64,000 nucleotides of DNA from Acidithiobacillus ferridurans (GTDB lineage Bacteria > Pseudomonadota > Gammaproteobacteria > Acidithiobacillales > Acidithiobacillaceae): positions 2,311,501 through 2,375,500 of the forward strand of contig NZ_AP018795.1 in the NCBI RefSeq assembly GCF_003966655.1. The letters run 5' to 3'. The notes beneath the pieces were generated by a model that made no database searches, was not told the DNA's origin, and saw only the letters and a program-made list of their open reading frames with translations. The first letter of the stretch is position 1; each line of letters begins with the position of its first letter. Shown here one piece after another: positions 1 to 64,000 of this stretch. The position numbers were made by a program, and so were the translations under genes.

Positions 1-2042
1 TCTGATCTGGAAACCGGTTGCAAGGCAAAGGCCACATAGGCCAGCACGTCATAGAGATCACTATTCTGCGCGTCGATGATTTGCTGCATCTCCATGAGCA
101 GTTCCCGGTTATAGCCCTTCTCGGCCAGTCCCTGCAGAAAGCTCTTCCGCGTCTCAGGATCGCTCCATATCTGGCGAAGCGCGTCCTCATCCTTGAAGAA
201 CTCCGGCAGTGTGCCAAAGAGCCCTTCCAGAAACTGCGCTGCCGTAACGGGATTTCCATCTGGTCCGAAATAGATGGTGGAAGATATGCTCTGGATGCTG
301 CGCTCCTTCCCATCCCGCAGCTTCACCCGGATTTTGACGGGCCGCTCGGTCGGCGGTAGAGGTAGACGGGGTTCCCGCACTTCGCTGCTTCCCCCTGTGG
401 ATTCCGCTTCCAGCGGCTCGCCATCCCATTCCGGATCACCAAAATGATGATGCGCCTTCACGAAGTCATAGACGGTGAAAAAGTCCTTCCCATCATACAG
501 CCGGGTGCCCCGACCGATGATTTGCTTGAATTCGATCATGCTGTTGATTTGGCGAAGCAGAACGATATTGCGAATGTTCCGGGCATCGACGCCGGTGCTC
601 AGCTTTTGGCTGGTGGTCAGGATGGTGGGGATATTTTTTTCGTTGTCCTGGAAGTCTTTCAGATACTGATCGCCCATGCTGCCGTCATTGGCCGTCACGC
701 GGACACAGTAGAGGGGATCGGTGCTGGTCTTCTCCTGATTGATGATGTCCCGCACCATGGCGGCATGTTCCTGATTGGCGCAGAACACCAAGGTCTTCTC
801 GCGCTGGTCGATCTGGCTCATGAAGAGTTTTACCCGATAGCGTTCCCGCTCGGGGATGACGATTTTGCGATTGAAGTCTTTTTCCAGATAGGTTTTTCCA
901 GGCTGAATTTCCCCTTCGAGGAGATCATCATCGGGGGTGTATATGTATTCGTCGATGGTGGTGGCGAATTGCTTGACCTTGAAAGGGGTCAGGAAGCCGT
1001 CGTTGATACCGTCCTTGAGGCTGTAAATATAGACCGGCGCTCCAAAGTACGCATAGGTGTCCACGTTGTCCCGGCGCTTGGGTGTAGCGGTGAGGCCCAA
1101 CTGTACCGCAGGCGCAAAGTATTCGAGGATGCCGCGCCAGCTGCTTTCGTCCTTGGCGCCGCCCCGGTGACATTCATCCACCACGATGAAGTCGAAGAAG
1201 TCCGGCGGATAGTCCCCGAAGTACGGCGTGTCACCGGCACCGCTCATGAACGTCTGGAAAATGCTGAAAAAGATACTGCCGTTGGTAGGGACGCGGCCTT
1301 TCTTGCGGATATCCTCAGGAGCAATCCGCACCAGGGCATCTTCGGGAAACGCGTTGAAGGCATTGAATGCCTGATTGGCGAGGATGTTCCGGTCGGCCAG
1401 GAAAAGAATACGCGGCCTGCGGCTGGGTTCGCGGGAGAGGTTCCAGCGGGCCTGAAAAAGCTTCCAAGCGATCTGGAAGGCGATGAAGGTTTTGCCCGTG
1501 CCGGTGGCCAGCGTCAGGAGGATGCGCTCCTGTCCCTGTGCAATGGCTTCCAGGACGCGCTGTACGGCGGTCTCCTGATAGTAGCGGGGTTGGAACGAGC
1601 CGCCGACACTTTCAAACGGAATGGCGGCAAAACGATCCCGCCACGCATTTTCTACGACATGGGTTTGATTCCAGAGTTCTTCGGGGGAAGGATAACAGGG
1701 TAGTTCACCTTCCGAACCCATTTCCATGTCGATGCCATAGATGGTTGTTCCGTTGGTGGCATAGGTGAAGCGTATGGCCATCTTCAGAGCGTATTGCTTG
1801 GCCTGCATGACTCCTTCGGTATGGGGCAGATCGCGGCGCTTGGCTTCGACGATGGCGAGCTTTTCGTTACGGTATTCCAGCACGTAGTCGGCAATCTCGG
1901 GCTTGCCGCGTTGTCCGGCACCTTGTAACCGCCCCTGAGTGATCCGGTACTCCCGCAGTACCCGGCTGCCTTCCACCACACCCCAGCCAGCGGCCTTGAG
2001 GGCAGGATCTACCAGTTGGGCGCGGGTGTCGGCTTCATTCAT
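1..2042 (-). CDS. hsdR: Type I restriction enzyme R subunit HsdR (3' end outside window)
   Basis: Motor and nuclease subunit of a type I restriction-modification complex, which translocates and cleaves unmodified DNA. About 680 residues are visible and the C-terminus runs off the window edge. A PD-(D/E)xK nuclease core is seen near residues 50-68 (Asp52, then VEAKR with Glu66 and Lys68). The helicase part shows Walker A LATGTGKT (about 178-185), a DECH box (about 289-292), GLTATP (about 316-321) and QIIGRGTRL (about 507-515). The order nuclease-helicase resembles the EcoEI-like branch. The ATG at 2042 is 9 bases after the hsdS stop, so the gene is the last of an M-S-R operon. The sequence looks intact as far as visible. 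Confidence 0.93.
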   Translation of the reverse strand, partial: MNEADTRAQLVDPALKAAGWGVVEGSRVLREYRITQGRLQGAGQRGKPEIADYVLEYRNEKLAIVEAKRRDLPHTEGVMQAKQYALKMAIRFTYATNGTTIYGIDMEMGSEGELPCYPSPEELWNQTHVVENAWRDRFAAIPFESVGGSFQPRYYQETAVQRVLEAIAQGQERILLTLATGTGKTFIAFQIAWKLFQARWNLSREPSRRPRILFLADRNILANQAFNAFNAFPEDALVRIAPEDIRKKGRVPTNGSIFFSIFQTFMSGAGDTPYFGDYPPDFFDFIVVDECHRGGAKDESSWRGILEYFAPAVQLGLTATPKRRDNVDTYAYFGAPVYIYSLKDGINDGFLTPFKVKQFATTIDEYIYTPDDDLLEGEIQPGKTYLEKDFNRKIVIPERERYRVKLFMSQIDQREKTLVFCANQEHAAMVRDIINQEKTSTDPLYCVRVTANDGSMGDQYLKDFQDNEKNIPTILTTSQKLSTGVDARNIRNIVLLRQINSMIEFKQIIGRGTRLYDGKDFFTVYDFVKAHHHFGDPEWDGEPLEAESTGGSSEVREPRLPLPPTERPVKIRVKLRDGKERSIQSISSTIYFGPDGNPVTAAQFLEGLFGTLPEFFKDEDALRQIWSDPETRKSFLQGLAEKGYNRELLMEMQQIIDAQNSDLYDVLAYVAFALQPVSRS

Positions 2043-2051
2043 GGCGGAGTC

Positions 2052-3257
2052 CTATAGGTTGCCGTTAAAGGCTTGGTGTAGGAGGGATTGTTTTAGTTCG
2101 TCGAGGGCTGCGAGTTTTTGCTGGTAGATAGATTCGAGATGCTGGGTTTCTTCATGTAAATCGTCAAATATGGATACAATTTCTTTCTGGCTACTTAATG
2201 GCGGGAACGGGAAATATTGGCTTTCAAAAGTCGCCAGGTTTATGTTATCTTGCGCGCTTCCTTTTCCCAGAAGCTGCAAGCGAGATTTGAAACTAGTAAG
2301 CAGATATTCTATATATTTATTGGTGGATATTTTTTCGTTGGCGACTAGTCCAATAATGCTATCTGGGAAGCAAGCGTCAAAATCTAGGATGCCTGTCTCC
2401 GCAATGTTTGCTGCAATGGTTATGCAAAGAGTTCCTTTAGGCCAAAGTTTGCTCTGCGCCAGACCTGCATCGTTATAAGTTTGATCGTAAGAAGTGATTA
2501 GATGGCTTGAGTTGCGCACGTCTCCAGTTTGAATGAATGGAAAGCTTCCGCCGTAAAGCTTAGGATCGTTACGGGGCCGATGTTTTGATTTTCCACGTCC
2601 AAATTCCATGGCCACATCACCTAACCGCCGATCCACCCACCCCTCACCCCGCTGCGAAAACACCGCATTCAGATGGCTCTCAAAGATCTCACGGGCATTC
2701 TGGAGATTCTTCTCGATGTTCGCTTTTGCGGTTGCTATGCCTTCAAAGGCTTTGTCGAGGATGGCGACGATGCGGCGCTGTTCGGGGAGGGGTGGAATCG
2801 GAATAGGATAATCTTCAATAAAGTCCTTTGTGATTCGCTTATGGCCTACAGCTCCGGCCATTCTGCTAGCACCTTCGTTTCGGAACGATTGCCGTGACAG
2901 GTAGTAATATAGCCATTCGGCATCAAGCTGTTCGTTTGCTCGAAACACAATGTATTCACTGGAGCCAAACCCGATATTATTAATTAAATCTGATGCGATA
3001 CCCAGTTTTCCATTCTCAAAACAAGGCGTAATTTTGGCTAACAGAACATCGCCATTAGAAAAATAGGTATAGCTTCCTACCACGTCACTCATGGTTCTAG
3101 TCTGGTTAGTGATCAGATACTTCTGATCTATCCCTAAGGTTTCCATAGGTGCAAACGATACTAAAAAATCGGCATTCTGGCCCTTGCGAGCCTCTGACTT
3201 CGGTGGTTTTATAAGGCACATTTCTTTGAGAGGTTTGACCTCCCACCCCTCCCTCAC
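2052..3257 (-). CDS. hsdS: Type I restriction-modification specificity subunit HsdS
   Basis: 401-residue DNA-recognition subunit that sets the target sequence for HsdM methylation and HsdR cleavage. It has the usual two target-recognition halves separated by a conserved helical spacer: PIPPLPEQRRIVAILDKAFE near residue 150-175 and a matching helical end (SQKEIVSIFDDLHEE) near the C-terminus. The ATG overlaps the hsdM stop by 4 bases (ATGA), which implies translational coupling. The base composition is visibly more AT-rich than in hsdM, as is common for exchanged recognition domains. The target sequence cannot be read from the protein by eye. Confidence 0.92.
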   Translation of the reverse strand: MREGWEVKPLKEMCLIKPPKSEARKGQNADFLVSFAPMETLGIDQKYLITNQTRTMSDVVGSYTYFSNGDVLLAKITPCFENGKLGIASDLINNIGFGSSEYIVFRANEQLDAEWLYYYLSRQSFRNEGASRMAGAVGHKRITKDFIEDYPIPIPPLPEQRRIVAILDKAFEGIATAKANIEKNLQNAREIFESHLNAVFSQRGEGWVDRRLGDVAMEFGRGKSKHRPRNDPKLYGGSFPFIQTGDVRNSSHLITSYDQTYNDAGLAQSKLWPKGTLCITIAANIAETGILDFDACFPDSIIGLVANEKISTNKYIEYLLTSFKSRLQLLGKGSAQDNINLATFESQYFPFPPLSSQKEIVSIFDDLHEETQHLESIYQQKLAALDELKQSLLHQAFNGNL

Positions 3258-4708
3258 AGCAGCCCCCGAATAGCCGCCAGCACCTCAGCACTCTCGGCAT
3301 CCAGTGCGGCAATCTCATCCAGAATCTCTTCCGGGCTGCGCAGCACCTTCTCATCACCGCCATTGGGATTCTTGGCCGACAGGTCATACGTGCGAGTGTC
3401 GATGCCGGACACGTCTACGGTCCATGACTGCGGCGAGTCGGCTTTGGTCTTCTGCAGTGCGACAAACTCCGCCAGATCGTTGTCATTGAGGGGATTCGTC
3501 TTCCCCATGTTCCGTCCGGGGTTGAGCTGGTAGTACCAGACCTTTCGGGTCGGCGCGCCCTTATCAAAGAACAGCACCACGGTTTTTACTCCCGCCCCCT
3601 GAAAGGTCCCGCCTGGCAGATCCAAGACGGTATGTAGGTTGCAATCTTCCAGCAGCAGTTTGCGCAGACTGACTGAGGCATTGTCCGTATTGCTCAGGAA
3701 GGTGTTTTTAATGACCACACCGGCCCGTCCACCAGCTTTCAGCGTACGGATAAAGTGCTGCAGAAATAGAAAAGCCGTCTCGCCGGTCTTGATGGGGAAG
3801 TTCTGCTGAACCTCTTTGCGTTCCTTGCCACCGAAGGGCGGATTCGCCAGCACCACATCCACCCGGTCTTTCGGCTGGATATCCATGAGATTTTCGGCCA
3901 GGGTGTTGGTATGGACGATGTTCGGCGCATCAATGCCATGCAGAATCATGTTCATGATGGCGATGACGTAGGCTAGGCTCTTTTTCTCTTTGCCGTAGAA
4001 GGTACGCTCCTGCAGCGTCTGCATATCGCTGGTGGTCAGTCCCGGCTGGGCCTTGAGATAGTCGAAGGCTTCACAGAGAAAACCCGCAGAGCCCACGGCG
4101 CCGTCGTAAATCTTCTCGCCGACCTTGGGCGCCACCACCTGCACAATCGCCCGAATCAGGGGGCGGGGCGTGTAGTATTCGCCGCCGTTACGACCGGCAT
4201 TCCCCATGTTCTTGATCTTGGCTTCGTAGAGGTGCGATAGCTCATGCTTCTCCGTCTGGGACCGGAAGCGCAGACCATCAATGATCTCCACGATCTCCCG
4301 CAGGTTGTAGCCACTTTGAATCTTATTTTTGATCTCGCTGAAGATCTCACCGATCTTGTACTCGATGGTGTTGGAACCAGTAGCACGACGCTTGAAGCCT
4401 GACAGATACGGAAACAGCCGGATATTCACAAAGTCCCGGAGGTCGTCCCCGGACATGGCCTTGTGGTGGTCCATCCTGCCATCTGCCGTTTTGGGCGCCG
4501 CCCAATGCTCCCAGCGGAAGGCATCCTCCAGGATGAAGGTGTAGGGACGACCTTCCAACTCCGCCTCCATGGCCCGGTCCTGCTCCAGGGCATCCAGATA
4601 TTTTAAAAACAGTAGCCAGGAGGTCTGTTCGGTGTAATCGAGTTCGCTGGAGGAGCCTGCGTCTTTATGGAGGATGTCATCGATATTCTTGAAGGCCTGC
4701 TCAAACAT
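3254..4708 (-). CDS. hsdM: Type I restriction-modification methyltransferase HsdM
   Basis: 484-residue N6-adenine methyltransferase that modifies the host sites and is part of the restriction complex. An HsdM N-terminal helical domain is followed by the methylase core with GGEYYTPR (about 175-182), the AdoMet-binding motif DGAVGSAGF (about 202-210) and the catalytic motif NPPFGG (about 289-294). The Gly after the first Asp of the AdoMet motif replaces the more usual Pro. The gene opens the M-S-R operon; the ATG at 4708 has a purine-rich AGAGAG stretch before it. The 99 bases between it and vapC should contain its promoter, but no convincing pair of boxes was seen. Confidence 0.94.
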   Translation of the reverse strand: MFEQAFKNIDDILHKDAGSSSELDYTEQTSWLLFLKYLDALEQDRAMEAELEGRPYTFILEDAFRWEHWAAPKTADGRMDHHKAMSGDDLRDFVNIRLFPYLSGFKRRATGSNTIEYKIGEIFSEIKNKIQSGYNLREIVEIIDGLRFRSQTEKHELSHLYEAKIKNMGNAGRNGGEYYTPRPLIRAIVQVVAPKVGEKIYDGAVGSAGFLCEAFDYLKAQPGLTTSDMQTLQERTFYGKEKKSLAYVIAIMNMILHGIDAPNIVHTNTLAENLMDIQPKDRVDVVLANPPFGGKERKEVQQNFPIKTGETAFLFLQHFIRTLKAGGRAGVVIKNTFLSNTDNASVSLRKLLLEDCNLHTVLDLPGGTFQGAGVKTVVLFFDKGAPTRKVWYYQLNPGRNMGKTNPLNDNDLAEFVALQKTKADSPQSWTVDVSGIDTRTYDLSAKNPNGGDEKVLRSPEEILDEIAALDAESAEVLAAIRGLL

Positions 4709-4807
4709 GCGTCTCTCTTGCGATCAGTAGTTGTTATAGATTGTGGCTTGAATATAAGGCATTGAAGGCACGGCGGGAAGGAGCGCGGCGTGGGACTGAA
4801 CTGCCTT

Positions 4808-5182
4808 CTATTCGGATGACGTCGGCGAGTACGCGCAGCCAAGTTCGGTAGCCAGAGCCATGAGACGTTTGTCGCGGGACCATAAATTGGCCTGCACGAG
4901 CATGGCGGAGGCTAGGATACTCGCGTCAATATAGCCTATACCGCGTCCCATCAGTCCATGACGCCCAATGAAAAACAGGGTTTCTTCTGGAGAGGTGGCG
5001 GTGCATCGGGGTAAACATGAGAGCAGATATAAGGTCTGTTGCCGATTTTTGAGATTCCCGCAAGCGATTTCTCCGATGATGAAATCGTGCGTTTGCACCA
5101 TGGCATGATCAAGCAGAGTAGAGAGGTGTGCATCTCCAGAGCGGAAATGGTCGATCCAGACGGAGGTATCGACCAGAATCAA
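4808..5182 (-). CDS. vapC: VapC-type PIN-domain ribonuclease toxin
   Basis: 124-residue PIN-domain protein, the toxin of a type II toxin-antitoxin pair; known relatives cleave tRNA or rRNA when free of antitoxin. The N-terminus MILVDTSVWIDHFR carries the first acidic residue (Asp5), a conserved Glu follows in IIGEIACG, and further acidic residues lie in GIGYIDASILASA and WSRDKRL, giving the expected four-acid site. The start ATG overlaps the vapB stop by 4 bases, the normal antitoxin-toxin coupling. Length and motif order are typical, and the gene appears intact. Confidence 0.92.
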   Translation of the reverse strand: MILVDTSVWIDHFRSGDAHLSTLLDHAMVQTHDFIIGEIACGNLKNRQQTLYLLSCLPRCTATSPEETLFFIGRHGLMGRGIGYIDASILASAMLVQANLWSRDKRLMALATELGCAYSPTSSE

Positions 5183-5376
5183 GCGGCAGGCTCTCGTCTG
5201 CGGGGAATGTTCTGTAACTGCGGTTCTGTTCCACCCAAGCGAGCGAGGCGACGGGCACTTTCCCGTTCAATCAAAGCACGCAGGGCCTCTTTTAAGAGGG
5301 CACCACGGTCTTCTACGCCACAGAGCGTTTTGGCTTGGGCCAGGAGCTCATCATCCAGGTTGATTGTCGTTCGCAT
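5179..5376 (-). CDS. vapB: VapB-type antitoxin
   Basis: 65-residue antitoxin with the N-terminal strand and helices of a ribbon-helix-helix protein (MRTTINLDDELLAQA), followed by a basic and proline-rich tail that would wrap VapC. It precedes vapC with a 4-base overlap. A GAGG ribosome-binding site lies upstream of the ATG at 5376. It probably represses its own promoter through the short inverted repeat noted at 5396-5407. Confidence 0.9.
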   Translation of the reverse strand: MRTTINLDDELLAQAKTLCGVEDRGALLKEALRALIERESARRLARLGGTEPQLQNIPRRREPAA

Positions 5377-5395
5377 AAGATGGACCTCACCATGG

Positions 5396-5438
5396 CATCA
5401 CATGATGTTATTTTAGATGTTTGGTGTTGGTTTGTCAT
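5396..5438 (-). promoter_or_regulatory. vapBC promoter with overlapping inverted repeat
   Basis: On the minus strand a -35-like ATGACA (5438-5433) and a -10-like TAAAAT (5415-5410) are separated by 17 bases. The inverted repeat CATCA-N2-TGATG at 5396-5407 sits at the expected transcription start. This is the usual layout of an autoregulated toxin-antitoxin promoter. Boxes are read by eye. Confidence 0.6.
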
Positions 5439-6244
5439 GGGCTCGGTGCGCATATTCGGACGATGATTTCTATGTTGTGTAGCGACAGCCGTCGGTCGCA
5501 GCGCCGACCGATCCGGCTTTCAGCCGTAACCTGAGGCCGCCGTCTTTTAGCCGGTGGAGTATTCACTAGAGAGGGGAGGGGAAGGGAGGGGAGTGGAACG
5601 GAACGCAAGATAAAGAAGGGGGTAACGTGCAGGCATCCTGCGCAATATCAACGCGTTGGCAACGCTCCTCGCTGGATCAAAGCACTGACCAAGTTCGGCT
5701 TCATCACCTCCGCCACCACCGGGAGCGTTCTTTACAGCAGTAAGAGCACCGCCACCGCCGGGTGCACCGCCACCTCCGCCACCACCAGGAGGGCCTCCTG
5801 AATTTTTTGGCGGACCACCTCCAGGCCCTCCGGGTGGACCACCTCCGCCACCATGAACTCTGCCGCTCCGATTCCCCCGATGAATCGGAGCGTTCTGTTA
5901 AGCCACGCCACGAAACGGCGTCGGCTTGGTCGGATTGTTCATGTGAGGGAGACGGGGTTACGGGCACAGAAGCTCCTGGCCTGTGAGGGCCATTTTACGG
6001 GATCTGAAAGCGGCTATGCAGGATCCGGCAGAAATCCGAACTGGACCAGCTTAGGATGACGAAGCCATTCTGACAGATACAGGTGGAAAGCGTCTGGAGC
6101 ACGCAGTTCCCAGATGAACCCTGCGGGAAGCTATGCATTCCTCTCTGCTGCGTATTTCCGTCTGCCCCGGTGAAAGGCCGCACACCCCGCCAAGGGGCTG
6201 TCTGTAAGATTTGCCAGTCCCCGCCAACATGGTAAATTGCAGCC
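5439..6244. other. Gap without an intact gene; Gly/Pro-rich start-less frame
   Basis: About 800 bases without a convincing gene. On the minus strand, between roughly 5899 and 5547, a frame encodes a Gly/Pro-rich tract (GGGGGPPGGPGGGPP and GGPPGGGGGGAPGGGG) followed by an ordinary-looking tail, but it has no start codon and is bounded by stops. It may be the C-terminal remnant of a surface or secreted protein. The rest of the gap (5900-6244) shows no gene or clear RNA. Confidence 0.45.
5573..5591 (+). repeat. G-quadruplex motif
   Basis: Four G-runs of 4, 4, 3 and 4 bases separated by loops of 1, 2 and 1 bases (GGGGAGGGGAAGGGAGGGG). This meets the canonical intramolecular quadruplex pattern on the plus strand. 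It lies in the gap upstream of vapBC and inside the tail of the Gly/Pro-rich start-less frame. Confidence 0.7.
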
Positions 6245-6919
6245 ATGACTAATGTTCACCCATTTCCCAAAGAACGCATCGGCAAATCTGCAAAAGCCAA
6301 TCGCAAGGAACGCGGCCTTGCAGGCGGTTACCCCGCATTTCATCTGCCGGATATAAATAACGAGCCTGTGGATGTACTCATGGCGGTTATTCAGGCGGGT
6401 GGCCTGTATCTTACCCCCACGGCGGAACGCCCTGCCGATGACCTGCCAACGACCCACCTGCTGCGCACTATCGACGGCCTCAATGCGCTGACGGACGCGG
6501 CTAACGTGCTCATTGATTACGCCATGCGTCATCCAGCGGAATTTTCCCAGGAAGATGCGGACAGTCTGGCCCGGCGAGGCGAACATGCCCACAAAGTGAT
6601 GCACAAGCTCGATGAGATGCTGCCGTCGGACGATTTCATCATGACCATAGACAGCTACGGTCCTGACCTGATGGCGGAATACGCCACCAACGCGGCCATC
6701 ATTGTTGTCGGTGCCTTTGCCCTGGATATCATGGCGCACTACGACGAATCGTTCATCCAGACCGGCAAGGACAAGCGCAAAGCCATATTCAGAGATTTTC
6801 AGGGGGCCTATCAGGAAGCCCAGGATGAATGTTTGTCCCGTTCAGAAGGGCATGAATTTCTGATCAAAGAATTGACATCGGCGCAACGTGCCCTAAAAAA
6901 GCTACTGAAGGAACCATGA
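6245..6919 (+). CDS. Unknown 224-residue accessory protein
   Basis: Soluble, mostly alpha-helical protein that I do not recognise. It begins MTNVHPFPKERIGKSAKANRK and has a hydrophobic stretch near residues 150-165 (NAAIIVVGAFALDIMAH) that is probably a buried helix rather than a membrane anchor, since it is flanked by charged helices. The stop overlaps the next start by 4 bases (ATGA), so it is the first gene of a cluster with HU/IHF-like proteins. That context suggests a DNA-related role, but nothing in the sequence proves it. Confidence 0.75.
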   Translation: MTNVHPFPKERIGKSAKANRKERGLAGGYPAFHLPDINNEPVDVLMAVIQAGGLYLTPTAERPADDLPTTHLLRTIDGLNALTDAANVLIDYAMRHPAEFSQEDADSLARRGEHAHKVMHKLDEMLPSDDFIMTIDSYGPDLMAEYATNAAIIVVGAFALDIMAHYDESFIQTGKDKRKAIFRDFQGAYQEAQDECLSRSEGHEFLIKELTSAQRALKKLLKEP

Positions 6920-7239
6920 CTATTACCAAGAAAGATCTGGCAAATCATTTGTGGGAAGTGGGCGGTTGGACCCATCCGCAAGCCGAGCAATTTGTGGATG
7001 CCTTCTTTGAACACATGCGTGCCGCTATCATCACAGAGTCGGAACTCAAGTTATCGGGATTCGGTAGATTTACCGTGCGGGCTAAATCGTCGCGCCCTGG
7101 CCGCAATCCAAAAACCGGACAACCATACGAAATCAAAGCCCGTCGAGTGGTGACATTCAGCGCAAGTGTTCAGTTGCGCACGAAATCTAATCAGATTTTG
7201 CCGTATTCTCGGCGTCTACGTCATAAAACCCCTCAGTAG
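6916..7239 (+). CDS. IHF/HU-like DNA-bending protein with C-terminal extension
   Basis: 107-residue member of the HU/IHF family. It has the helical dimerisation half (MTITKKDLANHLWEVGG), the GFGRFTVR turn, and the beta-arm with the DNA-intercalating proline region (SRPGRNPKTGQPYEIKARR). The arm sequence is closer to IHF-alpha than to HU. A basic tail (about 15 residues, SRRLRHKTPQ at the end) extends past the normal C-terminus. It is translationally coupled to the gene before it. As the first of three such genes in 1.3 kb it may act in folding or packaging the mobile DNA. Confidence 0.9.
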   Translation: MTITKKDLANHLWEVGGWTHPQAEQFVDAFFEHMRAAIITESELKLSGFGRFTVRAKSSRPGRNPKTGQPYEIKARRVVTFSASVQLRTKSNQILPYSRRLRHKTPQ

Positions 7240-7305
7240 CCGCTTGCGAATTGGAATGGCATTCCTTAAAGTGGGGCGCACCCTTTCCTTTTGTTGAGGT
7301 CCATC

Positions 7306-7581
7306 ATGAACAAATTAGAATTTGTCGCTGCCCTGGCGCAACATGGGGCCATGTCCAAGGTGGACGCCGAGAAAGTGTTTCAGGTCTTCCGGCATACGCT
7401 GGAAACAGAGTTGCCGACAGCCGGGAAGATCGTCTTTCCGGGTTTCTGCACTTTTGAGGTTGCAGAAAAGCCAGCCCGTAAGGGTCGTAATCCGGCGACA
7501 GGCCAGGAAATCGACATTCCCGCGAAGAAGAGCATCAAGTTCAAGGCGGGGAAAGAATTTGCGGATAAAGTGAATAGCTAA
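7306..7581 (+). CDS. HU-like DNA-binding protein
   Basis: 91-residue HU-family protein starting MNKLEFVAALAQHGAMSK, with the beta-arm motif ARKGRNPATGQEIDIP and a standard C-terminus. The ATG at 7306 is chosen because GAGGT lies 5 bases before it; a TTG at 7291 in the same frame has no ribosome-binding site. It is separated from the IHF-like gene before it by 66 bases and followed by the coiled-coil gene after 11 bases. Its sequence is distinct from the chromosomal HU type expected in gammaproteobacteria, in line with a mobile-element origin (inference). Confidence 0.9.
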   Translation: MNKLEFVAALAQHGAMSKVDAEKVFQVFRHTLETELPTAGKIVFPGFCTFEVAEKPARKGRNPATGQEIDIPAKKSIKFKAGKEFADKVNS

Positions 7582-7592
7582 AGGATCTCATC

Positions 7593-7940
7593 ATGGAAGC
7601 AACCAAAAAGTATGTTCGTCGTACTGCCGAGCAACGTCTGGCGGATTTGGAAAAGCAGCAAGCCGAAATTATGGAACGTCAGAGTGCCGCGCTTGCCAAG
7701 ATTGAGGAAGAAAAGAAAAAACTGATGCAATCCCCATCCAGCCGCAAGAAAAATCTGGAACAAGAAAAACGCTTTGCGCGCGCTGCATCGACTCTCGCAC
7801 CAGATTGGGATTTCCGGCATTACATAGCAGCCATTGAAAAAGCCTTGATCGATGATGCCGAAGCGCTGTTGGCGCGTGGTGAAGCTTTGCTGGCAGAGCA
7901 TGGTAAGGGTAAGCGTGGACGGCGGCCCAAGAACGGATAG
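7593..7940 (+). CDS. Small coiled-coil protein of unknown function
   Basis: 115 residues with a strongly charged helical N-terminal half (ADLEKQQAEIMERQSAALAK then EEEKKKLM) that predicts a coiled coil, and a basic tail ending GKRGRRPKNG, similar to AT-hook-like or nucleic-acid-binding tails. It lies between two HU/IHF-like genes, 11 bases after one and 8 bases before the next, so it is almost surely cotranscribed with them. The context and the basic tail suggest DNA binding; no family was recognised. Confidence 0.75.
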   Translation: MEATKKYVRRTAEQRLADLEKQQAEIMERQSAALAKIEEEKKKLMQSPSSRKKNLEQEKRFARAASTLAPDWDFRHYIAAIEKALIDDAEALLARGEALLAEHGKGKRGRRPKNG

Positions 7941-7948
7941 GTCCGACT

Positions 7949-8170
7949 ATGACGGTTACCAGACAGGAATTGATGGATTACCTGGTGGATACCTTCGGTT
8001 TCAGCCATAAGGGATGCGCGGAATTGGTTGCCAGTTTTTTCTCAAGACCGGGGCGCAACCCCGGAACTGGCGTGCCATGTGAAATTACTGCGTGTCGCGT
8101 GGTCACTTTCAAGGCCCGCCCCAAATTGCGGCAACGATGTAACCCACACGTTCAGGATGCGGAAGCATAG
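7949..8170 (+). CDS. Internally deleted IHF-like protein
   Basis: 73 residues. The N-terminal helices (MTVTRQELMDYLVDTFG) and the beta-arm (SRPGRNPGTGVPCEITACR) align with the IHF-like protein at 6916-7239. About 27 residues between them, which carry the end of helix 2 and the first beta-strands including the GFGRF turn, are missing in frame. The open frame is kept and ends QRCNPHVQDAEA. It may be a decayed copy or a short variant acting as a dominant partner in heterodimers; the sequence alone does not say which. It closes the five-gene cluster. Confidence 0.6.
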   Translation: MTVTRQELMDYLVDTFGFSHKGCAELVASFFSRPGRNPGTGVPCEITACRVVTFKARPKLRQRCNPHVQDAEA

Positions 8171-8769
8171 GTGGACCATGGGTCAAAAGTCATTATACCG
8201 GACATCAACGGCTGTCCCAGTAGACAGATCGTTCGTGTGATTGGCCCCGTGTATGGCCGGGTGTCCGATCCCACAACATTGTCGGCAATTTCCTTAGCGG
8301 CGTCCGCGCCATCTTTGCCGGCAAGCAATGTCACGGGTCGGCAATATGGCGCCATTACGCCGACTACGGTGTGGCGCCATATTGCCGATCCGTGACAGCC
8401 GCCCCCTATCGTCAACGATCCGCCGTTCTGATCTGAGAAATCGCTCTCTCCGAGCCATGCCGCCCCGTTCACAAAATTGGGCTGCGTGGCCTTTTTATGC
8501 CGCCGTTTGCCCCTCATGTAACTTGACCAGAGAACCATCAATTTGGCTGACCACATTCAAGTTTGGCGTTATAACTCACACAGCTTCGAATCATGCGCGA
8601 TCGCAAATACCTATTTTCTGGTGCCGACTGGTTCTCAGTCGAGCGCAACCAACTACAAAAGATGTCCGTGGAAATTGCGGGTGTAAACGGCGAGCGCCTG
8701 CTCAATACGCGGTTGATGATCTAGCACGGTTCTTCGAGTCAAAGTTCCAAGTAGAAGTACCTACGCTCG
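8171..8769. other. Gap without a supported gene
   Basis: About 600 bases with no gene I can support. Open frames on both strands have no recognisable domains and no good ribosome-binding sites. The only clear structure is the long hairpin at 8330-8396. The right end is the broken 3' side of yafQ, so a deletion or insertion boundary is likely near 8770. Confidence 0.5.
8330..8396. repeat. Long inverted repeat, 25-bp arms, 17-base loop
   Basis: The arms at 8330-8354 and 8372-8396 are inverted copies with a single mismatch; the shared core is TCGGCAATATGGCGCCA. The loop is 17 bases. There is no T-run on either side, so it is not a standard terminator. It could be a protein-binding site, a miniature mobile element or a cruciform at a recombination site. 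Confidence 0.8.
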
Positions 8770-8907
8770 TCATGCATCGAGGGGCTGATCAGTCGCCAGT
8801 GCCACCAATACCGGCCTGAGCGTGTCATCGAGCGTGGCCCGGTGTTGGCCCTTGGCCTCGCGCTTGTAGTCGCGTTTGAACGCGGAGGAACGGTCAATCG
8901 TCCGCAT
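8770..8907 (-). pseudogene. yafQ: Truncated YafQ-type toxin
   Basis: A 45-codon frame starts MRTIDRSSAFKRDYKREAKG, the N-terminal half of a YafQ/RelE-fold mRNA interferase, and stops after TDQPLDA. Family members are about 90 residues long and carry their catalytic histidines and acidic residues in the missing second half. The start overlaps the end of dinJ by 14 bases in another frame, the usual dinJ-yafQ arrangement. The toxin is therefore very likely inactive. Confidence 0.75.
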
Positions 8908-9163
8908 GCAAATCCGCCATCAGACCGTTCACGCTAGTGAACTTCTTGCCTTTGCCCGCTTCCAGCTCGGCAATGGCCTTCTTGGTGGTGGCGTTGGGCA
9001 CCTTCACGTGGAAAGGCATGCGTTGTTCGTCGGCGATGCGCAGCATCAGCAGACGGATGGCGTCGGAAACCGACAGCCCCATTGCTTCAAGCGCGCTGGC
9101 GGTCCGCTCCTTGGTGTTGGTGTCAATGCGGGCGCGGACGTAGGTGTCAGTGGTAGTGCTCAT
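8894..9163 (-). CDS. dinJ: DinJ/RelB-family antitoxin
   Basis: 89-residue ribbon-helix-helix antitoxin of the RelB/DinJ family: an N-terminal strand (TDTYVRARIDTNTKERTAS), the helix pair GLSVSDAIRLLMLRIAD, and a toxin-binding tail. It is followed by the broken yafQ fragment, so it may be an orphan antitoxin that still represses its own or related promoters. It lies 24 bases after the gene at 9188-10084 in the same direction, but no strong ribosome-binding site is visible before its ATG. Confidence 0.88.
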   Translation of the reverse strand: MSTTTDTYVRARIDTNTKERTASALEAMGLSVSDAIRLLMLRIADEQRMPFHVKVPNATTKKAIAELEAGKGKKFTSVNGLMADLHADD

Positions 9164-9187
9164 GGTAATTGTCTAGGAATGCTCAGG

Positions 9188-10084
9188 TTACACCGTGGGC
9201 AATTTTAGCTGTGTGGCATGAGTTTTGTGTTCCAGAACTTTTAATACGGCATAGTCCGTTTTTACCCCGGCATCTGTTTGCCATTGCGTGACCCGGACGC
9301 GGCAAATCAAAACGTCCGATTTTGCAAAAGATTCCTTATCGGAGTTCACTCGAAGAAGGAATTCTGTATCCTCAATAGACACAAATACGGTCGCCTGCCC
9401 ATCATACAGTCTCCACTTGTTGCCTTCTTGAAACGCCAGATTAGCGATAGAGAAAGCCTGTGTTCGCTCTTCAGAGAACAAAATCTCATCCGTGGCTGGT
9501 GGAGTAACAAAGTATCCACGCTCCTTTTTGCTAACAGTGACATCGACAGATTCATCCCGGCCTAACGCTATAGTCTCAATGCCATCACAGTTCAGGGGAT
9601 CCAATGCTTTTTCGAGCTTTTCCCGAAATTCGCGGTGCTGAAGCAAAATAAGAGTATATTCTTCGATTTCAAGCTGATCCTCATCTTCCGTGATGAGAAT
9701 TCGTTTGTTCCCGTGAATATCTATCCTGTGAATTTTTCGTCCGCGCAACCATTTCAGAGCAGCGATGGCGCCACCGCCAAAAGCCCCCAACCCCAGGAGT
9801 ACTGCTGTCGCGTTGGCCAGCCCTTGCCCGTCCTTACCGGAAAACCAGTCTATCGTTGACTGGAGCACACCGGATGTCAAAGTAAGGTCTACACCAAAAC
9901 TGCCGGTCTTGAACGATGCCTTGACGTTTACCACCATTTTGCTCTTCGGGCCAAATAGTGCCTGACTGGCAGCATCACAAGCGTCTGCCAGAGAGAGCAG
10001 CGCGGGAGCCAGATCCCGCACATCCATTTCGTGCGTATCCAAGGCTGGACCATCGTAGGTAATCCGAAAATGTTCAGTGCTCAT
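9188..10084 (-). CDS. Unknown 298-residue protein with a central membrane-like segment
   Basis: Starts MSTEHFRITYDGPALDTHEM, a beta-rich N-terminal region followed by DVRDLAPALLSLADACDAAS. A hydrophobic Gly/Ala-rich segment near residues 90-110 (TAVLLGLGAFGGGAIAALKW) is probably a single membrane helix. The remaining C-terminal 190 residues are a soluble alpha/beta region. I have seen similar N-termini among uncharacterised accessory proteins, but cannot name a function. It lies upstream of dinJ in the same direction within an island of restriction and toxin-antitoxin genes, so a defence role is a guess only. Confidence 0.75.
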   Translation of the reverse strand: MSTEHFRITYDGPALDTHEMDVRDLAPALLSLADACDAASQALFGPKSKMVVNVKASFKTGSFGVDLTLTSGVLQSTIDWFSGKDGQGLANATAVLLGLGAFGGGAIAALKWLRGRKIHRIDIHGNKRILITEDEDQLEIEEYTLILLQHREFREKLEKALDPLNCDGIETIALGRDESVDVTVSKKERGYFVTPPATDEILFSEERTQAFSIANLAFQEGNKWRLYDGQATVFVSIEDTEFLLRVNSDKESFAKSDVLICRVRVTQWQTDAGVKTDYAVLKVLEHKTHATQLKLPTV

Positions 10085-10236
10085 CGAAATTTTTGTCCGA
10101 TCTGAAGCTGCTCCTAGGGTAGCACCATCTGCTCAGATTTTCTTCCGCCAGGTCGTGCGCTTCTTGGCAAATTTGTTCTCAGTCCCAACTATGCTTTGCG
10201 GGTGCTGAATTTTTCGCCATGCGCAGAGCACGAAGT

Positions 10237-10265
10237 CCCGACTACAGCCCTGGCTTAGTCGCGGG
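10237..10265. repeat. Hairpin upstream of the first GATCTATACCC site
   Basis: The arms CCCGACTA (10237-10244) and TAGTCGCGGG (10256-10265) pair with one bulged base around an 11-base loop that can itself pair (AGCC with GGCT). There is no T-run. Its position directly before a conserved promoter-like site suggests either the end of an earlier transcript or a binding site. Confidence 0.4.
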
Positions 10266-10306
10266 AGGATTCACTGTCCGCATGCTCCGATACCCGCCCT
10301 GTGCAT

Positions 10307-10317
10307 GATCTATACCC
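10307..10317 (+). promoter_or_regulatory. GATCTATACCC element, copy 1
   Basis: Exact 11-mer, ending 28 bases before the ATG at 10346 of the acyltransferase-like gene. A weaker GATACCC lies 22 bases before its TATACC. See the finding on the six-copy motif. Confidence 0.75.
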
Positions 10318-10345
10318 TCCCATCAGCCTTCACGGGAGTATCGCC

Positions 10346-10837
10346 ATGCCGGGTCACCTGATCCTTGTCCGTCCGCATACGTCGTTGCTGGACGGCCCTG
10401 TCATTGCCCGTTACCTGCATCAGATGGGTGGACATTGCGGCTACCTGTTCGCCGTCGATCCAGATTATGCCCGCCACCCTTTCTGGCGAAGGGCGCTGAC
10501 TTGGTATGGCCGGGTCCACGGCCACCAGCGCATGGTCGCCCTTGACCAACGATCGCCCATGGCGCTTCGGGTGATTCTGCGCACCCTGGAGGCGGGCCAC
10601 GGCGTAGTGCTGTTCCCGCAGGGAACAGGCATTTCCAGGCCGGGCAGACCAGACATGCCTGGAGCCTCCTGGCTGGCCCGAAAATCCCGATGCCTGATCA
10701 CGGAGATTTGCCTGGTTCACACCCTCGGGATCCCTCAAGTGGCGTATCAGGGGCGTGAGCGCCGCGCCACTCCTGAGCCATGCCCAGTCACTGGTCTGCC
10801 CTGTGCGCACGGGGATCAGCCTGAAGGCGGGTCTTGA
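10346..10837 (+). CDS. PlsC-like acyltransferase domain protein
   Basis: 163 residues that resemble the core of 1-acyl-glycerol-3-phosphate acyltransferases, which transfer fatty acyl chains to glycerolipids. The HX4D catalytic motif is present as PHTSLLDG (residues about 10-17), and the substrate motif appears as LFPQGTG near residue 92, where the family norm is FPEGTR. The C-terminal third (from about residue 105) does not match the family and is rich in Arg and Pro, so the protein is shorter than usual and may be degenerate. The ATG at 10346 is favoured over the upstream GTG at 10301 because the GATCTATACCC element lies between them. Confidence 0.65.
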   Translation: MPGHLILVRPHTSLLDGPVIARYLHQMGGHCGYLFAVDPDYARHPFWRRALTWYGRVHGHQRMVALDQRSPMALRVILRTLEAGHGVVLFPQGTGISRPGRPDMPGASWLARKSRCLITEICLVHTLGIPQVAYQGRERRATPEPCPVTGLPCAHGDQPEGGS

Positions 10838-10860
10838 TAGACAAGCGACATGGCAGATTC

Positions 10861-10886
10861 TATTATGTGTATAGAAACCCTACACA
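10861..10886 (+). promoter_or_regulatory. Inverted repeat before abiEi-like gene
   Basis: A -10-like TATTAT (10861-10866) overlaps the inverted repeat TGTGTA-N9-TACACA (10866-10871 and 10881-10886), 20 bases before the ATG at 10907. AbiE antitoxins are known to repress their own promoters through inverted repeats, so this is a plausible operator. Confidence 0.45.
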
Positions 10887-10906
10887 ACTGTCTGGTTCGC
10901 GTGCAC

Positions 10907-11449
10907 ATGAAACGACTGGATCTGCTGAATCGCCTATCCGCCCTGGAACAGAAGGGGCTTGTCGTCTATTCCAGACGAGACCTGGAGAAGATTTTTCCGG
11001 AAGAGGATGAGAAAGCGCTGGAGAAGAGCTTGCAACGCATGTGCCAGGACAACCTTCTGGTTCGCGCCGCTCGCGGCATCTACGTTTTTGGTCCAGCTGT
11101 GCCGCGTCACCGGGGCTGGCTGATCGAGCGGATCGCGCAGGCCCTGCGCCCGGGAGATTTCAATTACGTTTCTCTGGAAAGTATTCTCTCGGAATATGGT
11201 GTGATCTCACAGATTCCTGTGGATCGCTTGACGGTAATGACCACAGGCGCGAAAGGACTCCACAAGACCCCCTTTGGGGCTATTGAATTCACGCACACCA
11301 AGCGCACTATTCCGGATCTTCTGGAAAGAACATTAGTCGTCAAGGGGCGTCCATTGCGTATTGCCAGAAAGCAGGCTGCCATCCAGGATCTCCATCGTGT
11401 AGGACGGAACATAGACTTGATTGATCGGGACGAGGTGGATGATGAATAA
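10907..11449 (+). CDS. abiEi: AbiEi-type antitoxin of a type IV toxin-antitoxin pair
   Basis: 180 residues from the chosen ATG (MKRLDLLNRLSALEQKGLVV). The N-terminal region is a winged-helix fold ending in the typical AbiEi turn (LVRAARGIYVFGP), followed by the antitoxin domain with YVSLESILSEYGVISQIP and a conserved PFGAIEFTHTKRT segment. AbiEi proteins counter the toxin without direct binding and repress their own operon. An upstream ATG at 10850 in the same frame is rejected because it would place a promoter-like inverted repeat inside the gene. The gene overlaps the toxin start by 8 bases. Confidence 0.85.
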   Translation: MKRLDLLNRLSALEQKGLVVYSRRDLEKIFPEEDEKALEKSLQRMCQDNLLVRAARGIYVFGPAVPRHRGWLIERIAQALRPGDFNYVSLESILSEYGVISQIPVDRLTVMTTGAKGLHKTPFGAIEFTHTKRTIPDLLERTLVVKGRPLRIARKQAAIQDLHRVGRNIDLIDRDEVDDE

Positions 11450-12410
11450 AGAAGATTTTGCGCAATATGTAGATGTGGCCATGCGGGGTGACGGGCTGGG
11501 TTTTTTGCGTCCTGTGGTGGAGAAGGAATTGCTGCACTATGAGATTTTTAGCGCATTGGACGAAGAGGGGCTGTTAAAGGATCTGGTGTTTCAGGGGGGA
11601 ACCTCTCTGCGTCTATGTTATGGCTCTGAGCGATTCAGTGAAGACCTTGACTTTGCGGGTGGAAAGAATTTTTCCGCCCGGAGTATGGCCGCCGTCAAAG
11701 GCTGCATTGTCGGGAAGATTGGCAAGCGCTTTGACCTGGATATCACGGTCCGGGAGCCCAGGGATGCTCCATTTGATGGGACAGTGCGGGTAGATAAATG
11801 GATGGTCACGATCCAGACCAGTCCGGATCGTCCGGACGTACCACGGCAAAAGATCAAACTGGAAATTGCCAACGTACCGGCCTATTCCAGGGATATTCTT
11901 CCATTGCGGATTAACTATTCCGTTCTGGAGGGGCGTAGTCAACCTTTGGTGGCGGTCGAGTCCAGGGATGAGATTCTGGCGGACAAGCTGATTGCACTTC
12001 CTGCTTCCATTTCCAGAATGATTGGCCAGGAGATGGAGTTGACCCCATCGCGGATCAGGCATCGGGATATTTGGGATATCGCGTGGTTATCTGGTCAGGG
12101 AGCGCAGTTGGATACCCAACTGGTCAGAAGGAAAATCTCGGATTATGGATTGGATGAATTCCCCCAGTTTTTGGATCGCGCCATTGCTGCGATTCCCGTG
12201 ATTGCTGGTGGAGAGGGGTTCCGTGCGCAGATGGCGCGATTCCTGCCGCAAACACAACATGACAGGATGTTTGGCAAGGAGGGGTATGAGAAATATTTCG
12301 AGAATACGGTCAGCGGATTGCTATCCAGTCTGCGGAAGGATCTGGAATTTGATCTCAAAAAAGTCCAGCAGGTGCTGCCAGGGAAGAAAAAACGTGGGCC
12401 GAAGTTATAA
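11442..12410 (+). CDS. abiEii: AbiEii-type nucleotidyltransferase toxin
   Basis: 322-residue toxin of the AbiEii/AbiGii nucleotidyltransferase family, which shuts down growth, often by modifying tRNA, and aborts phage infection. The hallmark motif is present: FQGGTSLRLCYGSERFSEDL then DF, giving the GS and DxD elements of the DNA-polymerase-beta-like fold near residues 45-70. A second conserved motif, SRDEILADKLIAL, lies near residue 180, and RHRDIWDIAWL near 215. The ATG at 11442 is preferred over 11439 for its 6-base spacing to GAGG. It overlaps the antitoxin gene, as is usual. Confidence 0.88.
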   Translation: MNKEDFAQYVDVAMRGDGLGFLRPVVEKELLHYEIFSALDEEGLLKDLVFQGGTSLRLCYGSERFSEDLDFAGGKNFSARSMAAVKGCIVGKIGKRFDLDITVREPRDAPFDGTVRVDKWMVTIQTSPDRPDVPRQKIKLEIANVPAYSRDILPLRINYSVLEGRSQPLVAVESRDEILADKLIALPASISRMIGQEMELTPSRIRHRDIWDIAWLSGQGAQLDTQLVRRKISDYGLDEFPQFLDRAIAAIPVIAGGEGFRAQMARFLPQTQHDRMFGKEGYEKYFENTVSGLLSSLRKDLEFDLKKVQQVLPGKKKRGPKL

Positions 12411-12501
12411 GGCATCCTGATTTTAAGGCACAGCAGAGCAACTGCGTCTCTATGCCGGGCAGGACGCTGCTCGGCCCGATAAAGCTATACCACGATCGCC
12501 C

Positions 12502-12512
12502 GATCTATACCC
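12502..12512 (+). promoter_or_regulatory. GATCTATACCC element, copy 2
   Basis: Exact 11-mer ending 33 bases before the ATG of the ArdC-type gene. A second CTATACC lies exactly 20 bases upstream (12485-12491), giving a direct repeat two helical turns apart. Confidence 0.8.
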
Positions 12513-12545
12513 TCCAGTCGAAGATTGACTGCGCTGGAGAGTACG

Positions 12546-15500
12546 ATGCCCGTCCCCGCCTCACCCCGTTCTGGGAACAACACTGAAAAGAAAGACCATC
12601 GTCTTGAGCTTGCCGACAGACTGATTGAACAGATCGAACAGGGCACGGCGCGATGGCAGCGCCCCTGGAAGGCTGGAGAGATCCTTGCGCCCGTGAATGG
12701 GGTGACCGGAAAGCCCTACCGTGGGGTGAATTACGAAAACCTGATGGCCTTGTCGCCGGACCCCTCTGATCCCCGCTGGTGTACCTACAAACAGGCCCAG
12801 GAGCAGGGCTGGCAGGTGCGCCAGGGTGCTTCCGGCTTGCCGCTGGAAGTCTGGAAGGAATACGAGCACAAGCGCACAGAGGAAGAAATCCAGCGATTGG
12901 AGAAACAGGGTGTGACAGATCCCGAGCCGACGGAGCGCCGGTTGGGTGTCCGGTATTACACCGTGTTTCACGCCTCGCAGATGGACGGCATCCCGCCTCT
13001 GGAGCGCCAGGAGCCGGACCTGAAACTGGAGGGCAAGCCGGATGTGCGGTTGCCAAAGCTGGCCGAGCGCCTGGGCGTGGAATTGCGGTACGGCGGCGGC
13101 CGGGCGTTTTATCGTCCGTCGGAGGACCGGGTGCAGATGCCTCCCGTGGAATCTTTCGAGCAGGCTGTGGGGCATGACACCACCCTCCTGCACGAGCTGT
13201 CCCATGCCACAGGTCATGAGAGACGACTGAACCGCGATCTGAAAAACTCCTTCGGCAGTGAGAAGTACGCCATCGAGGAGTTGCGGGCGGAGATGTCGGC
13301 GGCCATGACCGCCGCGAGTCTGGGAATTGGCTTTGATCCTGCTTCCCAGGACCTGGAAGAGGGCCGGGAGCTGGGCAATTCCGCAGCCTACCTCGCTTCA
13401 TGGCTCAAAGCCCTGCCGGAGAAAGAGTGCAAGCAGATCCTGATGCAGGCCATCAAAGATGCCCAGGGGATCAGCGACTATCTGATCGAACGGACGCCGG
13501 AATTGCAGGTGGAGCAGGAGCGACCAGCCCTCTCCCGTGGCGATTACGTCCGATACAGGAATGAGATTGGGCAAGAGGTTGAGGGTGTGGTGCTTGACGC
13601 CGCCCAGCCCGGCGAAGCGACGCGACTGAGGCGCATCTACCGGTGGCCCAACGGCACTCCCGGCCTGGACGGGGCGGACCACATCGTGCCCACGGTACTG
13701 CCTAACGACCTGGTGGAACACATCCCGGGCGCTGGCACCCCCGGTCCGGATCTGGACGCCATCGATCCGCAGACCGATGCGTACCAACGCACCATGGGCA
13801 TGGACGATTCGCGCGATCGGGCGGGCCGCGCCGTGCTCATGGCGGTCGAAACCGCGCGCGGGCAGTCGGAGCGGGCGGCGGCCCTGCAGGCGGCGGCCCT
13901 GCAGGCGGCGGCCCTACAGGCGTCAGCCTTGCCGGAACGCGCCCTGGACCCGGAGCTGATCGCGTTTCTTGAAAACCGCAACCGCGCCCGGCAAGGCGAA
14001 CACCCGAACTTTGCCGGACTGAGCGATCCCGTCGCCAATGCCGAAGCCTTCGTGGAGCGGCAAGGCCGTACCGATCCCCAGCGTTCCGCGCAATGGGCCA
14101 GAGCGCTTCAGGAAAGCCCGGTGGCTTATGGCGATGCTGTGGGCCTCAGTCCGGCCACGGCGGGTCTCGTTGCTACTCAGCTGAATGTGGGGGTGCAGCG
14201 CATGGAACGACCCCAGGTCGGCGATCTCGTTCGTTTTGAACCGCATGAACCGGGTGTGACATCCAGTCCCTTCTCAGGACGGATCATCGCGGCCCTGGAT
14301 ACCTCTGGCGGCGATATCCGCTATCACCTGCGGGCGGAGACGGGGCCAGATCAGGGTATGGAGGCCCGTGTCTATGGTCGAGACGGACAGTTCCGCGAGA
14401 TCGCTCTGGAGCAGGCCGTGGGATTCGACCGGGCTCTCGCTCCAGAGGCAGAGAAAACCCCCCAGATGAAGGAACAGGCGCTTCAGGAGTACCAGGCGTT
14501 TTACGCCCAGTTGCCACAGCGGGAAGAGAAACTGGTGACGGCGGTCCGCGAGCGCTCCGAGCGTCTGGCTCCGGCGGATTTTCGGGGCTTCTCCGACATG
14601 ATGCGGGATTTCCGCACAGGCGTGGACGATACCTTTGGGATCCTCGGGGAGGGAGAAAACCGGGGAGCGTCGGCCCCGGAGTTGCGCCTGGCGCAGGCAT
14701 TTACTCCGGAAGAGATCCCCGATCTGCCCGCCGTCCAAACCGCCCATGACCAGGCAAGACGGCTTGGCGAGCGATTTCACGATCTGGACCGGGAAATCCG
14801 GGACACTTTCAAGGCACGGCTCAGGGAGCATGGCAAGGCACTGCTGGAGTCCGGCAGCCTGCGCGAACCCCGGGAAATCGCGCAGGCGACCTACTGGAAG
14901 CACGGGATTGAGGCAAGTCCGGACAGCCCGATGATCGGAAAAGTGGTCGGGGCGATTCAGGACAAGGATCTCAACACCCTGCTGGGAATGATTGGCCACA
15001 ACAGCCAAAACCCGGGATCGGAAGAGGTATTTACGCACATGACGGGTGTAAAACTGGGCAAGACCCAAAAAGAACGGGTCGCACAGTTGCTGGAGTGGGC
15101 CGGTCCTGAAAAGGCGCAGGCCCTGCGGGAAAGCAATGCGCTGGCGGAGCGGGAACGGAAAGCTCGGGGCTTGCGAGATGGCGTGGTCGGCGCCTGGGCG
15201 GATCTGAAGGGCCTGCGCGTGGATGTCGGTGGCCAGGTGGTGAATGGACAGGAGTATGTGACGCTGAAAGTCGCAGGCGGCCAGGATCGCATTGCTTCTG
15301 GCAAGGAGGGTGCGGCAACCACGTACCATCTGGTCAATGACCGGGGCGAGTATTCCCGCGTCAAGGACGTGCGGTTCACGGCCTTTGCCAAGCGGGTTTT
15401 GGCCATGGACGCCGATGGCATGGTGCGTAACGCCCTGGAGAAGGCGGGCATTGTGCAAGGGATTGCGCCGGAAGCTCCCGGGAAGAACGCCTACGAGCAA

Positions 15501-16904
15501 AAAATCGAGGCGCGCAAGGAACGGTATCTTGCCCTTTCTGAAAAGACCCGGGCGCGGGCGAAAGCCCGCATGGAGCAGGCCAGGCGCATGGCGGACGCCA
15601 TCCCTTTTGGTCAGCCGATCCTGGTTGGCCACCACAGCGAAAAACGCGATCGAAAGTTTCGTGAGCGTATCCACCAGAACTTTGGCAAAGGCTTCGACCT
15701 GCTGGAGAAGGCAGCGTATTACGAACGCCGCGCTAAAGGCGTCAACGACTACGCCATCAGCGCGGACGATCCGGATGCCGTGAAAAAACTCAGGGAACGG
15801 GTGGAGAATCTGAAGTCTTCCCAGGAGCGCATGAAGGCGGCGAACGCCGCCATCCGCAAACATCAGAAGGATGGCCCCGAGGCGCAGCAGGCGGCCCTGG
15901 AGCATCTGGGGTTCCAGCCGGACCGGGCAAAAGCCATTTTGACCCCGGATGTCATGGGGACCGTGGGTTTTGCGTCGTACTCCCTCAGCAACAATAACGC
16001 CAACATCCGGTGGCTGGAAGAGCGTATTCAGATCCTGGAAAAGGCCCAGGCCCTGGAGGACCGTGAGACACCGTATGCCTGGGGAACGGTTCGGGAGAAC
16101 AGGGAGATCAACCGCATCCAGTTCCGGTTCGAGGATAAGCCTAACGAAGAGGTCCGCAATCTCATGAAGTCGAGCGGCTTTCGGTGGGCGCCTTCCGAGG
16201 GCGCCTGGCAACGGCAGTGGACGGGCAATGCCGTATATGCCGCGCGGGATGTCATCAAAAAGCTGGACGCGCTGATGCCGCACGAGCAGGTGGCAACCGT
16301 GCAGGTGGCAGCCGCGCCGGATTCCGCTCCCAGGCTCGACAACGCCCCCGCCCCGAAAGGTCATGCAGTGAATCCATCTGATGCTATCCGCGACCCCAGT
16401 GCCGCGCTGGTTGCGGCCATCAAGGACCGCGACGGCGACTGGTACCACCTTTCCGTGCAGGAAAGGAACGGTCTGCTGGCAGGCACTATTCAGCGTCGTC
16501 ACTCCGGAACGGCGGAGTACGAGAAGGCACCGTTGCTGTTCCAGCCGACGAGACTGGGTGGATTGCAAGCGGAGTCCGGATTTGCGAATGGCCAGAAGAT
16601 CCTCGTGGATCTGGAGTCATCGGAACCGTCGGAACAGCAGCGCCTGGCCCAGGTGAATGTCCGGGTTTTCGAGCGCGGCATCAACGAGCGGGGGGCGCTG
16701 GCACTGAACCAGATCCATGAATATCCGGGACATCTGAGGGCCAATGAAGCGCTCCAGAAAATCCCGGACCACCGGGAGGGCAAGGTCATCGAACAGGCTT
16801 TGGGCGTGGACCCGAAAATGCTCGATCCCCTGCCGGCGCGGGAAGCCTACAAGTCCCCCGCCAGACTGCAGGAGAGACAGAAGCAGCAGGGCGTGGAGTT
16901 CTAG
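12546..16904 (+). CDS. Very large ArdC-type zincin / polyvalent mobile-element protein
   Basis: 1452-residue multidomain protein. Residues 15-100 match the ArdC N-terminal single-stranded-DNA-binding domain (RLIEQIEQGTARWQRPW, GKPYRGVN). A zincin-type metalloprotease follows with HELSHATGH (about 216-224) and a downstream Glu in IEELRAEMSAA. The middle has an Ala/Gln repeat (about 444-463) and long helical regions; near residues 985-1090 there is a DUF3560-like segment (YEQKIEARKERYLALSEKT). The last 160 residues form a module shared with the next protein. ArdC of plasmid pSa is known to bind DNA, counter restriction and travel with the transferred strand. The gene starts the mobilisation operon behind GATCTATACCC copy 2; a TTG at 12525 is less likely than the ATG at 12546, which has GGAG 7 bases before it. 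Confidence 0.85.
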   Translation: MPVPASPRSGNNTEKKDHRLELADRLIEQIEQGTARWQRPWKAGEILAPVNGVTGKPYRGVNYENLMALSPDPSDPRWCTYKQAQEQGWQVRQGASGLPLEVWKEYEHKRTEEEIQRLEKQGVTDPEPTERRLGVRYYTVFHASQMDGIPPLERQEPDLKLEGKPDVRLPKLAERLGVELRYGGGRAFYRPSEDRVQMPPVESFEQAVGHDTTLLHELSHATGHERRLNRDLKNSFGSEKYAIEELRAEMSAAMTAASLGIGFDPASQDLEEGRELGNSAAYLASWLKALPEKECKQILMQAIKDAQGISDYLIERTPELQVEQERPALSRGDYVRYRNEIGQEVEGVVLDAAQPGEATRLRRIYRWPNGTPGLDGADHIVPTVLPNDLVEHIPGAGTPGPDLDAIDPQTDAYQRTMGMDDSRDRAGRAVLMAVETARGQSERAAALQAAALQAAALQASALPERALDPELIAFLENRNRARQGEHPNFAGLSDPVANAEAFVERQGRTDPQRSAQWARALQESPVAYGDAVGLSPATAGLVATQLNVGVQRMERPQVGDLVRFEPHEPGVTSSPFSGRIIAALDTSGGDIRYHLRAETGPDQGMEARVYGRDGQFREIALEQAVGFDRALAPEAEKTPQMKEQALQEYQAFYAQLPQREEKLVTAVRERSERLAPADFRGFSDMMRDFRTGVDDTFGILGEGENRGASAPELRLAQAFTPEEIPDLPAVQTAHDQARRLGERFHDLDREIRDTFKARLREHGKALLESGSLREPREIAQATYWKHGIEASPDSPMIGKVVGAIQDKDLNTLLGMIGHNSQNPGSEEVFTHMTGVKLGKTQKERVAQLLEWAGPEKAQALRESNALAERERKARGLRDGVVGAWADLKGLRVDVGGQVVNGQEYVTLKVAGGQDRIASGKEGAATTYHLVNDRGEYSRVKDVRFTAFAKRVLAMDADGMVRNALEKAGIVQGIAPEAPGKNAYEQKIEARKERYLALSEKTRARAKARMEQARRMADAIPFGQPILVGHHSEKRDRKFRERIHQNFGKGFDLLEKAAYYERRAKGVNDYAISADDPDAVKKLRERVENLKSSQERMKAANAAIRKHQKDGPEAQQAALEHLGFQPDRAKAILTPDVMGTVGFASYSLSNNNANIRWLEERIQILEKAQALEDRETPYAWGTVRENREINRIQFRFEDKPNEEVRNLMKSSGFRWAPSEGAWQRQWTGNAVYAARDVIKKLDALMPHEQVATVQVAAAPDSAPRLDNAPAPKGHAVNPSDAIRDPSAALVAAIKDRDGDWYHLSVQERNGLLAGTIQRRHSGTAEYEKAPLLFQPTRLGGLQAESGFANGQKILVDLESSEPSEQQRLAQVNVRVFERGINERGALALNQIHEYPGHLRANEALQKIPDHREGKVIEQALGVDPKMLDPLPAREAYKSPARLQERQKQQGVEF
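13875..13934 (+). repeat. In-frame tandem 15-bp repeat
   Basis: Four consecutive 15-base units based on GCGGCGGCCCTGCAG; two exact, one with a single change, one degenerate. They encode ALQAA repeats inside the ArdC-type protein and belong to a family of short CCYTGCAGG-type repeats found in several genes of this element. Confidence 0.75.
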
Positions 16905-16964
16905 GACATAAAGCGTATGGAAGTTTTTTGAGCAATTTTTGCTGGAGACGGAAAGGAGAAAGTG

Positions 16965-18164
16965 ATGGCTACACGGATGATGCAACGGAACAATCTCGCG
17001 GATGCTTTTGTGCAGGTCAACGATGAACCAACGAACGCCGCCCTGAAAGCCGCGCGGGAACAGATTGGGGACGCGGAATGGAAGAAGGGGTACTCCCCGG
17101 AGAACAAGGCGATCGTCCGCGACGCTCTGAAGGAACATGGGGCACGGTACGAACAGGCGCTGAAAGGCAATCTGGTGGGTGTGCAGGTCGCGGAAACGCA
17201 GGCCAATGGGGAGACCTTCAGGAAGCTGCGTGTCACGCTGGAGAACGAAGCCGGCAGGACCATCCTGTCGGCGGACATGGGCTCCGAGTTTGCTCAGCGG
17301 CTGATCACCAAGCTCGACACAGCGACGCGGGAACACGCCGGAGGCGCAATCAGCATTGGCGCCTTTGCCAAGCAGACGGAGCGGGATGATCGGACTTTCG
17401 TGGATCATGTGGCCACCATGAAGGGCCCTGACGGGCAGGAAGTTCCGGCTACTTCCGGGCACTTCGAGAAGGCCAGGGAGCGGGTGGAGGCGGCGCAAAG
17501 GCCGATGCTGGATGCCGGTATGAAGGACAGGAAGATTCTGAACCAGATCGCCGCCAGCACCCGGGAGAGCTACTTCGCCGAGGTTGCCGCTGGTCTGTCC
17601 GAGCGGATGGTGGAGCAAGGGATTACGCCGAAAACCGTAGCGAACGAGCGGGGAGCCTTGCAGACGGCAGCCTTGCAGGCGGCAGCCTTCCCGGCGCTGG
17701 AGTCCGGCATCAAGGACCGTGACGGAGTCTGGCACAACCTGTCCATCTATGAAAAAGATGGGCAGTTGACGGGGACCTTGCAGCGGCGCGATGTCCAGAC
17801 GGGGGACTACGAAAAGGCGCCTGTGGTGTTTGAGCCGGATGGTAAGGGCGGGCTGGCGGCGTTGGCAGCGTATGACGGCGGCGAGAAATTGACCGTCAGC
17901 CTCTCCCGTTCGGAACCGACCCTGGGTGGCCATGAAAAGGTGGATGTGCGGGTCTCTTCCGGAGACCAGCAGATTCACGAACACCCTGGGCGTCTGCGGG
18001 CCAACGACGCGCTGCAGAAGATCCCGGATCATCGGGAGGGCAAGGCCATCGAGCAGGCTTTGGGCGTGGACCCGAAGATGCTCAACCCGGTACCAACGCG
18101 TGAGGCCCAAAGGGCTCCCGCTAAAGCACAAGAGAAGCAGCATTCCCAAGGAGTGCAGCTATGA
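16965..18164 (+). CDS. Unknown protein sharing a C-terminal module with the ArdC-type protein
   Basis: 399 residues from the ATG at 16965, which has AAGGAG upstream. Residues 1-230 are unrecognised and mainly helical. A short ALQTAALQAAAF repeat is followed by the C-terminal 160 residues (from RDGVWHNLSIYEKDG), clearly paralogous to the end of the preceding 1452-residue protein: both contain LRANxALQKIPDHREGK then xIEQALGVDPKML, and both end QGV plus two or three residues. The gene is 60 bases after its neighbour. The shared end may be a secretion or relaxosome-binding signal; this is inference. Confidence 0.75.
   Translation: MATRMMQRNNLADAFVQVNDEPTNAALKAAREQIGDAEWKKGYSPENKAIVRDALKEHGARYEQALKGNLVGVQVAETQANGETFRKLRVTLENEAGRTILSADMGSEFAQRLITKLDTATREHAGGAISIGAFAKQTERDDRTFVDHVATMKGPDGQEVPATSGHFEKARERVEAAQRPMLDAGMKDRKILNQIAASTRESYFAEVAAGLSERMVEQGITPKTVANERGALQTAALQAAAFPALESGIKDRDGVWHNLSIYEKDGQLTGTLQRRDVQTGDYEKAPVVFEPDGKGGLAALAAYDGGEKLTVSLSRSEPTLGGHEKVDVRVSSGDQQIHEHPGRLRANDALQKIPDHREGKAIEQALGVDPKMLNPVPTREAQRAPAKAQEKQHSQGVQL
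17652..17696 (+). repeat. In-frame tandem 15-bp repeat
   Basis: Three 15-base units based on GCAGCCTTGCAGGCG, encoding the ALQTAALQAAAF segment just before the shared C-terminal module. Same family as the repeat at 13875-13934. Confidence 0.65.
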
Positions 18165-18439
18165 GTCTGGCGGAAGAACTGCTGGAGTGGGCCGAGGAAG
18201 AGCTGGAGCGCGGCGACGCCGCGCATCGGGAGCGGGTTGCGCTGATCCTCGCGCAACTCCGTGAACTGCCCGACCCCGAATCGCTGCCGGTCGGGTCCAC
18301 CCAGCGATTTCTCGCACAACGGCGTGTGGACAAACTGGCCGAGAGCGCCGAAGAGCTGGGTTTTGAAACGCCCGGCAAGGCGCTGAAAAAGGAGATCGGC
18401 AAACAGATTGCCGGTCATGCCCTGGGCATAGAACTGTAA
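18161..18439 (+). CDS. Small unknown helical protein
   Basis: 92 residues (MSLAEELLEWAEEELERGDA), acidic and helical at the N-terminus, more basic at the end. Its ATG overlaps the stop of the gene before it (ATGA), so it is cotranslated. I do not recognise a family. As part of the mobilisation operon it may be a relaxosome accessory or an antitoxin-like regulator, but no motif proves this. Confidence 0.65.
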   Translation: MSLAEELLEWAEEELERGDAAHRERVALILAQLRELPDPESLPVGSTQRFLAQRRVDKLAESAEELGFETPGKALKKEIGKQIAGHALGIEL

Positions 18440-18448
18440 GGAGGCGTG

Positions 18449-18856
18449 ATGTTCGGATTTTTCAAGGCCCTGACGGGGTTCCGTCACACCCTTGCAGGGT
18501 GCAAAACCCTTGCAGGAAGCGAATCCACGAAGGGGAAAGGCCAGTGCAATCTGTGGATTGGCGGTCATCCGGATCATCTGCGTCCGGTGGACGATTCCCA
18601 GGGGCTGGGCGGGTATCAGCTGGCCATCGAGGCGCTGATTCGTGATGAATCACCCGAGGTGATTTATCTTCTCTCGGAAACCGGAGACCTGTCCGTGGTC
18701 CGCAAGAGTCTGGAGTACCTTTCCCGAATCGGCGGGCAGGTCGGCGTTGCCGATCAGCTTCCCGATGAGAAAGTGGCCGCCATTTTTGGTGTCGATGTCC
18801 GGTCATACCAGTCCGCCGTTGTGAATCCGCAGGGGGATGCGGCGGCCTATGGTTGA
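18449..18856 (+). CDS. Small unknown protein of the mobilisation operon
   Basis: 135 residues from the ATG at 18449, with AAGGAGG upstream; a GTG at 18446 is less likely. The N-terminal 30 residues contain HTLAGCKTLAGS, encoded by a short GC-rich repeat, and the rest is a compact alpha/beta domain (CNLWIGGHPDHLRPV, EALIRDESPEVIYLLSETGD). No family was recognised. It lies 9 bases after its upstream neighbour and ends 22 bases before the next start. Confidence 0.65.
   Translation: MFGFFKALTGFRHTLAGCKTLAGSESTKGKGQCNLWIGGHPDHLRPVDDSQGLGGYQLAIEALIRDESPEVIYLLSETGDLSVVRKSLEYLSRIGGQVGVADQLPDEKVAAIFGVDVRSYQSAVVNPQGDAAAYG
18487..18521 (+). repeat. Short CCCTTGCAGG repeats inside a gene
   Basis: Two 15-base units built on CCCTTGCAGG (CACCCTTGCAGGGTG and CAAAACCCTTGCAGG). 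They read as HTLAGCKTLAGS and look like an in-frame insertion in an otherwise ordinary protein. Confidence 0.6.
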
Positions 18857-18878
18857 GGCAATTTCGCGCGGAGGTCAC

Positions 18879-19880
18879 ATGGCAGCACAATTAGATCACC
18901 TTTTGTCCTACGGCCCTATGGATGTAGTGGCCAGCAATGATGAGAAGAACCCAGGGCTTCACATCGTCCACATGGATGCGGAAAACCGCGCGTTCATTCC
19001 CCAGGATGACCCACTGCATCGGGAAATCCGGAACCTCATTGAAAAAAACCCGCATAGCAAAGGCTTTGTGGCCAACCAGATCCACGCACGTCTGGAGCAG
19101 GAGGGGTGCTGGGATGGGCCGGGGTTGCACCCTGCGAAGGGGCATGATGCCGAGGGCCTGAGTTTCACCCCATCCCTGAACCCGGAGCAGGAGAAGGGCG
19201 AGGCCCTGAATGTCGGAGAGACTCTGGCCCAGGGGACTGCAGGGCCAGAGATTGTGGAACCCGCACAGCCGGCGCCTGAAAAATCGGTTGAAGCGGAAAT
19301 CGCGGACGCGACCGGGAAAAAGCCCGATCAGGAACCGCAGCAAAAGACGATAACGGAACCCGACCCCCTTGCGGATTGGCCAGGGACATCCCAGAAGTCC
19401 CCGGAGCCGCTCATGCCGCCGGAGAAGCTACGATTCGAGCGCAAGAATCCGCCGGAAGTCCTCTTCGCCAATCCCAAAGGCAAGCCCTATGTGCTGGATC
19501 ATGGCGACAAGGTGACGGTGACGAACCGCGCGATGCTGGGCTTGGGGCATGAAGCGGCGGAGAAGCGGCGAAAAGCGGTCGAGGTTGGCCTGAAAGCCGC
19601 CGTGGACCGATTTGGGGAGCCGGTGCGTTTTCATGGCAATCGTGCCTTCCTGGAAGAGACGGTGAAGGTTGCCCTGGAGCCTGGCAGTCCCATGGCCCGG
19701 GACATCTACGAACGGGCGATCAAGGAGCATGGGAATCAGCTTGGAACGCCGAAGGACGCCACCCTGCCAAGGACTGCACCCTGCCAAGGGTTGCCCCATA
19801 TCGGGCGCCGGAGAAGAAGCGGGAAGTGGAAAACGGCAAAGGCATCGGGCTCTGAGGCCGGTTATCCCTCCGTGCGCTGA
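18879..19880 (+). CDS. LPD7-domain-like protein of the mobilisation operon
   Basis: 333 residues from the ATG at 18879, which has GGAGG close before it. The N-terminal 90 residues are an unknown domain, followed by a low-complexity Glu/Pro-rich linker. Residues about 190-300 (LRFERKNPPEVLFANPKGKP, DHGDKVTVTNRA, VRFHGNRAFLEETVKVAL) match the large polyvalent protein-associated domain 7 found with relaxases and other conjugation proteins. The C-terminus is Arg-rich and follows a repeat-derived segment, so the original end may have been altered. The role is probably in the relaxosome (inference). Confidence 0.72.
   Translation: MAAQLDHLLSYGPMDVVASNDEKNPGLHIVHMDAENRAFIPQDDPLHREIRNLIEKNPHSKGFVANQIHARLEQEGCWDGPGLHPAKGHDAEGLSFTPSLNPEQEKGEALNVGETLAQGTAGPEIVEPAQPAPEKSVEAEIADATGKKPDQEPQQKTITEPDPLADWPGTSQKSPEPLMPPEKLRFERKNPPEVLFANPKGKPYVLDHGDKVTVTNRAMLGLGHEAAEKRRKAVEVGLKAAVDRFGEPVRFHGNRAFLEETVKVALEPGSPMARDIYERAIKEHGNQLGTPKDATLPRTAPCQGLPHIGRRRRSGKWKTAKASGSEAGYPSVR
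19758..19795 (+). repeat. Short CCCTGCCAAGG repeats inside a gene
   Basis: Two copies of CACCCTGCCAAGG in tandem, the reverse-complement form of the CCTTGCAGGGTG family, within the 3' end of the LPD7-like gene. A single related unit lies at 19124-19143 in the same gene. Confidence 0.55.
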
Positions 19881-19889
19881 TCTATACCC
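19879..19889 (+). promoter_or_regulatory. GATCTATACCC element, copy 3
   Basis: Exact 11-mer, 29 bases before the ATG chosen for the membrane protein at 19919. TATCCC lies exactly 20 bases before its TATACC, as in copies 2 and 5. Confidence 0.75.
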
Positions 19890-19918
19890 TGTCGATGCTC
19901 CTGATGACAGGAATGGCC

Positions 19919-20698
19919 ATGGATGAACTGGACGAAATCGCACAACTGGAGGCGGCAGGTCAGAAGCTGATGGCCGAACCCATCTCCGCGCTGCGAAAAC
20001 GGGAGGCGGCAGAGGCAAAGCGGGCGTCCATCGCGGACTCCGTCCATGTCGAAGCCCTGCTCGCCGAGATCCGTGATCGCCTGGATCTCCTGTTGCAGGC
20101 GAATGGCTCCTCGCAGGGTGCCAACGCCTCGCAGGGTGCCAACCCGTCGCAGGGGAGCCTTCCTGAAACCCCGCCGGTTCCCGACACGTCGGTTCCCACA
20201 GCCGAGGAAACCGATGAACTCCGGAAAGCGTTTCCGCATGAGGACGCAGGCCCGCCAGTGGCAGCCCTGCCGGGCGCAGCCCTGCCGGCAACGGCCTCCG
20301 CGAACATCATGATTTCCGACCCGGATATGACACGGTTGCTGGCCACCGTGGAGGACCGGGTGACCCGTCATGCGCTGACGCACCATTCTTCGGTCGTCGT
20401 CCTGCTGGGGTGGGCAATGGCCCTGCTGGCGGCGGGTCTGGGCATGGGATACGGCTACATCGTCGGGTCTGGCCGGTACCCATTCTGGGGTCAGACCACC
20501 CATGCCAGTGTTCTTTCCAGAATGGCCGCCGCGGTTCTCGGTGCCCCGGTTGGGGTGGTCCTGTTACCCATCGCGGGGGCGATCCTCTGGGAGGCGAGCA
20601 AGGAAGCCCGCGATGAGAAATACCAAGCGATATGGAGACTGGCGGCTATCGGGGTATTTCTCGCCGGCATTCTGCTTCCCCTGTTTTCACTGTTCTGA
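19919..20698 (+). CDS. Membrane protein upstream of relaxase (MobB/TraJ-position protein)
   Basis: 259 residues from the ATG at 19919, which has AGGA 6 bases before it; in-frame ATGs at 19895, 19904 and 19913 are alternatives. The N-terminal 130 residues are soluble and helical with a short repeat (GANASQGANPSQGS). The C-terminal part has about three membrane helices (VVLLGWAMALLAAGLGMGYG, PVGVVLLPIAGAILW, AAIGVFLAGILLPLFSLF). The stop overlaps the relaxase start (TGATG). Its position and topology resemble MobB-like membrane partners of relaxases that link the relaxosome to the secretion channel. Confidence 0.75.
   Translation: MDELDEIAQLEAAGQKLMAEPISALRKREAAEAKRASIADSVHVEALLAEIRDRLDLLLQANGSSQGANASQGANPSQGSLPETPPVPDTSVPTAEETDELRKAFPHEDAGPPVAALPGAALPATASANIMISDPDMTRLLATVEDRVTRHALTHHSSVVVLLGWAMALLAAGLGMGYGYIVGSGRYPFWGQTTHASVLSRMAAAVLGAPVGVVLLPIAGAILWEASKEARDEKYQAIWRLAAIGVFLAGILLPLFSLF
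20108..20160 (+). repeat. In-frame 18-bp tandem repeat
   Basis: Two exact TCGCAGGGTGCCAAC units and a third partial unit, spaced 18 bases apart, encode SQGANASQGANPSQGS in the membrane protein. A related pair (GCAGCCCTGCCGG twice) lies at 20261-20290. Confidence 0.7.
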
Positions 20699-22248
20699 TG
20701 AATCCCAAAACATCACCCAGCCAAACCCGGAAGGGGCGATTTCTCTCCTCTACCGAAACGCTGGATGATCAGCTTTCTCCGGACGGTTCTCCACGTGGAC
20801 ACCATCGCGCAGTCGCATCTCGTGTTCACAACAAGGTGCATCGAGTAAGGGGGAAACAGGGATCCGGGGCTGTACGCTCCCTGATCAGGCGTCTGCTTCC
20901 CCATGCCGGGAGCAATTTCTACAAGGCCCCGTCGTCCCGAGGGCCGGCGTTGCAGCATGCCGGGCGTCGCTGCACGGTAAAGGTGACCTATGTGCGGAGC
21001 AAGGGGCCGGATCAGTGGCAGGCCCACGGCAAGTACCTGAGCCGCGAGGGCGCGCAGCAGGACGGCGAGAAAGGCGAGGGCTTTGACCGGGATTCCGATA
21101 GCGTCAACCTATCGTCGCTTCTGTCTTCCTGGCAGGAGGAAAACGATCCACACCTGTTCAAGGTCATTCTGGCACCCGAAGATCCACTGCGGCCAGAGGC
21201 CCTGCGGGATATGACGCGCCGATTCAATGCGCGCATCCAGCGGCAGATCGGGCGGGATTATGAGTGGGCGGCCATCGACCACCACAACACCAGCCACCCC
21301 CATGTTCACCTGCTGATTCGTGGCAAGGGCAAGCTCGAACTGGAGCCGGATATGATTCGCCGGGGGATGCGCGCCGCCGCCCAGGAGATTCTCACGGAAA
21401 GCCTGGGATATCGCAGCGAACGGGAAATTCAGGCGGCGCGGGAGCGGGAACTGGATCAGCGGCGTTTCACCGCCCTGGATCGGGGAATTCTCGACAAGGC
21501 GACATCCGCGCCGCAAGGCGGCCGCCTGCAAGGCTATTCACTGGTCGATGAGTCGCCTCCCAACCTATTGAATGACAAAGAGCGCGAAAACCGACGACTC
21601 CGGCTCGCCCGACTGGAAAAGCTCGTGGAAATTGGTGTGGCCGACAAGATCGGGCCGAATCTCTGGCGACTGGAGCCTGGTTGGGACAAGGCCCTCAAGG
21701 AGCTCCAGATATTGCAGACCCGGACGAAGATGCTGGCTGAGGCGCGTGCCTTGATGACGGAGCCCCGCTGCCCGCCACAGGTCACGAAGATCCGGGCAGG
21801 CGACCGTCTGGTGGGGCGTGTGCTGGGTACGGGACTGGATGAGCAATATGACCGCAGCTTCGTGCTCATCGAGGGCGTCGATAACCGGGCGCACATCGTC
21901 TACCAGACGGGATCGATAGAGAAAGCCAGAGGAAGGCAGGATCTGGGCCTTCGGCATCTCGTCGCCCTCACCGGCCTCGACCGTGGCGTTGCCGTCAAGG
22001 ACTACGGCATCGAGATCCCGGACCAGGGCTGGAAACGGACAGAGATTCCCGAAGCGGCACTGGATGACCAACTGGCGCATGAACGACGGAATCCACCCAA
22101 GGAAATGATGGACCCGACTACCGGCTTTGCGGCGGAATGGCATCGCCGGCTGCTGGATCGGCGCAAGCAAAAAGAGAAAGAATGGGCACTACAGAAAAAA
22201 CGGGCCCGGGAACAGGCAAAGCCGCAGCGGGGATCGGAGATCGAGTAG
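20698..22248 (+). CDS. MOBP/VirD2-type relaxase with DUF3363 region
   Basis: 516-residue relaxase that nicks oriT and stays bound to the transferred strand. The N-terminal region is basic; the nuclease core shows the metal-binding HPHVHLLIRGKG near residue 200 (HxH pattern), preceded by the conserved AAIDHHNTS. The signature segment QWQAHGKYLSREGAQ lies near residue 110. The C-terminal half matches the DUF3363 region of VirD2/TraI-like relaxases. The ATG at 20698 overlaps the TGA of the membrane protein before it. The last 110 codons have a diverged second copy at 24563-24901. No oriT was identified. Confidence 0.88.
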   Translation: MNPKTSPSQTRKGRFLSSTETLDDQLSPDGSPRGHHRAVASRVHNKVHRVRGKQGSGAVRSLIRRLLPHAGSNFYKAPSSRGPALQHAGRRCTVKVTYVRSKGPDQWQAHGKYLSREGAQQDGEKGEGFDRDSDSVNLSSLLSSWQEENDPHLFKVILAPEDPLRPEALRDMTRRFNARIQRQIGRDYEWAAIDHHNTSHPHVHLLIRGKGKLELEPDMIRRGMRAAAQEILTESLGYRSEREIQAARERELDQRRFTALDRGILDKATSAPQGGRLQGYSLVDESPPNLLNDKERENRRLRLARLEKLVEIGVADKIGPNLWRLEPGWDKALKELQILQTRTKMLAEARALMTEPRCPPQVTKIRAGDRLVGRVLGTGLDEQYDRSFVLIEGVDNRAHIVYQTGSIEKARGRQDLGLRHLVALTGLDRGVAVKDYGIEIPDQGWKRTEIPEAALDDQLAHERRNPPKEMMDPTTGFAAEWHRRLLDRRKQKEKEWALQKKRAREQAKPQRGSEIE

Positions 22249-22264
22249 AGATTTGGGAGCGGGA

Positions 22265-22728
22265 ATGGACAAGATTGGGGATTTTGCGTTCAGTGTGTTG
22301 GTATACTCTTGCTGCTGGATCATATTCAGGAAGCGAAAGACGGTGGATTTTTTCGTGCGGTGAGCTACTGGATCAGCCTTGGTGCGGAAAGCCGTGAAGG
22401 CAGTGCCGAAGATCGTGTTTTGTGATACCTGTCCGAAGTATATGACCCCGGTATCTCTTTGCCCTGGGTGAGCCGCCTGCTGGCTGGCTTGGGGTTAGTC
22501 GGTTGCGTGGCGGCGCTAATCATACTGGTCAACGGGCTCTGCTCCCTCTATCTCATGTCAGCTCCACTTTCGCGGTATTGGATCGGTTGGTTTGAAATGG
22601 CCATGCTCATCGGTGTCCTTCTGCCTATTTGGTGATATTTTCTGGAAAATGGCGGGACACGGTCAATCAGCGGCGACTCGGTGCTGATTGCAGGATTTTT
22701 GGCAATCTTGATCGAGCGGCCGCAGTAG
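22265..22728 (+). pseudogene. Broken membrane-protein gene after the relaxase
   Basis: From about 22300 a single frame reads LLLDHIQEAKDGGFFRAVSY through membrane segments (LLAGLGLVGCVAALIILVNG, MAMLIGVLLPIW) to a TAG at 22726, but is interrupted by TGA at 22423 and at 22633. In both cases a CGA arginine codon would restore it. The ATG at 22265 lies in a different frame that ends at 22361, so a frameshift is also present. A second copy at 24918-25109 shares the first TGA. The gene is dead unless TGA is read through. Confidence 0.6.
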
Positions 22729-23108
22729 CCTATGGGTTGCGAAACAAATATCCAGACGCATCCGATGTACCTACCACCTGGGTCTGCTTCCGCCGACGGC
22801 AAAGCTCTTGATGGCGCCGCTCAGGTAAGGCCAGAATGAATCGCAGAGCCTGTCCGTTTGCTCAAGGTTAGTCGCCTAGTCAGGCCACCGGGATCACGAC
22901 ACGCCGGCCGGTGGACGACGAAATATATGCTATACTTCAAGGTGATATTTATAAGGACTTGTTGTGGTATGGTATTGATAGTTTAAATTGTTCTTCTGCT
23001 TGGTAGATTATAAGTTTTGCTTCATTAATAAACATAACCAATACGATGCTGTGCGGGTGTTAGAGATAGAACCAAATATTGCTACAATACAGACCAAGGA
23101 GATATGAG
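22729..23108. other. Gap without a gene
   Basis: About 380 bases with no supported coding sequence. The second half is AT-rich and includes TATACT at about 22930, a possible -10 for the small membrane protein at 23109, but no matching -35 was found. Confidence 0.4.
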
Positions 23109-23288
23109 ATGACACCTTTGATTCACATAGTGCTGGTCCTGATCGTGGTTGGCGTCCTTCTCTGGCTCGTCAATAACTATATACCCATGGCATCTTCCAT
23201 TAAGTCAATACTGAATCTGGTCGTGGTCGTTGTTGTGATTTTATGGCTGCTAAGCGTCTTTGGGATTTTTAGTCTTCCCTCCAGATAA
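23109..23288 (+). CDS. Small Thivi_2564-family membrane protein
   Basis: 59 residues starting MTPLIHIVLVLIVVGVLLWL with two membrane helices around a short loop (NNYIPMASSIKSI). This matches a widespread small inner-membrane protein family of unknown role. The ATG at 23109 has AAGGAG upstream; an earlier start in the same frame lacks one. It stands alone between decayed genes and is 18 bases before the next gene. Confidence 0.8.
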   Translation: MTPLIHIVLVLIVVGVLLWLVNNYIPMASSIKSILNLVVVVVVILWLLSVFGIFSLPSR

Positions 23289-23306
23289 AGCCAGCGAGGT
23301 GCTACT

Positions 23307-24122
23307 GTGGATGATCTCATCATAAGCATGAACTACGGGCGTGCGGTGGACATCATGCGCGCAAATAGCCCATTGGATTTGTTAACTCGCTTGGGGACAA
23401 GTCTGCAGGACAAAGCTCAGGACATGGTGATGTTCTGGCGTAAAAAACTTTTCAGGAAGGATGTCGTGGGGGTATTAATGGGGCTATATTGTGCTGTTAT
23501 GGGTCTGGCTTATTCCCAGTTCGCTGCAGCGCAAATCATCAGTGATCCTGCAGACGCCTGTAGCTTTCTGGCACGTAATGTCTTGCCAGTGAACACCTCA
23601 GAGCAACAAGCCGTACAGAATACCGAGGCGTTGGAGCCCGTTCCCACACCTGTGCCGGTATATCTGGATCCTCCCGAGATCATCGCGCGTGTTGCGCACA
23701 TACCAGGCGCGCCTTATCTTACGGCCGTTAGCGGTAACACCATACGCTGTGTCGCGGTAGCGCCGCAGTGGCTATTACCCCTGTCTACGCCAGAACGCAC
23801 CTGGCTCATTCTCGTGGGTATCGCCAACAGTCAGGATCCGCACACTTACCATCTGTTGGTGCTCGCGGCCGGCAATCAACTGCCCGGATGGCTCTCCGGA
23901 CTTACCGACTGGTTTGGCAAGCGTGCAGCCCACCAAGCCATCCTGCGCTCAGAGACGCAGGCTACGATCTGGTTGGCGCAGGATCATGGGGGTGCCATGG
24001 GCATCGCCAGCCATGCGATACTCATGTTGGGCAGGGTGCCAACTTTTGCCACGAACCCCTGGTTGCCATCGCTCGTGGAACAACTTGCGGCCATCGGGAA
24101 AGCGTTCACAGCTCCAGGTTAA
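23307..24122 (+). CDS. Unknown 271-residue protein with one membrane segment
   Basis: Starts at a GTG (MDDLIISMNYGRAVDIMRAN). A hydrophobic helix near residues 52-75 (VVGVLMGLYCAVMGLAYSQF) could anchor it or act as an internal signal. The remainder is a soluble alpha/beta domain with PVPVYLDPPEIIARVAHIPG and RTWLILVGIANSQDPHTYHL. No family was recognised and the neighbours are decayed, so it gives no functional hint. Codon use looks like a real gene. Confidence 0.6.
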   Translation: MDDLIISMNYGRAVDIMRANSPLDLLTRLGTSLQDKAQDMVMFWRKKLFRKDVVGVLMGLYCAVMGLAYSQFAAAQIISDPADACSFLARNVLPVNTSEQQAVQNTEALEPVPTPVPVYLDPPEIIARVAHIPGAPYLTAVSGNTIRCVAVAPQWLLPLSTPERTWLILVGIANSQDPHTYHLLVLAAGNQLPGWLSGLTDWFGKRAAHQAILRSETQATIWLAQDHGGAMGIASHAILMLGRVPTFATNPWLPSLVEQLAAIGKAFTAPG

Positions 24123-24402
24123 GAGGTGGCAAGTATCGAAACTTTCAGTGGTCAGTGACCGTTTCCGCTGTAATGTGCTGCACGACCGGTTGGGCGAAAG
24201 AACCAGCCCGCACAGCCTGCGCGAGCTCCGCAGTCTTGCCCACCCGAGTTCGACAGTTCATCGGCAAAAATCGTCAATTTCGTAACGCCGCCCCAGCATT
24301 CATAGGGGTTTCAGCGCCTATTTTCTAAAACTTCTGTGGTGGCACGTTTTATTACTTAGTCTCTTTTATTGACATGCCTATGAACGCTGATAAAGCTGCG
24401 GC

Positions 24403-24507
24403 ATGCATGTGAAGATAACCACCTCCGGCAGTCGCCGCTATGTCCAGCTTGTGGAGTCCTACCGGGATAATGCCGGAAAGGTCAAAAAGCGCAAAAATTC
24501 AGCCTAA
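24403..24507 (+). pseudogene. N-terminal fragment of an IS1634-type transposase
   Basis: 34 codons (MHVKITTSGSRRYVQLVESY) match the start of IS1634-family transposases, then a stop follows. A promoter-like TTGACA-N16-TAAAGC lies just upstream (about 24370-24397). The rest of the element is gone, replaced by the repeat block at 24513-24554. Confidence 0.55.
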
Positions 24508-24512
24508 ACCCT

Positions 24513-24554
24513 GGTCAAAATTGGACGCTGTTAGGTGGTCAATTTTCGACGCTG
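24513..24554. repeat. Tandem 18-bp repeats resembling an IS21-type end
   Basis: GGTCAAAATTGGACGCTG (24513-24530) and GGTCAATTTTCGACGCTG (24537-24554) are near-identical units. Multiple such repeats are known at the ends of IS21-family elements. No transposase accompanies them. They mark the boundary where the second relaxase copy begins. Confidence 0.5.
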
Positions 24555-24562
24555 ATTGACAG

Positions 24563-24901
24563 GGATCGATAAAGAAAGCCCGTGGACGGCAGGATCTGGG
24601 TCTTCGGCATCTCGTCGCCCTCACCGGCCTCGACCGCGGCGTTGCCGTCAAGGACTATGGCATCGAGATCCCGGACCAGGGCTGGAAACGGACGGAGATT
24701 CCCGAAGCGGCACTGGATGATCAACTGGCGCATGAATGACGGAACCCGCCCAAGGAAATGCTGGACCCCACTACCGGTTTCGCGGCGGCGTGGCACAGAC
24801 GGCTCCTGGAGCGGCGCAAGCAAAAAGAGAAAGAACGGGCACTACAGAAAAAACGGGCCCGGGAACAGGCAAAGCCGCAGCGGGGATCGGAGATCGAGTA
24901 G
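24563..24901 (+). pseudogene. Second, diverged copy of the relaxase C-terminal end
   Basis: The segment encodes RQDLGLRHLVALTGLDRGVA through AKPQRGSEIE, matching the last 110 residues of the relaxase at 20698-22248. In it a CGA codon (in AHERRNPP of the first copy) has become TGA, and no start or nuclease core is present. The divergence is several percent at DNA level, so this is the end of a related element rather than a fresh duplication. Confidence 0.8.
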
Positions 24902-24917
24902 AGATTTGGGAGCGGGA

Positions 24918-25109
24918 ATGGACAAAATTGGGGACTTCGCGTTCAGTGTGTTGGTATACACTTGCTACTGGATCAGCCTTGGCGTGGAAAGGCGTCAAGG
25001 CAGTGCCGAAGATCGTGTTTTGTGATACCTGTCCGAAGTATATGGCTCCGTGATTTCGATACCCTGGGTGAACTACCTGCTGGCGGGCTTCGGGATGGTT
25101 GTACGGTAA
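24918..25109 (+). pseudogene. Second copy of the broken membrane-protein gene, shortened
   Basis: Homologous to 22265-22490. Compared with the first copy, 53 bases are missing between the imperfect direct repeats GCTGCTGGATCA and GCTACTGGATCA, which looks like a slippage or recombination deletion. The TGA after GSAEDRVL is shared with the first copy. The frame continues YLSEVYGSVISIPWVNYLLA and ends at a TAA. Confidence 0.6.
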
Positions 25110-25152
25110 CTGAGCGGCGTACTCCTCACAACCGGACCCAGCGGCTTGACAG

Positions 25153-25172
25153 GTGTATAATTTGGGATACAC
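25153..25172 (+). promoter_or_regulatory. Inverted repeat overlapping a -10 box before higB
   Basis: GTGTAT-N8-ATACAC (25153-25158 and 25167-25172) overlaps TATAAT at 25156-25161, 9 bases before the higB ATG. It is a likely operator for the HigA-type antitoxin. Confidence 0.5.
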
Positions 25173-25180
25173 TCCTCCAC

Positions 25181-25479
25181 ATGATCAGCATCAAAAACGA
25201 CGGCGACTTTTGATCGCTGGCTCCATGGCCTGCGGGATCGCAGGGCGAGGGCGCGCGTTCGGGTGCGAATCGATCGCATGGAGTTGGCCCATTTTTGGCG
25301 ACTGCGAACCCGTCGGAGAGGGCGTATCCGAGATGCGTATCCATTACGGTCCCGGCTATCGGGTGTACTTCAAGCGGTTTGGCCTGGAACTCGTCGTGCT
25401 TCTGGCCGGAGGCGACAAATCCACGCAATCGGCCGACATTGCCCTAGCATTGAAGTTGGCACGACAACTGGAGGGGTGA
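25181..25479 (+). pseudogene. higB: HigB/RelE-type toxin with two single-base frameshifts
   Basis: The pieces join as MISIKNDGDF, then DRWLHGLRDRRARAR, then GDCEPVGEGVSEMRIHYGPG and the normal end, which is a complete killer protein of the addiction-module RelE/HigB family. The frame is lost at T-runs 25208-25211 (four T, three expected) and 25292-25296 (five T, four expected). Either the toxin is inactivated or these are homopolymer read errors. The antitoxin gene follows 3 bases later. Confidence 0.75.
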
Positions 25480-25482
25480 ATC

Positions 25483-25782
25483 ATGGAAAAATTGGAATTG
25501 CACACATGGGACAGTGCCGAGCACCTGAAAACCGAAGAGGACATCGCGGCTTATCTCGACGCCTGTTTTGAAGAGGCGGGGGATGACGCGGCCTTCATCG
25601 CCAGGGCGCTGGGTACCGTTGCCCGCGCGCGCGGCATGACCCGGCTGGCCCATGACGCCGGCATGGGCAGGGAAAGCCTCTACAAAGCCCTTTCCGGAGA
25701 AGGCAACCCCAGTTTTGCCACCATTCTCAAGGTAGCCAAAGCCTTGGGTGTGCGCATTCGCGCCGAAGCTCTGCACGTCTGA
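25483..25782 (+). CDS. higA: HigA-type addiction-module antitoxin
   Basis: 99-residue antidote protein with a helix-turn-helix: HDAGMGRESLYKALSGEGNP near residues 57-76, followed by SFATILKVAKALGV. It would bind the HigB toxin and repress the operon, probably at the inverted repeat at 25153-25172. The order toxin-antitoxin is typical for this family. The gene is intact although the toxin gene is frameshifted. Confidence 0.88.
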   Translation: MEKLELHTWDSAEHLKTEEDIAAYLDACFEEAGDDAAFIARALGTVARARGMTRLAHDAGMGRESLYKALSGEGNPSFATILKVAKALGVRIRAEALHV

Positions 25783-25890
25783 CCGGATCATTGCTGGAGT
25801 CATTCCGGCATCCTGTCAGCGGCTTATCGCATCCAATCCTCTGCCACAGGTGGTTTTTGCAGTCATAGTGTCACCACCACGTCGTCGGCG

Positions 25891-26175
25891 TTGATCTCGC
25901 TGGGCCTTTCGATCCGCCCGGACTACGCCGCATTGGAAGCTGGAAAATCGTTTTTGTTTGCCTACGGATTTCTGGTGCTCTCTTCCCTGTATGCTGCGCA
26001 TACAGCGCCTCGCTTTTTGGAGACGGTAATTTTGGCGTTATCACTCTATTTCGTGCCAGTCGTATTTCAAGGGGTACTTGCCGCCTTTAGCGAATGGAGT
26101 CAGAAACGAGACGATCTCATGGCCTACCCGATGTCTGTTTTTTTGCGGGATATCCGAATCCTCGAAAATCAATGA
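25891..26175 (+). CDS. Possible small membrane protein or fragment
   Basis: A 94-codon frame starting at a TTG, with two hydrophobic segments (SFLFAYGFLVLSSLYAA and ILALSLYFVPVVFQGVL) and a charged tail (EWSQKRDDLMAYP). The frame is open further upstream with no ATG, so it may be the 3' end of a longer lost gene. There is no clear ribosome-binding site. It ends 18 bases before the IS1380 left end. Confidence 0.4.
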   Translation: MISLGLSIRPDYAALEAGKSFLFAYGFLVLSSLYAAHTAPRFLETVILALSLYFVPVVFQGVLAAFSEWSQKRDDLMAYPMSVFLRDIRILENQ

Positions 26176-26193
26176 AAACTATTTTCCTTTGAT

Positions 26194-27814
26194 CCTAAAA
26201 AAAGCAGTTAAGGTCCGGCAAGTGCCGGAAAAGTCCCCGGCGGTGACCATGGTGATCGCGTAATTTGCGCAACGATGTAGCTCACGAGGAGGTCCCAGGG
26301 CTGGTGTTCCAGGAACTGCTCCGCAGTCTCCCGAACTATCCGCAACCCTCTACGGATATTCTCAATTCCGCGCTCCACCTTTTTCTGCGCGGCATGCATG
26401 GGTGTCAGAAAAAGATGAATCTGTCCAGCGTGTTTGGTGCTGCGACCTATAGCGGAGAGCAGCAATGGACGACTGGTGATGGCTTCTCTCCGTGACCCCG
26501 GAAAAGCCAGTCGGGAATACCAGCTCCACCAGTTGTAGACCAGCCCCACGGCACGCGCGGAGAGCCGACAACGGGCCAGATCACGAGTGGTGTACCCGCC
26601 CCATCCCCACTGGTTCTTGAGTTCGTCAAAACCGTTCTCCGCATCGGCCCGGTCGCGGTACAACTGCGCGATACTCAGAATGCCTTCTTGGATATCCGTC
26701 ACCAGTACGGCGTATTCGTAGACCTTGGTCTGGCGACGGTCCACGAAAGCAAATTCCAGCTGGCCTTGATGTTCCTGGGTGGCGATTAGATGGTCTTTGA
26801 GTAGGCGACGGAGAATGACTACCCGGCGGCTCTGCTGCCACCCGGCCAGTTGAATCGTGTCTTCGCGGCCTTCCCAGCCTTGTCCTGCATCCGCCCAGTC
26901 ACGGCGGGTAAATTCCCGCTGTAACAGGCGCTTGACCCGGGGCGATTGACGCAATTTGAAGAGATAGGACTGCTGCCGCGCTTCCATCTCGCGGATAACC
27001 GCATCATTGCCAAAGCCACAGTCGCCACGGACCAGATAAGGACGCTGTTCGGCACTCAGGGTGTCCAGTACGCGGTTCAGCCCCGGTTGGGCATGGTTGG
27101 AGGCCGTGGTGTTGCCGGCTGTCACTTCTACATCCAGCAATAGCCGCAGATTACCGACCCAGTACGCATGATAGGCATGGGATGGACGCCCCGGTTTGTG
27201 CGGATTGTAGCCTACTTCAGCCCCTTGCTGATGCCCGAATAACGTTTTGATGGTGGTGTCGATATCAAGAATCCAAGGCGTGTCACAGGCTGCCTTTGCG
27301 CTTTTGAACAAGTGCTTGCGCATCCATTCGGTGCCTTCGCCTTCGGGGATTTTACCCAGCGCCCGGCGCAGGGCGTCTTCGCTGACGATCTTGCTCATCC
27401 CCAGAATCTGCGGACTGACACCATCACTGCGTAATCCAGTGACATGTGCATAGCGTCGGTGACCCGCCAGTATGGAGAGATCCCAAGTGCCCAATACATC
27501 GCGCTTCTTGGGTGCGTTGGGGCTGTTATAGATCAAGGGACATTCTTCTACCCAAGCATCAAACAAACCACTGACTTTCTGAAACTCGGCAAAGAACACC
27601 AACTGGCCAAAGGGAGTGGCTGCCGATTCCTTATCCCAGGATACCTGAACACGACCGCCCATCGTATCCACAATCATGCTCTGTATAGCCTCAGGAATGG
27701 GCTTTTGGGGCCGCTTAGTGCGTTCACCCATTGGGTGAGCCTCCAACACAGGGGAAAAATCAATCCTATCAGAGGAATCCTGCCAAATCAGCAGGGGTAA
27801 CTGCCGAATTTAGG
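26194..27814. mobile_element. Complete IS1380-family insertion sequence
   Basis: The ends are imperfect inverted repeats: CCTAAA-N4-GCAGTTA at 26194-26210 and its complement at 27798-27814. The 5-base direct repeat TTGAT flanks both sides (26189-26193 and 27815-27819), which is a target-site duplication. The single gene inside is an intact transposase. Confidence 0.82.
26208..27731 (-). CDS. IS1380-family transposase
   Basis: 507 residues from the ATG at 27731 (MGERTKRPQKPIPEAIQ). The DDE catalytic residues can be placed in WILDIDTTIKTLFG, VRGDCGFGNDAV and DRADAENGFDELKNQWGWGG, the last being the family's extended Glu motif. The region HQQGAEVGYNPHKPGRPSHA is also typical. The stop codon lies inside the left terminal repeat. 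The gene appears intact, so the element may still be mobile. Confidence 0.9.
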   Translation of the reverse strand: MGERTKRPQKPIPEAIQSMIVDTMGGRVQVSWDKESAATPFGQLVFFAEFQKVSGLFDAWVEECPLIYNSPNAPKKRDVLGTWDLSILAGHRRYAHVTGLRSDGVSPQILGMSKIVSEDALRRALGKIPEGEGTEWMRKHLFKSAKAACDTPWILDIDTTIKTLFGHQQGAEVGYNPHKPGRPSHAYHAYWVGNLRLLLDVEVTAGNTTASNHAQPGLNRVLDTLSAEQRPYLVRGDCGFGNDAVIREMEARQQSYLFKLRQSPRVKRLLQREFTRRDWADAGQGWEGREDTIQLAGWQQSRRVVILRRLLKDHLIATQEHQGQLEFAFVDRRQTKVYEYAVLVTDIQEGILSIAQLYRDRADAENGFDELKNQWGWGGYTTRDLARCRLSARAVGLVYNWWSWYSRLAFPGSRREAITSRPLLLSAIGRSTKHAGQIHLFLTPMHAAQKKVERGIENIRRGLRIVRETAEQFLEHQPWDLLVSYIVAQITRSPWSPPGTFPALAGP

Positions 27815-27933
27815 TTGATTGAGGGGCGGGCTTTCGTTCGCATAGGATCCCAGCGCAGATCCCTTTGCGCATGGCCCCAGTATCCGCCCCGCCGAATCTG
27901 CTGCTCCCTGGGGCAGCTATCGTCTCCGCGCCC

Positions 27934-27944
27934 GATCTATACCC
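27934..27944 (+). promoter_or_regulatory. GATCTATACCC element, copy 4
   Basis: Exact 11-mer ending 30 bases before the ATG at 27975, the first gene of the secretion block. An AGCTAT lies 17 bases upstream of TATACC, identical to the hexamer at the same place in copy 2. Confidence 0.8.
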
Positions 27945-27974
27945 AAATGGAATAATAGCGATAGGGATAGATTC

Positions 27975-28427
27975 ATGGCACTGCACATCACGGTAAAGAT
28001 CAAGCTCACGGGCACCTATGCCGACAAGGTGCGGGTCGAAGCGGCATCCCGGCGCATGTCTTTGGCGGCCCTGACCGCCGAGTATGCCATGCGCGGGCTC
28101 GATGCAGAGGCGCAAGACGGCAGCGAACTGGCCGGTTTTGAGCGCCGGATTGCTGCAACCATACTGGCGTCCAGAAGTGACCTCGAAGCCGTCCAGGCCG
28201 AGCTCGACACGGTGGCCGCGATGCTCGACACCTTCGTCAAGCTCATGCTGGTTCACCTGCCGGAACCGGGCACGGAGAAGGAAGCGACCCAGGCTTCCGC
28301 ACTGGCCCGGTATGAACGATTCATCCAGCAGGTCGGCATGGCCTTCGAGGGCGATAGGCCGCAGGCCCTGAAAAAGATCGGAGAGCTGATTCAGCAGCGG
28401 ATCGGGACGGCGGAGGAAAATCAGTGA
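27975..28427 (+). CDS. Unknown protein at the head of the Trb operon
   Basis: 150 residues (MALHITVKIKLTGTYADKVR). The first 50 residues could form a ribbon-helix-helix-like unit (DKVRVEAASRRMSLAALTAE), followed by a helical region (SRSDLEAVQAELDTVAAMLD) predicted to form a coiled coil. It overlaps trbB by 4 bases. Small proteins in this position are often DNA-binding regulators or relaxosome accessories; that is inference from context. Confidence 0.7.
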   Translation: MALHITVKIKLTGTYADKVRVEAASRRMSLAALTAEYAMRGLDAEAQDGSELAGFERRIAATILASRSDLEAVQAELDTVAAMLDTFVKLMLVHLPEPGTEKEATQASALARYERFIQQVGMAFEGDRPQALKKIGELIQQRIGTAEENQ

Positions 28428-29392
28428 ATATCCACGCGCACGATCAGCAGGAACAGCAGGCCCATGCCCGCCGGATCGAGCAGATGCGGCGCATTCTGGG
28501 GGCGGAGATCGCCGCCCTCTTCGATGACACTGGCGTCGTCGAGATCATGGCCAACCCCGACGGACGGGTCTTTGTCGAGCGTCTGGGGTCGGGAATCTCC
28601 CCCCTGGGCGAGATCGATGCGAGCCGTGTCCAGTCGCTGTTAGGGCTCATGGCCGACTACCTGCATACCACGGTGAGCCGTGACCGGCCCATCGTCGAGG
28701 GGGCCATGCCCATCGAGTTCCTGCGCAGCCGCTTTGCCGGCGCGATCCCGCCCATGGTGGAGGGCGCGTCTTTCAGTATCCGCCTGCCGGCCCGTTCGGT
28801 GTACACACTCGATCAGTACGTTGAGGCGGGCATCATCACGGCGGCGCAGCTGGACACCCTCTCCGATGCCGTGCTTTCCCGCAATAATATCCTGGTGAGC
28901 GGTGGCACAGGATCCGGCAAGACCACCCTGGCCAACGCCATCATCGACCGGATCTCCAAACTATCCGATATCGGCACCCGCATTGTGATCATCGAAGATA
29001 CCCGGGAGCTCCAATGCACCGCTCCCAACGTCGTCCAGTTCCTGACCGACGATGATGCGGGCATCGACATGACGCGCCTCTTAAAGCTCACGCTGCGCTA
29101 TCGGCCCGACCGCATACTGGTAGGCGAGGTCCGCGACAAGGCGGCCCTGGCGCTGCTCAAAGCCTGGAACACGGGACATCCGGGCGGCATCGCCACCCTG
29201 CACGCCAACAACCCCGAAGCGGCCTTGTTGCGTCTCGACCAGCTCTGCCAGGAAGCGGGTGTTCCCGCGCAGCAGACGCTGATCCATGAGGCGGTGGATA
29301 TCGTTTTGCAAATTGCCCGTGATTCGAATCATCCCGCTGGTCGCAGGATTTCGGCCATCCTCGATGTGAAAAGTGGGGAGGTGCGGCAATGA
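28424..29392 (+). CDS. trbB: TrbB/VirB11-type conjugation ATPase
   Basis: 322-residue hexameric traffic ATPase of the conjugative secretion system, acting at the cytoplasmic face. Walker A is SGGTGSGKTT near residue 160; the Asp-box region is RIVIIEDTRELQC, and Walker B and the His box follow as RILVGEVRDKAALALL and HPGGIATLHANN. It starts at a GTG that overlaps the stop of the previous gene (GTGA). Length and motif spacing match TrbB of RP4-type systems. Confidence 0.93.
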   Translation: MNIHAHDQQEQQAHARRIEQMRRILGAEIAALFDDTGVVEIMANPDGRVFVERLGSGISPLGEIDASRVQSLLGLMADYLHTTVSRDRPIVEGAMPIEFLRSRFAGAIPPMVEGASFSIRLPARSVYTLDQYVEAGIITAAQLDTLSDAVLSRNNILVSGGTGSGKTTLANAIIDRISKLSDIGTRIVIIEDTRELQCTAPNVVQFLTDDDAGIDMTRLLKLTLRYRPDRILVGEVRDKAALALLKAWNTGHPGGIATLHANNPEAALLRLDQLCQEAGVPAQQTLIHEAVDIVLQIARDSNHPAGRRISAILDVKSGEVRQ

Positions 29393-29431
29393 AATATCAT
29401 CCTTTTGATTCTGGGTATACCAAAACCCGGC

Positions 29432-29442
29432 GATCTATACCC
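29432..29442 (+). promoter_or_regulatory. GATCTATACCC element, copy 5
   Basis: Exact 11-mer ending 42 bases before the ATG of the pilin gene. TATACC occurs again exactly 20 bases upstream (29416-29421), a direct repeat like that of copy 2. Confidence 0.8.
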
Positions 29443-29484
29443 GCGCAAGGACAAATGCGTGTCCGTCCACGAAAGGGTGTTCAC

Positions 29485-29871
29485 ATGAAAAAGCGGTTGA
29501 AGGCAATATTCTCCGGGGTTCGCAAGGTCAGCGCCGCGGGCCTCATGGTCCTGGCCCCCGGCGTAGCGCTGGCGTCCACATCCGGCGGTGTGTTTTCTCC
29601 CATTGCGGGGCCGCTGAATACGGTCCTGACGGGTATGCAGGATTTGGGCGGACTGGTCGCCGCTGGCGGCTTCGTCGCGACGGGACTTTCCTGGTGGCAT
29701 GGCGGCGAACACAAAAAGGCCATGATGATTGGCATGGGTGCGACGGTCGGGGGCATTGCCATGGCCAATGCGAAATCGCTCGCCACCAGCATCACCGGCG
29801 GCGCCACGATGGGCCATGTGGGCATCCTGGGCCTCGCCGCATCGCACGCCCTGCACGTCGTGGGGCTCTAA
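29485..29871 (+). CDS. trbC: TrbC/VirB2-type pilin precursor
   Basis: 128 residues from the ATG at 29485 (MKKRLKAIFSGVRKVSAAGL). A basic start and hydrophobic core form a long signal peptide ending VALASTSG near residue 31. Two further hydrophobic helices follow, separated by WWHGGEHKKAMM, as in conjugative pilins. An in-frame ATG at 29455 would lengthen the leader by 10 residues. It has its own conserved promoter-like element and precedes trbD by 3 bases. Confidence 0.85.
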   Translation: MKKRLKAIFSGVRKVSAAGLMVLAPGVALASTSGGVFSPIAGPLNTVLTGMQDLGGLVAAGGFVATGLSWWHGGEHKKAMMIGMGATVGGIAMANAKSLATSITGGATMGHVGILGLAASHALHVVGL

Positions 29872-29874
29872 GCC

Positions 29875-30252
29875 ATGGCGGCGGAGCTTACCCGCCGTCT
29901 CCCGCTCCACCCCTCCCTGACCAGGCCCATGCTCGTCGCGGGGGGTGAGCGGGAGGCCACATTTGCCCTTTGGTTCGTCTGTCTCTCTATACCGGTTCTG
30001 GTCTCTCTCTGGTTCATCCCGGTGGGTCTCATCGTCGGCGGAGTGGGGCAGTCGTTTCTGCGAACACTCGCAAAACACGACCCGCAATCCTTTGGCGTCG
30101 TGCGTCGCCACTGGAGCCAGCAATCCGTCTACCTGGGCGGGGCCAGCGCTTATGCACCAGTCCAATACAAGGCCCCCAAAGAACAGACGCAAAGTGCCGC
30201 GTCTGGCGGCCTACTCAAAGCCCTGTCGAAACTCCTGAGGAAGAAGAAATAA
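29875..30252 (+). CDS. trbD: TrbD/VirB3-type inner-membrane protein
   Basis: 125 residues, longer than the usual 90-105. The N-terminal motif LHPSLTRPMLVAGGEREATF is typical for TrbD, followed by one or two membrane helices (CLSIPVLVSLWFIPVGLIVGG). The extra C-terminal 40 residues are Gln/Ala/Lys-rich and end LLRKKK. It partners with the VirB4-type ATPase. Its stop overlaps the trbE start by one base (TAATG). Confidence 0.88.
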   Translation: MAAELTRRLPLHPSLTRPMLVAGGEREATFALWFVCLSIPVLVSLWFIPVGLIVGGVGQSFLRTLAKHDPQSFGVVRRHWSQQSVYLGGASAYAPVQYKAPKEQTQSAASGGLLKALSKLLRKKK

Positions 30253-32774
30253 TGCGCTCCCTGAAACAGTACCGCGATCAGGCCCTGGGCCTTCCCGATC
30301 TATTGAACATCGCTTTTCTGGTGGATGGCTGGCAGACGGATGCCGGGGAAATGGCCATCGCCCTGCAAAAAGACGGGAGCTTTCTGGCGGGGTTCCGCTA
30401 TGACGGGCCTGATCTCGAGAGCCAGTCCACGCAGGATCTGGAGGCGCTCTCGGCCACCTGGAACAACGCCATCGCCCGGCTGGGCACAGACTGGGGTGTG
30501 CATGTCACGGCGATTCGCGAGCCGGCCGACGGCTATATCGACGAATCGGAGTGCGCCTTTCGCGACCCGGTGTCGCGCCTCATCGAGGCCGAGAGGCGGG
30601 CGCAGTTTGGATCGGAAACCCATCACTTTGTGAGCCGTTATGCCATCACCATCGCCTGGCGAACGCCCATCGATGCGGAAGTACAATTGGTACAGTCCAT
30701 GATCCAAAAGAAAGCTGGTAAACAATCCGGGCAGCTGGCCGATGCGGCATTCCGGGATACGCTGGCCCGCTACCGGCAGGTGATCGAAGTTATCCTGGGC
30801 ATTTTCAGGCACGGGTACCGGGTGAAGGCCATGGATGCCGATGCCCTGCTCACCCATATCCATGAGTGCCTGACCGGCGCCACGCATCGCGTCAATGCAC
30901 CCCGGATTCCGGCGTATCTGGATGCCCTCATCGGGCATCATGATTTTGTGGGCGGTCTGGAGCCGTCCATGGACGGGGAAGAGATCCGTGTCGTAACGGT
31001 TCTGGGCTATCCCAGCATGACCTTCCCCGAGATGCTGGAGAACCTGCATAGCCTGCCCATTCCCCTACGCTACACGCTCCGCTTCCTGCCCCTCGATCCG
31101 CCGGATGCGGTGGCGGACATGGCGAAGATCCGGGATCGCTGGTTTGGCTCCCGGGCCAACATGAAATCCCTGCTTACGGAGAAGATGACGGGCGAAGCCC
31201 AGGGACAGTTGTCCGCCGACGATACGGTGGTGAACCTCGCCTATGACGCCAAGCAGGCCGTCAATGAGGCGCGGGAGGGTGCTGTGAAGTTTGGCAACTT
31301 CACACTATCCGTCGTGCTGCGTTCCGCCGATGAAAAAATGCTCGCGAATCGGATCAAGGCGATCAAGACCTTCTTCGACAATGCGGGCTATGTCGCCCAC
31401 CTGGAAACGACCAATACGGTGGAAGCGTTCCTGGGCAGCATCCCGGGTCATCTCTATGAGAACATCCGCCGGCCACTGATGCACTCGCTGAATGTTGCGG
31501 ATTTCGCGCCCAAGACGGAAATCTGGGCCGGTGAAGCGCGTTGCCCGAGTCCGCTGATGAATCTGTCTGACGGCCGTAAAGCCCCGCCCTTGCTGTACGC
31601 GGCGACCACGGGCAATACGCCATACCGACTGAATCTCCATGTCGGCGATCTGGGGCACAGCCTGATTGCCGGCATGACCGGGGGCGGAAAGAGTACACTC
31701 CTGGCCCTGTTGGCCGCGCAATGGCAACGTTATCCCGACAGCCGGGTGATCGCCTTCGACAAGGGCATGAGTCTCTACGCCCTCACGGAAGCCATGGGTG
31801 GGCAGCATTATGATCTGAACGGCCCGACCTCCGATCTGTTTTTTGCACCCCTGCAGCACGTTGATGATCCGGCCGAGGCGGCTTTTGCGGCCGACTGGGT
31901 GGAGGCGCTGGCCGTCCTGCAGGGGATGACGGTCACGTCCACGGAGCGCTCTGCCATTCGGGATGCCGTGCATGGCCTGGCCCGGGAATCCGGGCGCTCG
32001 CTCACCGCGCTGGTCCAGATGATCCAGAACCGGGGGATCAAGGATGCTCTGCAGTATTACACCCTGACCGGGCAAACGGGGAAGCTGCTTGATGCCGAGA
32101 GTGACGGGCTTTCGATGGCCGATGCCAGCATGATCACTTTCGAGATGAGTCACCTGATGAACGGCAGTCCGGCGGAGCACCGGGTAACGGTTCCGGTACT
32201 GCTGTATCTGTTTCACCGGATTGAGCAGATGCTGGATGGACGGCCCACCCTCATTCTGCTCGACGAGGCCTGGACCTTTCTGGACAACGAGCTGTTTCTG
32301 GCGAAGTTGCGGCAATGGCTAAAGGAACTGCGGAAGAAGAATGCCGCCGTCGTTTTTGCCACGCAGTCGCTGAATGATCTCAAGAACAGCCCGCTGCTTC
32401 CGGTCCTGAAGGAATCCTGCCCGACGAAAATCTTCCTGCCCAACCGGGCTGCCACCAGTCCGGACCTCAAGCCCCTGTATATCGACATGGGGCTGAATGA
32501 TCGGCAAATCGAGCTGGTGGCGGCGTCCACGCCGAAGCAGGACTACTACCTGTCCACCCCAGAGGGGCAGCGCCGGATACAGTTTGGCATGGGGCCGGTC
32601 ACCCTGGCTTTTTGCGGTGTCTCCGATCCGCGTGAGGTCAAGCGGGTAGCGGAGCTCAAGACGCAGCACGGCGATCGCTGGCCGATCGCCTGGCTGAAAG
32701 AGCGGCTGTCACCCAGCATCCGGGATGGTTGGGTGCGCTATGCGGAGTCCCTTTACCAGGGAGAACGGGCATGA
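30252..32774 (+). CDS. trbE: TrbE/VirB4-type conjugation ATPase
   Basis: 840-residue energy-supplying ATPase of the secretion channel. The N-terminal CagE/VirB4 domain is followed by Walker A (GMTGGGKSTLLALLAAQ near residue 480) and Walker B (TLILLDEAWTFLDN near 665). The motif VVFATQSLNDL follows, as in the family. The start at 30252 is fixed by the TAATG overlap with trbD; longer starts would run through trbD. Its stop overlaps the next start by 4 bases. The gene is full-length and intact. Confidence 0.94.
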   Translation: MRSLKQYRDQALGLPDLLNIAFLVDGWQTDAGEMAIALQKDGSFLAGFRYDGPDLESQSTQDLEALSATWNNAIARLGTDWGVHVTAIREPADGYIDESECAFRDPVSRLIEAERRAQFGSETHHFVSRYAITIAWRTPIDAEVQLVQSMIQKKAGKQSGQLADAAFRDTLARYRQVIEVILGIFRHGYRVKAMDADALLTHIHECLTGATHRVNAPRIPAYLDALIGHHDFVGGLEPSMDGEEIRVVTVLGYPSMTFPEMLENLHSLPIPLRYTLRFLPLDPPDAVADMAKIRDRWFGSRANMKSLLTEKMTGEAQGQLSADDTVVNLAYDAKQAVNEAREGAVKFGNFTLSVVLRSADEKMLANRIKAIKTFFDNAGYVAHLETTNTVEAFLGSIPGHLYENIRRPLMHSLNVADFAPKTEIWAGEARCPSPLMNLSDGRKAPPLLYAATTGNTPYRLNLHVGDLGHSLIAGMTGGGKSTLLALLAAQWQRYPDSRVIAFDKGMSLYALTEAMGGQHYDLNGPTSDLFFAPLQHVDDPAEAAFAADWVEALAVLQGMTVTSTERSAIRDAVHGLARESGRSLTALVQMIQNRGIKDALQYYTLTGQTGKLLDAESDGLSMADASMITFEMSHLMNGSPAEHRVTVPVLLYLFHRIEQMLDGRPTLILLDEAWTFLDNELFLAKLRQWLKELRKKNAAVVFATQSLNDLKNSPLLPVLKESCPTKIFLPNRAATSPDLKPLYIDMGLNDRQIELVAASTPKQDYYLSTPEGQRRIQFGMGPVTLAFCGVSDPREVKRVAELKTQHGDRWPIAWLKERLSPSIRDGWVRYAESLYQGERA

Positions 32775-33052
32775 AAAAGCAGATCGGTGTGGCGGTTCTT
32801 GGGTCCCTGTTTGCGGCCTTGCCAGTTTTTGCGGTGGGCGGCGATTCCGCGACGATAGCGCAGTTGCAGGCGGAGAACGCCGCGATCACCGCTGGAAACC
32901 TTTCGGTGAACCCGCTGGCAGAGCGGACGCAATTGGTGAAGGCATTGGGGTACGACATGGGCCAGATCAGCAACTACATGGTCCCCATAAACGGCGACGT
33001 GGCGAATTTCGCAGCAAAGGCCAATGCGTTGGCGCAATCGCTATCGCAGTAA
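32771..33052 (+). CDS. Small secreted protein of the Trb operon
   Basis: 93 residues with a clear signal peptide (MKKQIGVAVLGSLFAALPVFAVG), cleaved around residue 22. The mature part is a helical 70-residue chain (ATIAQLQAENAAITAGNLSV). It overlaps the trbE stop (ATGA). No family was recognised, but its site between trbE and trbJ and the periplasmic export suggest an accessory part of the pilus or channel. Confidence 0.75.
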   Translation: MKKQIGVAVLGSLFAALPVFAVGGDSATIAQLQAENAAITAGNLSVNPLAERTQLVKALGYDMGQISNYMVPINGDVANFAAKANALAQSLSQ

Positions 33053-33078
33053 AGCCATAGGCATCTCTACCCAGTCCT

Positions 33079-33089
33079 GATCTATACCC
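33079..33089 (+). promoter_or_regulatory. GATCTATACCC element, copy 6
   Basis: Exact 11-mer ending 46 bases before the trbJ ATG. The upstream half-element seen in copies 2-5 is weak here (GGCATC at the same spacing). Confidence 0.75.
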
Positions 33090-33135
33090 ATGGAGTCCGG
33101 ATGATTGCGCCTGGATCGGCGCAGGGAGGTTTTCG

Positions 33136-33876
33136 ATGAGCATCCAAAGCAAGGCAGTCATGCTGAGCGTGAGCCTCGCTCTATTGCCGGCGCCCGCCTT
33201 TGCCGTCAGTGAAGTGGCCGGTGCCACTTTCCCCGAACAGATCGTCCAGGAAGCGACGTCTGTTCAGCAGTTGGCGAAGCAGGCGCAGGAGGTAACGACA
33301 CAGATCAGCATGTACGCCAACGATATCGAGCGCTATCAGAACATGGTGACCAATACCCTGAACATGCCGGCGGCCATGTATGCCCAGATCTGGAATCCGC
33401 TGGTGGGATCCATTCAGAAACTGACCAGCATTTATAGCCAGGCACAGGCGCTGGGCTACGCCGGGCAGAATATCGGCGCTGAACTCGCGCAGGAGTATCA
33501 GGGGGCTGGCAGCTCCATCCAGAATCTGTCCTCCGTCTATGCCAACTGGAACCAGACGACCAACACCGACATGGAAGACGCTCTGGAGTCCCAGCACCTG
33601 GCGGCGCAGAACTTCGCGACACAGGATGCATCGATGCAGACGATCCAGAATGAAGCGCAGACAGCTCAAGGCCGGGAGCAGGTGGCCGCTGCCGCCGTGG
33701 CTGCGGCCAACGTCACCACCAAGTCGATCCAGCAACTGGAGCAGATCACCATGGCTGGCGAGGACGCGCAGATCGCTTATCTGAAGCAGAAGAAGGCGGA
33801 AAAGAACGTGACTGCGCAAGAAGCGGCAGACGGACTCTTTTCCGGTGGCACGAACAACCCCAGCCTTTTGCCTTGA
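33136..33876 (+). CDS. trbJ: TrbJ/VirB5-type minor pilin protein
   Basis: 246-residue periplasmic protein with a signal peptide (MSIQSKAVMLSVSLALLPAPAFA). The mature chain is almost all helix, with the typical QLAKQAQEVTTQISMYANDI and a Gln/Ala-rich central region. TrbJ/VirB5 proteins sit at the pilus tip or base. The C-terminal 19 residues (EAADGLFSGGTNNPSLLP) are nearly identical to the end of the next gene's product. The GGGAGG ribosome-binding site supports the ATG at 33136. Confidence 0.9.
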   Translation: MSIQSKAVMLSVSLALLPAPAFAVSEVAGATFPEQIVQEATSVQQLAKQAQEVTTQISMYANDIERYQNMVTNTLNMPAAMYAQIWNPLVGSIQKLTSIYSQAQALGYAGQNIGAELAQEYQGAGSSIQNLSSVYANWNQTTNTDMEDALESQHLAAQNFATQDASMQTIQNEAQTAQGREQVAAAAVAAANVTTKSIQQLEQITMAGEDAQIAYLKQKKAEKNVTAQEAADGLFSGGTNNPSLLP

Positions 33877-33887
33877 AGGAGATGATG

Positions 33888-34142
33888 ATGAAAAAAGCGC
33901 TATTGCTCGCAGCGATGGGCGTCATGCTGGCCGGTTGCGCACACCAGCCTGTGTACACCGCGCAGTATTACCGGACCCACAAGGCAGCGCTCAAAAAGGA
34001 AATCGCCTTCTGCGCGAAGGCGGAAAAGGTTTCCGATAGTGAGGCGAAGAACTGCCGGATGGCGCAGGCGGTACAATCGGATGAAGAGGCGGCAAATGGG
34101 CTCTTCTCCGGCGGTACGAACAACCCCGCATTGCTGCCGTAA
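33888..34142 (+). CDS. EexN-like entry-exclusion lipoprotein
   Basis: 84 residues from the ATG at 33888, 7 bases after AAGGAG. MKKALLLAAMGVMLAGC is a lipoprotein signal with lipobox LAGC, so Cys17 would be lipidated. The mature part has three further Cys-like positions (AFCAKAEKVSDSEAKNCRMA) and resembles EexN-type entry-exclusion proteins located beside trbJ/virB5, which block redundant conjugation into cells that already carry the element. Its end EAANGLFSGGTNNPALLP repeats that of TrbJ. Confidence 0.75.
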   Translation: MKKALLLAAMGVMLAGCAHQPVYTAQYYRTHKAALKKEIAFCAKAEKVSDSEAKNCRMAQAVQSDEEAANGLFSGGTNNPALLP

Positions 34143-34157
34143 GGAGCGACCAGGCTT

Positions 34158-35930
34158 ATGCGTGGACACCGCAGGTTTCCGTGGATCATGGGCATGCTTC
34201 TGGGTGCCGTCCCCGGCATTTCGTTCGCAGCGGGTTCGGGATCGTTGAGTCAGGTACAAAGCCTTTTGCGAGGCAAAATTCTTCCTTGGCAAAGTGTCAT
34301 GCAAACGGCGGCCACGGATCTGTTCTACGTCCTGGCGGCGGTCGAGTTCTCCGTCCTGTTTCTGAACCATGTTCTGCAAAAGCGTGGGCACGAAGATCTC
34401 TTTGCCGGTATCATCAAGAAGGTGGTGACGCTGGGGTTTTTTCTGACCCTGCTCGACAACTCCGAGACCTGGATTCCCGACATCATCAATGGTCTGGCCG
34501 GTGGAGCGCACGCGCTCGGAGTGACGGCCGTGACGCCCGGGCAGATCGCGACGGAGGCTCTTCAGGCATTTCTCGGGATCGTGCTGTCTCCAATAGCTGC
34601 CGCCACCCACAACCTGGGTAATACCTTCAGCGACATTTTCAGTGGTAATTTCTCTGCGGCTTTTTCTTCTGCGGGAAAAGCGGTCGCCAGCAGCAACCCG
34701 GCATCGCTCCTGGTAGAGACCCTCCTGGCGGGGATCATTGGTCTGCTGGCAGGGATGGGCATTCTGGTCATGGCCCTGGAGTTCCTGATGGTCCAGATCG
34801 AGAGTTACCTGGTGATCGCCCTGGGCGTGATCATGCTGGCCGGCGGCGGGCTGCGCTGGACGGCCAAGTATGTCGGCAGTTATTTCGATTACGCCATCAA
34901 CGTGGGTGTCCGTCTTTTTATCCTGACCGCGCTGGCGTATCTGGTGACCTACAGCATCGTGCCGCTGATCCAGACGATCCTGGAGAATGTCACGAATCCT
35001 TTGCAGGCTGGATTCGAGGTGCTTATTCTGGGTGCCCTCATCGCCCTGTTGCCCCGCAAAGCATCCAGCATTGCCAGTAGCCTTCTGTCCGGTAACTCAT
35101 CCTTCTCCGGCGGAGAACTGGCTAAGGAAGGCGGGATGATCGCCGGTGGCACGGTAGCACTGGGAGCGGCTGGCGTGGGCCTGGCCGCCGCTGCGGGCGG
35201 GGGGCTCGCCGCTGGTGGATTATCCGCAGCGGCGGGTGCTGGAGGCGGTGCTGCCGGAGGCGCTGCCAGCCTTGCAGGCGGCCTTACCGGGGCGGCTGGC
35301 GCGGGAGAAACCGGCGCGGCGGCTGGTGTGGCGGCACCGGAAGCTGGGGCGATGTCCGCAGGCGGTGGCGCGAGTTCCGGCGCGAGCGCAGGGAACGCCG
35401 TACCGGCCCCCGGCATGGGCGGTTCGGCGGGTGGTGAGGCGCCCCAGGCAGCCAGGGCTGTGCAGGCCCCAGCGCCGATTACGCAATCCACTGGCCAGCA
35501 AAACCCATCCAAGGGTGTCGAGGCGCCGAGCCAGGAAACTGGAAAGGAAGCGGGCCAGGATAAGCGGAAGGATGAGGAAATGAGCGCAAGCGAACCCTTC
35601 GCAGGGGGCAAACCCCATCCCGATGCGCCGCCCGTCCCGGTCAATGCGGTTCCGGCTCCTGAGCCCGTCAGTACGCCTTCTGGCGGTGGCGGTCAGGGAA
35701 GCACGGCGGCTCCGGCTCCGAGCGCGCCCGCAAGTGGCGGTGCCACGATGGACGATGTGGTCGAGCAGCTGAAGCAGATGCAGGGGCAGCCGAAGGCGGC
35801 AGTGGATAAGCTGAAAGATGGGTTTATTGATAGAGCGAAAAGTCATGTGGAGGGTGTCGCAACAGGGAACTCGAGAGATGTGCCTTCAGGCGGAAAAATC
35901 TCTACCGACCACATGAGGGACTTCGATTGA
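34158..35930 (+). CDS. trbL: TrbL/VirB6-type polytopic membrane protein
   Basis: 590 residues. A signal-like start (MRGHRRFPWIMGMLLGAVPG) is followed by five or six membrane helices to about residue 310 (GIIGLLAGMGILVMALEFLM, YLVIALGVIMLAGGGLRW). The C-terminal 270 residues are a Gly/Ala-rich then Pro/Ser-rich soluble tail, as in TrbL proteins, and contain a repeat-derived PFAGGKPHPDAPP segment. TrbL forms part of the inner-membrane channel. No TrbF, TrbG or TrbI follows, so the operon is incomplete here. Confidence 0.9.
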   Translation: MRGHRRFPWIMGMLLGAVPGISFAAGSGSLSQVQSLLRGKILPWQSVMQTAATDLFYVLAAVEFSVLFLNHVLQKRGHEDLFAGIIKKVVTLGFFLTLLDNSETWIPDIINGLAGGAHALGVTAVTPGQIATEALQAFLGIVLSPIAAATHNLGNTFSDIFSGNFSAAFSSAGKAVASSNPASLLVETLLAGIIGLLAGMGILVMALEFLMVQIESYLVIALGVIMLAGGGLRWTAKYVGSYFDYAINVGVRLFILTALAYLVTYSIVPLIQTILENVTNPLQAGFEVLILGALIALLPRKASSIASSLLSGNSSFSGGELAKEGGMIAGGTVALGAAGVGLAAAAGGGLAAGGLSAAAGAGGGAAGGAASLAGGLTGAAGAGETGAAAGVAAPEAGAMSAGGGASSGASAGNAVPAPGMGGSAGGEAPQAARAVQAPAPITQSTGQQNPSKGVEAPSQETGKEAGQDKRKDEEMSASEPFAGGKPHPDAPPVPVNAVPAPEPVSTPSGGGGQGSTAAPAPSAPASGGATMDDVVEQLKQMQGQPKAAVDKLKDGFIDRAKSHVEGVATGNSRDVPSGGKISTDHMRDFD

Positions 35931-35963
35931 TGGATTTCTTGACATGGGGTTCCTTTCTGCCTA

Positions 35964-35974
35964 TCGGTATACCG
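35964..35974 (+). promoter_or_regulatory. Degenerate relative of the GATCTATACCC element
   Basis: The sequence TCGGTATACCG contains TATACC 31 bases before the ATG at 36005, the same spacing as the exact copies, and a 10-base palindrome (CGGTATACCG). The GATC part is absent. It may be a seventh, weaker member. Confidence 0.35.
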
Positions 35975-36004
35975 TAATTTTGCATCGTTAGGGCGGTGAG
36001 CGAG

Positions 36005-36367
36005 ATGAGCACCTATTGGGATCCATACCAGAGAGAAAAAGAAGACCGGGCTCGGCGAGCCGCAGATGCTGCTGATGCCGCGTTCATACATGGAATCGCT
36101 TTGGCGATCTACTTTGCGCTTGGAGCTGCGATTGGCCATCTCCTGGCTCTGGCTATCCGCCACGGATACGGCAAGCATATCCTGTTCCTGGTCTTCGTGG
36201 CCCCCGTCCTGCTTTTTGTGGTAGCGCTGGTAGTAGGGCTGGTTCTGGGCGTTCACGCACACCCCCAGGCATTTCTTGCGTACTGGCAGGCGTATGTCAT
36301 CCGGCACCCGGGAGCGGCCTCGTGGACCTGGCTGGTTCGGGGATTCACGGAGCTCTGCCGTTGGTAA
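36005..36367 (+). CDS. Unknown small membrane protein after trbL
   Basis: 120 residues from the ATG at 36005 (MSTYWDPYQREKEDRARRAA); a GTG at 35996 is an alternative. A charged N-terminal region is followed by two membrane helices (GIALAIYFALGAAIGHLLAL and HILFLVFVAPVLLFVVALVV). It is probably part of the conjugative operon given its position and the TATACC element before it. Function unknown. Confidence 0.65.
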   Translation: MSTYWDPYQREKEDRARRAADAADAAFIHGIALAIYFALGAAIGHLLALAIRHGYGKHILFLVFVAPVLLFVVALVVGLVLGVHAHPQAFLAYWQAYVIRHPGAASWTWLVRGFTELCRW

Positions 36368-36483
36368 GGGATATCCGGTGGGACCAAGGCCAGTCCCACG
36401 ATAGCCAGGAGTTCTTCTGGTGGGAGGGGGACACGTTGGTGGTCAACATTCTGGGCAAACCCAGCGCGGGCCGGGATCAAGAC
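36368..36483 (+). pseudogene. Possible 5' fragment of a DUF167/YggU-type gene
   Basis: An open frame reads DSQEFFWWEGDTLVVNILGK then PSAGRDQ, resembling the N-terminal strand region of DUF167 (YggU) proteins, and then loses similarity near 36483. No start codon or downstream part is present. If right, this marks a junction between the conjugative element and formerly chromosomal DNA. Confidence 0.35.
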
Positions 36484-36540
36484 ATAAGTTGTCGCCTTTC
36501 TGAAAATAGAGTCAGACGTAGGGTAGGGGCGGAAGGTGGA

Positions 36541-37008
36541 TTATCGAAATGACGAATTACTGCTCTCCCTGATATCAAGAACATAGTAAACTATTCCCAG
36601 GCACAATATAGAAATTCCATAGCCAACGATGATGGCGGCGTGCAGTGGTTTTGCGTCTAGCAGAATGTACTCTCTCGAAATGCCTAATATCGCAATGAGG
36701 ACAACGGTTTTCACGCGGACTATTTGTCCACGGTGTTGAATGGAATGGAAAATCGTATGGTTAAATTCCAGGGCCATCAATAAACTCATGATGGATCCAA
36801 AGACGACTGGAAACTGGTCTTCCTGCACTACAGCGCCTGGCGTGTTGATTAGATGCGCGACGCTGGAAATCAGGTTCCAAAGAGCAGCCAGGATGAGAAT
36901 CGAAAGCAATAGCGAAATCACTAATGAGACGATCTGCTCGAAACGTTCGTAAATCGTAAGAACCGTCCAGTTTGTGCGGAGTCTTTCAAGAAACCATCTG
37001 TTCCTCAT
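36541..37008 (-). CDS. PsiE-family membrane protein
   Basis: 155 residues with four membrane helices (LVISLLLSILILAALWNLIS, FGSIMSLLMALEFNHTI, VKTVVLIAILGISREYILL, IIVGYGISILCLGIVYYVLD). The arrangement and the motifs EFNHTI and SREYIL match the phosphate-starvation-inducible PsiE family, inner-membrane proteins of unknown activity. The gene is alone on the minus strand. Two GTCATGAC palindromes lie 120-165 bases upstream of its start. Confidence 0.8.
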   Translation of the reverse strand: MRNRWFLERLRTNWTVLTIYERFEQIVSLVISLLLSILILAALWNLISSVAHLINTPGAVVQEDQFPVVFGSIMSLLMALEFNHTIFHSIQHRGQIVRVKTVVLIAILGISREYILLDAKPLHAAIIVGYGISILCLGIVYYVLDIRESSNSSFR

Positions 37009-37374
37009 CGCGTGATCTCCAGTCTCTATTTCGCATTATTTATTCTTTCTTTTTTGAAATACGTAAATATTCATCACCTGAAATGCTATTAATAACAGAA
37101 AGACAGTGGATGTTGTCGTGTAGCACATCGGTCATGACATGCCAGAAATGAAGAAATCAACACCTGTCATGACGGATGTCCATAGAATTATGCTTTTTAT
37201 ATGATTTATATACATATGAATCAGATCCTTGCACAGCGCCATTGTTTATCTGGATGATTTTCTTGCCATTGCCTGACCGCTGCTTGTGGAATCTGCTCTG
37301 TCAAGCAGCGGTGAATGGGCACCATGGAGACACCAACAAATGGATAATCACATCCCGAACAATCTCCACTTCGA
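37009..37374. other. Gap upstream of psiE-like gene
   Basis: 366 bases without a supported gene, AT-rich. It contains two copies of the palindrome GTCATGAC (37131-37138 and 37166-37173) 35 bases apart. The second is part of CTGTCATGAC, similar to a Pho-box half-site, but the spacing to the next half does not fit the standard box. Confidence 0.4.
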
Positions 37375-38859
37375 CTATCGTGTGGGCAGCGTAATCACGA
37401 CGAAAATACTCCCATGGTGATTGCGAATACGCATGGAAATGGGTGTATTCGCAGGGAGAGATTTCACCAGTTGAGCCAATTGTTCAGGGCTGGTTACCCG
37501 CAGTTGGTTGATGGACAAAATCGCCATTCCACTCCGTAGGCCAATAAAAGATGCTGGCCCCGGATAGACGGACTGAATCAATACGCCGTGATCCACCCCG
37601 AGTTTCTGCTGCTCCTTTGGTCCCAAGGTGCCAACGCGTACCCCCAGACGACGAATGTCGATGCTCTGTTGATCGGCAGTCATCAGCATCTTTTGCGGCA
37701 TCTCGCCGACCTGAACCTGCAATGTCCTGGGCTTCCCGTGATCGAGGATGCCGATGGGCACAATCCTGCCTGGTGGTGTGTCACCTACTAATGGAGGGAG
37801 CGTGCTAACGTTGTAAATAGGACGGTGATCATAAGCCACGATCACCTCCCCGGACTTAATGCCCGCTTTTGCCGCAGGACTCGAAGGCATAACCTGCGCG
37901 ATCAATGCGCCTACTGGTTCCGGAAGGTGCATCGCCTGCGCCATTTGTGGCGTCACCGACTGAATTTCGACACCCAGCCAACCAAATTTTACTTTCTGAT
38001 GGCGCTCGAATGCATGAACGGCACGCATCGCGGTATCAATCGGGATGCTGAAGGATAACCCCATGTAGCCGCCATCATTGGTATAGATCTGGTCATTGAT
38101 CCCGACGACCTGTCCACGCATGTTGAAAAGCGGACCGCCAGAATTTCCAGGATTGATGGGCACATCGCTTTGAATGAATGGTATGTACTGATTATCATGA
38201 GGTAGTGATCTATTCATGGCGCTGACCACGCCTTGGGTTACGGTGTTATAGAGTCCAAACGGCATACCAATAGCCAGCAGCCACTGACCGACCTGAAGGT
38301 TCTTTGAGTTCCCCAGTTGTACGATAGGCAGATCGTGGGCATGAATCTTCAGCAACGCGGTATCATAATGGACGGATAATCCGACCACTTTGGCTCGATA
38401 CGCGTGATGATTATTCAGGGTCACCATAATATGGTGCATGCCTCTCACGACATGTCCCGCCGTGACGATGTAACCGTTGTGAGAGATGATGAATCCAGAC
38501 CCGAGAGCCTTGGTCACCTCCTTTTCCGGGGGCGTGTAATTTGGTAGCCCATGAAAGAAACCAAAAAACGGCGAGTTTTTCGGAAATGGATTAAAAAACC
38601 CCTGATGTTCATGAACTATTTTTGTGTCAGAATCGCTGATTCTAACGATTGCGTTGCCATATTTTTTTACGATTGGGCTAAAGTCCGGTATCTTGACCAA
38701 TCTTGGCCTTGTTTCTGCCTCACTTGGTGAGGGCAGAGGCGTAATGGTATGACCTGATTCCCCAAAAACCCATCCCGTTGCTCCCAGTCCGAAACCCAAC
38801 GCAACGGCAACAGCAAGGGATACTATATAGCGTGGTCTTTTCCATTGGATTTTTCTCAT
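37375..38859 (-). CDS. HtrA/DegP-type periplasmic serine protease
   Basis: 494-residue envelope protease and chaperone. An N-terminal membrane or signal segment (YIVSLAVAVALGFGLGATGW) leads to a trypsin-like domain with the catalytic triad in VTAGHVV (His), HYDTALLKI (Asp) and INPGNSGGPLF (Ser). Two PDZ domains follow, starting near WLGVEIQSVTPQ and RLGVRVGTLGP. It removes or refolds damaged periplasmic proteins, a clear need in acid. It is the last of three same-strand stress genes after hsp20 and the small secreted protein. Confidence 0.93.
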   Translation of the reverse strand: MRKIQWKRPRYIVSLAVAVALGFGLGATGWVFGESGHTITPLPSPSEAETRPRLVKIPDFSPIVKKYGNAIVRISDSDTKIVHEHQGFFNPFPKNSPFFGFFHGLPNYTPPEKEVTKALGSGFIISHNGYIVTAGHVVRGMHHIMVTLNNHHAYRAKVVGLSVHYDTALLKIHAHDLPIVQLGNSKNLQVGQWLLAIGMPFGLYNTVTQGVVSAMNRSLPHDNQYIPFIQSDVPINPGNSGGPLFNMRGQVVGINDQIYTNDGGYMGLSFSIPIDTAMRAVHAFERHQKVKFGWLGVEIQSVTPQMAQAMHLPEPVGALIAQVMPSSPAAKAGIKSGEVIVAYDHRPIYNVSTLPPLVGDTPPGRIVPIGILDHGKPRTLQVQVGEMPQKMLMTADQQSIDIRRLGVRVGTLGPKEQQKLGVDHGVLIQSVYPGPASFIGLRSGMAILSINQLRVTSPEQLAQLVKSLPANTPISMRIRNHHGSIFVVITLPTR

Positions 38860-38909
38860 GACGCACCTCTATCGTACGCTTCTTAACACTTCACTCTCTA
38901 TCAAGAGAG

Positions 38910-39173
38910 CTATCCGTGGCCCGTTTCCGCTTCCCGGTGGTGGTTAGTCTTTGTCGTCCACAAATCCGATATGTCTGGTGAAGGTTTGTAAATTCGGCAG
39001 CCCGGGACGAGATAATCCGGATTGATATGCTGCATCCTGGCCTGCTCTGATGTCTTACATGCGTATATATCACCGGCCACCTGCGTCAAATGGTTTGACA
39101 ACTGGGCGAATGCCGGAACAGAGAAGGACAACGGCAGGATGATGGCAGGTAACACCATTTTTTGGGTGTTCAT
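38910..39173 (-). CDS. Small secreted protein between hsp20 and htrA
   Basis: 87 residues from the ATG at 39173, preceded by GGAGG. The signal peptide MNTQKMVLPAIILPLSFSVP is cut near AFAQ. The mature protein is about 60 residues with two Cys (IYACKTSEQ and VPGCRIY) that could form a disulfide. The family was not recognised. Its place 50 bases before htrA suggests a periplasmic stress partner or substrate. Confidence 0.7.
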   Translation of the reverse strand: MNTQKMVLPAIILPLSFSVPAFAQLSNHLTQVAGDIYACKTSEQARMQHINPDYLVPGCRIYKPSPDISDLWTTKTNHHREAETGHG

Positions 39174-39318
39174 TTGAAGTCCTCCAGACAATTGGCAGGG
39201 TTGTACCTGTGCCGTTTCTGCTAAATCGGATCAGACACCGATCATCTGGATCAGTTCCACTATGAAGTTATCAATTTCCAATATGTTATCACCCGTTCCA
39301 GGCGATATCATGGAGGAA

Positions 39319-39350
39319 GTGAGGCCTCATGAAAATACACGAGGCCTCAC
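39319..39350 (-). terminator. Hairpin after hsp20, no U-run
   Basis: A 10-base perfect stem (GTGAGGCCTC with GAGGCCTCAC) around a 12-base loop begins 9 bases after the hsp20 stop. No T-run follows on the minus strand, so it may stabilise the hsp20 mRNA end or attenuate read-through into the downstream genes rather than terminate strongly. Confidence 0.55.
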
Positions 39351-39359
39351 CCCTATCGC

Positions 39360-39806
39360 TCAGGAAATCGCAATCTTTTTGCGTTTGGCAGATTCTGTTT
39401 TAGGCAGAGTCAACTCTAAAACACCATCTTTGTATATGGCCTTGGTTTGATCGCCATTCACATCTGCAGGGAGCTGCACGGTGCGAGAAAACTCTCCATA
39501 TCGACGCTCTCGGTAGATATAATTCCCTTCTTCCCGAGAGCTATCTTCTTCCTTGACGCCACTGATATAGACCTGGTTACCGTGTACCTGGACATCCAGC
39601 TTATCCTTATCTACGCCGGCAATCTCCGCCTTCAATACAAAAGCGTCATCGTGATCAAGGACATCAATATGCGCGATTTGGGGTTGCGTGGCCTGTCGGG
39701 TAATGAAAGGAGAAAACACTCCAGGCCACACTGTTTCTATTAAGTTTTCCAAAGGTTCTACCTGACGAACACTCTTGACCACCGGACGTGAAACTTCATT
39801 TGCCAT
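39360..39806 (-). CDS. Hsp20-family small heat-shock protein
   Basis: 148-residue ATP-independent holdase. The alpha-crystallin domain runs from about residue 45 (AHIDVLDHDDAFVLKAEIAG) to 140, with DVQVHGNQVYISG, RERRYGEFSRTVQLPADV, and the closing AxYKDGVLELTLPK. The C-terminal IxI-like tail is KKIAIS. A strong GGAGG ribosome-binding site precedes the ATG. A sigma32-type promoter lies 73-101 bases upstream (39879-39907). Confidence 0.93.
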   Translation of the reverse strand: MANEVSRPVVKSVRQVEPLENLIETVWPGVFSPFITRQATQPQIAHIDVLDHDDAFVLKAEIAGVDKDKLDVQVHGNQVYISGVKEEDSSREEGNYIYRERRYGEFSRTVQLPADVNGDQTKAIYKDGVLELTLPKTESAKRKKIAIS

Positions 39807-39878
39807 TTTACACCTCCTTCACGGGCATCAATAGGACGCCAGCCAAGCGACTGTACGCCTGGACTCTGGCATGCAACG

Positions 39879-39907
39879 TTATGGGTACGAGTTCAGATGA
39901 TTTCAAG
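39879..39907 (-). promoter_or_regulatory. Sigma32-type heat-shock promoter of hsp20
   Basis: On the minus strand CTTGAAA (39907-39901), a 15-base spacer and CCCATAA (39885-39879) match the known heat-shock consensus (CTTGAAA, 11-16 bases, CCCATNT) at all but one position. It is placed for a 5' leader of about 65 bases before hsp20. The IS481-like remnant ends just upstream of it. Confidence 0.72.
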
Positions 39908-40996
39908 GGGGGCTTTAGGCCTTTTGGAGGAAACTGAACCGCCCCGGGTTTCAAATAGCCTTCTGCCTGGGGCAGTGACTTGAGCTTGTCATAGGGCGTC
40001 ATCATGTTTACGTAGCGGTAGAGCTTGCGTTGTTTGCCTTTGGTATCGGTGCGGGTTTCCGGGAAGAAGCAGAGGCGGTGGAAGTTGATATAGGGGTTGA
40101 GGTGTTGCTGGTTGAAGGTGTTGATCAGCGCCGCCCAGCGTTATGGAATATGGCTGTAACCGAATAGCTTTCTCACCACGGCGCCGTTTTTGCTTTCGGC
40201 CCGGGCGTTGTCATTGGAATGACGTGAGCGGGACTTGGTGAACTCGATGCGCAGTTTCTCCAGCAGCTCTGCGACCCGTTTGTTGATGTATTCCAAGCCG
40301 TTGTCGGAGTGGAAGCCGAGCACGCTAAAGGGGAAGCTGTCCAACAGCTGTTCCAGGGCCGGAATGAGGTGCTGCTCGCTGATTTTCTCGACGCTCACGA
40401 CGATCTCAAACTGTGTCTGTTCATCCACCGCGTTGATGTGATACACGCCTTTCTGTTTGTCCAAGTCGCCTTGATGAACCGTATCGATGCGGATATAGCC
40501 GGGTCGCCCGTTGGGCTGGGGTTGGCGCCGCTCGCCGAGCGTTGACGGCTTGGGTCGGGTCTTTGCAAAGTGGCGCCGCTGGCGAGTGTAGATGGTGGAT
40601 TTTCTCAGGTTATAGAGGTGGTTCACGGAGATCGAGGCCAGCCGCTCATACTCGGCCTGACCGAAGACCGCGCAGGCGCGCTCACACAGCTTCTTGATGG
40701 CCTGACCGCAGGACGTGTCGTGGCGCTCATCCATCGCCGCCAGCAGGCGGATATCTTTGGCGGTGTACTGGTGCTGGAAACCAGCCACGGTGCGCTGGCG
40801 GCGCTGTAACCGACCGTGTTGGCGATACTGGGCAATCAGCCGGGTGATCTGCTGACGGAAGTAACCACTGATTTTCATCAGATAGCGGATCACCATCCCT
40901 CCATCATGAACGGAGCCCGATTCCGTTGCGGCTCACTCCAGACTAATTTCATGTTGGAAACACGATCCACCCTTCAGACTCATTTCATATTGGACA
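39908..40996. mobile_element. Truncated IS481-like element
   Basis: The right end, near 40996, has the tandem sub-terminal repeats GACTAATTTCATGTTGGA (40941-40958) and GACTCATTTCATATTGGA (40977-40994), typical of such IS ends. The transposase reads leftward. The left end is missing: coding similarity fades near 39930 and the hsp20 promoter follows directly. Confidence 0.6.
39930..40896 (-). pseudogene. IS481/IS3-like rve transposase with in-frame stop
   Basis: 251 codons from MVIRYLMKISGYFRQQITRL carry the integrase core: IRIDTVHQGD, LGFHSDNGLEYIN and NDNARAESKNGAV supply D, D and E. A TAA follows GYSHIP at 40141, after which the same frame continues RWAALINTFNQQHLNPYINF and MTPYDKLKSLPQAEGYLKPG. 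A CAA-to-TAA change would explain it. The N-terminal part usual in the family is also absent. The gene is inactive. Confidence 0.8.
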
Positions 40997-41006
40997 AGGC
41001 CCATTG

Positions 41007-41055
41007 TTGACGGAAACAGTAACTCTAACTAAGATCTATGCCGACCGGTCGGTAT
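41007..41055 (+). promoter_or_regulatory. Sigma70-type promoter with overlapping palindromic operator
   Basis: TTGACG (41007-41012), 17-base spacer, TAAGAT (41030-41035). The expected start point lies in the near-perfect palindrome ATGCCGACCGGTCGGTAT (41038-41055), whose 12-base centre is exact. The form is like TetR-family operators, so a repressor probably controls the operon that starts at 41084. No tetR gene is in the window. Confidence 0.65.
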
Positions 41056-41083
41056 GTAACGGATACAAGTGAAGGAGGTCATC

Positions 41084-41965
41084 ATGCAAGTAGGTTTCAT
41101 TGGATTGGGGCAGATGGGTTCGGGAATGGCGGCCAGACTGCTAACTTCCGGAGAGAATATCAAGGTGTTCAACCGCACTCCCGAAAAAATGCAGGCTTTT
41201 GCGGACCAAGGTGCACAAGCCGCCAGCAATCTTCAGGACTTTGCAGATGCCGATGTGGTATTCACCATGCTCGCCGATGATCCTGCCGTGACATCCCTGG
41301 TTCTGGAAGAAAACGGCCTGATAACGCAGTTGCGGCCGGGGGCCGTGCATGTGTCCTGCAGTACCATCAGTGTTGCCCTTTCAGCGCAACTGGCCGCAGC
41401 CCATGCCAAAGCCGGACAGGAGTATCTGGCCGCACCGGTTTTCGGAAGACCCGATGCTGCGGCTGCTGGCAAGCTGTTCCTGGTCTTGGCGGGAAAACCG
41501 GAACTCATTGCCAGTCTGCAAACACTTTTTGACGTGATAGGTCAACGCAGCTTTGTGGTGGCAGAGGCACCGGAAAAGGCCAATCTGGTCAAACTCAGTG
41601 GTAATTTTTTGATTGCTTCGGTCATTGAATCGCTGGGTGAGGCCATGGCGCTGGTGGAAAAAGGGGGGGTAGACCGCCATGCCTATCTGGATCTGCTGAC
41701 CTCTAGCCTGTTCAATGTGCCCCTCTACAAAAACTATGGTGCACTGCTTGCCGACCGGAAATTTACGCCTCCAGGCTTTGCCGCGCCCTTGGGCCAGAAA
41801 GATATGCGTCTGGTTCTGGCAGCAGCGGAAAATCTGGATGTCCCTCTGCCTCTTGCAAGCCTCTTGCGTGATCGCTTTATTCGCCTTGCTGCTGAGGGCG
41901 GTGCCACCCGTGACTGGTCTGCCGTAGGCGCATTGGCCGCGCAGGATGCCGGTCTTCTGCCCTGA
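41084..41965 (+). CDS. Beta-hydroxyacid dehydrogenase (HIBADH/GLYR family)
   Basis: 293-residue NAD(P)-dependent dehydrogenase that oxidises short beta-hydroxyacids or reduces the matching aldehydes. The Rossmann motif is GFIGLGQMGSGMA (about residues 5-17), the substrate loop is CSTISVALSAQLAAAH, and the catalytic Lys lies in LVKLSGNFLIAS (about 171-182). GQKDMRLVLAAAE is also typical. The ATG at 41084 has AAGGAGG upstream. It starts an operon with a YdeP-type oxidoreductase 29 bases later. Substrate could be glyoxylate, succinic or malonic semialdehyde, or similar; the sequence does not decide. Confidence 0.88.
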   Translation: MQVGFIGLGQMGSGMAARLLTSGENIKVFNRTPEKMQAFADQGAQAASNLQDFADADVVFTMLADDPAVTSLVLEENGLITQLRPGAVHVSCSTISVALSAQLAAAHAKAGQEYLAAPVFGRPDAAAAGKLFLVLAGKPELIASLQTLFDVIGQRSFVVAEAPEKANLVKLSGNFLIASVIESLGEAMALVEKGGVDRHAYLDLLTSSLFNVPLYKNYGALLADRKFTPPGFAAPLGQKDMRLVLAAAENLDVPLPLASLLRDRFIRLAAEGGATRDWSAVGALAAQDAGLLP

Positions 41966-41994
41966 AAGTCGGTGATACTTCACAAGGAGAAACC

Positions 41995-44262
41995 ATGTCT
42001 GAGCTGAAATTCCATTCATATCGTCAACCAGCGGGAGGCTGGGGGGCGCTTCGCGCTTCCATGCAGAGCCTGCGCCAGCAAGGCATTCTCTCGGCAGGAA
42101 CTGCCCTGCTGCTGAAGTCCAATCAGGCCGAAGGTTTTGATTGCCCGGGCTGCGCCTGGCCCGACCCCGATGCCCACTCCACCTTTGAATTTTGTGAAAA
42201 CGGGGTGAAGGCCGTTGCTGCCGAAGCCACCAGCAAACGCGTAACGGCCGATTTTTTTGCCCGGCATTCCGTGCGCTGGCTTGCCCAGCAAAGTGATTAT
42301 GATCTGGAAGAATTCGGCCGCCTGACGGAACCGATGATGTATGATGCAGCCAGCGACCATTATCAACCCGTTTCCTGGGAGCAGGCATTTGCCCAAATAG
42401 CCCGTCACCTGCACGCGCTCGAATCCCCCAACCAGGCTATTTTTTATACGTCCGGCAGAACTTCTAACGAAGCAGCTTTTCTCTATCAGCTTTTTGTCCG
42501 TGAGTTTGGTACCAACAACATGCCGGACTGCTCCAACATGTGTCACGAACCTACCAGTCTCGGAATGCCTGAATCTATTGGTATTGGCAAAGGTACTGTC
42601 ACCCTGGAAGACTTTGACCATGCCGACACACTGCTCCTCTTTGGTCATAATCCTGGCACCAATCACCCGCGTATGCTGGGCACCTTGCGGGATGCGGCCA
42701 AGCGCGGCTGCCGGATTCTGGTTTTCAACCCGCTTCGGGAACGCGGCCTGCAGCGGTTTGTGAACCCTCAGGATCCCGGCGAGATGCTCACCAATCATGG
42801 GACCGAAATCGCCACCCATTATTATCAGCCCCGCATTGGCGGCGACTATGCCATTGCCCTCGGCATAGCGCGTTATCTGTTGGAGCAGGGCTCTCTGGAT
42901 CAGGATTTTATTGACATCCATACCGAAGGTTTTAATGCTCTGAAAAAAATTGCCCTGGATACCCCTTGGGCAGAAATTGAGTCAGAAAGCGGTCTCAGCC
43001 ATGCCGAGCTTATGGAAATCGGTAAAATTTATGATTCGGGCAAAGCCAGCATCATCACCTGGGGAATGGGCATCACCCAACACAAGCATGCCGTCGCTAC
43101 CATTCAAATGCTGGTCAATGTGCTCCTATTGAAAGGGAATATGGGTAAGCCAGGAGCCGGAGCTTGCCCCATTCGCGGGCATAGTAATGTTCAGGGCGAT
43201 CGCACCATGGGGATATGGGAACGTCCCGCTGCCGATTTTCTGGATCGTCTGGGTAAGGAGTTTGGTTTTGAGCCGCCCCGAGAACCCGGCCATGACGTCA
43301 TTGGCAGTATTGCCGCCCTGGAAAAAGGCGAGGCCAAGGTGTTTTTCGGGATGGGAGGCAATTTTGCCAACGCTACCCCGGATACCCAGCGCGTACATGA
43401 AGCATTGCGCCATTGTGAACTCACCGTACATGTGACCACCAAACTCAATCGTTCTCATGTGGTTCACGGGAAAAATGCCCTGATTCTCCCTTGTCTGGGT
43501 CGGACGGAAATAGATATTCAAAATGGTCAGCCCCAGGGCATCACCGTTGAGGATTCCATGAGCATGGTGCACATTTCCCAGGGAATTCGGGTGCCGGCTT
43601 CCCCACAACTGAAATCCGAATGTGCCATCATTGCCGAATTGGCTGAAGCCACTTTGCCCAACAGCAAAACTCCATGGCGCGCCCTGGTAGAGGATTACGA
43701 CCGGATTCGCGACCGCATCTCAAGAGTGGTTGCGGGTTTTGAGGACTTCAATGCCCGGGTCCATCAACCCAGAGGGTTTCATCTCGATCTGCCGCCTCGC
43801 TCCCGACGCTGGACAACGCCATCCGGCAAGGCTCAGTTTATTGCCCAGCCATTGCATCACATCACTGAAGGCCGCTTTGTTCCCAAAAGTACGGCGCGGA
43901 TTTTCAATCTGATGACGATTCGTAGTCACGATCAGTACAACACCACTATTTATGGGTATGAAGATCGCTACCGGGGGGTATCAGGTGCCCGCAATATTTG
44001 CTTCATGCATCCGGAAGACATGGCTGAATTGGGTTTTGCAGAAAATTCGCTGGTGGATATTATTTCGCACTGGACTGACGGCGAGCGCGTTGCCCGGAGT
44101 TTTCGCCTGCTGCCTTATGATATTCCCCGCTCCTGTGTGGCGGGTTACTATCCCGAACTGAATGTGCTGGTTCCTCTGTCCAGCCATGCAGACCGAGCCA
44201 ACACCCCGACTTCCAAATCCATTCGGGTGACCTTTCACGCGGTGACCAAGCGTGACGACTGA
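41995..44262 (+). CDS. YdeP/FdhF-family molybdopterin oxidoreductase
   Basis: 755-residue cytoplasmic molybdenum enzyme related to the formate dehydrogenase alpha chain and to E. coli YdeP, a protein linked to acid resistance. The N-terminal motif CPGCAW (Cys50, Cys53) replaces the full four-Cys cluster of formate dehydrogenases. CSNMCHEPTSLGMPESIG (about 176-195) supplies the likely Mo-ligand region, and FGHNPGTNHPR, GNMGKPGAGACPIRGHSN are cofactor-binding motifs. The C-terminal molybdopterin-binding domain ends near SIRVTFHAVTK. Followed by a small gene and fdhD in one operon. Confidence 0.9.
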   Translation: MSELKFHSYRQPAGGWGALRASMQSLRQQGILSAGTALLLKSNQAEGFDCPGCAWPDPDAHSTFEFCENGVKAVAAEATSKRVTADFFARHSVRWLAQQSDYDLEEFGRLTEPMMYDAASDHYQPVSWEQAFAQIARHLHALESPNQAIFYTSGRTSNEAAFLYQLFVREFGTNNMPDCSNMCHEPTSLGMPESIGIGKGTVTLEDFDHADTLLLFGHNPGTNHPRMLGTLRDAAKRGCRILVFNPLRERGLQRFVNPQDPGEMLTNHGTEIATHYYQPRIGGDYAIALGIARYLLEQGSLDQDFIDIHTEGFNALKKIALDTPWAEIESESGLSHAELMEIGKIYDSGKASIITWGMGITQHKHAVATIQMLVNVLLLKGNMGKPGAGACPIRGHSNVQGDRTMGIWERPAADFLDRLGKEFGFEPPREPGHDVIGSIAALEKGEAKVFFGMGGNFANATPDTQRVHEALRHCELTVHVTTKLNRSHVVHGKNALILPCLGRTEIDIQNGQPQGITVEDSMSMVHISQGIRVPASPQLKSECAIIAELAEATLPNSKTPWRALVEDYDRIRDRISRVVAGFEDFNARVHQPRGFHLDLPPRSRRWTTPSGKAQFIAQPLHHITEGRFVPKSTARIFNLMTIRSHDQYNTTIYGYEDRYRGVSGARNICFMHPEDMAELGFAENSLVDIISHWTDGERVARSFRLLPYDIPRSCVAGYYPELNVLVPLSSHADRANTPTSKSIRVTFHAVTKRDD

Positions 44263-44521
44263 GTCTGTTCCAGAATCGGCCACGGAGGATTGGGTCATCG
44301 CTCTGCTGCAAGCACTGTGTAATGAACCGGTCATTTCTCTGGCAAAAATAGGGAAACAGATGAATTTGCGGCGTAGTCAACTGGAACGTCTGTTGTTACT
44401 GCTTGGTGAAAATGAAAGCTGGGGTGGTATGGGTTATCTGACCCAAAGCGAACAACGTGGTCGTGCTGTGATCCTTCTTACCCAGAAAGGAAAGGATTTA
44501 TGCGCATCCATGGCGAATTAG
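44252..44521 (+). CDS. Small winged-helix-like protein between ydeP-type gene and fdhD
   Basis: 89 residues from a GTG at 44252 that overlaps the end of the oxidoreductase gene. The helical pattern (WVIALLQALCNEPVISLAKI then QMNLRRSQLERLLLLLG) followed by GYLTQSEQRGRAVILLTQKG resembles a winged-helix domain. It overlaps fdhD by 22 bases, so expression is tightly coupled. It may regulate or mature the oxidoreductase; the family was not recognised with certainty. Confidence 0.7.
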   Translation: MTTESVPESATEDWVIALLQALCNEPVISLAKIGKQMNLRRSQLERLLLLLGENESWGGMGYLTQSEQRGRAVILLTQKGKDLCASMAN

Positions 44522-45306
44522 ATAGTTGCATCGGCTGGTCAGCAGCGACCCTGCTGACCGGAAAAGGGTTATCGGTTGCCCACCAGGAAGCTGTCCTTGA
44601 AGAACGGGCAGTATCCATTGTCATCAACGGTCAGACTTATGCGGTGATGATGGTGACGCCGGAGCATCTGGATGATTTCTTTATGGGTTTTCTGTGGAGC
44701 GAAGCCATTATTCACGGCCCCGAGGAAATTATCGCCTGGGAACGGATGACCGAAAATGGCGCCTGGGCCATCTACCTCCAGCTCACGGCAGCAGCTGCAG
44801 AACGCGCGCAACACAAGCGTCGTCACGTCCTTGGCGGAAGTGCCTGCGGCTTGTGCGGGACACCACTCCTGGCCGGGCTCATTCCCTTTGCGCCACTGGA
44901 AAGCAGTTTTTGCTGCAATCCGGCCTCCATCCGCACTCTCATGGTCCAGATGCAGGAGCGACAGGCGCTCAACCACAGTACCGGGACAGCCCATGCAGCC
45001 ATTCTCGGCTATCAACGGGATTATCTGGTGCGCGAAGATATTGGTCGCCACAATGCGGTGGATAAAAGTATTGGTGCAGCCATTCAGCATGGGCTGAGGC
45101 CCGGCGAAGTCAATGTGCTGGGGATTTCCTCGCGCCTGAGTTTTGAAATCGTCCTCAAAGCCATTGGCTTTGGTATTCTGGTGATTGCGGCTATTTCCGG
45201 GGTCAGCAGTCTCGCTATCAAGCTGGCTGAAAGCCATGGTGTTACCCTGATTGGTTTCGCCCGGAATGATCGCATGACTTTGTATGCCCACCCCGAACGC
45301 ATCTAG
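44500..45306 (+). CDS. fdhD: FdhD sulfurtransferase
   Basis: 268-residue protein that passes sulfur from a desulfurase to the molybdenum cofactor of formate dehydrogenase-type enzymes. The redox CxxC is in GGSACGLCGTPLL (about residues 110-122). VREDIGRHNAVDKSIGAAI and GISSRLSFEIVLKAIGFGI are hallmark segments, and SSLAIKLAESHGVTLIGFAR closes the domain. Its presence in the operon supports that the YdeP-type enzyme carries a sulfurated Mo site. Confidence 0.92.
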   Translation: MRIHGELDSCIGWSAATLLTGKGLSVAHQEAVLEERAVSIVINGQTYAVMMVTPEHLDDFFMGFLWSEAIIHGPEEIIAWERMTENGAWAIYLQLTAAAAERAQHKRRHVLGGSACGLCGTPLLAGLIPFAPLESSFCCNPASIRTLMVQMQERQALNHSTGTAHAAILGYQRDYLVREDIGRHNAVDKSIGAAIQHGLRPGEVNVLGISSRLSFEIVLKAIGFGILVIAAISGVSSLAIKLAESHGVTLIGFARNDRMTLYAHPERI

Positions 45307-45356
45307 AAAGACTGGGTGCCCGCACTTTCCCCGGTTTGTGATTATTAACCAGGCAC

Positions 45357-46196
45357 TTAAATATCCGACATAGCATAGTGGGCAGAAGGGTGGCGAAAAT
45401 AGCTGGTGACCTGGTGCGGCATTTGGCGCAGACGCTCCATGAAGGCTGTTGCCTTGGCTATTAGCGAGTTTTTCTCAGTGCTGACCGTGCCGACACGTAG
45501 AGCCGTTTTGAAGTCCCGATTCAGGTATTCGTCGGGGTTGGATTCCGGCGCATAGGGCGGCAGAAAGGCCAGTTCAATACGGTCTTTTTTATCCGCGAGC
45601 CAAGTCGTTACCATCTTGGCATGATGCACACGCAGATTATCGACTACCAGATAGATTTTCTTGGGCGCATTCTGAATCAAGGCCGTGAGAAAAGCGATGA
45701 AACGCTCCGCATCCATGCTGCCTTCGACAATCTGGAAAGCGACTTTGCCCTGCGGAGAAATCGCCGAGATCATGGATAGCGTGGTCCATCGGGCGGGAAC
45801 AGCCAATACCGGCGTTTGTCCCCGAGGAGCATACCCGCGCACCCAATGGGCATCTTCCTTGACGGCCGTCTCGTCCCCCCAATAAATCACCGCTCCCTCT
45901 TGGGCCGCTTGCGCGCGTAGGCGGGGATAATCCTGCTCCAACCACTGACGGACCGCTTCTGGATTCTGCTCCAACGCCCTTTTGACAGGACGTTGCGGAG
46001 TGAAGCTCCAACGCTTGAAATACTTACCCACCAGACGCTCCTGGACCATCCGTACAGCAGAAAACTCTTCCAGCAATACGGCCACCTCTGTCTCTATGGC
46101 CTGTTCGATCAGGGAACGTGCCGCTCGCCGAAGTACGCCTTCGATGCCCAGGCCCAACTCTCCCATACCACCCTCAAATACGGTATTCTTTTCCAC
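45357..46196 (-). pseudogene. Chimeric IS630-type transposase
   Basis: 279 residues from the GTG at 46196, which has AAGGAG before it. The first 40 residues (FEGGMGELGLGIEGVLRRAA then RSLIEQAIETEVAVLLEEF) resemble the start of another transposase type (IS256-like). From SAVRMVQERLVGKYFKRW onward it is an IS630 transposase with the DDE residues in YWGDETAVKED, LVVDNLRVHHA and PPYAPESNPDEYLNRDFK. The IS630 N-terminal HTH region is missing. It is open and has a good ribosome-binding site, but is unlikely to work as a normal transposase. Confidence 0.7.
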
Positions 46197-46306
46197 GGCG
46201 TACTCCTTACGTTGCTCACTTGGCCTGCAAACCCTTTGTAGCAACAGTACGCCACCTTGCTCAAGTCACTTGTAACCCGTCTATACACCAGTTTCGATCA
46301 TAGCTC

Positions 46307-47335
46307 CTATGCGGACAAAAACCGTTCGAACTGCAAACAGGAGTCCGGCAACCCTTGGCTCAGAGCTAATTCCGTCACCCCCTGGACCAATCGCGTTGAT
46401 CCGCAAACATACAGATCCGGTAAAGTGGCAAGACTTCCCAGATCGTCGCGCAAGGCATCCACCACGCTGCCTCGATAATCCACCCAGTGATTGCCAGGAC
46501 GTGAAAGACATATCTTCACCTGCAGTTGGGGAAGTTTATCCTGGATCTGACGGATTTCCTCCTGACAGAAGAGTTCGTCTTCATATCTTGCGCCGAAGTA
46601 CAGACGTGCCGGAAGCATTTCTCCCCAATCTGCCATGCGTCGCAGCATCGACAGTAGCGGCACGAGACCTGTCCCGCCACCAATGAACCAACGTGGCCGC
46701 AGGCCGTTTTCTCTCAGGGTAAAGGTTCCCAGTGGTCCACGTATGTTCAGGCGATCGCCCACCAAGGCGGATTCCAGATAGGTAGAGAAGGCACCACCTG
46801 GTCGTAGCGTGATGAAAAATTCCAGGTCGCCATTCCAGTTGGTGTTGTTGGCTAGAGAATAGGCGCGACGCGCATCGCTGCCAGGTACCTGGATTTCCAT
46901 AAATTGCCCAGCTTCGAATTCCGCAGCTCCCCCTTGCTCATCAGGTTGCAGGCGTAATAACAGTCGTCGCGTACCCGTAGCCACCATAGTGACGTCCACT
47001 ACTTCTGCCTCGCGCTCCGGGATGCGCTCAAAGCGGATGTAGTTGTAGTCATAAGGCGCCTCCAGAATCAGATCCGCTCGCGGATAGGTACGGCACAGAA
47101 GTACATCGCCTCGTGCCTGCGCTTTCTCTGGCAGGGCTTCCATACTGACTTCACCCAGGTGATAAGTGCCTGCGGTAACGGTGGCCACGCAGGCTCCGCA
47201 AGTTCCCTTCCGGCATTGGGAAGGAAGCAGGATACTTTCCCGGTCCGCAGCAGAGAGTAAATCTTCCGCCTCAGAACAGACGAAGGACACCTGTTGCTTA
47301 TCACGGGTATGGATAGTGATATCGTAGTTGGTCAT
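46307..47335 (-). CDS. hcr: Hcr-type NADH oxidoreductase for hybrid-cluster protein
   Basis: 342-residue reductase that passes electrons from NADH to Hcp. The N-terminal 95 residues form a plant-type [2Fe-2S] ferredoxin domain (SQCRKGTCGACVATV, and Cys in DVLLCRTYPR); the usual Hcr has it at the C-terminus. An FAD domain (RRAYSLANNT) and a NAD domain (WFIGGGTGLVPLLSML, LYVCGSTRLVQ) follow. The ATG at 47335 starts MTNYDITIHTRDKQ; earlier in-frame starts run inside hcp and are rejected. It is 58 bases after hcp on the same strand. Confidence 0.88.
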   Translation of the reverse strand: MTNYDITIHTRDKQQVSFVCSEAEDLLSAADRESILLPSQCRKGTCGACVATVTAGTYHLGEVSMEALPEKAQARGDVLLCRTYPRADLILEAPYDYNYIRFERIPEREAEVVDVTMVATGTRRLLLRLQPDEQGGAAEFEAGQFMEIQVPGSDARRAYSLANNTNWNGDLEFFITLRPGGAFSTYLESALVGDRLNIRGPLGTFTLRENGLRPRWFIGGGTGLVPLLSMLRRMADWGEMLPARLYFGARYEDELFCQEEIRQIQDKLPQLQVKICLSRPGNHWVDYRGSVVDALRDDLGSLATLPDLYVCGSTRLVQGVTELALSQGLPDSCLQFERFLSA

Positions 47336-47393
47336 GATGTGCTCATCCTTATGCCGCTTCGTCCGTTGCAGAACGAAGCGGCGTTCCATTGTG

Positions 47394-49067
47394 CTATGCC
47401 GTATGCGCCAGAGCCGTCTGCAAATCCGCTTGCGCCTCGCCAATAAGATCGAGATCAAGATCGAAACGTGATTGGAGCTTCTGCACCAAAGTTGGTGTGA
47501 GATAGGCAGGCAGGGTGGGCCCCAGCTTGATTCCCTTGATACCCAGAGCCAGCAGGGAAAGGTGAATGGCGGTAGCCTTTTGTTCAAACCAGGAGAGCAT
47601 GATCGACAACGGCAGGTCATTGACCCCACAATTGAATGCCTCGGCCAGGGCACCCGCTACCCGGATGGCGGAGTGGGCATCATTGCACTGGCCTATATCC
47701 AGCAGGCGGGGGATGCCTCCAATATCTCCGAATTCATGCTTGTTGAATCGATACTTACCGCATCCCAGGGTCATCACTACCGAATCGGCGGGGGCATTAT
47801 CCGCCACCTCCGTGAAGTAGTTGCGCGCCGGAGAAACACCATCGCACCCACCGACGAGGAAGAAGTGGCGAATATCTCCGTGCTTCACCGCATCGACGAT
47901 TTTATCCGCCACACCCAGGAGAGTGTGATGCCCAAAACCGATGGTGATACGCTGCTCTTTTGCATCGGCAGTAAATCCCGGTAATGCCTTGGCGGCCTGG
48001 ATCACCGGGGTGAAATCCCCATTGTCGATATGGCGGACGCCGGGCCACCCCACTGGGCCAAGGGTAAAAATTCGATTTTTATAACTTCTGCCCGGCTCAA
48101 TGATACAGTTGGAAGTCATGACAATGGGCCCAGGGAAATCTGCAAATTCACGCTGCTGATCTTGCCATGCTCCCCCTAGATTCCCGGCCAGATGAGGGTA
48201 TGCCTTGAGCAAGGGATAGGCGTTGGCTGGCAACATCTCCCCATGGGTGTAAACATTGATCCCCTGATCCTTGGTCTGCTCCAGGATTTGTTTGAGATCA
48301 TGGAGATCGTGACCGCTGACCAGGATTGCCTTGCCCTGGATCGGGGAGATGCGCACAGAGGTAATTTCCTGCGCTCCAAAACTGTCCGTATTGGCAACGT
48401 CAAGCAACTCCATCACCTTCAGGTTCAAACGGCCGACTTCCAATGATTCTTCCAACATTTCATCGAGGTCCGTTGGATTACTTGCCAAGTAGTCCAGGAT
48501 TTCCTCTGCCTGTGCGTCGACTTCGTCGCTCTGATAACCCAGGACGCGGGCATGTTGAGCATAAGCGGCTACGCCTTTCATGCCGTAGAGGATGAGGGCA
48601 CGAGCACCGATCACATCGGATCCGAGATGTTCTACGTCGGCGTTTATGGCGACGCTAGGGGCTTGACGCAGCAGTTGTTCCAGACTATCGGCAGGTTGGA
48701 AGAGGGCCGGACCGGACAGGATTTCGGGAGTCTTGCCCTGCTCTCGCGCCGCTTCCTCGTACAATAATTTGATCCGTTCACGCCTTTTGCTGGCCTCCTG
48801 GATCAGGTGGACAAAACGTGTGGCAGTGAAGTTCACATTGGTGAGCGTGGTGAAAAGCCCATAAAAAATGAAGTCGTCCGTATGTCTGTCGGCAACACCC
48901 ATCGCCCGCGCCCGGCGCGCATACTGGGCAATGCCCTTCATAAGGTGCGTGAGAATGTCCTGCAGACCGGCAGTGGCCTCATCCTTGCCGCACGTTCCCG
49001 GCTCACTGGTACAGCCTATTCCGGCGGGGCTGCGGGTGGTTTGTTCGCATTGATAGCAAAACATCAT
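47394..49067 (-). CDS. hcp: Hydroxylamine reductase / hybrid-cluster protein Hcp
   Basis: 557-residue iron-sulfur protein that reduces hydroxylamine and scavenges NO. The N-terminal cluster motif is MMFCYQCEQ with further Cys in [13 protein letters not shown] (Cys4, 7, 19, 26). The hybrid-cluster ligands lie in VSGHDLHDL (His), [12 protein letters not shown] (Glu), TSNCIIEPG (Cys), VGGCDG (Cys), TLGCGKYR (Cys) and [11 protein letters not shown] (Cys). AGGAGACACC precedes the ATG. A DNR/FNR-type box lies 62-75 bases upstream, and a Crp/Fnr regulator is divergent. Confidence 0.95.
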
Positions 49068-49128
49068 GGTGTCTCCTGAGGTTGTGGTGCTTGTTTGTCA
49101 ACAATATCTGCTGTGATCAGGACCATCC

Positions 49129-49142
49129 TTGATTTCAATCAA
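49129..49142. promoter_or_regulatory. FNR/DNR-type box before hcp
   Basis: TTGATTTCAATCAA is an exact TTGAT-N4-ATCAA palindrome, extended by one base on each side (C and G). It lies 62-75 bases before the hcp ATG, consistent with activation from -41.5. Regulators of the DNR, NnrR and FNR groups recognise this sequence. Confidence 0.82.
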
Positions 49143-49408
49143 GTGGCTGCGCCACTTCCTCATGATCGTCGACGGGAAACCCGTAAGCAAAAGACAGGCG
49201 ATTGACCCTGCCCGGAGATTCGGCGTAACGTATTTAACGTCACACTACGCTCCGCCTATCCCGATCAATTGTCTGGAATCCGGCGGCTGAATCCGCCTGC
49301 GAGACGCCACCCGCAGGCACATAACAGGCTGAGTTATGGTCCGTAAAAGCCGCATCATGGGGTAAAGATGGTTTTAGACACGGTTTTGTTCGCCCAAAAG
49401 CCAGATTG

Positions 49409-50107
49409 ATGACAATCGGCCAAGTAGAGTTAACAGAAATGGAGCGATTGCGCCGAACAGAAATATTCTCTGTCTGGTCGGATGAGGACCTTTCGCATTT
49501 GTTTAAGGGCGCACGTGTTCTGGAGATGAATGTCGGGCAAATCCTTTTCCTCGAAGGCGATGCAGCTACCGCTTTCTATTTTCTTCTGGATGGACAAGTG
49601 AAGCTGGTGACGTCGGCTGCTGACGGCCACGAGAAAATAGTTGATATTTTGCAAGGCGGAGACCTTTTTGCAGAAGCTGTAGCCTTTTTGGGATATCGTT
49701 ATCCTGTGCAGGCAATAGCGGCCATGCCGAGCCGGGTTCTGGAAATTCCCCTTACGATATTTCTCGTCATCCTACAGCAGCATCAGGAGCTGATGCTGCA
49801 AATGTTGGGCAGACTGAGTCTGCGTTTACGTCATTTAATAATGGAGTTGCGACATCTTACTGTGGAATCCGCTGACCAACGGGTTGTAGGATATCTGCTG
49901 GAACTTTGCCCATCGGGAAATTCTCCCGTGAGTTTGCTTCTACCTGCCAAAAAGGCCATGATCGCGGCGCGACTAGGTTTAACCCCGGAAACATTTTCTC
50001 GTGTGTTGAAGCGATTGCGAGAGGAGCATTTGATCACGGTTGAAAAACTCAAGATATACATTCACCGCCCTTCTGCGTTACGGCAATGGGCGAAGGAAGA
50101 CCGCTGA
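49409..50107 (+). CDS. Crp/Fnr-family regulator, DNR-like
   Basis: 232-residue transcription factor from the ATG at 49409. A cyclic-nucleotide-like effector domain (GQILFLEGDAATAFYFLLDG, VDILQGGDLFAEAVAFLG) is followed by a dimer helix and a HTH (KAMIAARLGLTPETFSRVLKR). The N-terminal Cys ligands of FNR are absent, so it resembles DNR/NnrR proteins that sense NO, probably through haem. SRVLKR in the recognition helix carries the Glu-Ser-Arg-like contacts for TTGAT. It is divergent from hcp and probably activates it. Confidence 0.85.
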   Translation: MTIGQVELTEMERLRRTEIFSVWSDEDLSHLFKGARVLEMNVGQILFLEGDAATAFYFLLDGQVKLVTSAADGHEKIVDILQGGDLFAEAVAFLGYRYPVQAIAAMPSRVLEIPLTIFLVILQQHQELMLQMLGRLSLRLRHLIMELRHLTVESADQRVVGYLLELCPSGNSPVSLLLPAKKAMIAARLGLTPETFSRVLKRLREEHLITVEKLKIYIHRPSALRQWAKEDR

Positions 50108-50372
50108 AGAGACACGAACCATGGGGCCTCCAACCGGTTTGTGGCCTGGCAATACCAGGCGATATCAGGCGACCCGGCGGCTTTGCGCTCTCTGCATGGC
50201 GCGCAAAGGCGCCGATTCGGTGATTTTGATCTGTTCCGGTCGCAGGCAGGGCTGCTTGGCCAACACCTCCAGGAATCTAGCATCCAGCAGAGATGGGGCA
50301 AAGCTCCCGGTTTTGCCGGGAGATATTTACCTATTTATGCTGTGCTATTGCTTGGTGACCGTCTTTTGGCCA
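50108..50372. other. Gap with a hairpin between convergent genes
   Basis: 265 bases between the regulator and the oppositely oriented PDC-sensor gene, with no supported gene. A hairpin CTCCCGG-TTTTG-CCGGGAG at 50304-50322 could end transcription from either side; a true T-run is missing. Confidence 0.5.
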
Positions 50373-51401
50373 TCAACCATTATTCCATAACGTATGATCT
50401 CTTTTGAGAAAGTCGTCATGCGAAATATAATGAGAGCAATCGGAGGAAAATGTCAACCCTACGGTGCCGTTAAAGATGTTGACAGATCCTGAGCGCAAAT
50501 AAAATATTCCTTGCATAAATCTCAATGTTCGTAAATTGCTCAATATTTTCCGGACCTCTTGCTGGGGTACCACAGCTTCATCCGGATATGGACGCTTGGG
50601 ATACGCCAAGCAAATATTGGGGTCTATCAGTTCGTCTATAGTCAGCAGACGGTACCGATACGGATCATCCATCACCCAGAGTATGGCTTGGCTGCTAGAG
50701 AAATGGAGAATTATATGGTATACACCATGTACGAGTATCAATTCTTCCACGACACTAAGCACGGTATCCAGATGTCTATCCATTTTGCTTTCGGAACGCA
50801 TCTTCGTATCGGCCGTATCCGATATGAATGGGTCTCCTTCAAACCGCCGGGGATACCGGGGCTCTTCGTATATTTCGCCTGCCTGAGGCAAGTCCCTCAA
50901 GGCAAAATCCGCACCGATGAAACCGAGAAGTGTGCCGTCGGTGTCACGCACAAATTGGACGGCGGTCAACGAAGGCCGTAGCGCATGCAGACTGATATAG
51001 GCTTCGCACAACAGAAAGTCGACAGCTTGGACCCCTTCTCGTATGTAGGGCCACTGCTGATACTGCGCTTCACGATATTTGTTAGAATACTCGGCAGCCA
51101 GCAAGGCTTCTCTGACATATGGCCGGTCCGATCGATCCCGGCCAAAGTGCTCGGCGAGCAGACCTTCACGGCTGATGTTGGACGTTATCTGCACTCCGCC
51201 GGTGTCCAACACATATAAAAACTTACAGTACGGTACGTTGGAGAATGCCTCGCTCAATGCAGTCTCCATTTTTGGACGGTCACCCCACACACGACTGCAT
51301 GCATCTGCCAGGCGCCGCATTGGCTCGTACAGCAACCCGGTAAGCAACGCGCGTTGCTGAAAAACCCGTCTTGGCAGGGAAGAGTCTTCTAGCGCTGTCA
51401 T
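50373..51401 (-). CDS. PDC-sensor-domain protein beside dabA
   Basis: 342 residues. Residues about 10-180 look like an extracytoplasmic-type PDC/Cache sensor fold (RRLADACSRVWGDRPKMETA, YVLDTGGVQITSNISREGLL, YVREALLAAEYSNKYREAQY, TAVQFVRDTDGTLLGFIGAD), but no signal peptide or membrane helix precedes it, so it would be cytoplasmic. The C-terminal 140 residues are an alpha/beta region with no known output domain. It lies 126 bases after dabA on the same strand and may sense bicarbonate or another small ligand for that system; this is inference. Confidence 0.65.
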   Translation of the reverse strand: MTALEDSSLPRRVFQQRALLTGLLYEPMRRLADACSRVWGDRPKMETALSEAFSNVPYCKFLYVLDTGGVQITSNISREGLLAEHFGRDRSDRPYVREALLAAEYSNKYREAQYQQWPYIREGVQAVDFLLCEAYISLHALRPSLTAVQFVRDTDGTLLGFIGADFALRDLPQAGEIYEEPRYPRRFEGDPFISDTADTKMRSESKMDRHLDTVLSVVEELILVHGVYHIILHFSSSQAILWVMDDPYRYRLLTIDELIDPNICLAYPKRPYPDEAVVPQQEVRKILSNLRTLRFMQGIFYLRSGSVNIFNGTVGLTFSSDCSHYISHDDFLKRDHTLWNNG

Positions 51402-51527
51402 AAAAAAGAAATCTCCATTGTGGCTTGCGTCTCCTGCCGGCGTTGGACGGCTCTCTTACACATATCTTGCATCTTCCCTCCAATGGCTGTCTCTAGCAAG
51501 ACCAGGTTTGCAATGCGGCAGAAATTT

Positions 51528-54005
51528 TCACGTCATCCGTGGCCACTGCTTGTCGCATACGCGACGGTAAACACTGCCATCATCATCAATTTGGAAGAGA
51601 TAAAGCCAACCATTATCCACCAGTTCTCGGACGAGAATGTGGCGGGAAATGATGCTCTCCATCTCTGCCTGCGGAGCCTCAATCACCACGTTGAGACGGA
51701 CCGGCTCATGGATCCAACGCTTACCGTCGTGCAGGGACTGCAAGGCAAAACCGACACGCAAATCCCCTCCATTCCCCTCTAAAACGCCGATAGATCCCCC
51801 AACGACATTATGTAGCACTTTATTGCCGCTGCCGAAACGCAGATTGTCTACCATGGAGCCGTAGTATTGCATGTTGATCCAGTTTGCCACCACCATGGGT
51901 GCGGTCATAATCAACTCCAATGTGGAGAAGCCCGCGTCCTTATGCCAGTCATAGTCATGCAAAAAAGCCCGACCTTCCAAGTCAACACCCCTTGTCCTCT
52001 GGCGGGGGGCTGCGATAAAAGCGGCGTTGCCTGCTAGTGCCCATTCGGGTCTGACCTCGGCCCAGTCCCGAGTGCGTCGCCGCATATCGCGCGTGACCAC
52101 CTCAGGAGCTTGAGAGGCCGTACCCAGCAGGGTGGCGCGCTCCAACCGCGTAAGCTCACCCGCATCCGCCAGCCATTGGCGGAGTTGCGCCAGATCTTTG
52201 GCGTGTGTTGTCGGCAAATCTTCCGTATCAAAGATCGTCACTTCATCGGTTGTGGTGTCATGCAATCCGGCGATAAAATAGGTGTCTTTCGGAATTTTAA
52301 GCCCTTTTTCCTCAAGACCCCGGCGGGTCGCCGGATCGTTTAGCAAGGTTACCGCAATCCTGGCACTGGCTTCTCCCGTCTGCCCGGCACAAGCACCGCA
52401 ATCGAGTCCAGTCCCCTGTGGATTATTGACCGTAGTGCTGCCATGGCCTGCCAACAAGATCAGGCGTGCGAATGTCTGCGTCAGCCCCATGTTTTTAAGG
52501 ATGAATTCTCCGACACCCGCCCGCTCAGTTTCTGGTATTCCGGTACTTTTCGCACTGGATTTACCGTTACCGCTAGCGATCAAGCGTGGGCGCAATCTCT
52601 GTTTCGTCCCACTATCAAGGCCCCTTTCGTCCGGATGGGGTACGGTGCGAGTCCAACCCATGCTGTCACCGAAAAGCTTCGGGGCATATAGCAACCCGGT
52701 GGCTTCCACAAAGGTGAAAGTCGACACTGCTGATGTTTTGAAACTCTTCCAGGCGGTGGCTACCCGTAGGCGTAATTGCCTTTTTGCGGCATGCCGTTGC
52801 GTTTCATCCTCGCTTGCATGACTCAGGTCCTCGCACACCCGATAAGGCGGATTGAAAATGACTGGGAGATGCCCCTTAGGCGCATTCGAACCGAATGGGA
52901 CGTATTCCATGAGTACGCCAAAGAAACCCGCAAAGCCCAAGGTTTGAATGCCTGGAGCCACTGTTTCCAGTGCCCGGCGGATGATTTCGGAGCGCACGTC
53001 TATGCAAAACGCAGCCTGCGCCACGGGTCGCTCAATGACTGTATTGCTTGGCCTCGATGCTTCTTTTAGTGATTTGATTAATGACCGCTGATAGCCGATC
53101 TCCAGCGCGGTTTGCAAAATGGCATCAACATGCTCCGACGGTTTTTCTATCGCCCTATTTTGTTGGGTGTGCAACATCAGGTGCCATTGTTTTCGTACGG
53201 CGATATCTGCGCAGGTCTTGTGAAGAATGGCATCCCAACACACGCGGATGGCGAGAAGATCACGCAAGGATTGATCGGTCTCACCCTTCAATTCGGCCTG
53301 CCAACGCAAATATCTAGCCCAACCCGCCCAGCCGCCGATACTCAGGAGTGCTGCAAAGAGATAATCATCGATCAGATCGAACGGGACGGAGAGTTCCTTC
53401 AGAGCCAAGGCAATGGCCGTTTCAGCGGCTGCCGGGAGTGCGGCGGCCGCTTCTCCAATCCCGCGCAAACCGACCATTCGCGGGCTCTTGTCGAAATGCA
53501 TGAACTTTAACCAAGCCTGATACATCGGGTCATCGCGCCACGGCATGCTCCATGTGGCCTGCCCCTCGTCAAAGTACGCCGCGCAATATTGGCTAATCCT
53601 TTCCACAACGAAGCCTGGCCAATCCCGACGATCATCGGCAAACATGGCATCCGCGAAGACCGGAAAGGGCACGTTCCGGCTTGCCGATCGTTGTTTCATC
53701 GCCTGCTTGAGCTGGGTAACACTCCAATTGCTGTGCATTTCCTTCAGTGCTTCGTCTAAATCCTCTTGGGTGATCCGTCCGTTGGCGATCTGTTCTTCAT
53801 AATATGGCCGCGGCATGGTCAGTCCCTTGCCAGTGATTTTGCGAAGCGTCTGATCCGCTCGCCAAAATGGTTGATCGCGCAAGCCAACGTATGGATTTAC
53901 TGCAACAAAGTGCTTGAGCGGCCAGAGTGGAGCAATTCTCTGGCATGCTTTCTCAATGTTCGCTTTGATGTCCTGATATGACTTTATTGTCGCTGGTGTT
54001 GGCAT
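51528..54005 (-). CDS. dabA: DabA subunit of DAB inorganic-carbon transporter (DUF2309)
   Basis: 825-residue cytoplasmic subunit with a beta-carbonic-anhydrase-like site; with DabB it makes and traps bicarbonate from CO2 using the proton or sodium gradient. The zinc ligands described in Halothiobacillus DabA are all found: Cys334 and Asp336 in AAFCIDVRSE, His521 in LLAGHGST and Cys536 in GTGLDCGACAG, with the same 15-residue spacing between the last two. The start is 2 bases after the dabB stop. The gene is intact and full length. Confidence 0.93.
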   Translation of the reverse strand: MPTPATIKSYQDIKANIEKACQRIAPLWPLKHFVAVNPYVGLRDQPFWRADQTLRKITGKGLTMPRPYYEEQIANGRITQEDLDEALKEMHSNWSVTQLKQAMKQRSASRNVPFPVFADAMFADDRRDWPGFVVERISQYCAAYFDEGQATWSMPWRDDPMYQAWLKFMHFDKSPRMVGLRGIGEAAAALPAAAETAIALALKELSVPFDLIDDYLFAALLSIGGWAGWARYLRWQAELKGETDQSLRDLLAIRVCWDAILHKTCADIAVRKQWHLMLHTQQNRAIEKPSEHVDAILQTALEIGYQRSLIKSLKEASRPSNTVIERPVAQAAFCIDVRSEIIRRALETVAPGIQTLGFAGFFGVLMEYVPFGSNAPKGHLPVIFNPPYRVCEDLSHASEDETQRHAAKRQLRLRVATAWKSFKTSAVSTFTFVEATGLLYAPKLFGDSMGWTRTVPHPDERGLDSGTKQRLRPRLIASGNGKSSAKSTGIPETERAGVGEFILKNMGLTQTFARLILLAGHGSTTVNNPQGTGLDCGACAGQTGEASARIAVTLLNDPATRRGLEEKGLKIPKDTYFIAGLHDTTTDEVTIFDTEDLPTTHAKDLAQLRQWLADAGELTRLERATLLGTASQAPEVVTRDMRRRTRDWAEVRPEWALAGNAAFIAAPRQRTRGVDLEGRAFLHDYDWHKDAGFSTLELIMTAPMVVANWINMQYYGSMVDNLRFGSGNKVLHNVVGGSIGVLEGNGGDLRVGFALQSLHDGKRWIHEPVRLNVVIEAPQAEMESIISRHILVRELVDNGWLYLFQIDDDGSVYRRVCDKQWPRMT

Positions 54006-54007
54006 GC

Positions 54008-55648
54008 CTACTCCTCCGGGAACCGAACTTGTGGATTTGCCGCGTCCACCGTTTTTCCTATCTTCGATGCGTGCAGAAAGGCCATCTGGCTAAAAACAAG
54101 ATCAACATACAGTCCATTATATAGGTTCACATATACGGCCTGCCAAAAAGCCGACTTCTGCAGACGGGGCAAAAGTTGCTGAATGTGCAACAAGGAAAGA
54201 AAAGCCACGACGATAAGCGCCAGTAACCAGATTGGAATACGATCAGCCTGCACGGTATCACTGGGAATGCTGGTTCCCAGCAAGTCGCTAGACAGATCAT
54301 GCAGCCCAAAATAGGCTGAACAGACCATGATGCTTAACAGAGCCACTCGGGAAAGCAATGTGCCGGCTCCGACTCCGGACCTATTGAGGGCTTGCAGCAG
54401 AAGCTGACCCATCGCAATGGCGACGATGGCGCCGATCGTCAGCAAAGTAGGTTGCTTTTGCAAATCGATGCCAAATGCCATGGCAACTACAAAGGTCACT
54501 ATCCCTGATATAACAATTGCCAATTCCGCTCGTCCGAGCGTTTGCGTTGTAGTGAGCTTCTGGATCGTCGGTCCACGGAAATTGTCTACCACACTTCCGG
54601 AAGACAGGAACGCATGCGCCTTATAGACGGAGTGAGCGATAATATGGAGTACGGCGATACTGTACAAACCCAAACCGCATTCCATGAGCATGAAACCTAG
54701 CTGCGCAGAAGTGGAATACGCCAGTGATTCTTTGATATTGGTTTCCGTCATCATCATGAGAGATGCCACTGTTACAGATAAAAGTCCCGCAAGAATGAGT
54801 GCGGTCCAGGCCCAGCTTACGTGGGTGATCATGGGACTGACACGCAAGAGAAGGAATGCCCCGGTATAAATGAGCCCTGCGTGTAATAGTGCCGAAACCT
54901 GCGTGGGGGACTCCATAACCTGAATAAGCCAACCATGCAATGGAAATATTCCGCTCTTTAAAATAGCACAGAGTACAATCAGGCCTGTTGCGATCTGCAA
55001 GCTGGCAGGAAGACTTCCGTGCCACGTGTGCATCCACTGTGCGATTCCTGAAAACTCTGCTCTTCCTGTGGTCCGTGCTATCAGAAGAAATGCGGTGAAA
55101 AGGCTCACGTCAGCGATACGCGAAAACAAATACTTTTTGCGTGCCGCAATCACGGCGATCGGACGTTCGCGGTAGAATATCAATAACTGGTGTAAAAACA
55201 GACTGGCGGCGACAAATGAAATCCAGAATCCCCAGATATTATCTGTCACAATCAGTACTAGAAATGCTCCAACGGTCAGACTCAGCCACCGGTGGAACTG
55301 TCCCTCATGGGCGTCCCCTACCATATACGAAGCGGAATACCGAGAGACAATCATTCCCATAAAGGAGACCAACACGAACATGACGAACGTCAACGGATTA
55401 ATCAATACTCGGACCGCAAATGAGCCTAGTTCCCATGGAAGATGGATCGACAGTAGGGTCTGCGAATGCTGTATTATCGCCAAATATATTGTCGTAGCAG
55501 CGATGCTACAAAGCAGTGCAAACCAATTGGCACCGTTGCTCAGCGTCTTGACCCAGCGCGCATGATGGTCCGCGCGGATTCCTACAAGTAAACCCACCAA
55601 TAGCAATGGCCATGGTGCAACCAACATAAGAAGAGAGGATGCAATCAT
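54008..55648 (-). CDS. dabB: DabB subunit, NuoL-like cation-conducting membrane protein
   Basis: 546 residues with about 13-15 membrane helices, related to the NuoL/MrpA antiporter family. Conserved charged positions include Lys in ILKSGIFPLHGWLIQVMESP and Glu/His in the helices around SYMVGDAHEGQFHRWLSLTV and HIIAHSVYKAHAFLSSG. It would power DabA by proton flow. The ATG at 55648 has CAGGAG upstream. The operon dabB-dabA is followed by a PDC-sensor gene. Confidence 0.9.
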   Translation of the reverse strand: MIASSLLMLVAPWPLLLVGLLVGIRADHHARWVKTLSNGANWFALLCSIAATTIYLAIIQHSQTLLSIHLPWELGSFAVRVLINPLTFVMFVLVSFMGMIVSRYSASYMVGDAHEGQFHRWLSLTVGAFLVLIVTDNIWGFWISFVAASLFLHQLLIFYRERPIAVIAARKKYLFSRIADVSLFTAFLLIARTTGRAEFSGIAQWMHTWHGSLPASLQIATGLIVLCAILKSGIFPLHGWLIQVMESPTQVSALLHAGLIYTGAFLLLRVSPMITHVSWAWTALILAGLLSVTVASLMMMTETNIKESLAYSTSAQLGFMLMECGLGLYSIAVLHIIAHSVYKAHAFLSSGSVVDNFRGPTIQKLTTTQTLGRAELAIVISGIVTFVVAMAFGIDLQKQPTLLTIGAIVAIAMGQLLLQALNRSGVGAGTLLSRVALLSIMVCSAYFGLHDLSSDLLGTSIPSDTVQADRIPIWLLALIVVAFLSLLHIQQLLPRLQKSAFWQAVYVNLYNGLYVDLVFSQMAFLHASKIGKTVDAANPQVRFPEE

Positions 55649-55951
55649 TCACAACTCCTGCGTGAAGTCAGAAATGTAGCTCGGTGACCATTTGCTACAG
55701 TCTTGCGAAGTGAACAGTAACCTGTACATCGATAAATAATAAGTTAAGATTTTTAACCATGATGTTTTACTTATATAAATGGGTTATGGATCGGCACTCT
55801 AGTTGCTATTACGTAGAAGGCAGTAGTGACGGTAGGATTGGATATAGTGGAGGTGCTGATGATGGCCGGGGTGTTTTACCGCACGGGGGCGTTACGGTCG
55901 GGTTGAGGGCGCCATCTTCACGATGGCGGCGACTTCATCGCCACCTGTGGA
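55649..55951. other. Regulatory gap between glcF end and dabB start
   Basis: 303 bases without a supported gene. It should hold the dabB promoter. The inverted repeat GTTAA-GATTT-TTAAC (55743-55757) has the T-N11-A shape of LysR-type operators such as CbbR sites, 95-109 bases before the dabB ATG. A hairpin at 55910-55928 lies after glcF. Confidence 0.5.
55910..55928 (-). terminator. Hairpin after glcF, no U-run
   Basis: The 7-base stem CGCCATC/GATGGCG with a 5-base loop begins 23 bases after the glcF stop on the minus strand. There is no T-run, so it is a weak candidate for the operon's end. Confidence 0.4.
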
Positions 55952-57202
55952 TCAGTCGCTACAATCCTCCAACAGAGGAGCCAGGGCATCGGCACACAGA
56001 TCCAGCCAATGGCAAACCGGTGTCTCACTGCCGCTTTGAAGGTGTATTTGGCAGCCCACGTTGGCCGTGGCGATGCAGTCCGGCTGCCCTGCCTGCAAAG
56101 CCTCCAGTTTCTGATTGCGTAGCTGCTGGGATAGGGTAGGCTGCAAAATAGAGTAACTGCCTGCTGAACCACAACAAAGATGGCTATCTCGAACATTGGT
56201 TAATTGGTAGCCGGCTTGTTGTAAGAGCGTTTCGACCCTGCCTTGCAAGCGCTGGGCATGTTGCAGAGAACAGGGCGCATGGAAGGCGACTGTGCCGCGA
56301 TTAGCGGCCACGAAAGGAATTTCCCCGGCGTGTTCCAGAAGCCATTCACTGGGATCGCAGGCCAGAGCGGCGACACGCGCAGCCTTTTCAGCATAGTGCG
56401 GGTCGTTTTGTAACGCTTCCCCGTATTCCTTGACCATGCTGCCACAGCCGCTGGCGCTGACCAGAATGGCTTCAGCGCCGGCTTCGATCAGCGGCCACCA
56501 GGCGTCGATATTGCGACGCATATAGTTGTGCGCTTCGTTGTGTGCGTTGAGGTGCAGGCTGAGGGCACCACAGCAACCGGCGCTGGCAGGCACATCGACA
56601 GCCACACCGAGGGAGCCGAGTATTTGCTCCAGCGCCACCCCGGTCGAGGGGGTCATGACGCTTTGCACGCATCCGGCGAGGGCAATGACCCGGTGCGTCG
56701 CATGGAACGTGACCCGGGGCGCCTTCAGTCGGGGCTTGGGCAGGGTCGGAACCATGCGCGCCAAAGCATCCGGCAACAGGGGCTTAAAGATGTCACCGAG
56801 TCGTACCAGCAGATGGAAGCGCTCGGGATGGGGAACAATGGCGCGCAGCAGGCGGCGCTTCAGCCGCTCCAGTGTCGAGCGGCCCACTTCTGCCTCAATA
56901 TGCGCGCGGCCGATTTCCGCCAGCCGCGCGTAGCGCACGCCGGAAGGACAGGTGGTTTCGCAGGCGCGGCAGGTGAGACAGCGGTCCAGATGTTCCAGGG
57001 TATGTTCCGTGGCCGGGGCACCGGCGAGGAATTCCTTGATGAGGTAGATGCGACCACGCGGACCATCCAGTTCATCGCCGAGAATCTGGTAGGTGGGGCA
57101 GGTGGCGGTACAGAAGCCGCAGTGGACGCAGCTGCGCAGTATGGCATCGGCTTCGGTTACGCTGGGATCATTTTGGAAGCGGGGGGCGATATGGGTTTGC
57201 AT
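55952..57202 (-). CDS. glcF: Glycolate oxidase iron-sulfur subunit GlcF
   Basis: 416-residue electron-transfer subunit of membrane-linked glycolate oxidase. Two [4Fe-4S] motifs are seen: CVHCGFCTATCPTYQ (about residues 30-45) and CLTCRACETTCPSGVRY (about 80-96). Two CCG domains follow (ALAGCVQSVMTPS with SAGCCGALSLHLN; VAFHAPCSLQHAQR with LCCGSAGSYS). Together with GlcD and GlcE it oxidises glycolate to glyoxylate, feeding electrons to quinone. The start is 9 bases after glcE. Confidence 0.93.
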   Translation of the reverse strand: MQTHIAPRFQNDPSVTEADAILRSCVHCGFCTATCPTYQILGDELDGPRGRIYLIKEFLAGAPATEHTLEHLDRCLTCRACETTCPSGVRYARLAEIGRAHIEAEVGRSTLERLKRRLLRAIVPHPERFHLLVRLGDIFKPLLPDALARMVPTLPKPRLKAPRVTFHATHRVIALAGCVQSVMTPSTGVALEQILGSLGVAVDVPASAGCCGALSLHLNAHNEAHNYMRRNIDAWWPLIEAGAEAILVSASGCGSMVKEYGEALQNDPHYAEKAARVAALACDPSEWLLEHAGEIPFVAANRGTVAFHAPCSLQHAQRLQGRVETLLQQAGYQLTNVRDSHLCCGSAGSYSILQPTLSQQLRNQKLEALQAGQPDCIATANVGCQIHLQSGSETPVCHWLDLCADALAPLLEDCSD

Positions 57203-57211
57203 GGGCAGACC

Positions 57212-58315
57212 TCAGAGGGTGGCGTAAAGACGGCCCGAATTGAGGATGCCGCGCGGATCGAAGGCCGCTTTGAGCCGTTGTTGTATCGCCAGCAGCGGTG
57301 GTGCGAGGGGATGAAAGACCTCGCCACGGCGATTTCCACCACGAAACAGGGTGGCGTGACCACCGTGCTCCGCTGCCAACTGCCGCAAGGCAGTCGCATC
57401 AAGGGCACCACGCAGCCAGCGTTGACCGCCGCCCCATTCGATAAGGGTCTGATCCCCGAGCGGCAAGGGGGGGGTGGCCGGGGCCACGGCCAGACGCCAT
57501 AAGGGTGCGTCCCCCTGAAAAAAATCGTTCCGCTGTTCGCGCAGTGCCACCCAGAAGGCCGCCGCCTCGGCATCGGGCAACCTTTCGCCGCCCAGCCGGG
57601 TCTGTGCCGCCCGCACGGCGCTTCCGGTGCCGGAAAGACGTATATACAGGTGCTCACCATCATACGCCGTAGCGGAAAGCGGCAGTGGCTGTCCAGCCCA
57701 GTCATTCATGCGTTGGACGGCGGTAACGGGGTCCATCGGCCATACCAGAGTCACGGTACTATCGGGACGCGGCAGCACCTTGAGGCTCACCTCGAGCAGA
57801 ACGCCCAGGGTGCCGAGGGCACCTACCATCAAACGGGAGACATCATAACCGGCGACATTTTTCATGACCTGCCCGCCGAAGCGCAGGATTTCGCCTTGTC
57901 CATTGAGGATGCGCATGCCCAGCACCATATCGCGAGCCGACCCTGCGTAGGGACGGCGCGGACCGGAAAACCCACAGGCCAGCGTCCCGCCAATGGTCGC
58001 GGCGGGTCCGAAATGCGGGGGCTCGAACGGGAGCATCTGCCCGGCTTCCGCCAGTTGTGCCTCCAGTGCTTGCAAGGAAGTACCCGCGCGCAGAGTGATG
58101 AAAAGCTCGTTGGGCGCGTAGTCGATGATGCCCCGGTGGCCACCGAGATCGAGCAGATCGCATGCCGGCGTTTGGCGGCCATAAAACGTCTTGCTCCCGC
58201 CACCACGAATAGCGAGCGGTTGGGATCTGGCGTGGGCCTCTTGTACGGCCACCTGCAAGGTCTGGCTCTGATCTATGTCAAAAACGCTCCAGTTCGGGGA
58301 AAGGCAACTGGCCAT
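57212..58315 (-). CDS. glcE: Glycolate oxidase FAD-binding subunit GlcE
   Basis: 367 residues from the ATG at 58315, which overlaps the glcD end by 38 bases. Longer starts run through the glcD 3' end in another frame and are rejected. The FAD-binding fold shows PLAIRGGGSKTFYGR, LITLRAGTSLQALEA-like ELFITLRAGTSLQALEAQL, and ATIGGTLACGFSGPRRPYAG. QVMKNVAGYDVSRLMVGALG is characteristic of GlcE. The C-terminus ends FDPRGILNSGRLYATL. Confidence 0.9.
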   Translation of the reverse strand: MASCLSPNWSVFDIDQSQTLQVAVQEAHARSQPLAIRGGGSKTFYGRQTPACDLLDLGGHRGIIDYAPNELFITLRAGTSLQALEAQLAEAGQMLPFEPPHFGPAATIGGTLACGFSGPRRPYAGSARDMVLGMRILNGQGEILRFGGQVMKNVAGYDVSRLMVGALGTLGVLLEVSLKVLPRPDSTVTLVWPMDPVTAVQRMNDWAGQPLPLSATAYDGEHLYIRLSGTGSAVRAAQTRLGGERLPDAEAAAFWVALREQRNDFFQGDAPLWRLAVAPATPPLPLGDQTLIEWGGGQRWLRGALDATALRQLAAEHGGHATLFRGGNRRGEVFHPLAPPLLAIQQRLKAAFDPRGILNSGRLYATL

Positions 58316-59744
58316 GATGCACATGCATGGCCCCCAACTCGGCGCAGCGATGCAGGCTGGGTACGGCCTTTCCGGGGTTGAGGCGACCTTCGGGGTCGAA
58401 GGCGTGTTTGATGCGATGCAACTGCGCCAGTTCGGCGGCGTTGAACTGGACGCACATGCTGTCCAGTTTCTCGACGCCGACGCCGTGTTCGCCGGTGACG
58501 CTGCCACCGACGGACACGCAGAGTTCAAGGATGCGGTGCCCAAATTCCTCAGCGGCGTGCAGCTGTCCCTCGGCATTCGCGTCGTAAAGGATCAGCGGGT
58601 GCAGATTACCATCGCCCGCGTGGAAGACATTGGCGACCCGCAATCCATATTCTGCGGACCAGGCGGTGATTTGCTCCAGCACTTCCGCCAGGCGCTGGCG
58701 CGGAATGGTCCCGTCCATGCAGTAATAATCCGGAGCCAGACGCCCCACCGCCGGAAAGGCCGCCTTGCGGCCTTTCCAAAGCAGCAGACGGGTTGCTGCG
58801 TCCTCGGCTATGCGGATAGCGCGAGCACCGTGGCGTTGGAGCATGGTTTCGACCTCTCGCAGCTGTTCCTCCAGTTCCACGGCCGGGCCATCCAACTCAC
58901 AAAGGAGGATGGCTGCGGCATCGCGGGGATAACCGGCATGGACAAAATCCTCCGCGGCTTCGATGGCGAGCCGATCCATCATCTCCAGGCCGGCGGGAAT
59001 GATGCCCGAGGCAATGATGGCGCTGACCGACTCCGCTGCCGCCTCGACGCTGGAAAAGGCCGCCAGCAGGACGAGGACATGCTCCGGCATCGGCAACAAA
59101 CGCACCGTGCATTCCGTCACCACACCCAGCAATCCTTCGGAACCGGTCATTAGCGCCAGCAGATCGTAGCCGGGGCTGTCGAGAGCCTGACTGCCGATCC
59201 GCAGGGTTTCACCCGTGGCGGTCAGCACATCCAGCTCCAGAATGTTGTGGACGGTAAGCCCGTATTTCAGGCAATGCACACCGCCGGAGTTCTCCGCTAC
59301 ATTGCCGCCAATACTGCAGGCGATCTGCGAGGAGGGGTCGGGCGCGTAATACAAACCCAAAGGGCGGGCCGCTTCGCTGATGGCCAGATTGCGCACGCCC
59401 GGCTGAACCCGAGCGGTTCGGTTTTCCCGGTCGATGGCGACAATATGATGTAAGCGGGCCAGACTGAGAAGCACCGCATCACGGAGTGGGCGCGCGCCCC
59501 CGGAAAGGCCCGTACCCGCGCCACGCGGCACCACCGCCACGCCGTGGCGCTGACAGATTTGCAAGACCGCCTGTACGCCCTCCCGGTCCGTGGGCAATGC
59601 CACACAAAGCGGCAACTCGCGCAGTGCCGCGAGGCCGTCGCATTCATATGGCCGTAAATCTTCCGCACCATGCAAGACCGCATCCGCGGACAAGGCCGCC
59701 TGCAATTCCGCAAGGAGAGCGGTAGGGTAGGGGGACGCTGGCAT
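58278..59744 (-). CDS. glcD: Glycolate oxidase catalytic subunit GlcD
   Basis: 488-residue FAD enzyme of the FAD-linked oxidase family. Seen are RGAGTGLSGGARPL and GLYYAPDPSSQIACSIGGNV in the FAD domain, then the C-terminal substrate domain with VFHAGDGNLHPLILYD and TGEHGVGVEKLD (His and Glu of the family). The ATG at 59744 (MPASPYPTALLAEL) is preferred to a GTG at 59762, which would overlap the kinase gene. It is 14 bases after that gene, so it is in one operon. Confidence 0.92.
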   Translation of the reverse strand: MPASPYPTALLAELQAALSADAVLHGAEDLRPYECDGLAALRELPLCVALPTDREGVQAVLQICQRHGVAVVPRGAGTGLSGGARPLRDAVLLSLARLHHIVAIDRENRTARVQPGVRNLAISEAARPLGLYYAPDPSSQIACSIGGNVAENSGGVHCLKYGLTVHNILELDVLTATGETLRIGSQALDSPGYDLLALMTGSEGLLGVVTECTVRLLPMPEHVLVLLAAFSSVEAAAESVSAIIASGIIPAGLEMMDRLAIEAAEDFVHAGYPRDAAAILLCELDGPAVELEEQLREVETMLQRHGARAIRIAEDAATRLLLWKGRKAAFPAVGRLAPDYYCMDGTIPRQRLAEVLEQITAWSAEYGLRVANVFHAGDGNLHPLILYDANAEGQLHAAEEFGHRILELCVSVGGSVTGEHGVGVEKLDSMCVQFNAAELAQLHRIKHAFDPEGRLNPGKAVPSLHRCAELGAMHVHHGQLPFPELERF

Positions 59745-59758
59745 GCTGGGTCGGCACC

Positions 59759-61096
59759 TCACGCAGGGGCGTCGCCGCGTAAGCGGCGGCGGGCGAGGGC
59801 GAGGCTCCCTGCATCCCCCACATTGCCGGGGAAAATCACCACCGGCAGTTGGGGGGTGCGAGGGTGATCGGCGGGGCAGACCACCACAGAGCAGCCCGGC
59901 AGTATCTGCCCCATGACCCGCGCCATGCGCAGGGCGAGGCCGTCGCTGAGGACATCGTTGGAAGTGATACCGCCCTTGCTGATGAGGAAACCGAGATCCT
60001 CCGGCAAGCTTCGGACCACCTCCATCAAGAAGGCCGACACGGCCTCCCCAAAGGCCAGACGGGCAGCTTGATCGGCAAAACGGCGCTCACCACGGCTGGT
60101 GTAGATGACGACATCCAGCCCTTTGCCGTGAGCCGCCGCCGCTCGCCGCACAATGGCCTCCAACTGTGCAGGGCGCTGCGCGCCCGCACAACGGTCCACA
60201 TCGACCTCTATAGCCTCCAAGCCGGGTTCCAGGAGCAGACAGTCCAGTTGCTCCGTGGTTTTGCGCACGTGCGAGCCGACGACGATGGCACCGGCCCGGC
60301 TACCGCGCACCAGTTGCGCCATATCCTTGGCCGCCACAGGTTGCGGCGGTAAGTCCGCCAGCGCCGTCAACAGGCTAGCGGCACTACGGAAGAGAAAGCG
60401 CCTGCCTTGTGCCGCGGCAGCCCGTAAATCCCGGGCAAAGGCGGCGAGGTCCGCAGGTTCCACCGCATCCACCACGGCGCAAATGTTGTCCCTCAGGGCC
60501 AGAAGGTGCCCCAGGCAGCCCGCGCGCAACTCCGCCAGTGTGAAGCGCTCCACCGCCGCCGCCGGAATCCGTCCCTGAGTCTTCTCCTCCACGTAGTCCG
60601 GCAGAAAGCCGTGATGAAAGGCAAACACCGAATCCTTCGCAAATTCGGTCTTATGGGCGGGCGTCTCCACACCGTTCTGGCGCACGTAATGCACGCCGTC
60701 CCGCGTGATGCGTTCGCCCTCAAAAAAGGCGGGAATAAGAAAATGGGCGTCGAAGGGCCCCAACTCTTCGGCCATCACGTCGGTTTCCACCGGATAATGG
60801 CCGCGCAAGGTGGAGTCGGAACGACTCACCAGAATAGGCCGCACCGCCCGCCCCGCCGCTGCTGCTCGATCCAGTGCCACCCGCAGATTCCGGCAGATGT
60901 CGCGGGTGACCGCCGCCGCTCGCTCCCCCACCATGCCCCGAGTGTTGCTGAGGATGAAAAAGAGCGGAGCCGCATCGCGCAGAGCGATGGCCAGCGTTTC
61001 CACATCCCAGCGCGTGAGCAGCAGGCACGAATGCACCGTCTGCGAACCCGTGGGGTCGTCATCGATGACGATGATTTTATTGTCGGCGTCGACCAT
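59759..61096 (-). CDS. Four-carbon acid sugar kinase family protein (DUF1537)
   Basis: 445-residue two-domain kinase. The N-terminal substrate domain begins IIVIDDDPTGSQTVHSC, the family signature, and has SRSDSTLRGHYPVE. The C-terminal nucleotide-binding domain has VVGSHVRKTTEQLDCLL, and FLISKGGITSNDVL near the active site. Known members phosphorylate threonate, erythronate or 2-oxo-tetronates at O4. It is 12 bases after a transketolase-like gene and 14 before glcD. Its role with glycolate oxidase is not established; handling of C4 acids that arise from sugar phosphates is one option. Confidence 0.87.
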   Translation of the reverse strand: MVDADNKIIVIDDDPTGSQTVHSCLLLTRWDVETLAIALRDAAPLFFILSNTRGMVGERAAAVTRDICRNLRVALDRAAAAGRAVRPILVSRSDSTLRGHYPVETDVMAEELGPFDAHFLIPAFFEGERITRDGVHYVRQNGVETPAHKTEFAKDSVFAFHHGFLPDYVEEKTQGRIPAAAVERFTLAELRAGCLGHLLALRDNICAVVDAVEPADLAAFARDLRAAAAQGRRFLFRSAASLLTALADLPPQPVAAKDMAQLVRGSRAGAIVVGSHVRKTTEQLDCLLLEPGLEAIEVDVDRCAGAQRPAQLEAIVRRAAAAHGKGLDVVIYTSRGERRFADQAARLAFGEAVSAFLMEVVRSLPEDLGFLISKGGITSNDVLSDGLALRMARVMGQILPGCSVVVCPADHPRTPQLPVVIFPGNVGDAGSLALARRRLRGDAPA

Positions 61097-61108
61097 CCGC
61101 TACCATCC

Positions 61109-63328
61109 TTATCCGGCGTCGAGGCCGTGGATTTTATTGACGATGCTCTCGACGGTAATCCCGTTGAAGGCCATGAGTTCGGCCGGGGTGGCCGTGGTCT
61201 CACCGCGCAACCAGGCCAGCACATCGCGCTGCCTTGCCCGGCTGCGCAGCAGCACCGGCTCCAGCGCCCCGGAAGTACCGCCGCTGATACCTAGCAGCAC
61301 CTCCCCGATGAAGAGGTCGTGGAAGTCGGTGTCGCACATGAAGCCCTTATCCGCCTCGGAAACCGTGTGCGCGGCCACATCTGCCGGGCGGTAAAGCTGG
61401 CGGGGGTTGATCACCGACAGGATTCGCACCCGGTATCCCTCCTTCTCCAGCACCTGACTGGCCGCGAAAACCGGTAGCAGGACCATATCGCCGGTCACTG
61501 CCAGGGTCACGGTGCCACGGTTGCCCGTACCCGCATCATGCAGGAGCGCCGCTCCCTTGCGCACCGCCTCCCGCGCCTGTGTCATGGTCAGCCGTACCGG
61601 CAGCGGACTTTTGGAAGCGATAATGACCATCGACTTGTTGACGCTGTTCACTGCGTACTCGTAGGCGGCCTGAATGGCGTTGGCATCCGTGGGATAAAGC
61701 AGAAAGACATTGCCGTTGCGCATCTGAGCGGCAAAGTAGTTCTCGATCTCCGGGCGCTGGTGGGTCCAACCGTTGCGGCCCTGCTCCAGAGCTCCGGCGG
61801 TGAACATGCAGACCGTGGATGGGGTCTTGCGCCGCAATTCCGCCATCGCCTGTGCGACTGTCTGCATGATGGGCCAGCCATTGATGGCAAAGGATTCATA
61901 AGACAGCCACAAGGAACGGCTGCCCAAAAGGGCCAGTCCCGCCGCCAAACCCGCGCAGGCATCCTCGTTCAGGGGTTCATAGACCTGCCCGCTGGGTTGC
62001 TGGTTATAGAGCGGATCTTCCGTGGGGTGGCGGATTTTCAGGGCGTCATTGATGTTCTTCATGGCCGAGGCTTCGTTGCCGTCGGCATTGGTCACCACAA
62101 AGCGCGGATCCTGCTGTCCCACCCAGGCCACCAATGCGCCCATGGCTGTGGCGGGTACGACCGGTTCGCCTAAGGCAAAATCCTCCAGGGGGAACTCGCC
62201 CAGCTTGGCGATTTCCAGCACTTGCTCGGTTACCGCCGTCTTGGCGGCGGGGCCACCCCCGGCACGCAGGAAGTTTTCGCGCACCAGCGCCCAGGATTCG
62301 GGACTGAGGGCGCGGCACTCCAGGGCAGCCTTGATTTCCGGGGAATCCGGAGTGTCTTTGGGATACAGGTTATGGGATTTGGCCCCCAGCACATGCACGC
62401 CCGCACCTTTCATCTGCTTGAGGATGAAGGCTGTGTGGCGGCCCCCCAAGGCGCCGTCCGCCGCCTTGGCCATGCCGGTCAGCACCGCTTCCATAAAGGC
62501 CAACCGCTGGCCAAAGGAAAAGCGCGTGGAGTCGACATAGGCACCTTCCTGACCGGCATCGTCAAAGTTCTTGGCATCCACCAGGATGACTTCGTCGAAG
62601 TCATGGGCGCGCCAATAGGCGATCATCTCGTCATTCGTCATCAGGGAAACCATGGAGTGATGTTCCTGACTAAAGCCATTCCAGACCAGCACCGGCAGAT
62701 AATTGGTAACCCTCGGATAAGCGAAGTGAAAGTGCTTCATGGCGCTCAGCACATAAGGCTCCCCAAAACCGCCGTCACCGATGGTCACCGGGAAGAGGGT
62801 GCCAGGGTGCAGCAATGCGCCCGCCATGGCAAAGTGCTGTCCCTGCCCCAATGGGCCCGCGGGAGCCAGCAGGCCAGGGATTGCGCCGGAGAGATGACCG
62901 AGCAGTCCATGCTGTTCGCGGAAACGCGCCATCATGTCGTTCATGTCGCGGATACCCATTTCCTCCAGGGAACAGTCAAGGAACATAGCGCTGTAGAAAC
63001 CCGGGGCGTGGTGACCTACTTCGGTGACGATGTTGGTGTGGCCGAGCATCACCAATGCGGCATACGCCTCCGTACTAGAGGCAAAACCGCCAGGATGTCC
63101 TGAGGACTTGGCGGCGCAGATCTGTAAAGTGCAGTAACGCAGGGCATCAGCCATGAGCAGGGTCTGGTAGACGGCTTCCATGGCCGCAGGATTGGGAATG
63201 GCCTTGCGTCCGGTCGCTATGGCGGCACTGCGGCCATACTCCTGGAAATTCGGCCAGGATTCACCAAAGTGGAACATGCCGGCGCAAAAGGCAGGGGCGT
63301 TGGCGGGCAGGGCGGTATGGGCGGTCAT
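61109..63328 (-). CDS. Transketolase/phosphoketolase-like thiamine diphosphate enzyme
   Basis: 739 residues from the ATG at 63328 (MTAHTALPANAPAFCAGMFH). It has a TPP-binding motif (TIGDGGFGEPYVLS then LVWNG, the GDG-to-N pattern), an early SSGHPGGFASSTEAYAAL as in transketolases, and a central pyrimidine domain (PLNEDACAGLAAGLALLGSR, LSYESFAINGWPI). The C-terminal domain resembles transketolase/phosphoketolase. It is longer than transketolase (about 660) and shorter than typical phosphoketolase (about 790), so its exact reaction is unclear. A C2 transfer or cleavage on ketose phosphates is the safest assumption. It is the first gene of the operon ending in glcF. Confidence 0.8.
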   Translation of the reverse strand: MTAHTALPANAPAFCAGMFHFGESWPNFQEYGRSAAIATGRKAIPNPAAMEAVYQTLLMADALRYCTLQICAAKSSGHPGGFASSTEAYAALVMLGHTNIVTEVGHHAPGFYSAMFLDCSLEEMGIRDMNDMMARFREQHGLLGHLSGAIPGLLAPAGPLGQGQHFAMAGALLHPGTLFPVTIGDGGFGEPYVLSAMKHFHFAYPRVTNYLPVLVWNGFSQEHHSMVSLMTNDEMIAYWRAHDFDEVILVDAKNFDDAGQEGAYVDSTRFSFGQRLAFMEAVLTGMAKAADGALGGRHTAFILKQMKGAGVHVLGAKSHNLYPKDTPDSPEIKAALECRALSPESWALVRENFLRAGGGPAAKTAVTEQVLEIAKLGEFPLEDFALGEPVVPATAMGALVAWVGQQDPRFVVTNADGNEASAMKNINDALKIRHPTEDPLYNQQPSGQVYEPLNEDACAGLAAGLALLGSRSLWLSYESFAINGWPIMQTVAQAMAELRRKTPSTVCMFTAGALEQGRNGWTHQRPEIENYFAAQMRNGNVFLLYPTDANAIQAAYEYAVNSVNKSMVIIASKSPLPVRLTMTQAREAVRKGAALLHDAGTGNRGTVTLAVTGDMVLLPVFAASQVLEKEGYRVRILSVINPRQLYRPADVAAHTVSEADKGFMCDTDFHDLFIGEVLLGISGGTSGALEPVLLRSRARQRDVLAWLRGETTATPAELMAFNGITVESIVNKIHGLDAG

Positions 63329-63404
63329 AGTGCGATCATCCTGTGACAAAAAGAAATTGCATCCACTCTAAGCAAGACGATATGATTCCGCAATGGGTAA
63401 TCGT

Positions 63405-63419
63405 TTCCATAATACGGAA
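63405..63419. promoter_or_regulatory. IclR-type operator candidate
   Basis: TTCCATAATACGGAA is a 15-base near-palindrome with one mismatch, in the 97-base gap between the divergent TPP-enzyme and IclR genes. It ends 6 bases before the IclR ATG, so binding would block translation start or transcription of the regulator gene. A second, weaker TTCCG half lies at 63386-63390. Confidence 0.55.
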
Positions 63420-63425
63420 TAATTT

Positions 63426-64000
63426 ATGTCAACATCTACCACCGATAAAAACTCCTCCATCCAGGTGATCACCCGCTTGCGTGCTCTGCTGGATGCCCTC
63501 GCGGCGGAAGGGGGGAGCGCACCACTCAAAATACTCGCCGCCGTCACCGGACTCGCACCCTCCACCGCCTTCCGCATTCTGGCCTCAGCACAGGACAACC
63601 AACTGATCGCTCGCGATGCTGGCGGCCATTACCGCTTCGGCCAGCGCTTGCAAGACTGGGCGCAGCTCGCCCATGGCCGCAGCGACCTACGCGCCGTCGC
63701 CCGGCCCATCATGGCCTGGCTGCGCGATCAGGTGCAGGAGACGGTGAATCTTACCATCCAGGAGGGCGACGAAGTGATCTATGTAGAGCGCGCCACCTCG
63801 TCGCGGATGATGCGGGTGGAGCAGGTGATCGGCAGTCGCGCGCCGCTACATACCACCGCCGTCGGCAAGCTCATGCTGGCGCTGAATGGCGAAGCTGCTG
63901 TCCAAAGTTACGCTACCCGCACCGGCTTGCCGGCGCTTACTGTTCATACCCTGCGCCAGGCCGATGCCCTCTGGGAAAACGCCAGAAGCGGACTTGAACG
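63426..64000 (+). CDS. IclR-family regulator (3' end outside window)
   Basis: About 191 residues are visible. An N-terminal winged helix (RLRALLDALAAEGGSAPLKI, LAPSTAFRILASAQDNQLIA) is followed by the IclR effector domain (VNLTIQEGDEVIYVERATSS, LHTTAVGKLMLALNGE). The gene runs off the window. It is divergent from the TPP-enzyme/kinase/glcDEF operon and probably controls it in response to glycolate, glyoxylate or a related acid. Confidence 0.9.
   Translation, partial: MSTSTTDKNSSIQVITRLRALLDALAAEGGSAPLKILAAVTGLAPSTAFRILASAQDNQLIARDAGGHYRFGQRLQDWAQLAHGRSDLRAVARPIMAWLRDQVQETVNLTIQEGDEVIYVERATSSRMMRVEQVIGSRAPLHTTAVGKLMLALNGEAAVQSYATRTGLPALTVHTLRQADALWENARSGLE

Follow-up and report, generated by a model that had tools for sequence, protein, structure and literature searches.

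The stretch of DNA analysed here (64 kb, hereafter the window) is part of the 2.92 Mb chromosome of Acidithiobacillus ferridurans. It contains a partial Trb-type conjugation operon, in which trbB, trbC, trbD and trbE are followed by an ORF for a small secreted protein, trbJ, eex and trbL (Table 1). A first-pass annotation had named two adjacent products TrbJ and EexN-like, and profile searches bore these names out, with both proteins scoring above the cut-offs of their families. The eex gene lies between the end of trbJ (33876) and the start of trbL (34158), as in the EexN family, and its product carries a lipoprotein signal that can be read from the sequence (lipobox MKKALLLAAMGVMLAGC). Judged by its profile match, the eex product is a full EexN family member and a putative entry-exclusion lipoprotein. 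The VirB5 profile that we built also detects the R388-type protein TrwJ (4e-28).

Table 1. Features of the trb locus, with positions in the window.
Feature	Position	Strand	Evidence
trbB, VirB11 ATPase	28424..29392	+	PF00437, 1.9e-38
trbC, VirB2 pilin	29389..29871	+	PF04956
trbD, VirB3	29875..30252	+	PF05101
trbE, VirB4 ATPase, same operon	30252..32774	+	PF03135 and TraG P-loop matches
trbJ, VirB5-family pilus-tip protein, 246 aa, signal peptide	33136..33876	+	TIGR02780 TrbJ_Ti equivalog, 248.2 bits (cut-off 100.55)
TrbJ C-terminal tail EAADGLFSGGTNNPSLLP	33820..33873	+	sequence
eex, EexN-family putative entry-exclusion lipoprotein, 84 aa, lipobox LAGC	33888..34142	+	NF033894 Eex_IncN, 41.9 bits (cut-off 33)
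Eex C-terminal tail EAANGLFSGGTNNPALLP, copy of TrbJ tail	34086..34139	+	sequence
trbL, VirB6 family	34158..35930	+	TIGR02783 TrbL_P, 357 bits (cut-off 128.85); PF04610
TrbL segment after second hydrophobic stretch (about pTi TrbL 116-165), candidate docking site	34482..34700 (boundaries approximate)	+	alignment mapping from rhizobial loci

The secreted ORF between trbE and trbJ (32768-33052, 94 aa) had no Pfam match above the cut-off and no NCBIfam match. Immediately before the trb operon lies a DDE transposase gene (PF13701; 26208-27749, opposite strand). Downstream, the first TrbI gene is approximately 57 kb away from trbJ (G000:C1:2402563), compared with approximately 11 kb in a sister element, and the stretch between the end of trbL (35930 onward) and this gene contains unrelated genes and transposases. 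As the trb operon thus seems split, the element in the window may be immobile.

The last 18 residues of TrbJ and Eex are identical at 16 positions, as the first-pass annotation had noticed, and the interval that it gave (33822-34142) covers both tails. In BLOSUM62 comparisons against all six frames of the whole window, the TrbJ tail scored 94 with itself and 86 with the Eex tail, and the next-best 18-residue stretch scored 28. DNA identity between trbJ and eex, counted per 30 nt towards the stop codon, was 11, 11, 22 and 21 of 30, followed by 9 of 33 in the stretch that includes the stop codon and the bases behind it, so that the likeness of the DNA is limited to the tail. The synonymous differences that had been reported within this stretch are real, as different codons are used at 8 of the 16 identical residues. 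Compared with foreign tails, the TrbJ tail of its own element was the best match of the window Eex (score 88, rank 1). A chance match is ruled out by the six-frame scan together with the permutations described below.

Tail matching within and between elements

A search of 40 related genomes detected TrbJ in 14. Fifteen elements of this panel had an adjacent exclusion gene, and their tails matched clearly (score >32) in 11, were borderline in one (L018) and did not match in three (L011, L016 and L026). A clear match is absent in approximately a quarter of adjacent pairs. The covariation proposed by the first-pass annotation was thus found, and the outcome that it had named as contrary evidence, most relatives having the tail on one protein but not the other, was not. 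Tails differ completely between elements, yet they are usually alike within the VirB5/exclusion protein pair of one element, as exemplified by L010 (SAANLGPIPTQLPAGRGAPVPVS in TrbJ, SAANLGPIPTKLPAGRGAPVPAS in the exclusion protein), L012 (TVTYGNPNFGWLN in both), L017 (ALAAMDSGGPLTSNAPSLAAYTP and ALAAMDSGGPLTSNSKSLADYTP), L009 (GAGNDADQDLM and GAGKDADQNLM) and L021 (HLPSFSW and HLPHFSW). The TrbJ tail is also kept in eight loci without an adjacent exclusion gene (L006, L007, L008, L013, L014, L023, L024 and L028). As these elements still keep a tail, it belongs primarily to VirB5, with the exclusion protein carrying the copy. One scan of IMG/VR found no TrbJ relatives.

The chromosome that contains the window has three trbJ-eex elements (L001, L015 and L026), and the tails of L001 and L015 are nearly identical. 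As these two elements, which form one predicted exclusion group, coexist in one genome, exclusion in nature is not absolute.

We quantified the match as the local alignment score between the last 32 residues of VirB5 and the part of the exclusion protein beyond its anchor. Over 60 pairs, proteins from the same element scored 47.2 on average, against 19.1 (sd 4.4) for foreign combinations, and 37 pairs exceeded the 99th percentile of the foreign scores. When each of the 24 tail clusters was reduced to one representative, the observed sum was not reached in any of 100,000 permutations (z 14.2), and the own pair ranked first in 15 clusters. A small number of the second genes in the 60 pairs probably do not encode exclusion proteins, and the test is conservative for that reason. 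As a control, VirB5 residues -96 to -33 were compared with the same proteins, resulting in a z of only 1.2. In a second set of 41 named pairs, where the hydrophobic anchor, not the tail, guided the choice of the partner, z was 12.0. The rhizobial family alone (30 pairs) yielded a z of 8.0, with tails that tracked the subtypes RGGQTMEPRW, IPEGQKMEPRW and STSGGEKMKVEW.

Class- and phylum-wide searches, supplemented with annotated plasmids, identified matching tails in R751, RP4-type IncP, pKM101-type IncN, R388-type IncW, IncX1/X3/X4, Ti and rhizobial plasmids, and in Legionella and Neisseria; loci from Legionella, Neisseria, Acidobacteria and Methylococcales agree. Given as VirB5 and exclusion protein, the tails are RQGSYRASPARTW and RRGGDFKPSPKREW in R751, REGSYRASPSKTW and GGFKPSEKKEW in pBS228 (IncP-1alpha, our stand-in for RP4-type IncP), DIRGGQTMEPRW and DVRGGQEMKPRW in pTi-SAKURA, and FRKQQLEAEEPSFKDAARRY and FRYQQLHAKEPNFKEYFKKY in IncX1. 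The IncN match is weak (R46, RNFVFGTGGDVTASPSIN and RQLFVLGKEDGEINSPKI), and the R388-type match is short, with six residues (GMPTIQ/GMPKIR) in the IncW plasmid R7K (GNQGMPTIQ and QGDGMPKIR), whose TrwJ tail is the same as that of the solved R388 protein. Adjacent lipoproteins of the RRRF type (L062, L065, L092, L095, L106, L108 and L111) share at most RRRF with the VirB5 end before continuing into divergent proline-rich ends, and all of these except L106 were scored as weak or without a tail match. HMMER also detected the likeness unaided, aligning Ti TrbK residues 47-72 with the last 25 positions of a TrbJ family model (E 0.005). The exclusion proteins of pTi and Xanthomonas/pNORD58 have a hydrophobic anchor without a lipobox, so that their tails match although the rest of the protein is different. 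Matching tails are common to most of the surveyed VirB/Trb-type exclusion systems rather than particular to the window pair, which is wider than the first-pass annotation had guessed.

In a gonococcal conjugative plasmid, trbJ is followed by a lipoprotein ORF (L247:2592-2747) that is absent from the listing of its record; it ends in DVLKRPYKRKE, compared with DILKHPYRRGQ in TrbJ, and is likely an exclusion gene. Two 'hypothetical' proteins encoded between trbJ and trbL (L144:5182-5364 and L145:5161-5364) have a hydrophobic anchor but lack a lipobox; their location and their tails suggest that they are exclusion proteins.

Matching tails are not restricted to neighbouring genes. In IncX4, eexN lies upstream of the operon, approximately 4 kb from virB5, and the tails match (FIKQQKEAEPLTFD and FIQSQKDAPVPTFD). 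One genome (G132) encodes two exclusion-like lipoproteins approximately 7 kb apart (L057 and L062), and the TrbJ tail (RRFLGDGTPYTP) is matched more closely by the remote EexN protein (L057, KRFYGDGETPYTP) than by the one encoded next to trbJ. In a blind test, we took three elements that lack an exclusion gene beside trbJ and queried their genomes with their own TrbJ tails. In G009, this led to a remote lipoprotein ending in GGMAAPINPNVMP, compared with GSMGAGINPNVMP in TrbJ, at an E-value of 1.08 that is not significant alone. This lipoprotein (L250:1270-1581, G009:C1), which was found only through the VirB5 tail, belongs to the EexN family above the cut-off, and its gene adjoins a ParA-like gene. 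The same search of the other two genomes (G024 and G019) gave no exclusion gene at a distance. As the pairs in IncX4, G132 and G009 match with their genes apart, the tail match is not an effect of gene adjacency.

The codons of the tails provide information on their age. Over 30 well-matched pairs, different codons were used at 183 of 379 identical residues, compared with 218 expected if codons were independent. As synonymous sites are near saturation, the match is mostly old and kept at the protein level by selection rather than by recent copying, in agreement with what had been proposed for the window pair. The pairs of L010 and L020 are younger copies (different codons at 5 of 24 identical residues in L010, against 16 expected). 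Such pairs suggest that an exclusion gene acquires a new tail by receiving a copy of the trbJ end, which is maintained thereafter.

A candidate docking site in TrbL

Next, we considered where the two tails might bind. The AlphaFold2 model of the TrbJ monomer is a helical bundle (pLDDT 67), in which a helix at residues 177-235 is followed by an end (237-246) that mostly has a pLDDT below 50; the VIA-align matches listed are generic helical bundles, with no VirB5 entry among them. In the assembled R388 stalk, VirB5 has been built to its last residue (229), and each VirB5 is located between two VirB6 subunits (PMC9259494). A tail that has low confidence in the monomer and an end that is built in the stalk are as expected for a peptide that folds on binding. 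The best PDB matches of the TrbL model are R388 TrwI/VirB6 (8rt9 and 7o3v), and its top seven Foldseek matches are all chains of the R388 stalk (best 8rt9_F, E 9.8e-4).

Among 48 rhizobial loci, TrbJ tail distance was associated with TrbL after removal of the other tested Trb proteins (partial r 0.42); the corresponding values were 0.33 for TrbC, -0.03 for the TrbJ body (best window 0.26) and -0.12 for TrbE. The association with TrbL peaks at pTi residues 116-165, at 216-255 and at the N-terminus, reaching an r of 0.69 for residues 126-155, and the first peak falls between the second and third hydrophobic stretches. Between the peaks the association is low, as it is in the stretch of TrbJ right beside the tail, which means that simple linkage does not explain it. 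These values are controlled for protein distance and not for the full phylogeny, and shared ancestry would be expected to account for part of them; for this reason, we regard VirB6/TrbL as the likely, rather than the demonstrated, docking partner of both tails.

Proposed decoy mechanism and its alternatives

The above observations can be combined into a mechanism. The flexible end of TrbJ/VirB5 would be a short peptide with a docking site in the conjugation machine of its element, most likely on VirB6 (TrbL), which carries the VirB5 pentamer. In this view, the exclusion protein is a small membrane-anchored decoy that would present this peptide in the periplasm whenever a cell already has the element. 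On contact by a donor with the same element, this decoy would fill the docking site or jam the VirB5/VirB6 tip complex, so that no channel opens and no DNA enters. With tails and docks changing in concert between elements, a decoy would block only the machines of its own tail group. We consider it probable that the exclusion protein is such a decoy, mimicking the VirB5 tail and blocking its dock, which is most likely the donor VirB6/TrbL. Mimicry of the VirB5 tail is itself well supported by the matching, covarying and selectively maintained tails; the role of the tail as the active part, VirB6 as its docking partner and the way in which transfer is blocked are inferred. The shared docking tag that the first-pass annotation had tentatively linked to exclusion thus gains support from the covariation, and such a tag may set exclusion specificity.

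Published work places the action of the exclusion protein in the recipient and shows that its C-terminal region is required, since exclusion is lost when TrbK is truncated at its C-terminus (PMC8923210, which also cites a C-terminal result of Haase 1996). The loss caused by these truncations (116 bp, and a stop at nt 338) extends, or may extend, beyond the tail. Recipients with only RP4 trbJ or only trbK resist RP4 contact killing, and R388 or R6K confer no such protection (PMC11045733); protection by TrbJ alone is what competition between tails predicts. In F and SXT, the targets of entry exclusion are VirB6 homologues, and for IncP, IncW and IncN the donor target was stated to be unknown in 2024, with VirB6 suspected from gene order (PMC11493245); the mechanism for these three groups was also stated to be unknown in 2022 (PMC9825185). 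Counting against the model, TrbK of pKPC_UVA01 is also needed in the donor and excludes both IncP and IncN plasmids (PMC8923210), neither of which is predicted by a simple decoy in the recipient. The unmatched pairs of L011, L016 and L026, the weak RRRF-type and IncN matches, the short R388-type match, the coexistence of L001 and L015 and the partial r of TrbC count against it as well.

Matching tails would be equally expected if the tail recognised VirB5 itself, packing on a neighbouring VirB5 or the pilus base, so that the recipient copy would insert into the incoming pentamer and poison the tip. VirB5 occupies the pilus tip, and it would enter the recipient periplasm ahead of all other components (PMC12624023). 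We nevertheless consider this unlikely, since the TrbJ tail type follows TrbL and not the rest of TrbJ, and since known entry-exclusion targets elsewhere are VirB6 homologues. The requirement for pKPC_UVA01 TrbK in donor as well as recipient would rather fit an exclusion protein that mainly acts in its own cell, where its tail would occupy the VirB6/VirB5 dock and tune pilus assembly, with exclusion as an indirect result. This is quite improbable, as cloned TrbK alone in a plasmid-free recipient excludes approximately 300-fold and trbK is dispensable for transfer (PMC8923210), and as TrbJ or TrbK alone protects recipients (PMC11045733).

A neutral partial duplication, in which the neighbouring gene received a copy of the trbJ 3' end and gene conversion has kept the two sequences similar without any function, could account for recently copied pairs such as that of L010, for the usual adjacency of the genes and for a likeness of the DNA that is limited to the tail. 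However, synonymous sites are near saturation overall and tails match where the genes are apart (IncX4 and L250), which together rule out gene conversion as the explanation, and the pattern recurs on different anchors; we therefore regard neutral duplication as very improbable. Both proteins are exported to the periplasm, as would suit a tail that serves as a general signal for envelope sorting or processing. This is hardly credible, since the tails are wholly different in related hosts (L010 and L017 compared with L001) and even within one genome (L026 compared with L001), making a host factor that reads all of them unlikely and contradicting a host-read tag.

Comparison with known exclusion systems

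Most conjugative plasmids encode entry exclusion, which determines what plasmids, including those that spread antibiotic resistance, can meet in one cell. The shared tail points to a concrete target for exclusion, the docking site of VirB5, and would explain both why exclusion is specific to the own element and why RP4 TrbJ alone protects recipients. We lean towards a general reading, in which VirB/Trb-type entry exclusion is mimicry of the own VirB5 C-terminal docking peptide that competes at VirB6. The last 10-25 residues would then be a readable specificity code, from which exclusion groups may be predicted and unannotated exclusion genes found by sequence alone. A tail shared by VirB5 and the exclusion protein was not described in the open-access literature that we searched, and an earlier description elsewhere is possible.

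Element-specific recognition of a donor VirB6 homologue by a recipient protein is also found in F (TraS-TraG) and SXT/R391 (Eex-TraG). Unlike in the mechanism proposed here, the recognition regions of these systems are cytoplasmic, and their description reports no mimicry of a VirB5 tail (PMC11493245). Sfx and TraT surface exclusion resemble entry exclusion in that an element-specific block of mating is encoded by the recipient, but they involve different proteins, which the papers on them connect with pilus entry or with TraN, the adhesin of the donor. The VirB5-VirB6 stalk of the R388 type IV secretion system (7o3v and 8rt9) is another related system, as TrbL models as TrwI/VirB6 and TrwJ is related to TrbJ by sequence; the accessible parts of the stalk papers describe the N-terminal tip of VirB5 and give no role to its C-terminal tail. 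Like the window eex, the genes of the EexN/TrbK proteins of MPF_T plasmids (pKM101 Eex, R388 Eex, RP4 and R751 TrbK, and Ti TrbK) encode small anchored proteins and lie between virB5/trbJ and virB6/trbL. The family model NF033894 (65 positions) matches the window Eex only to residue 64 of 84 and thus stops before the tail. These classical EexN/TrbK systems also carry a tail that matches their VirB5.
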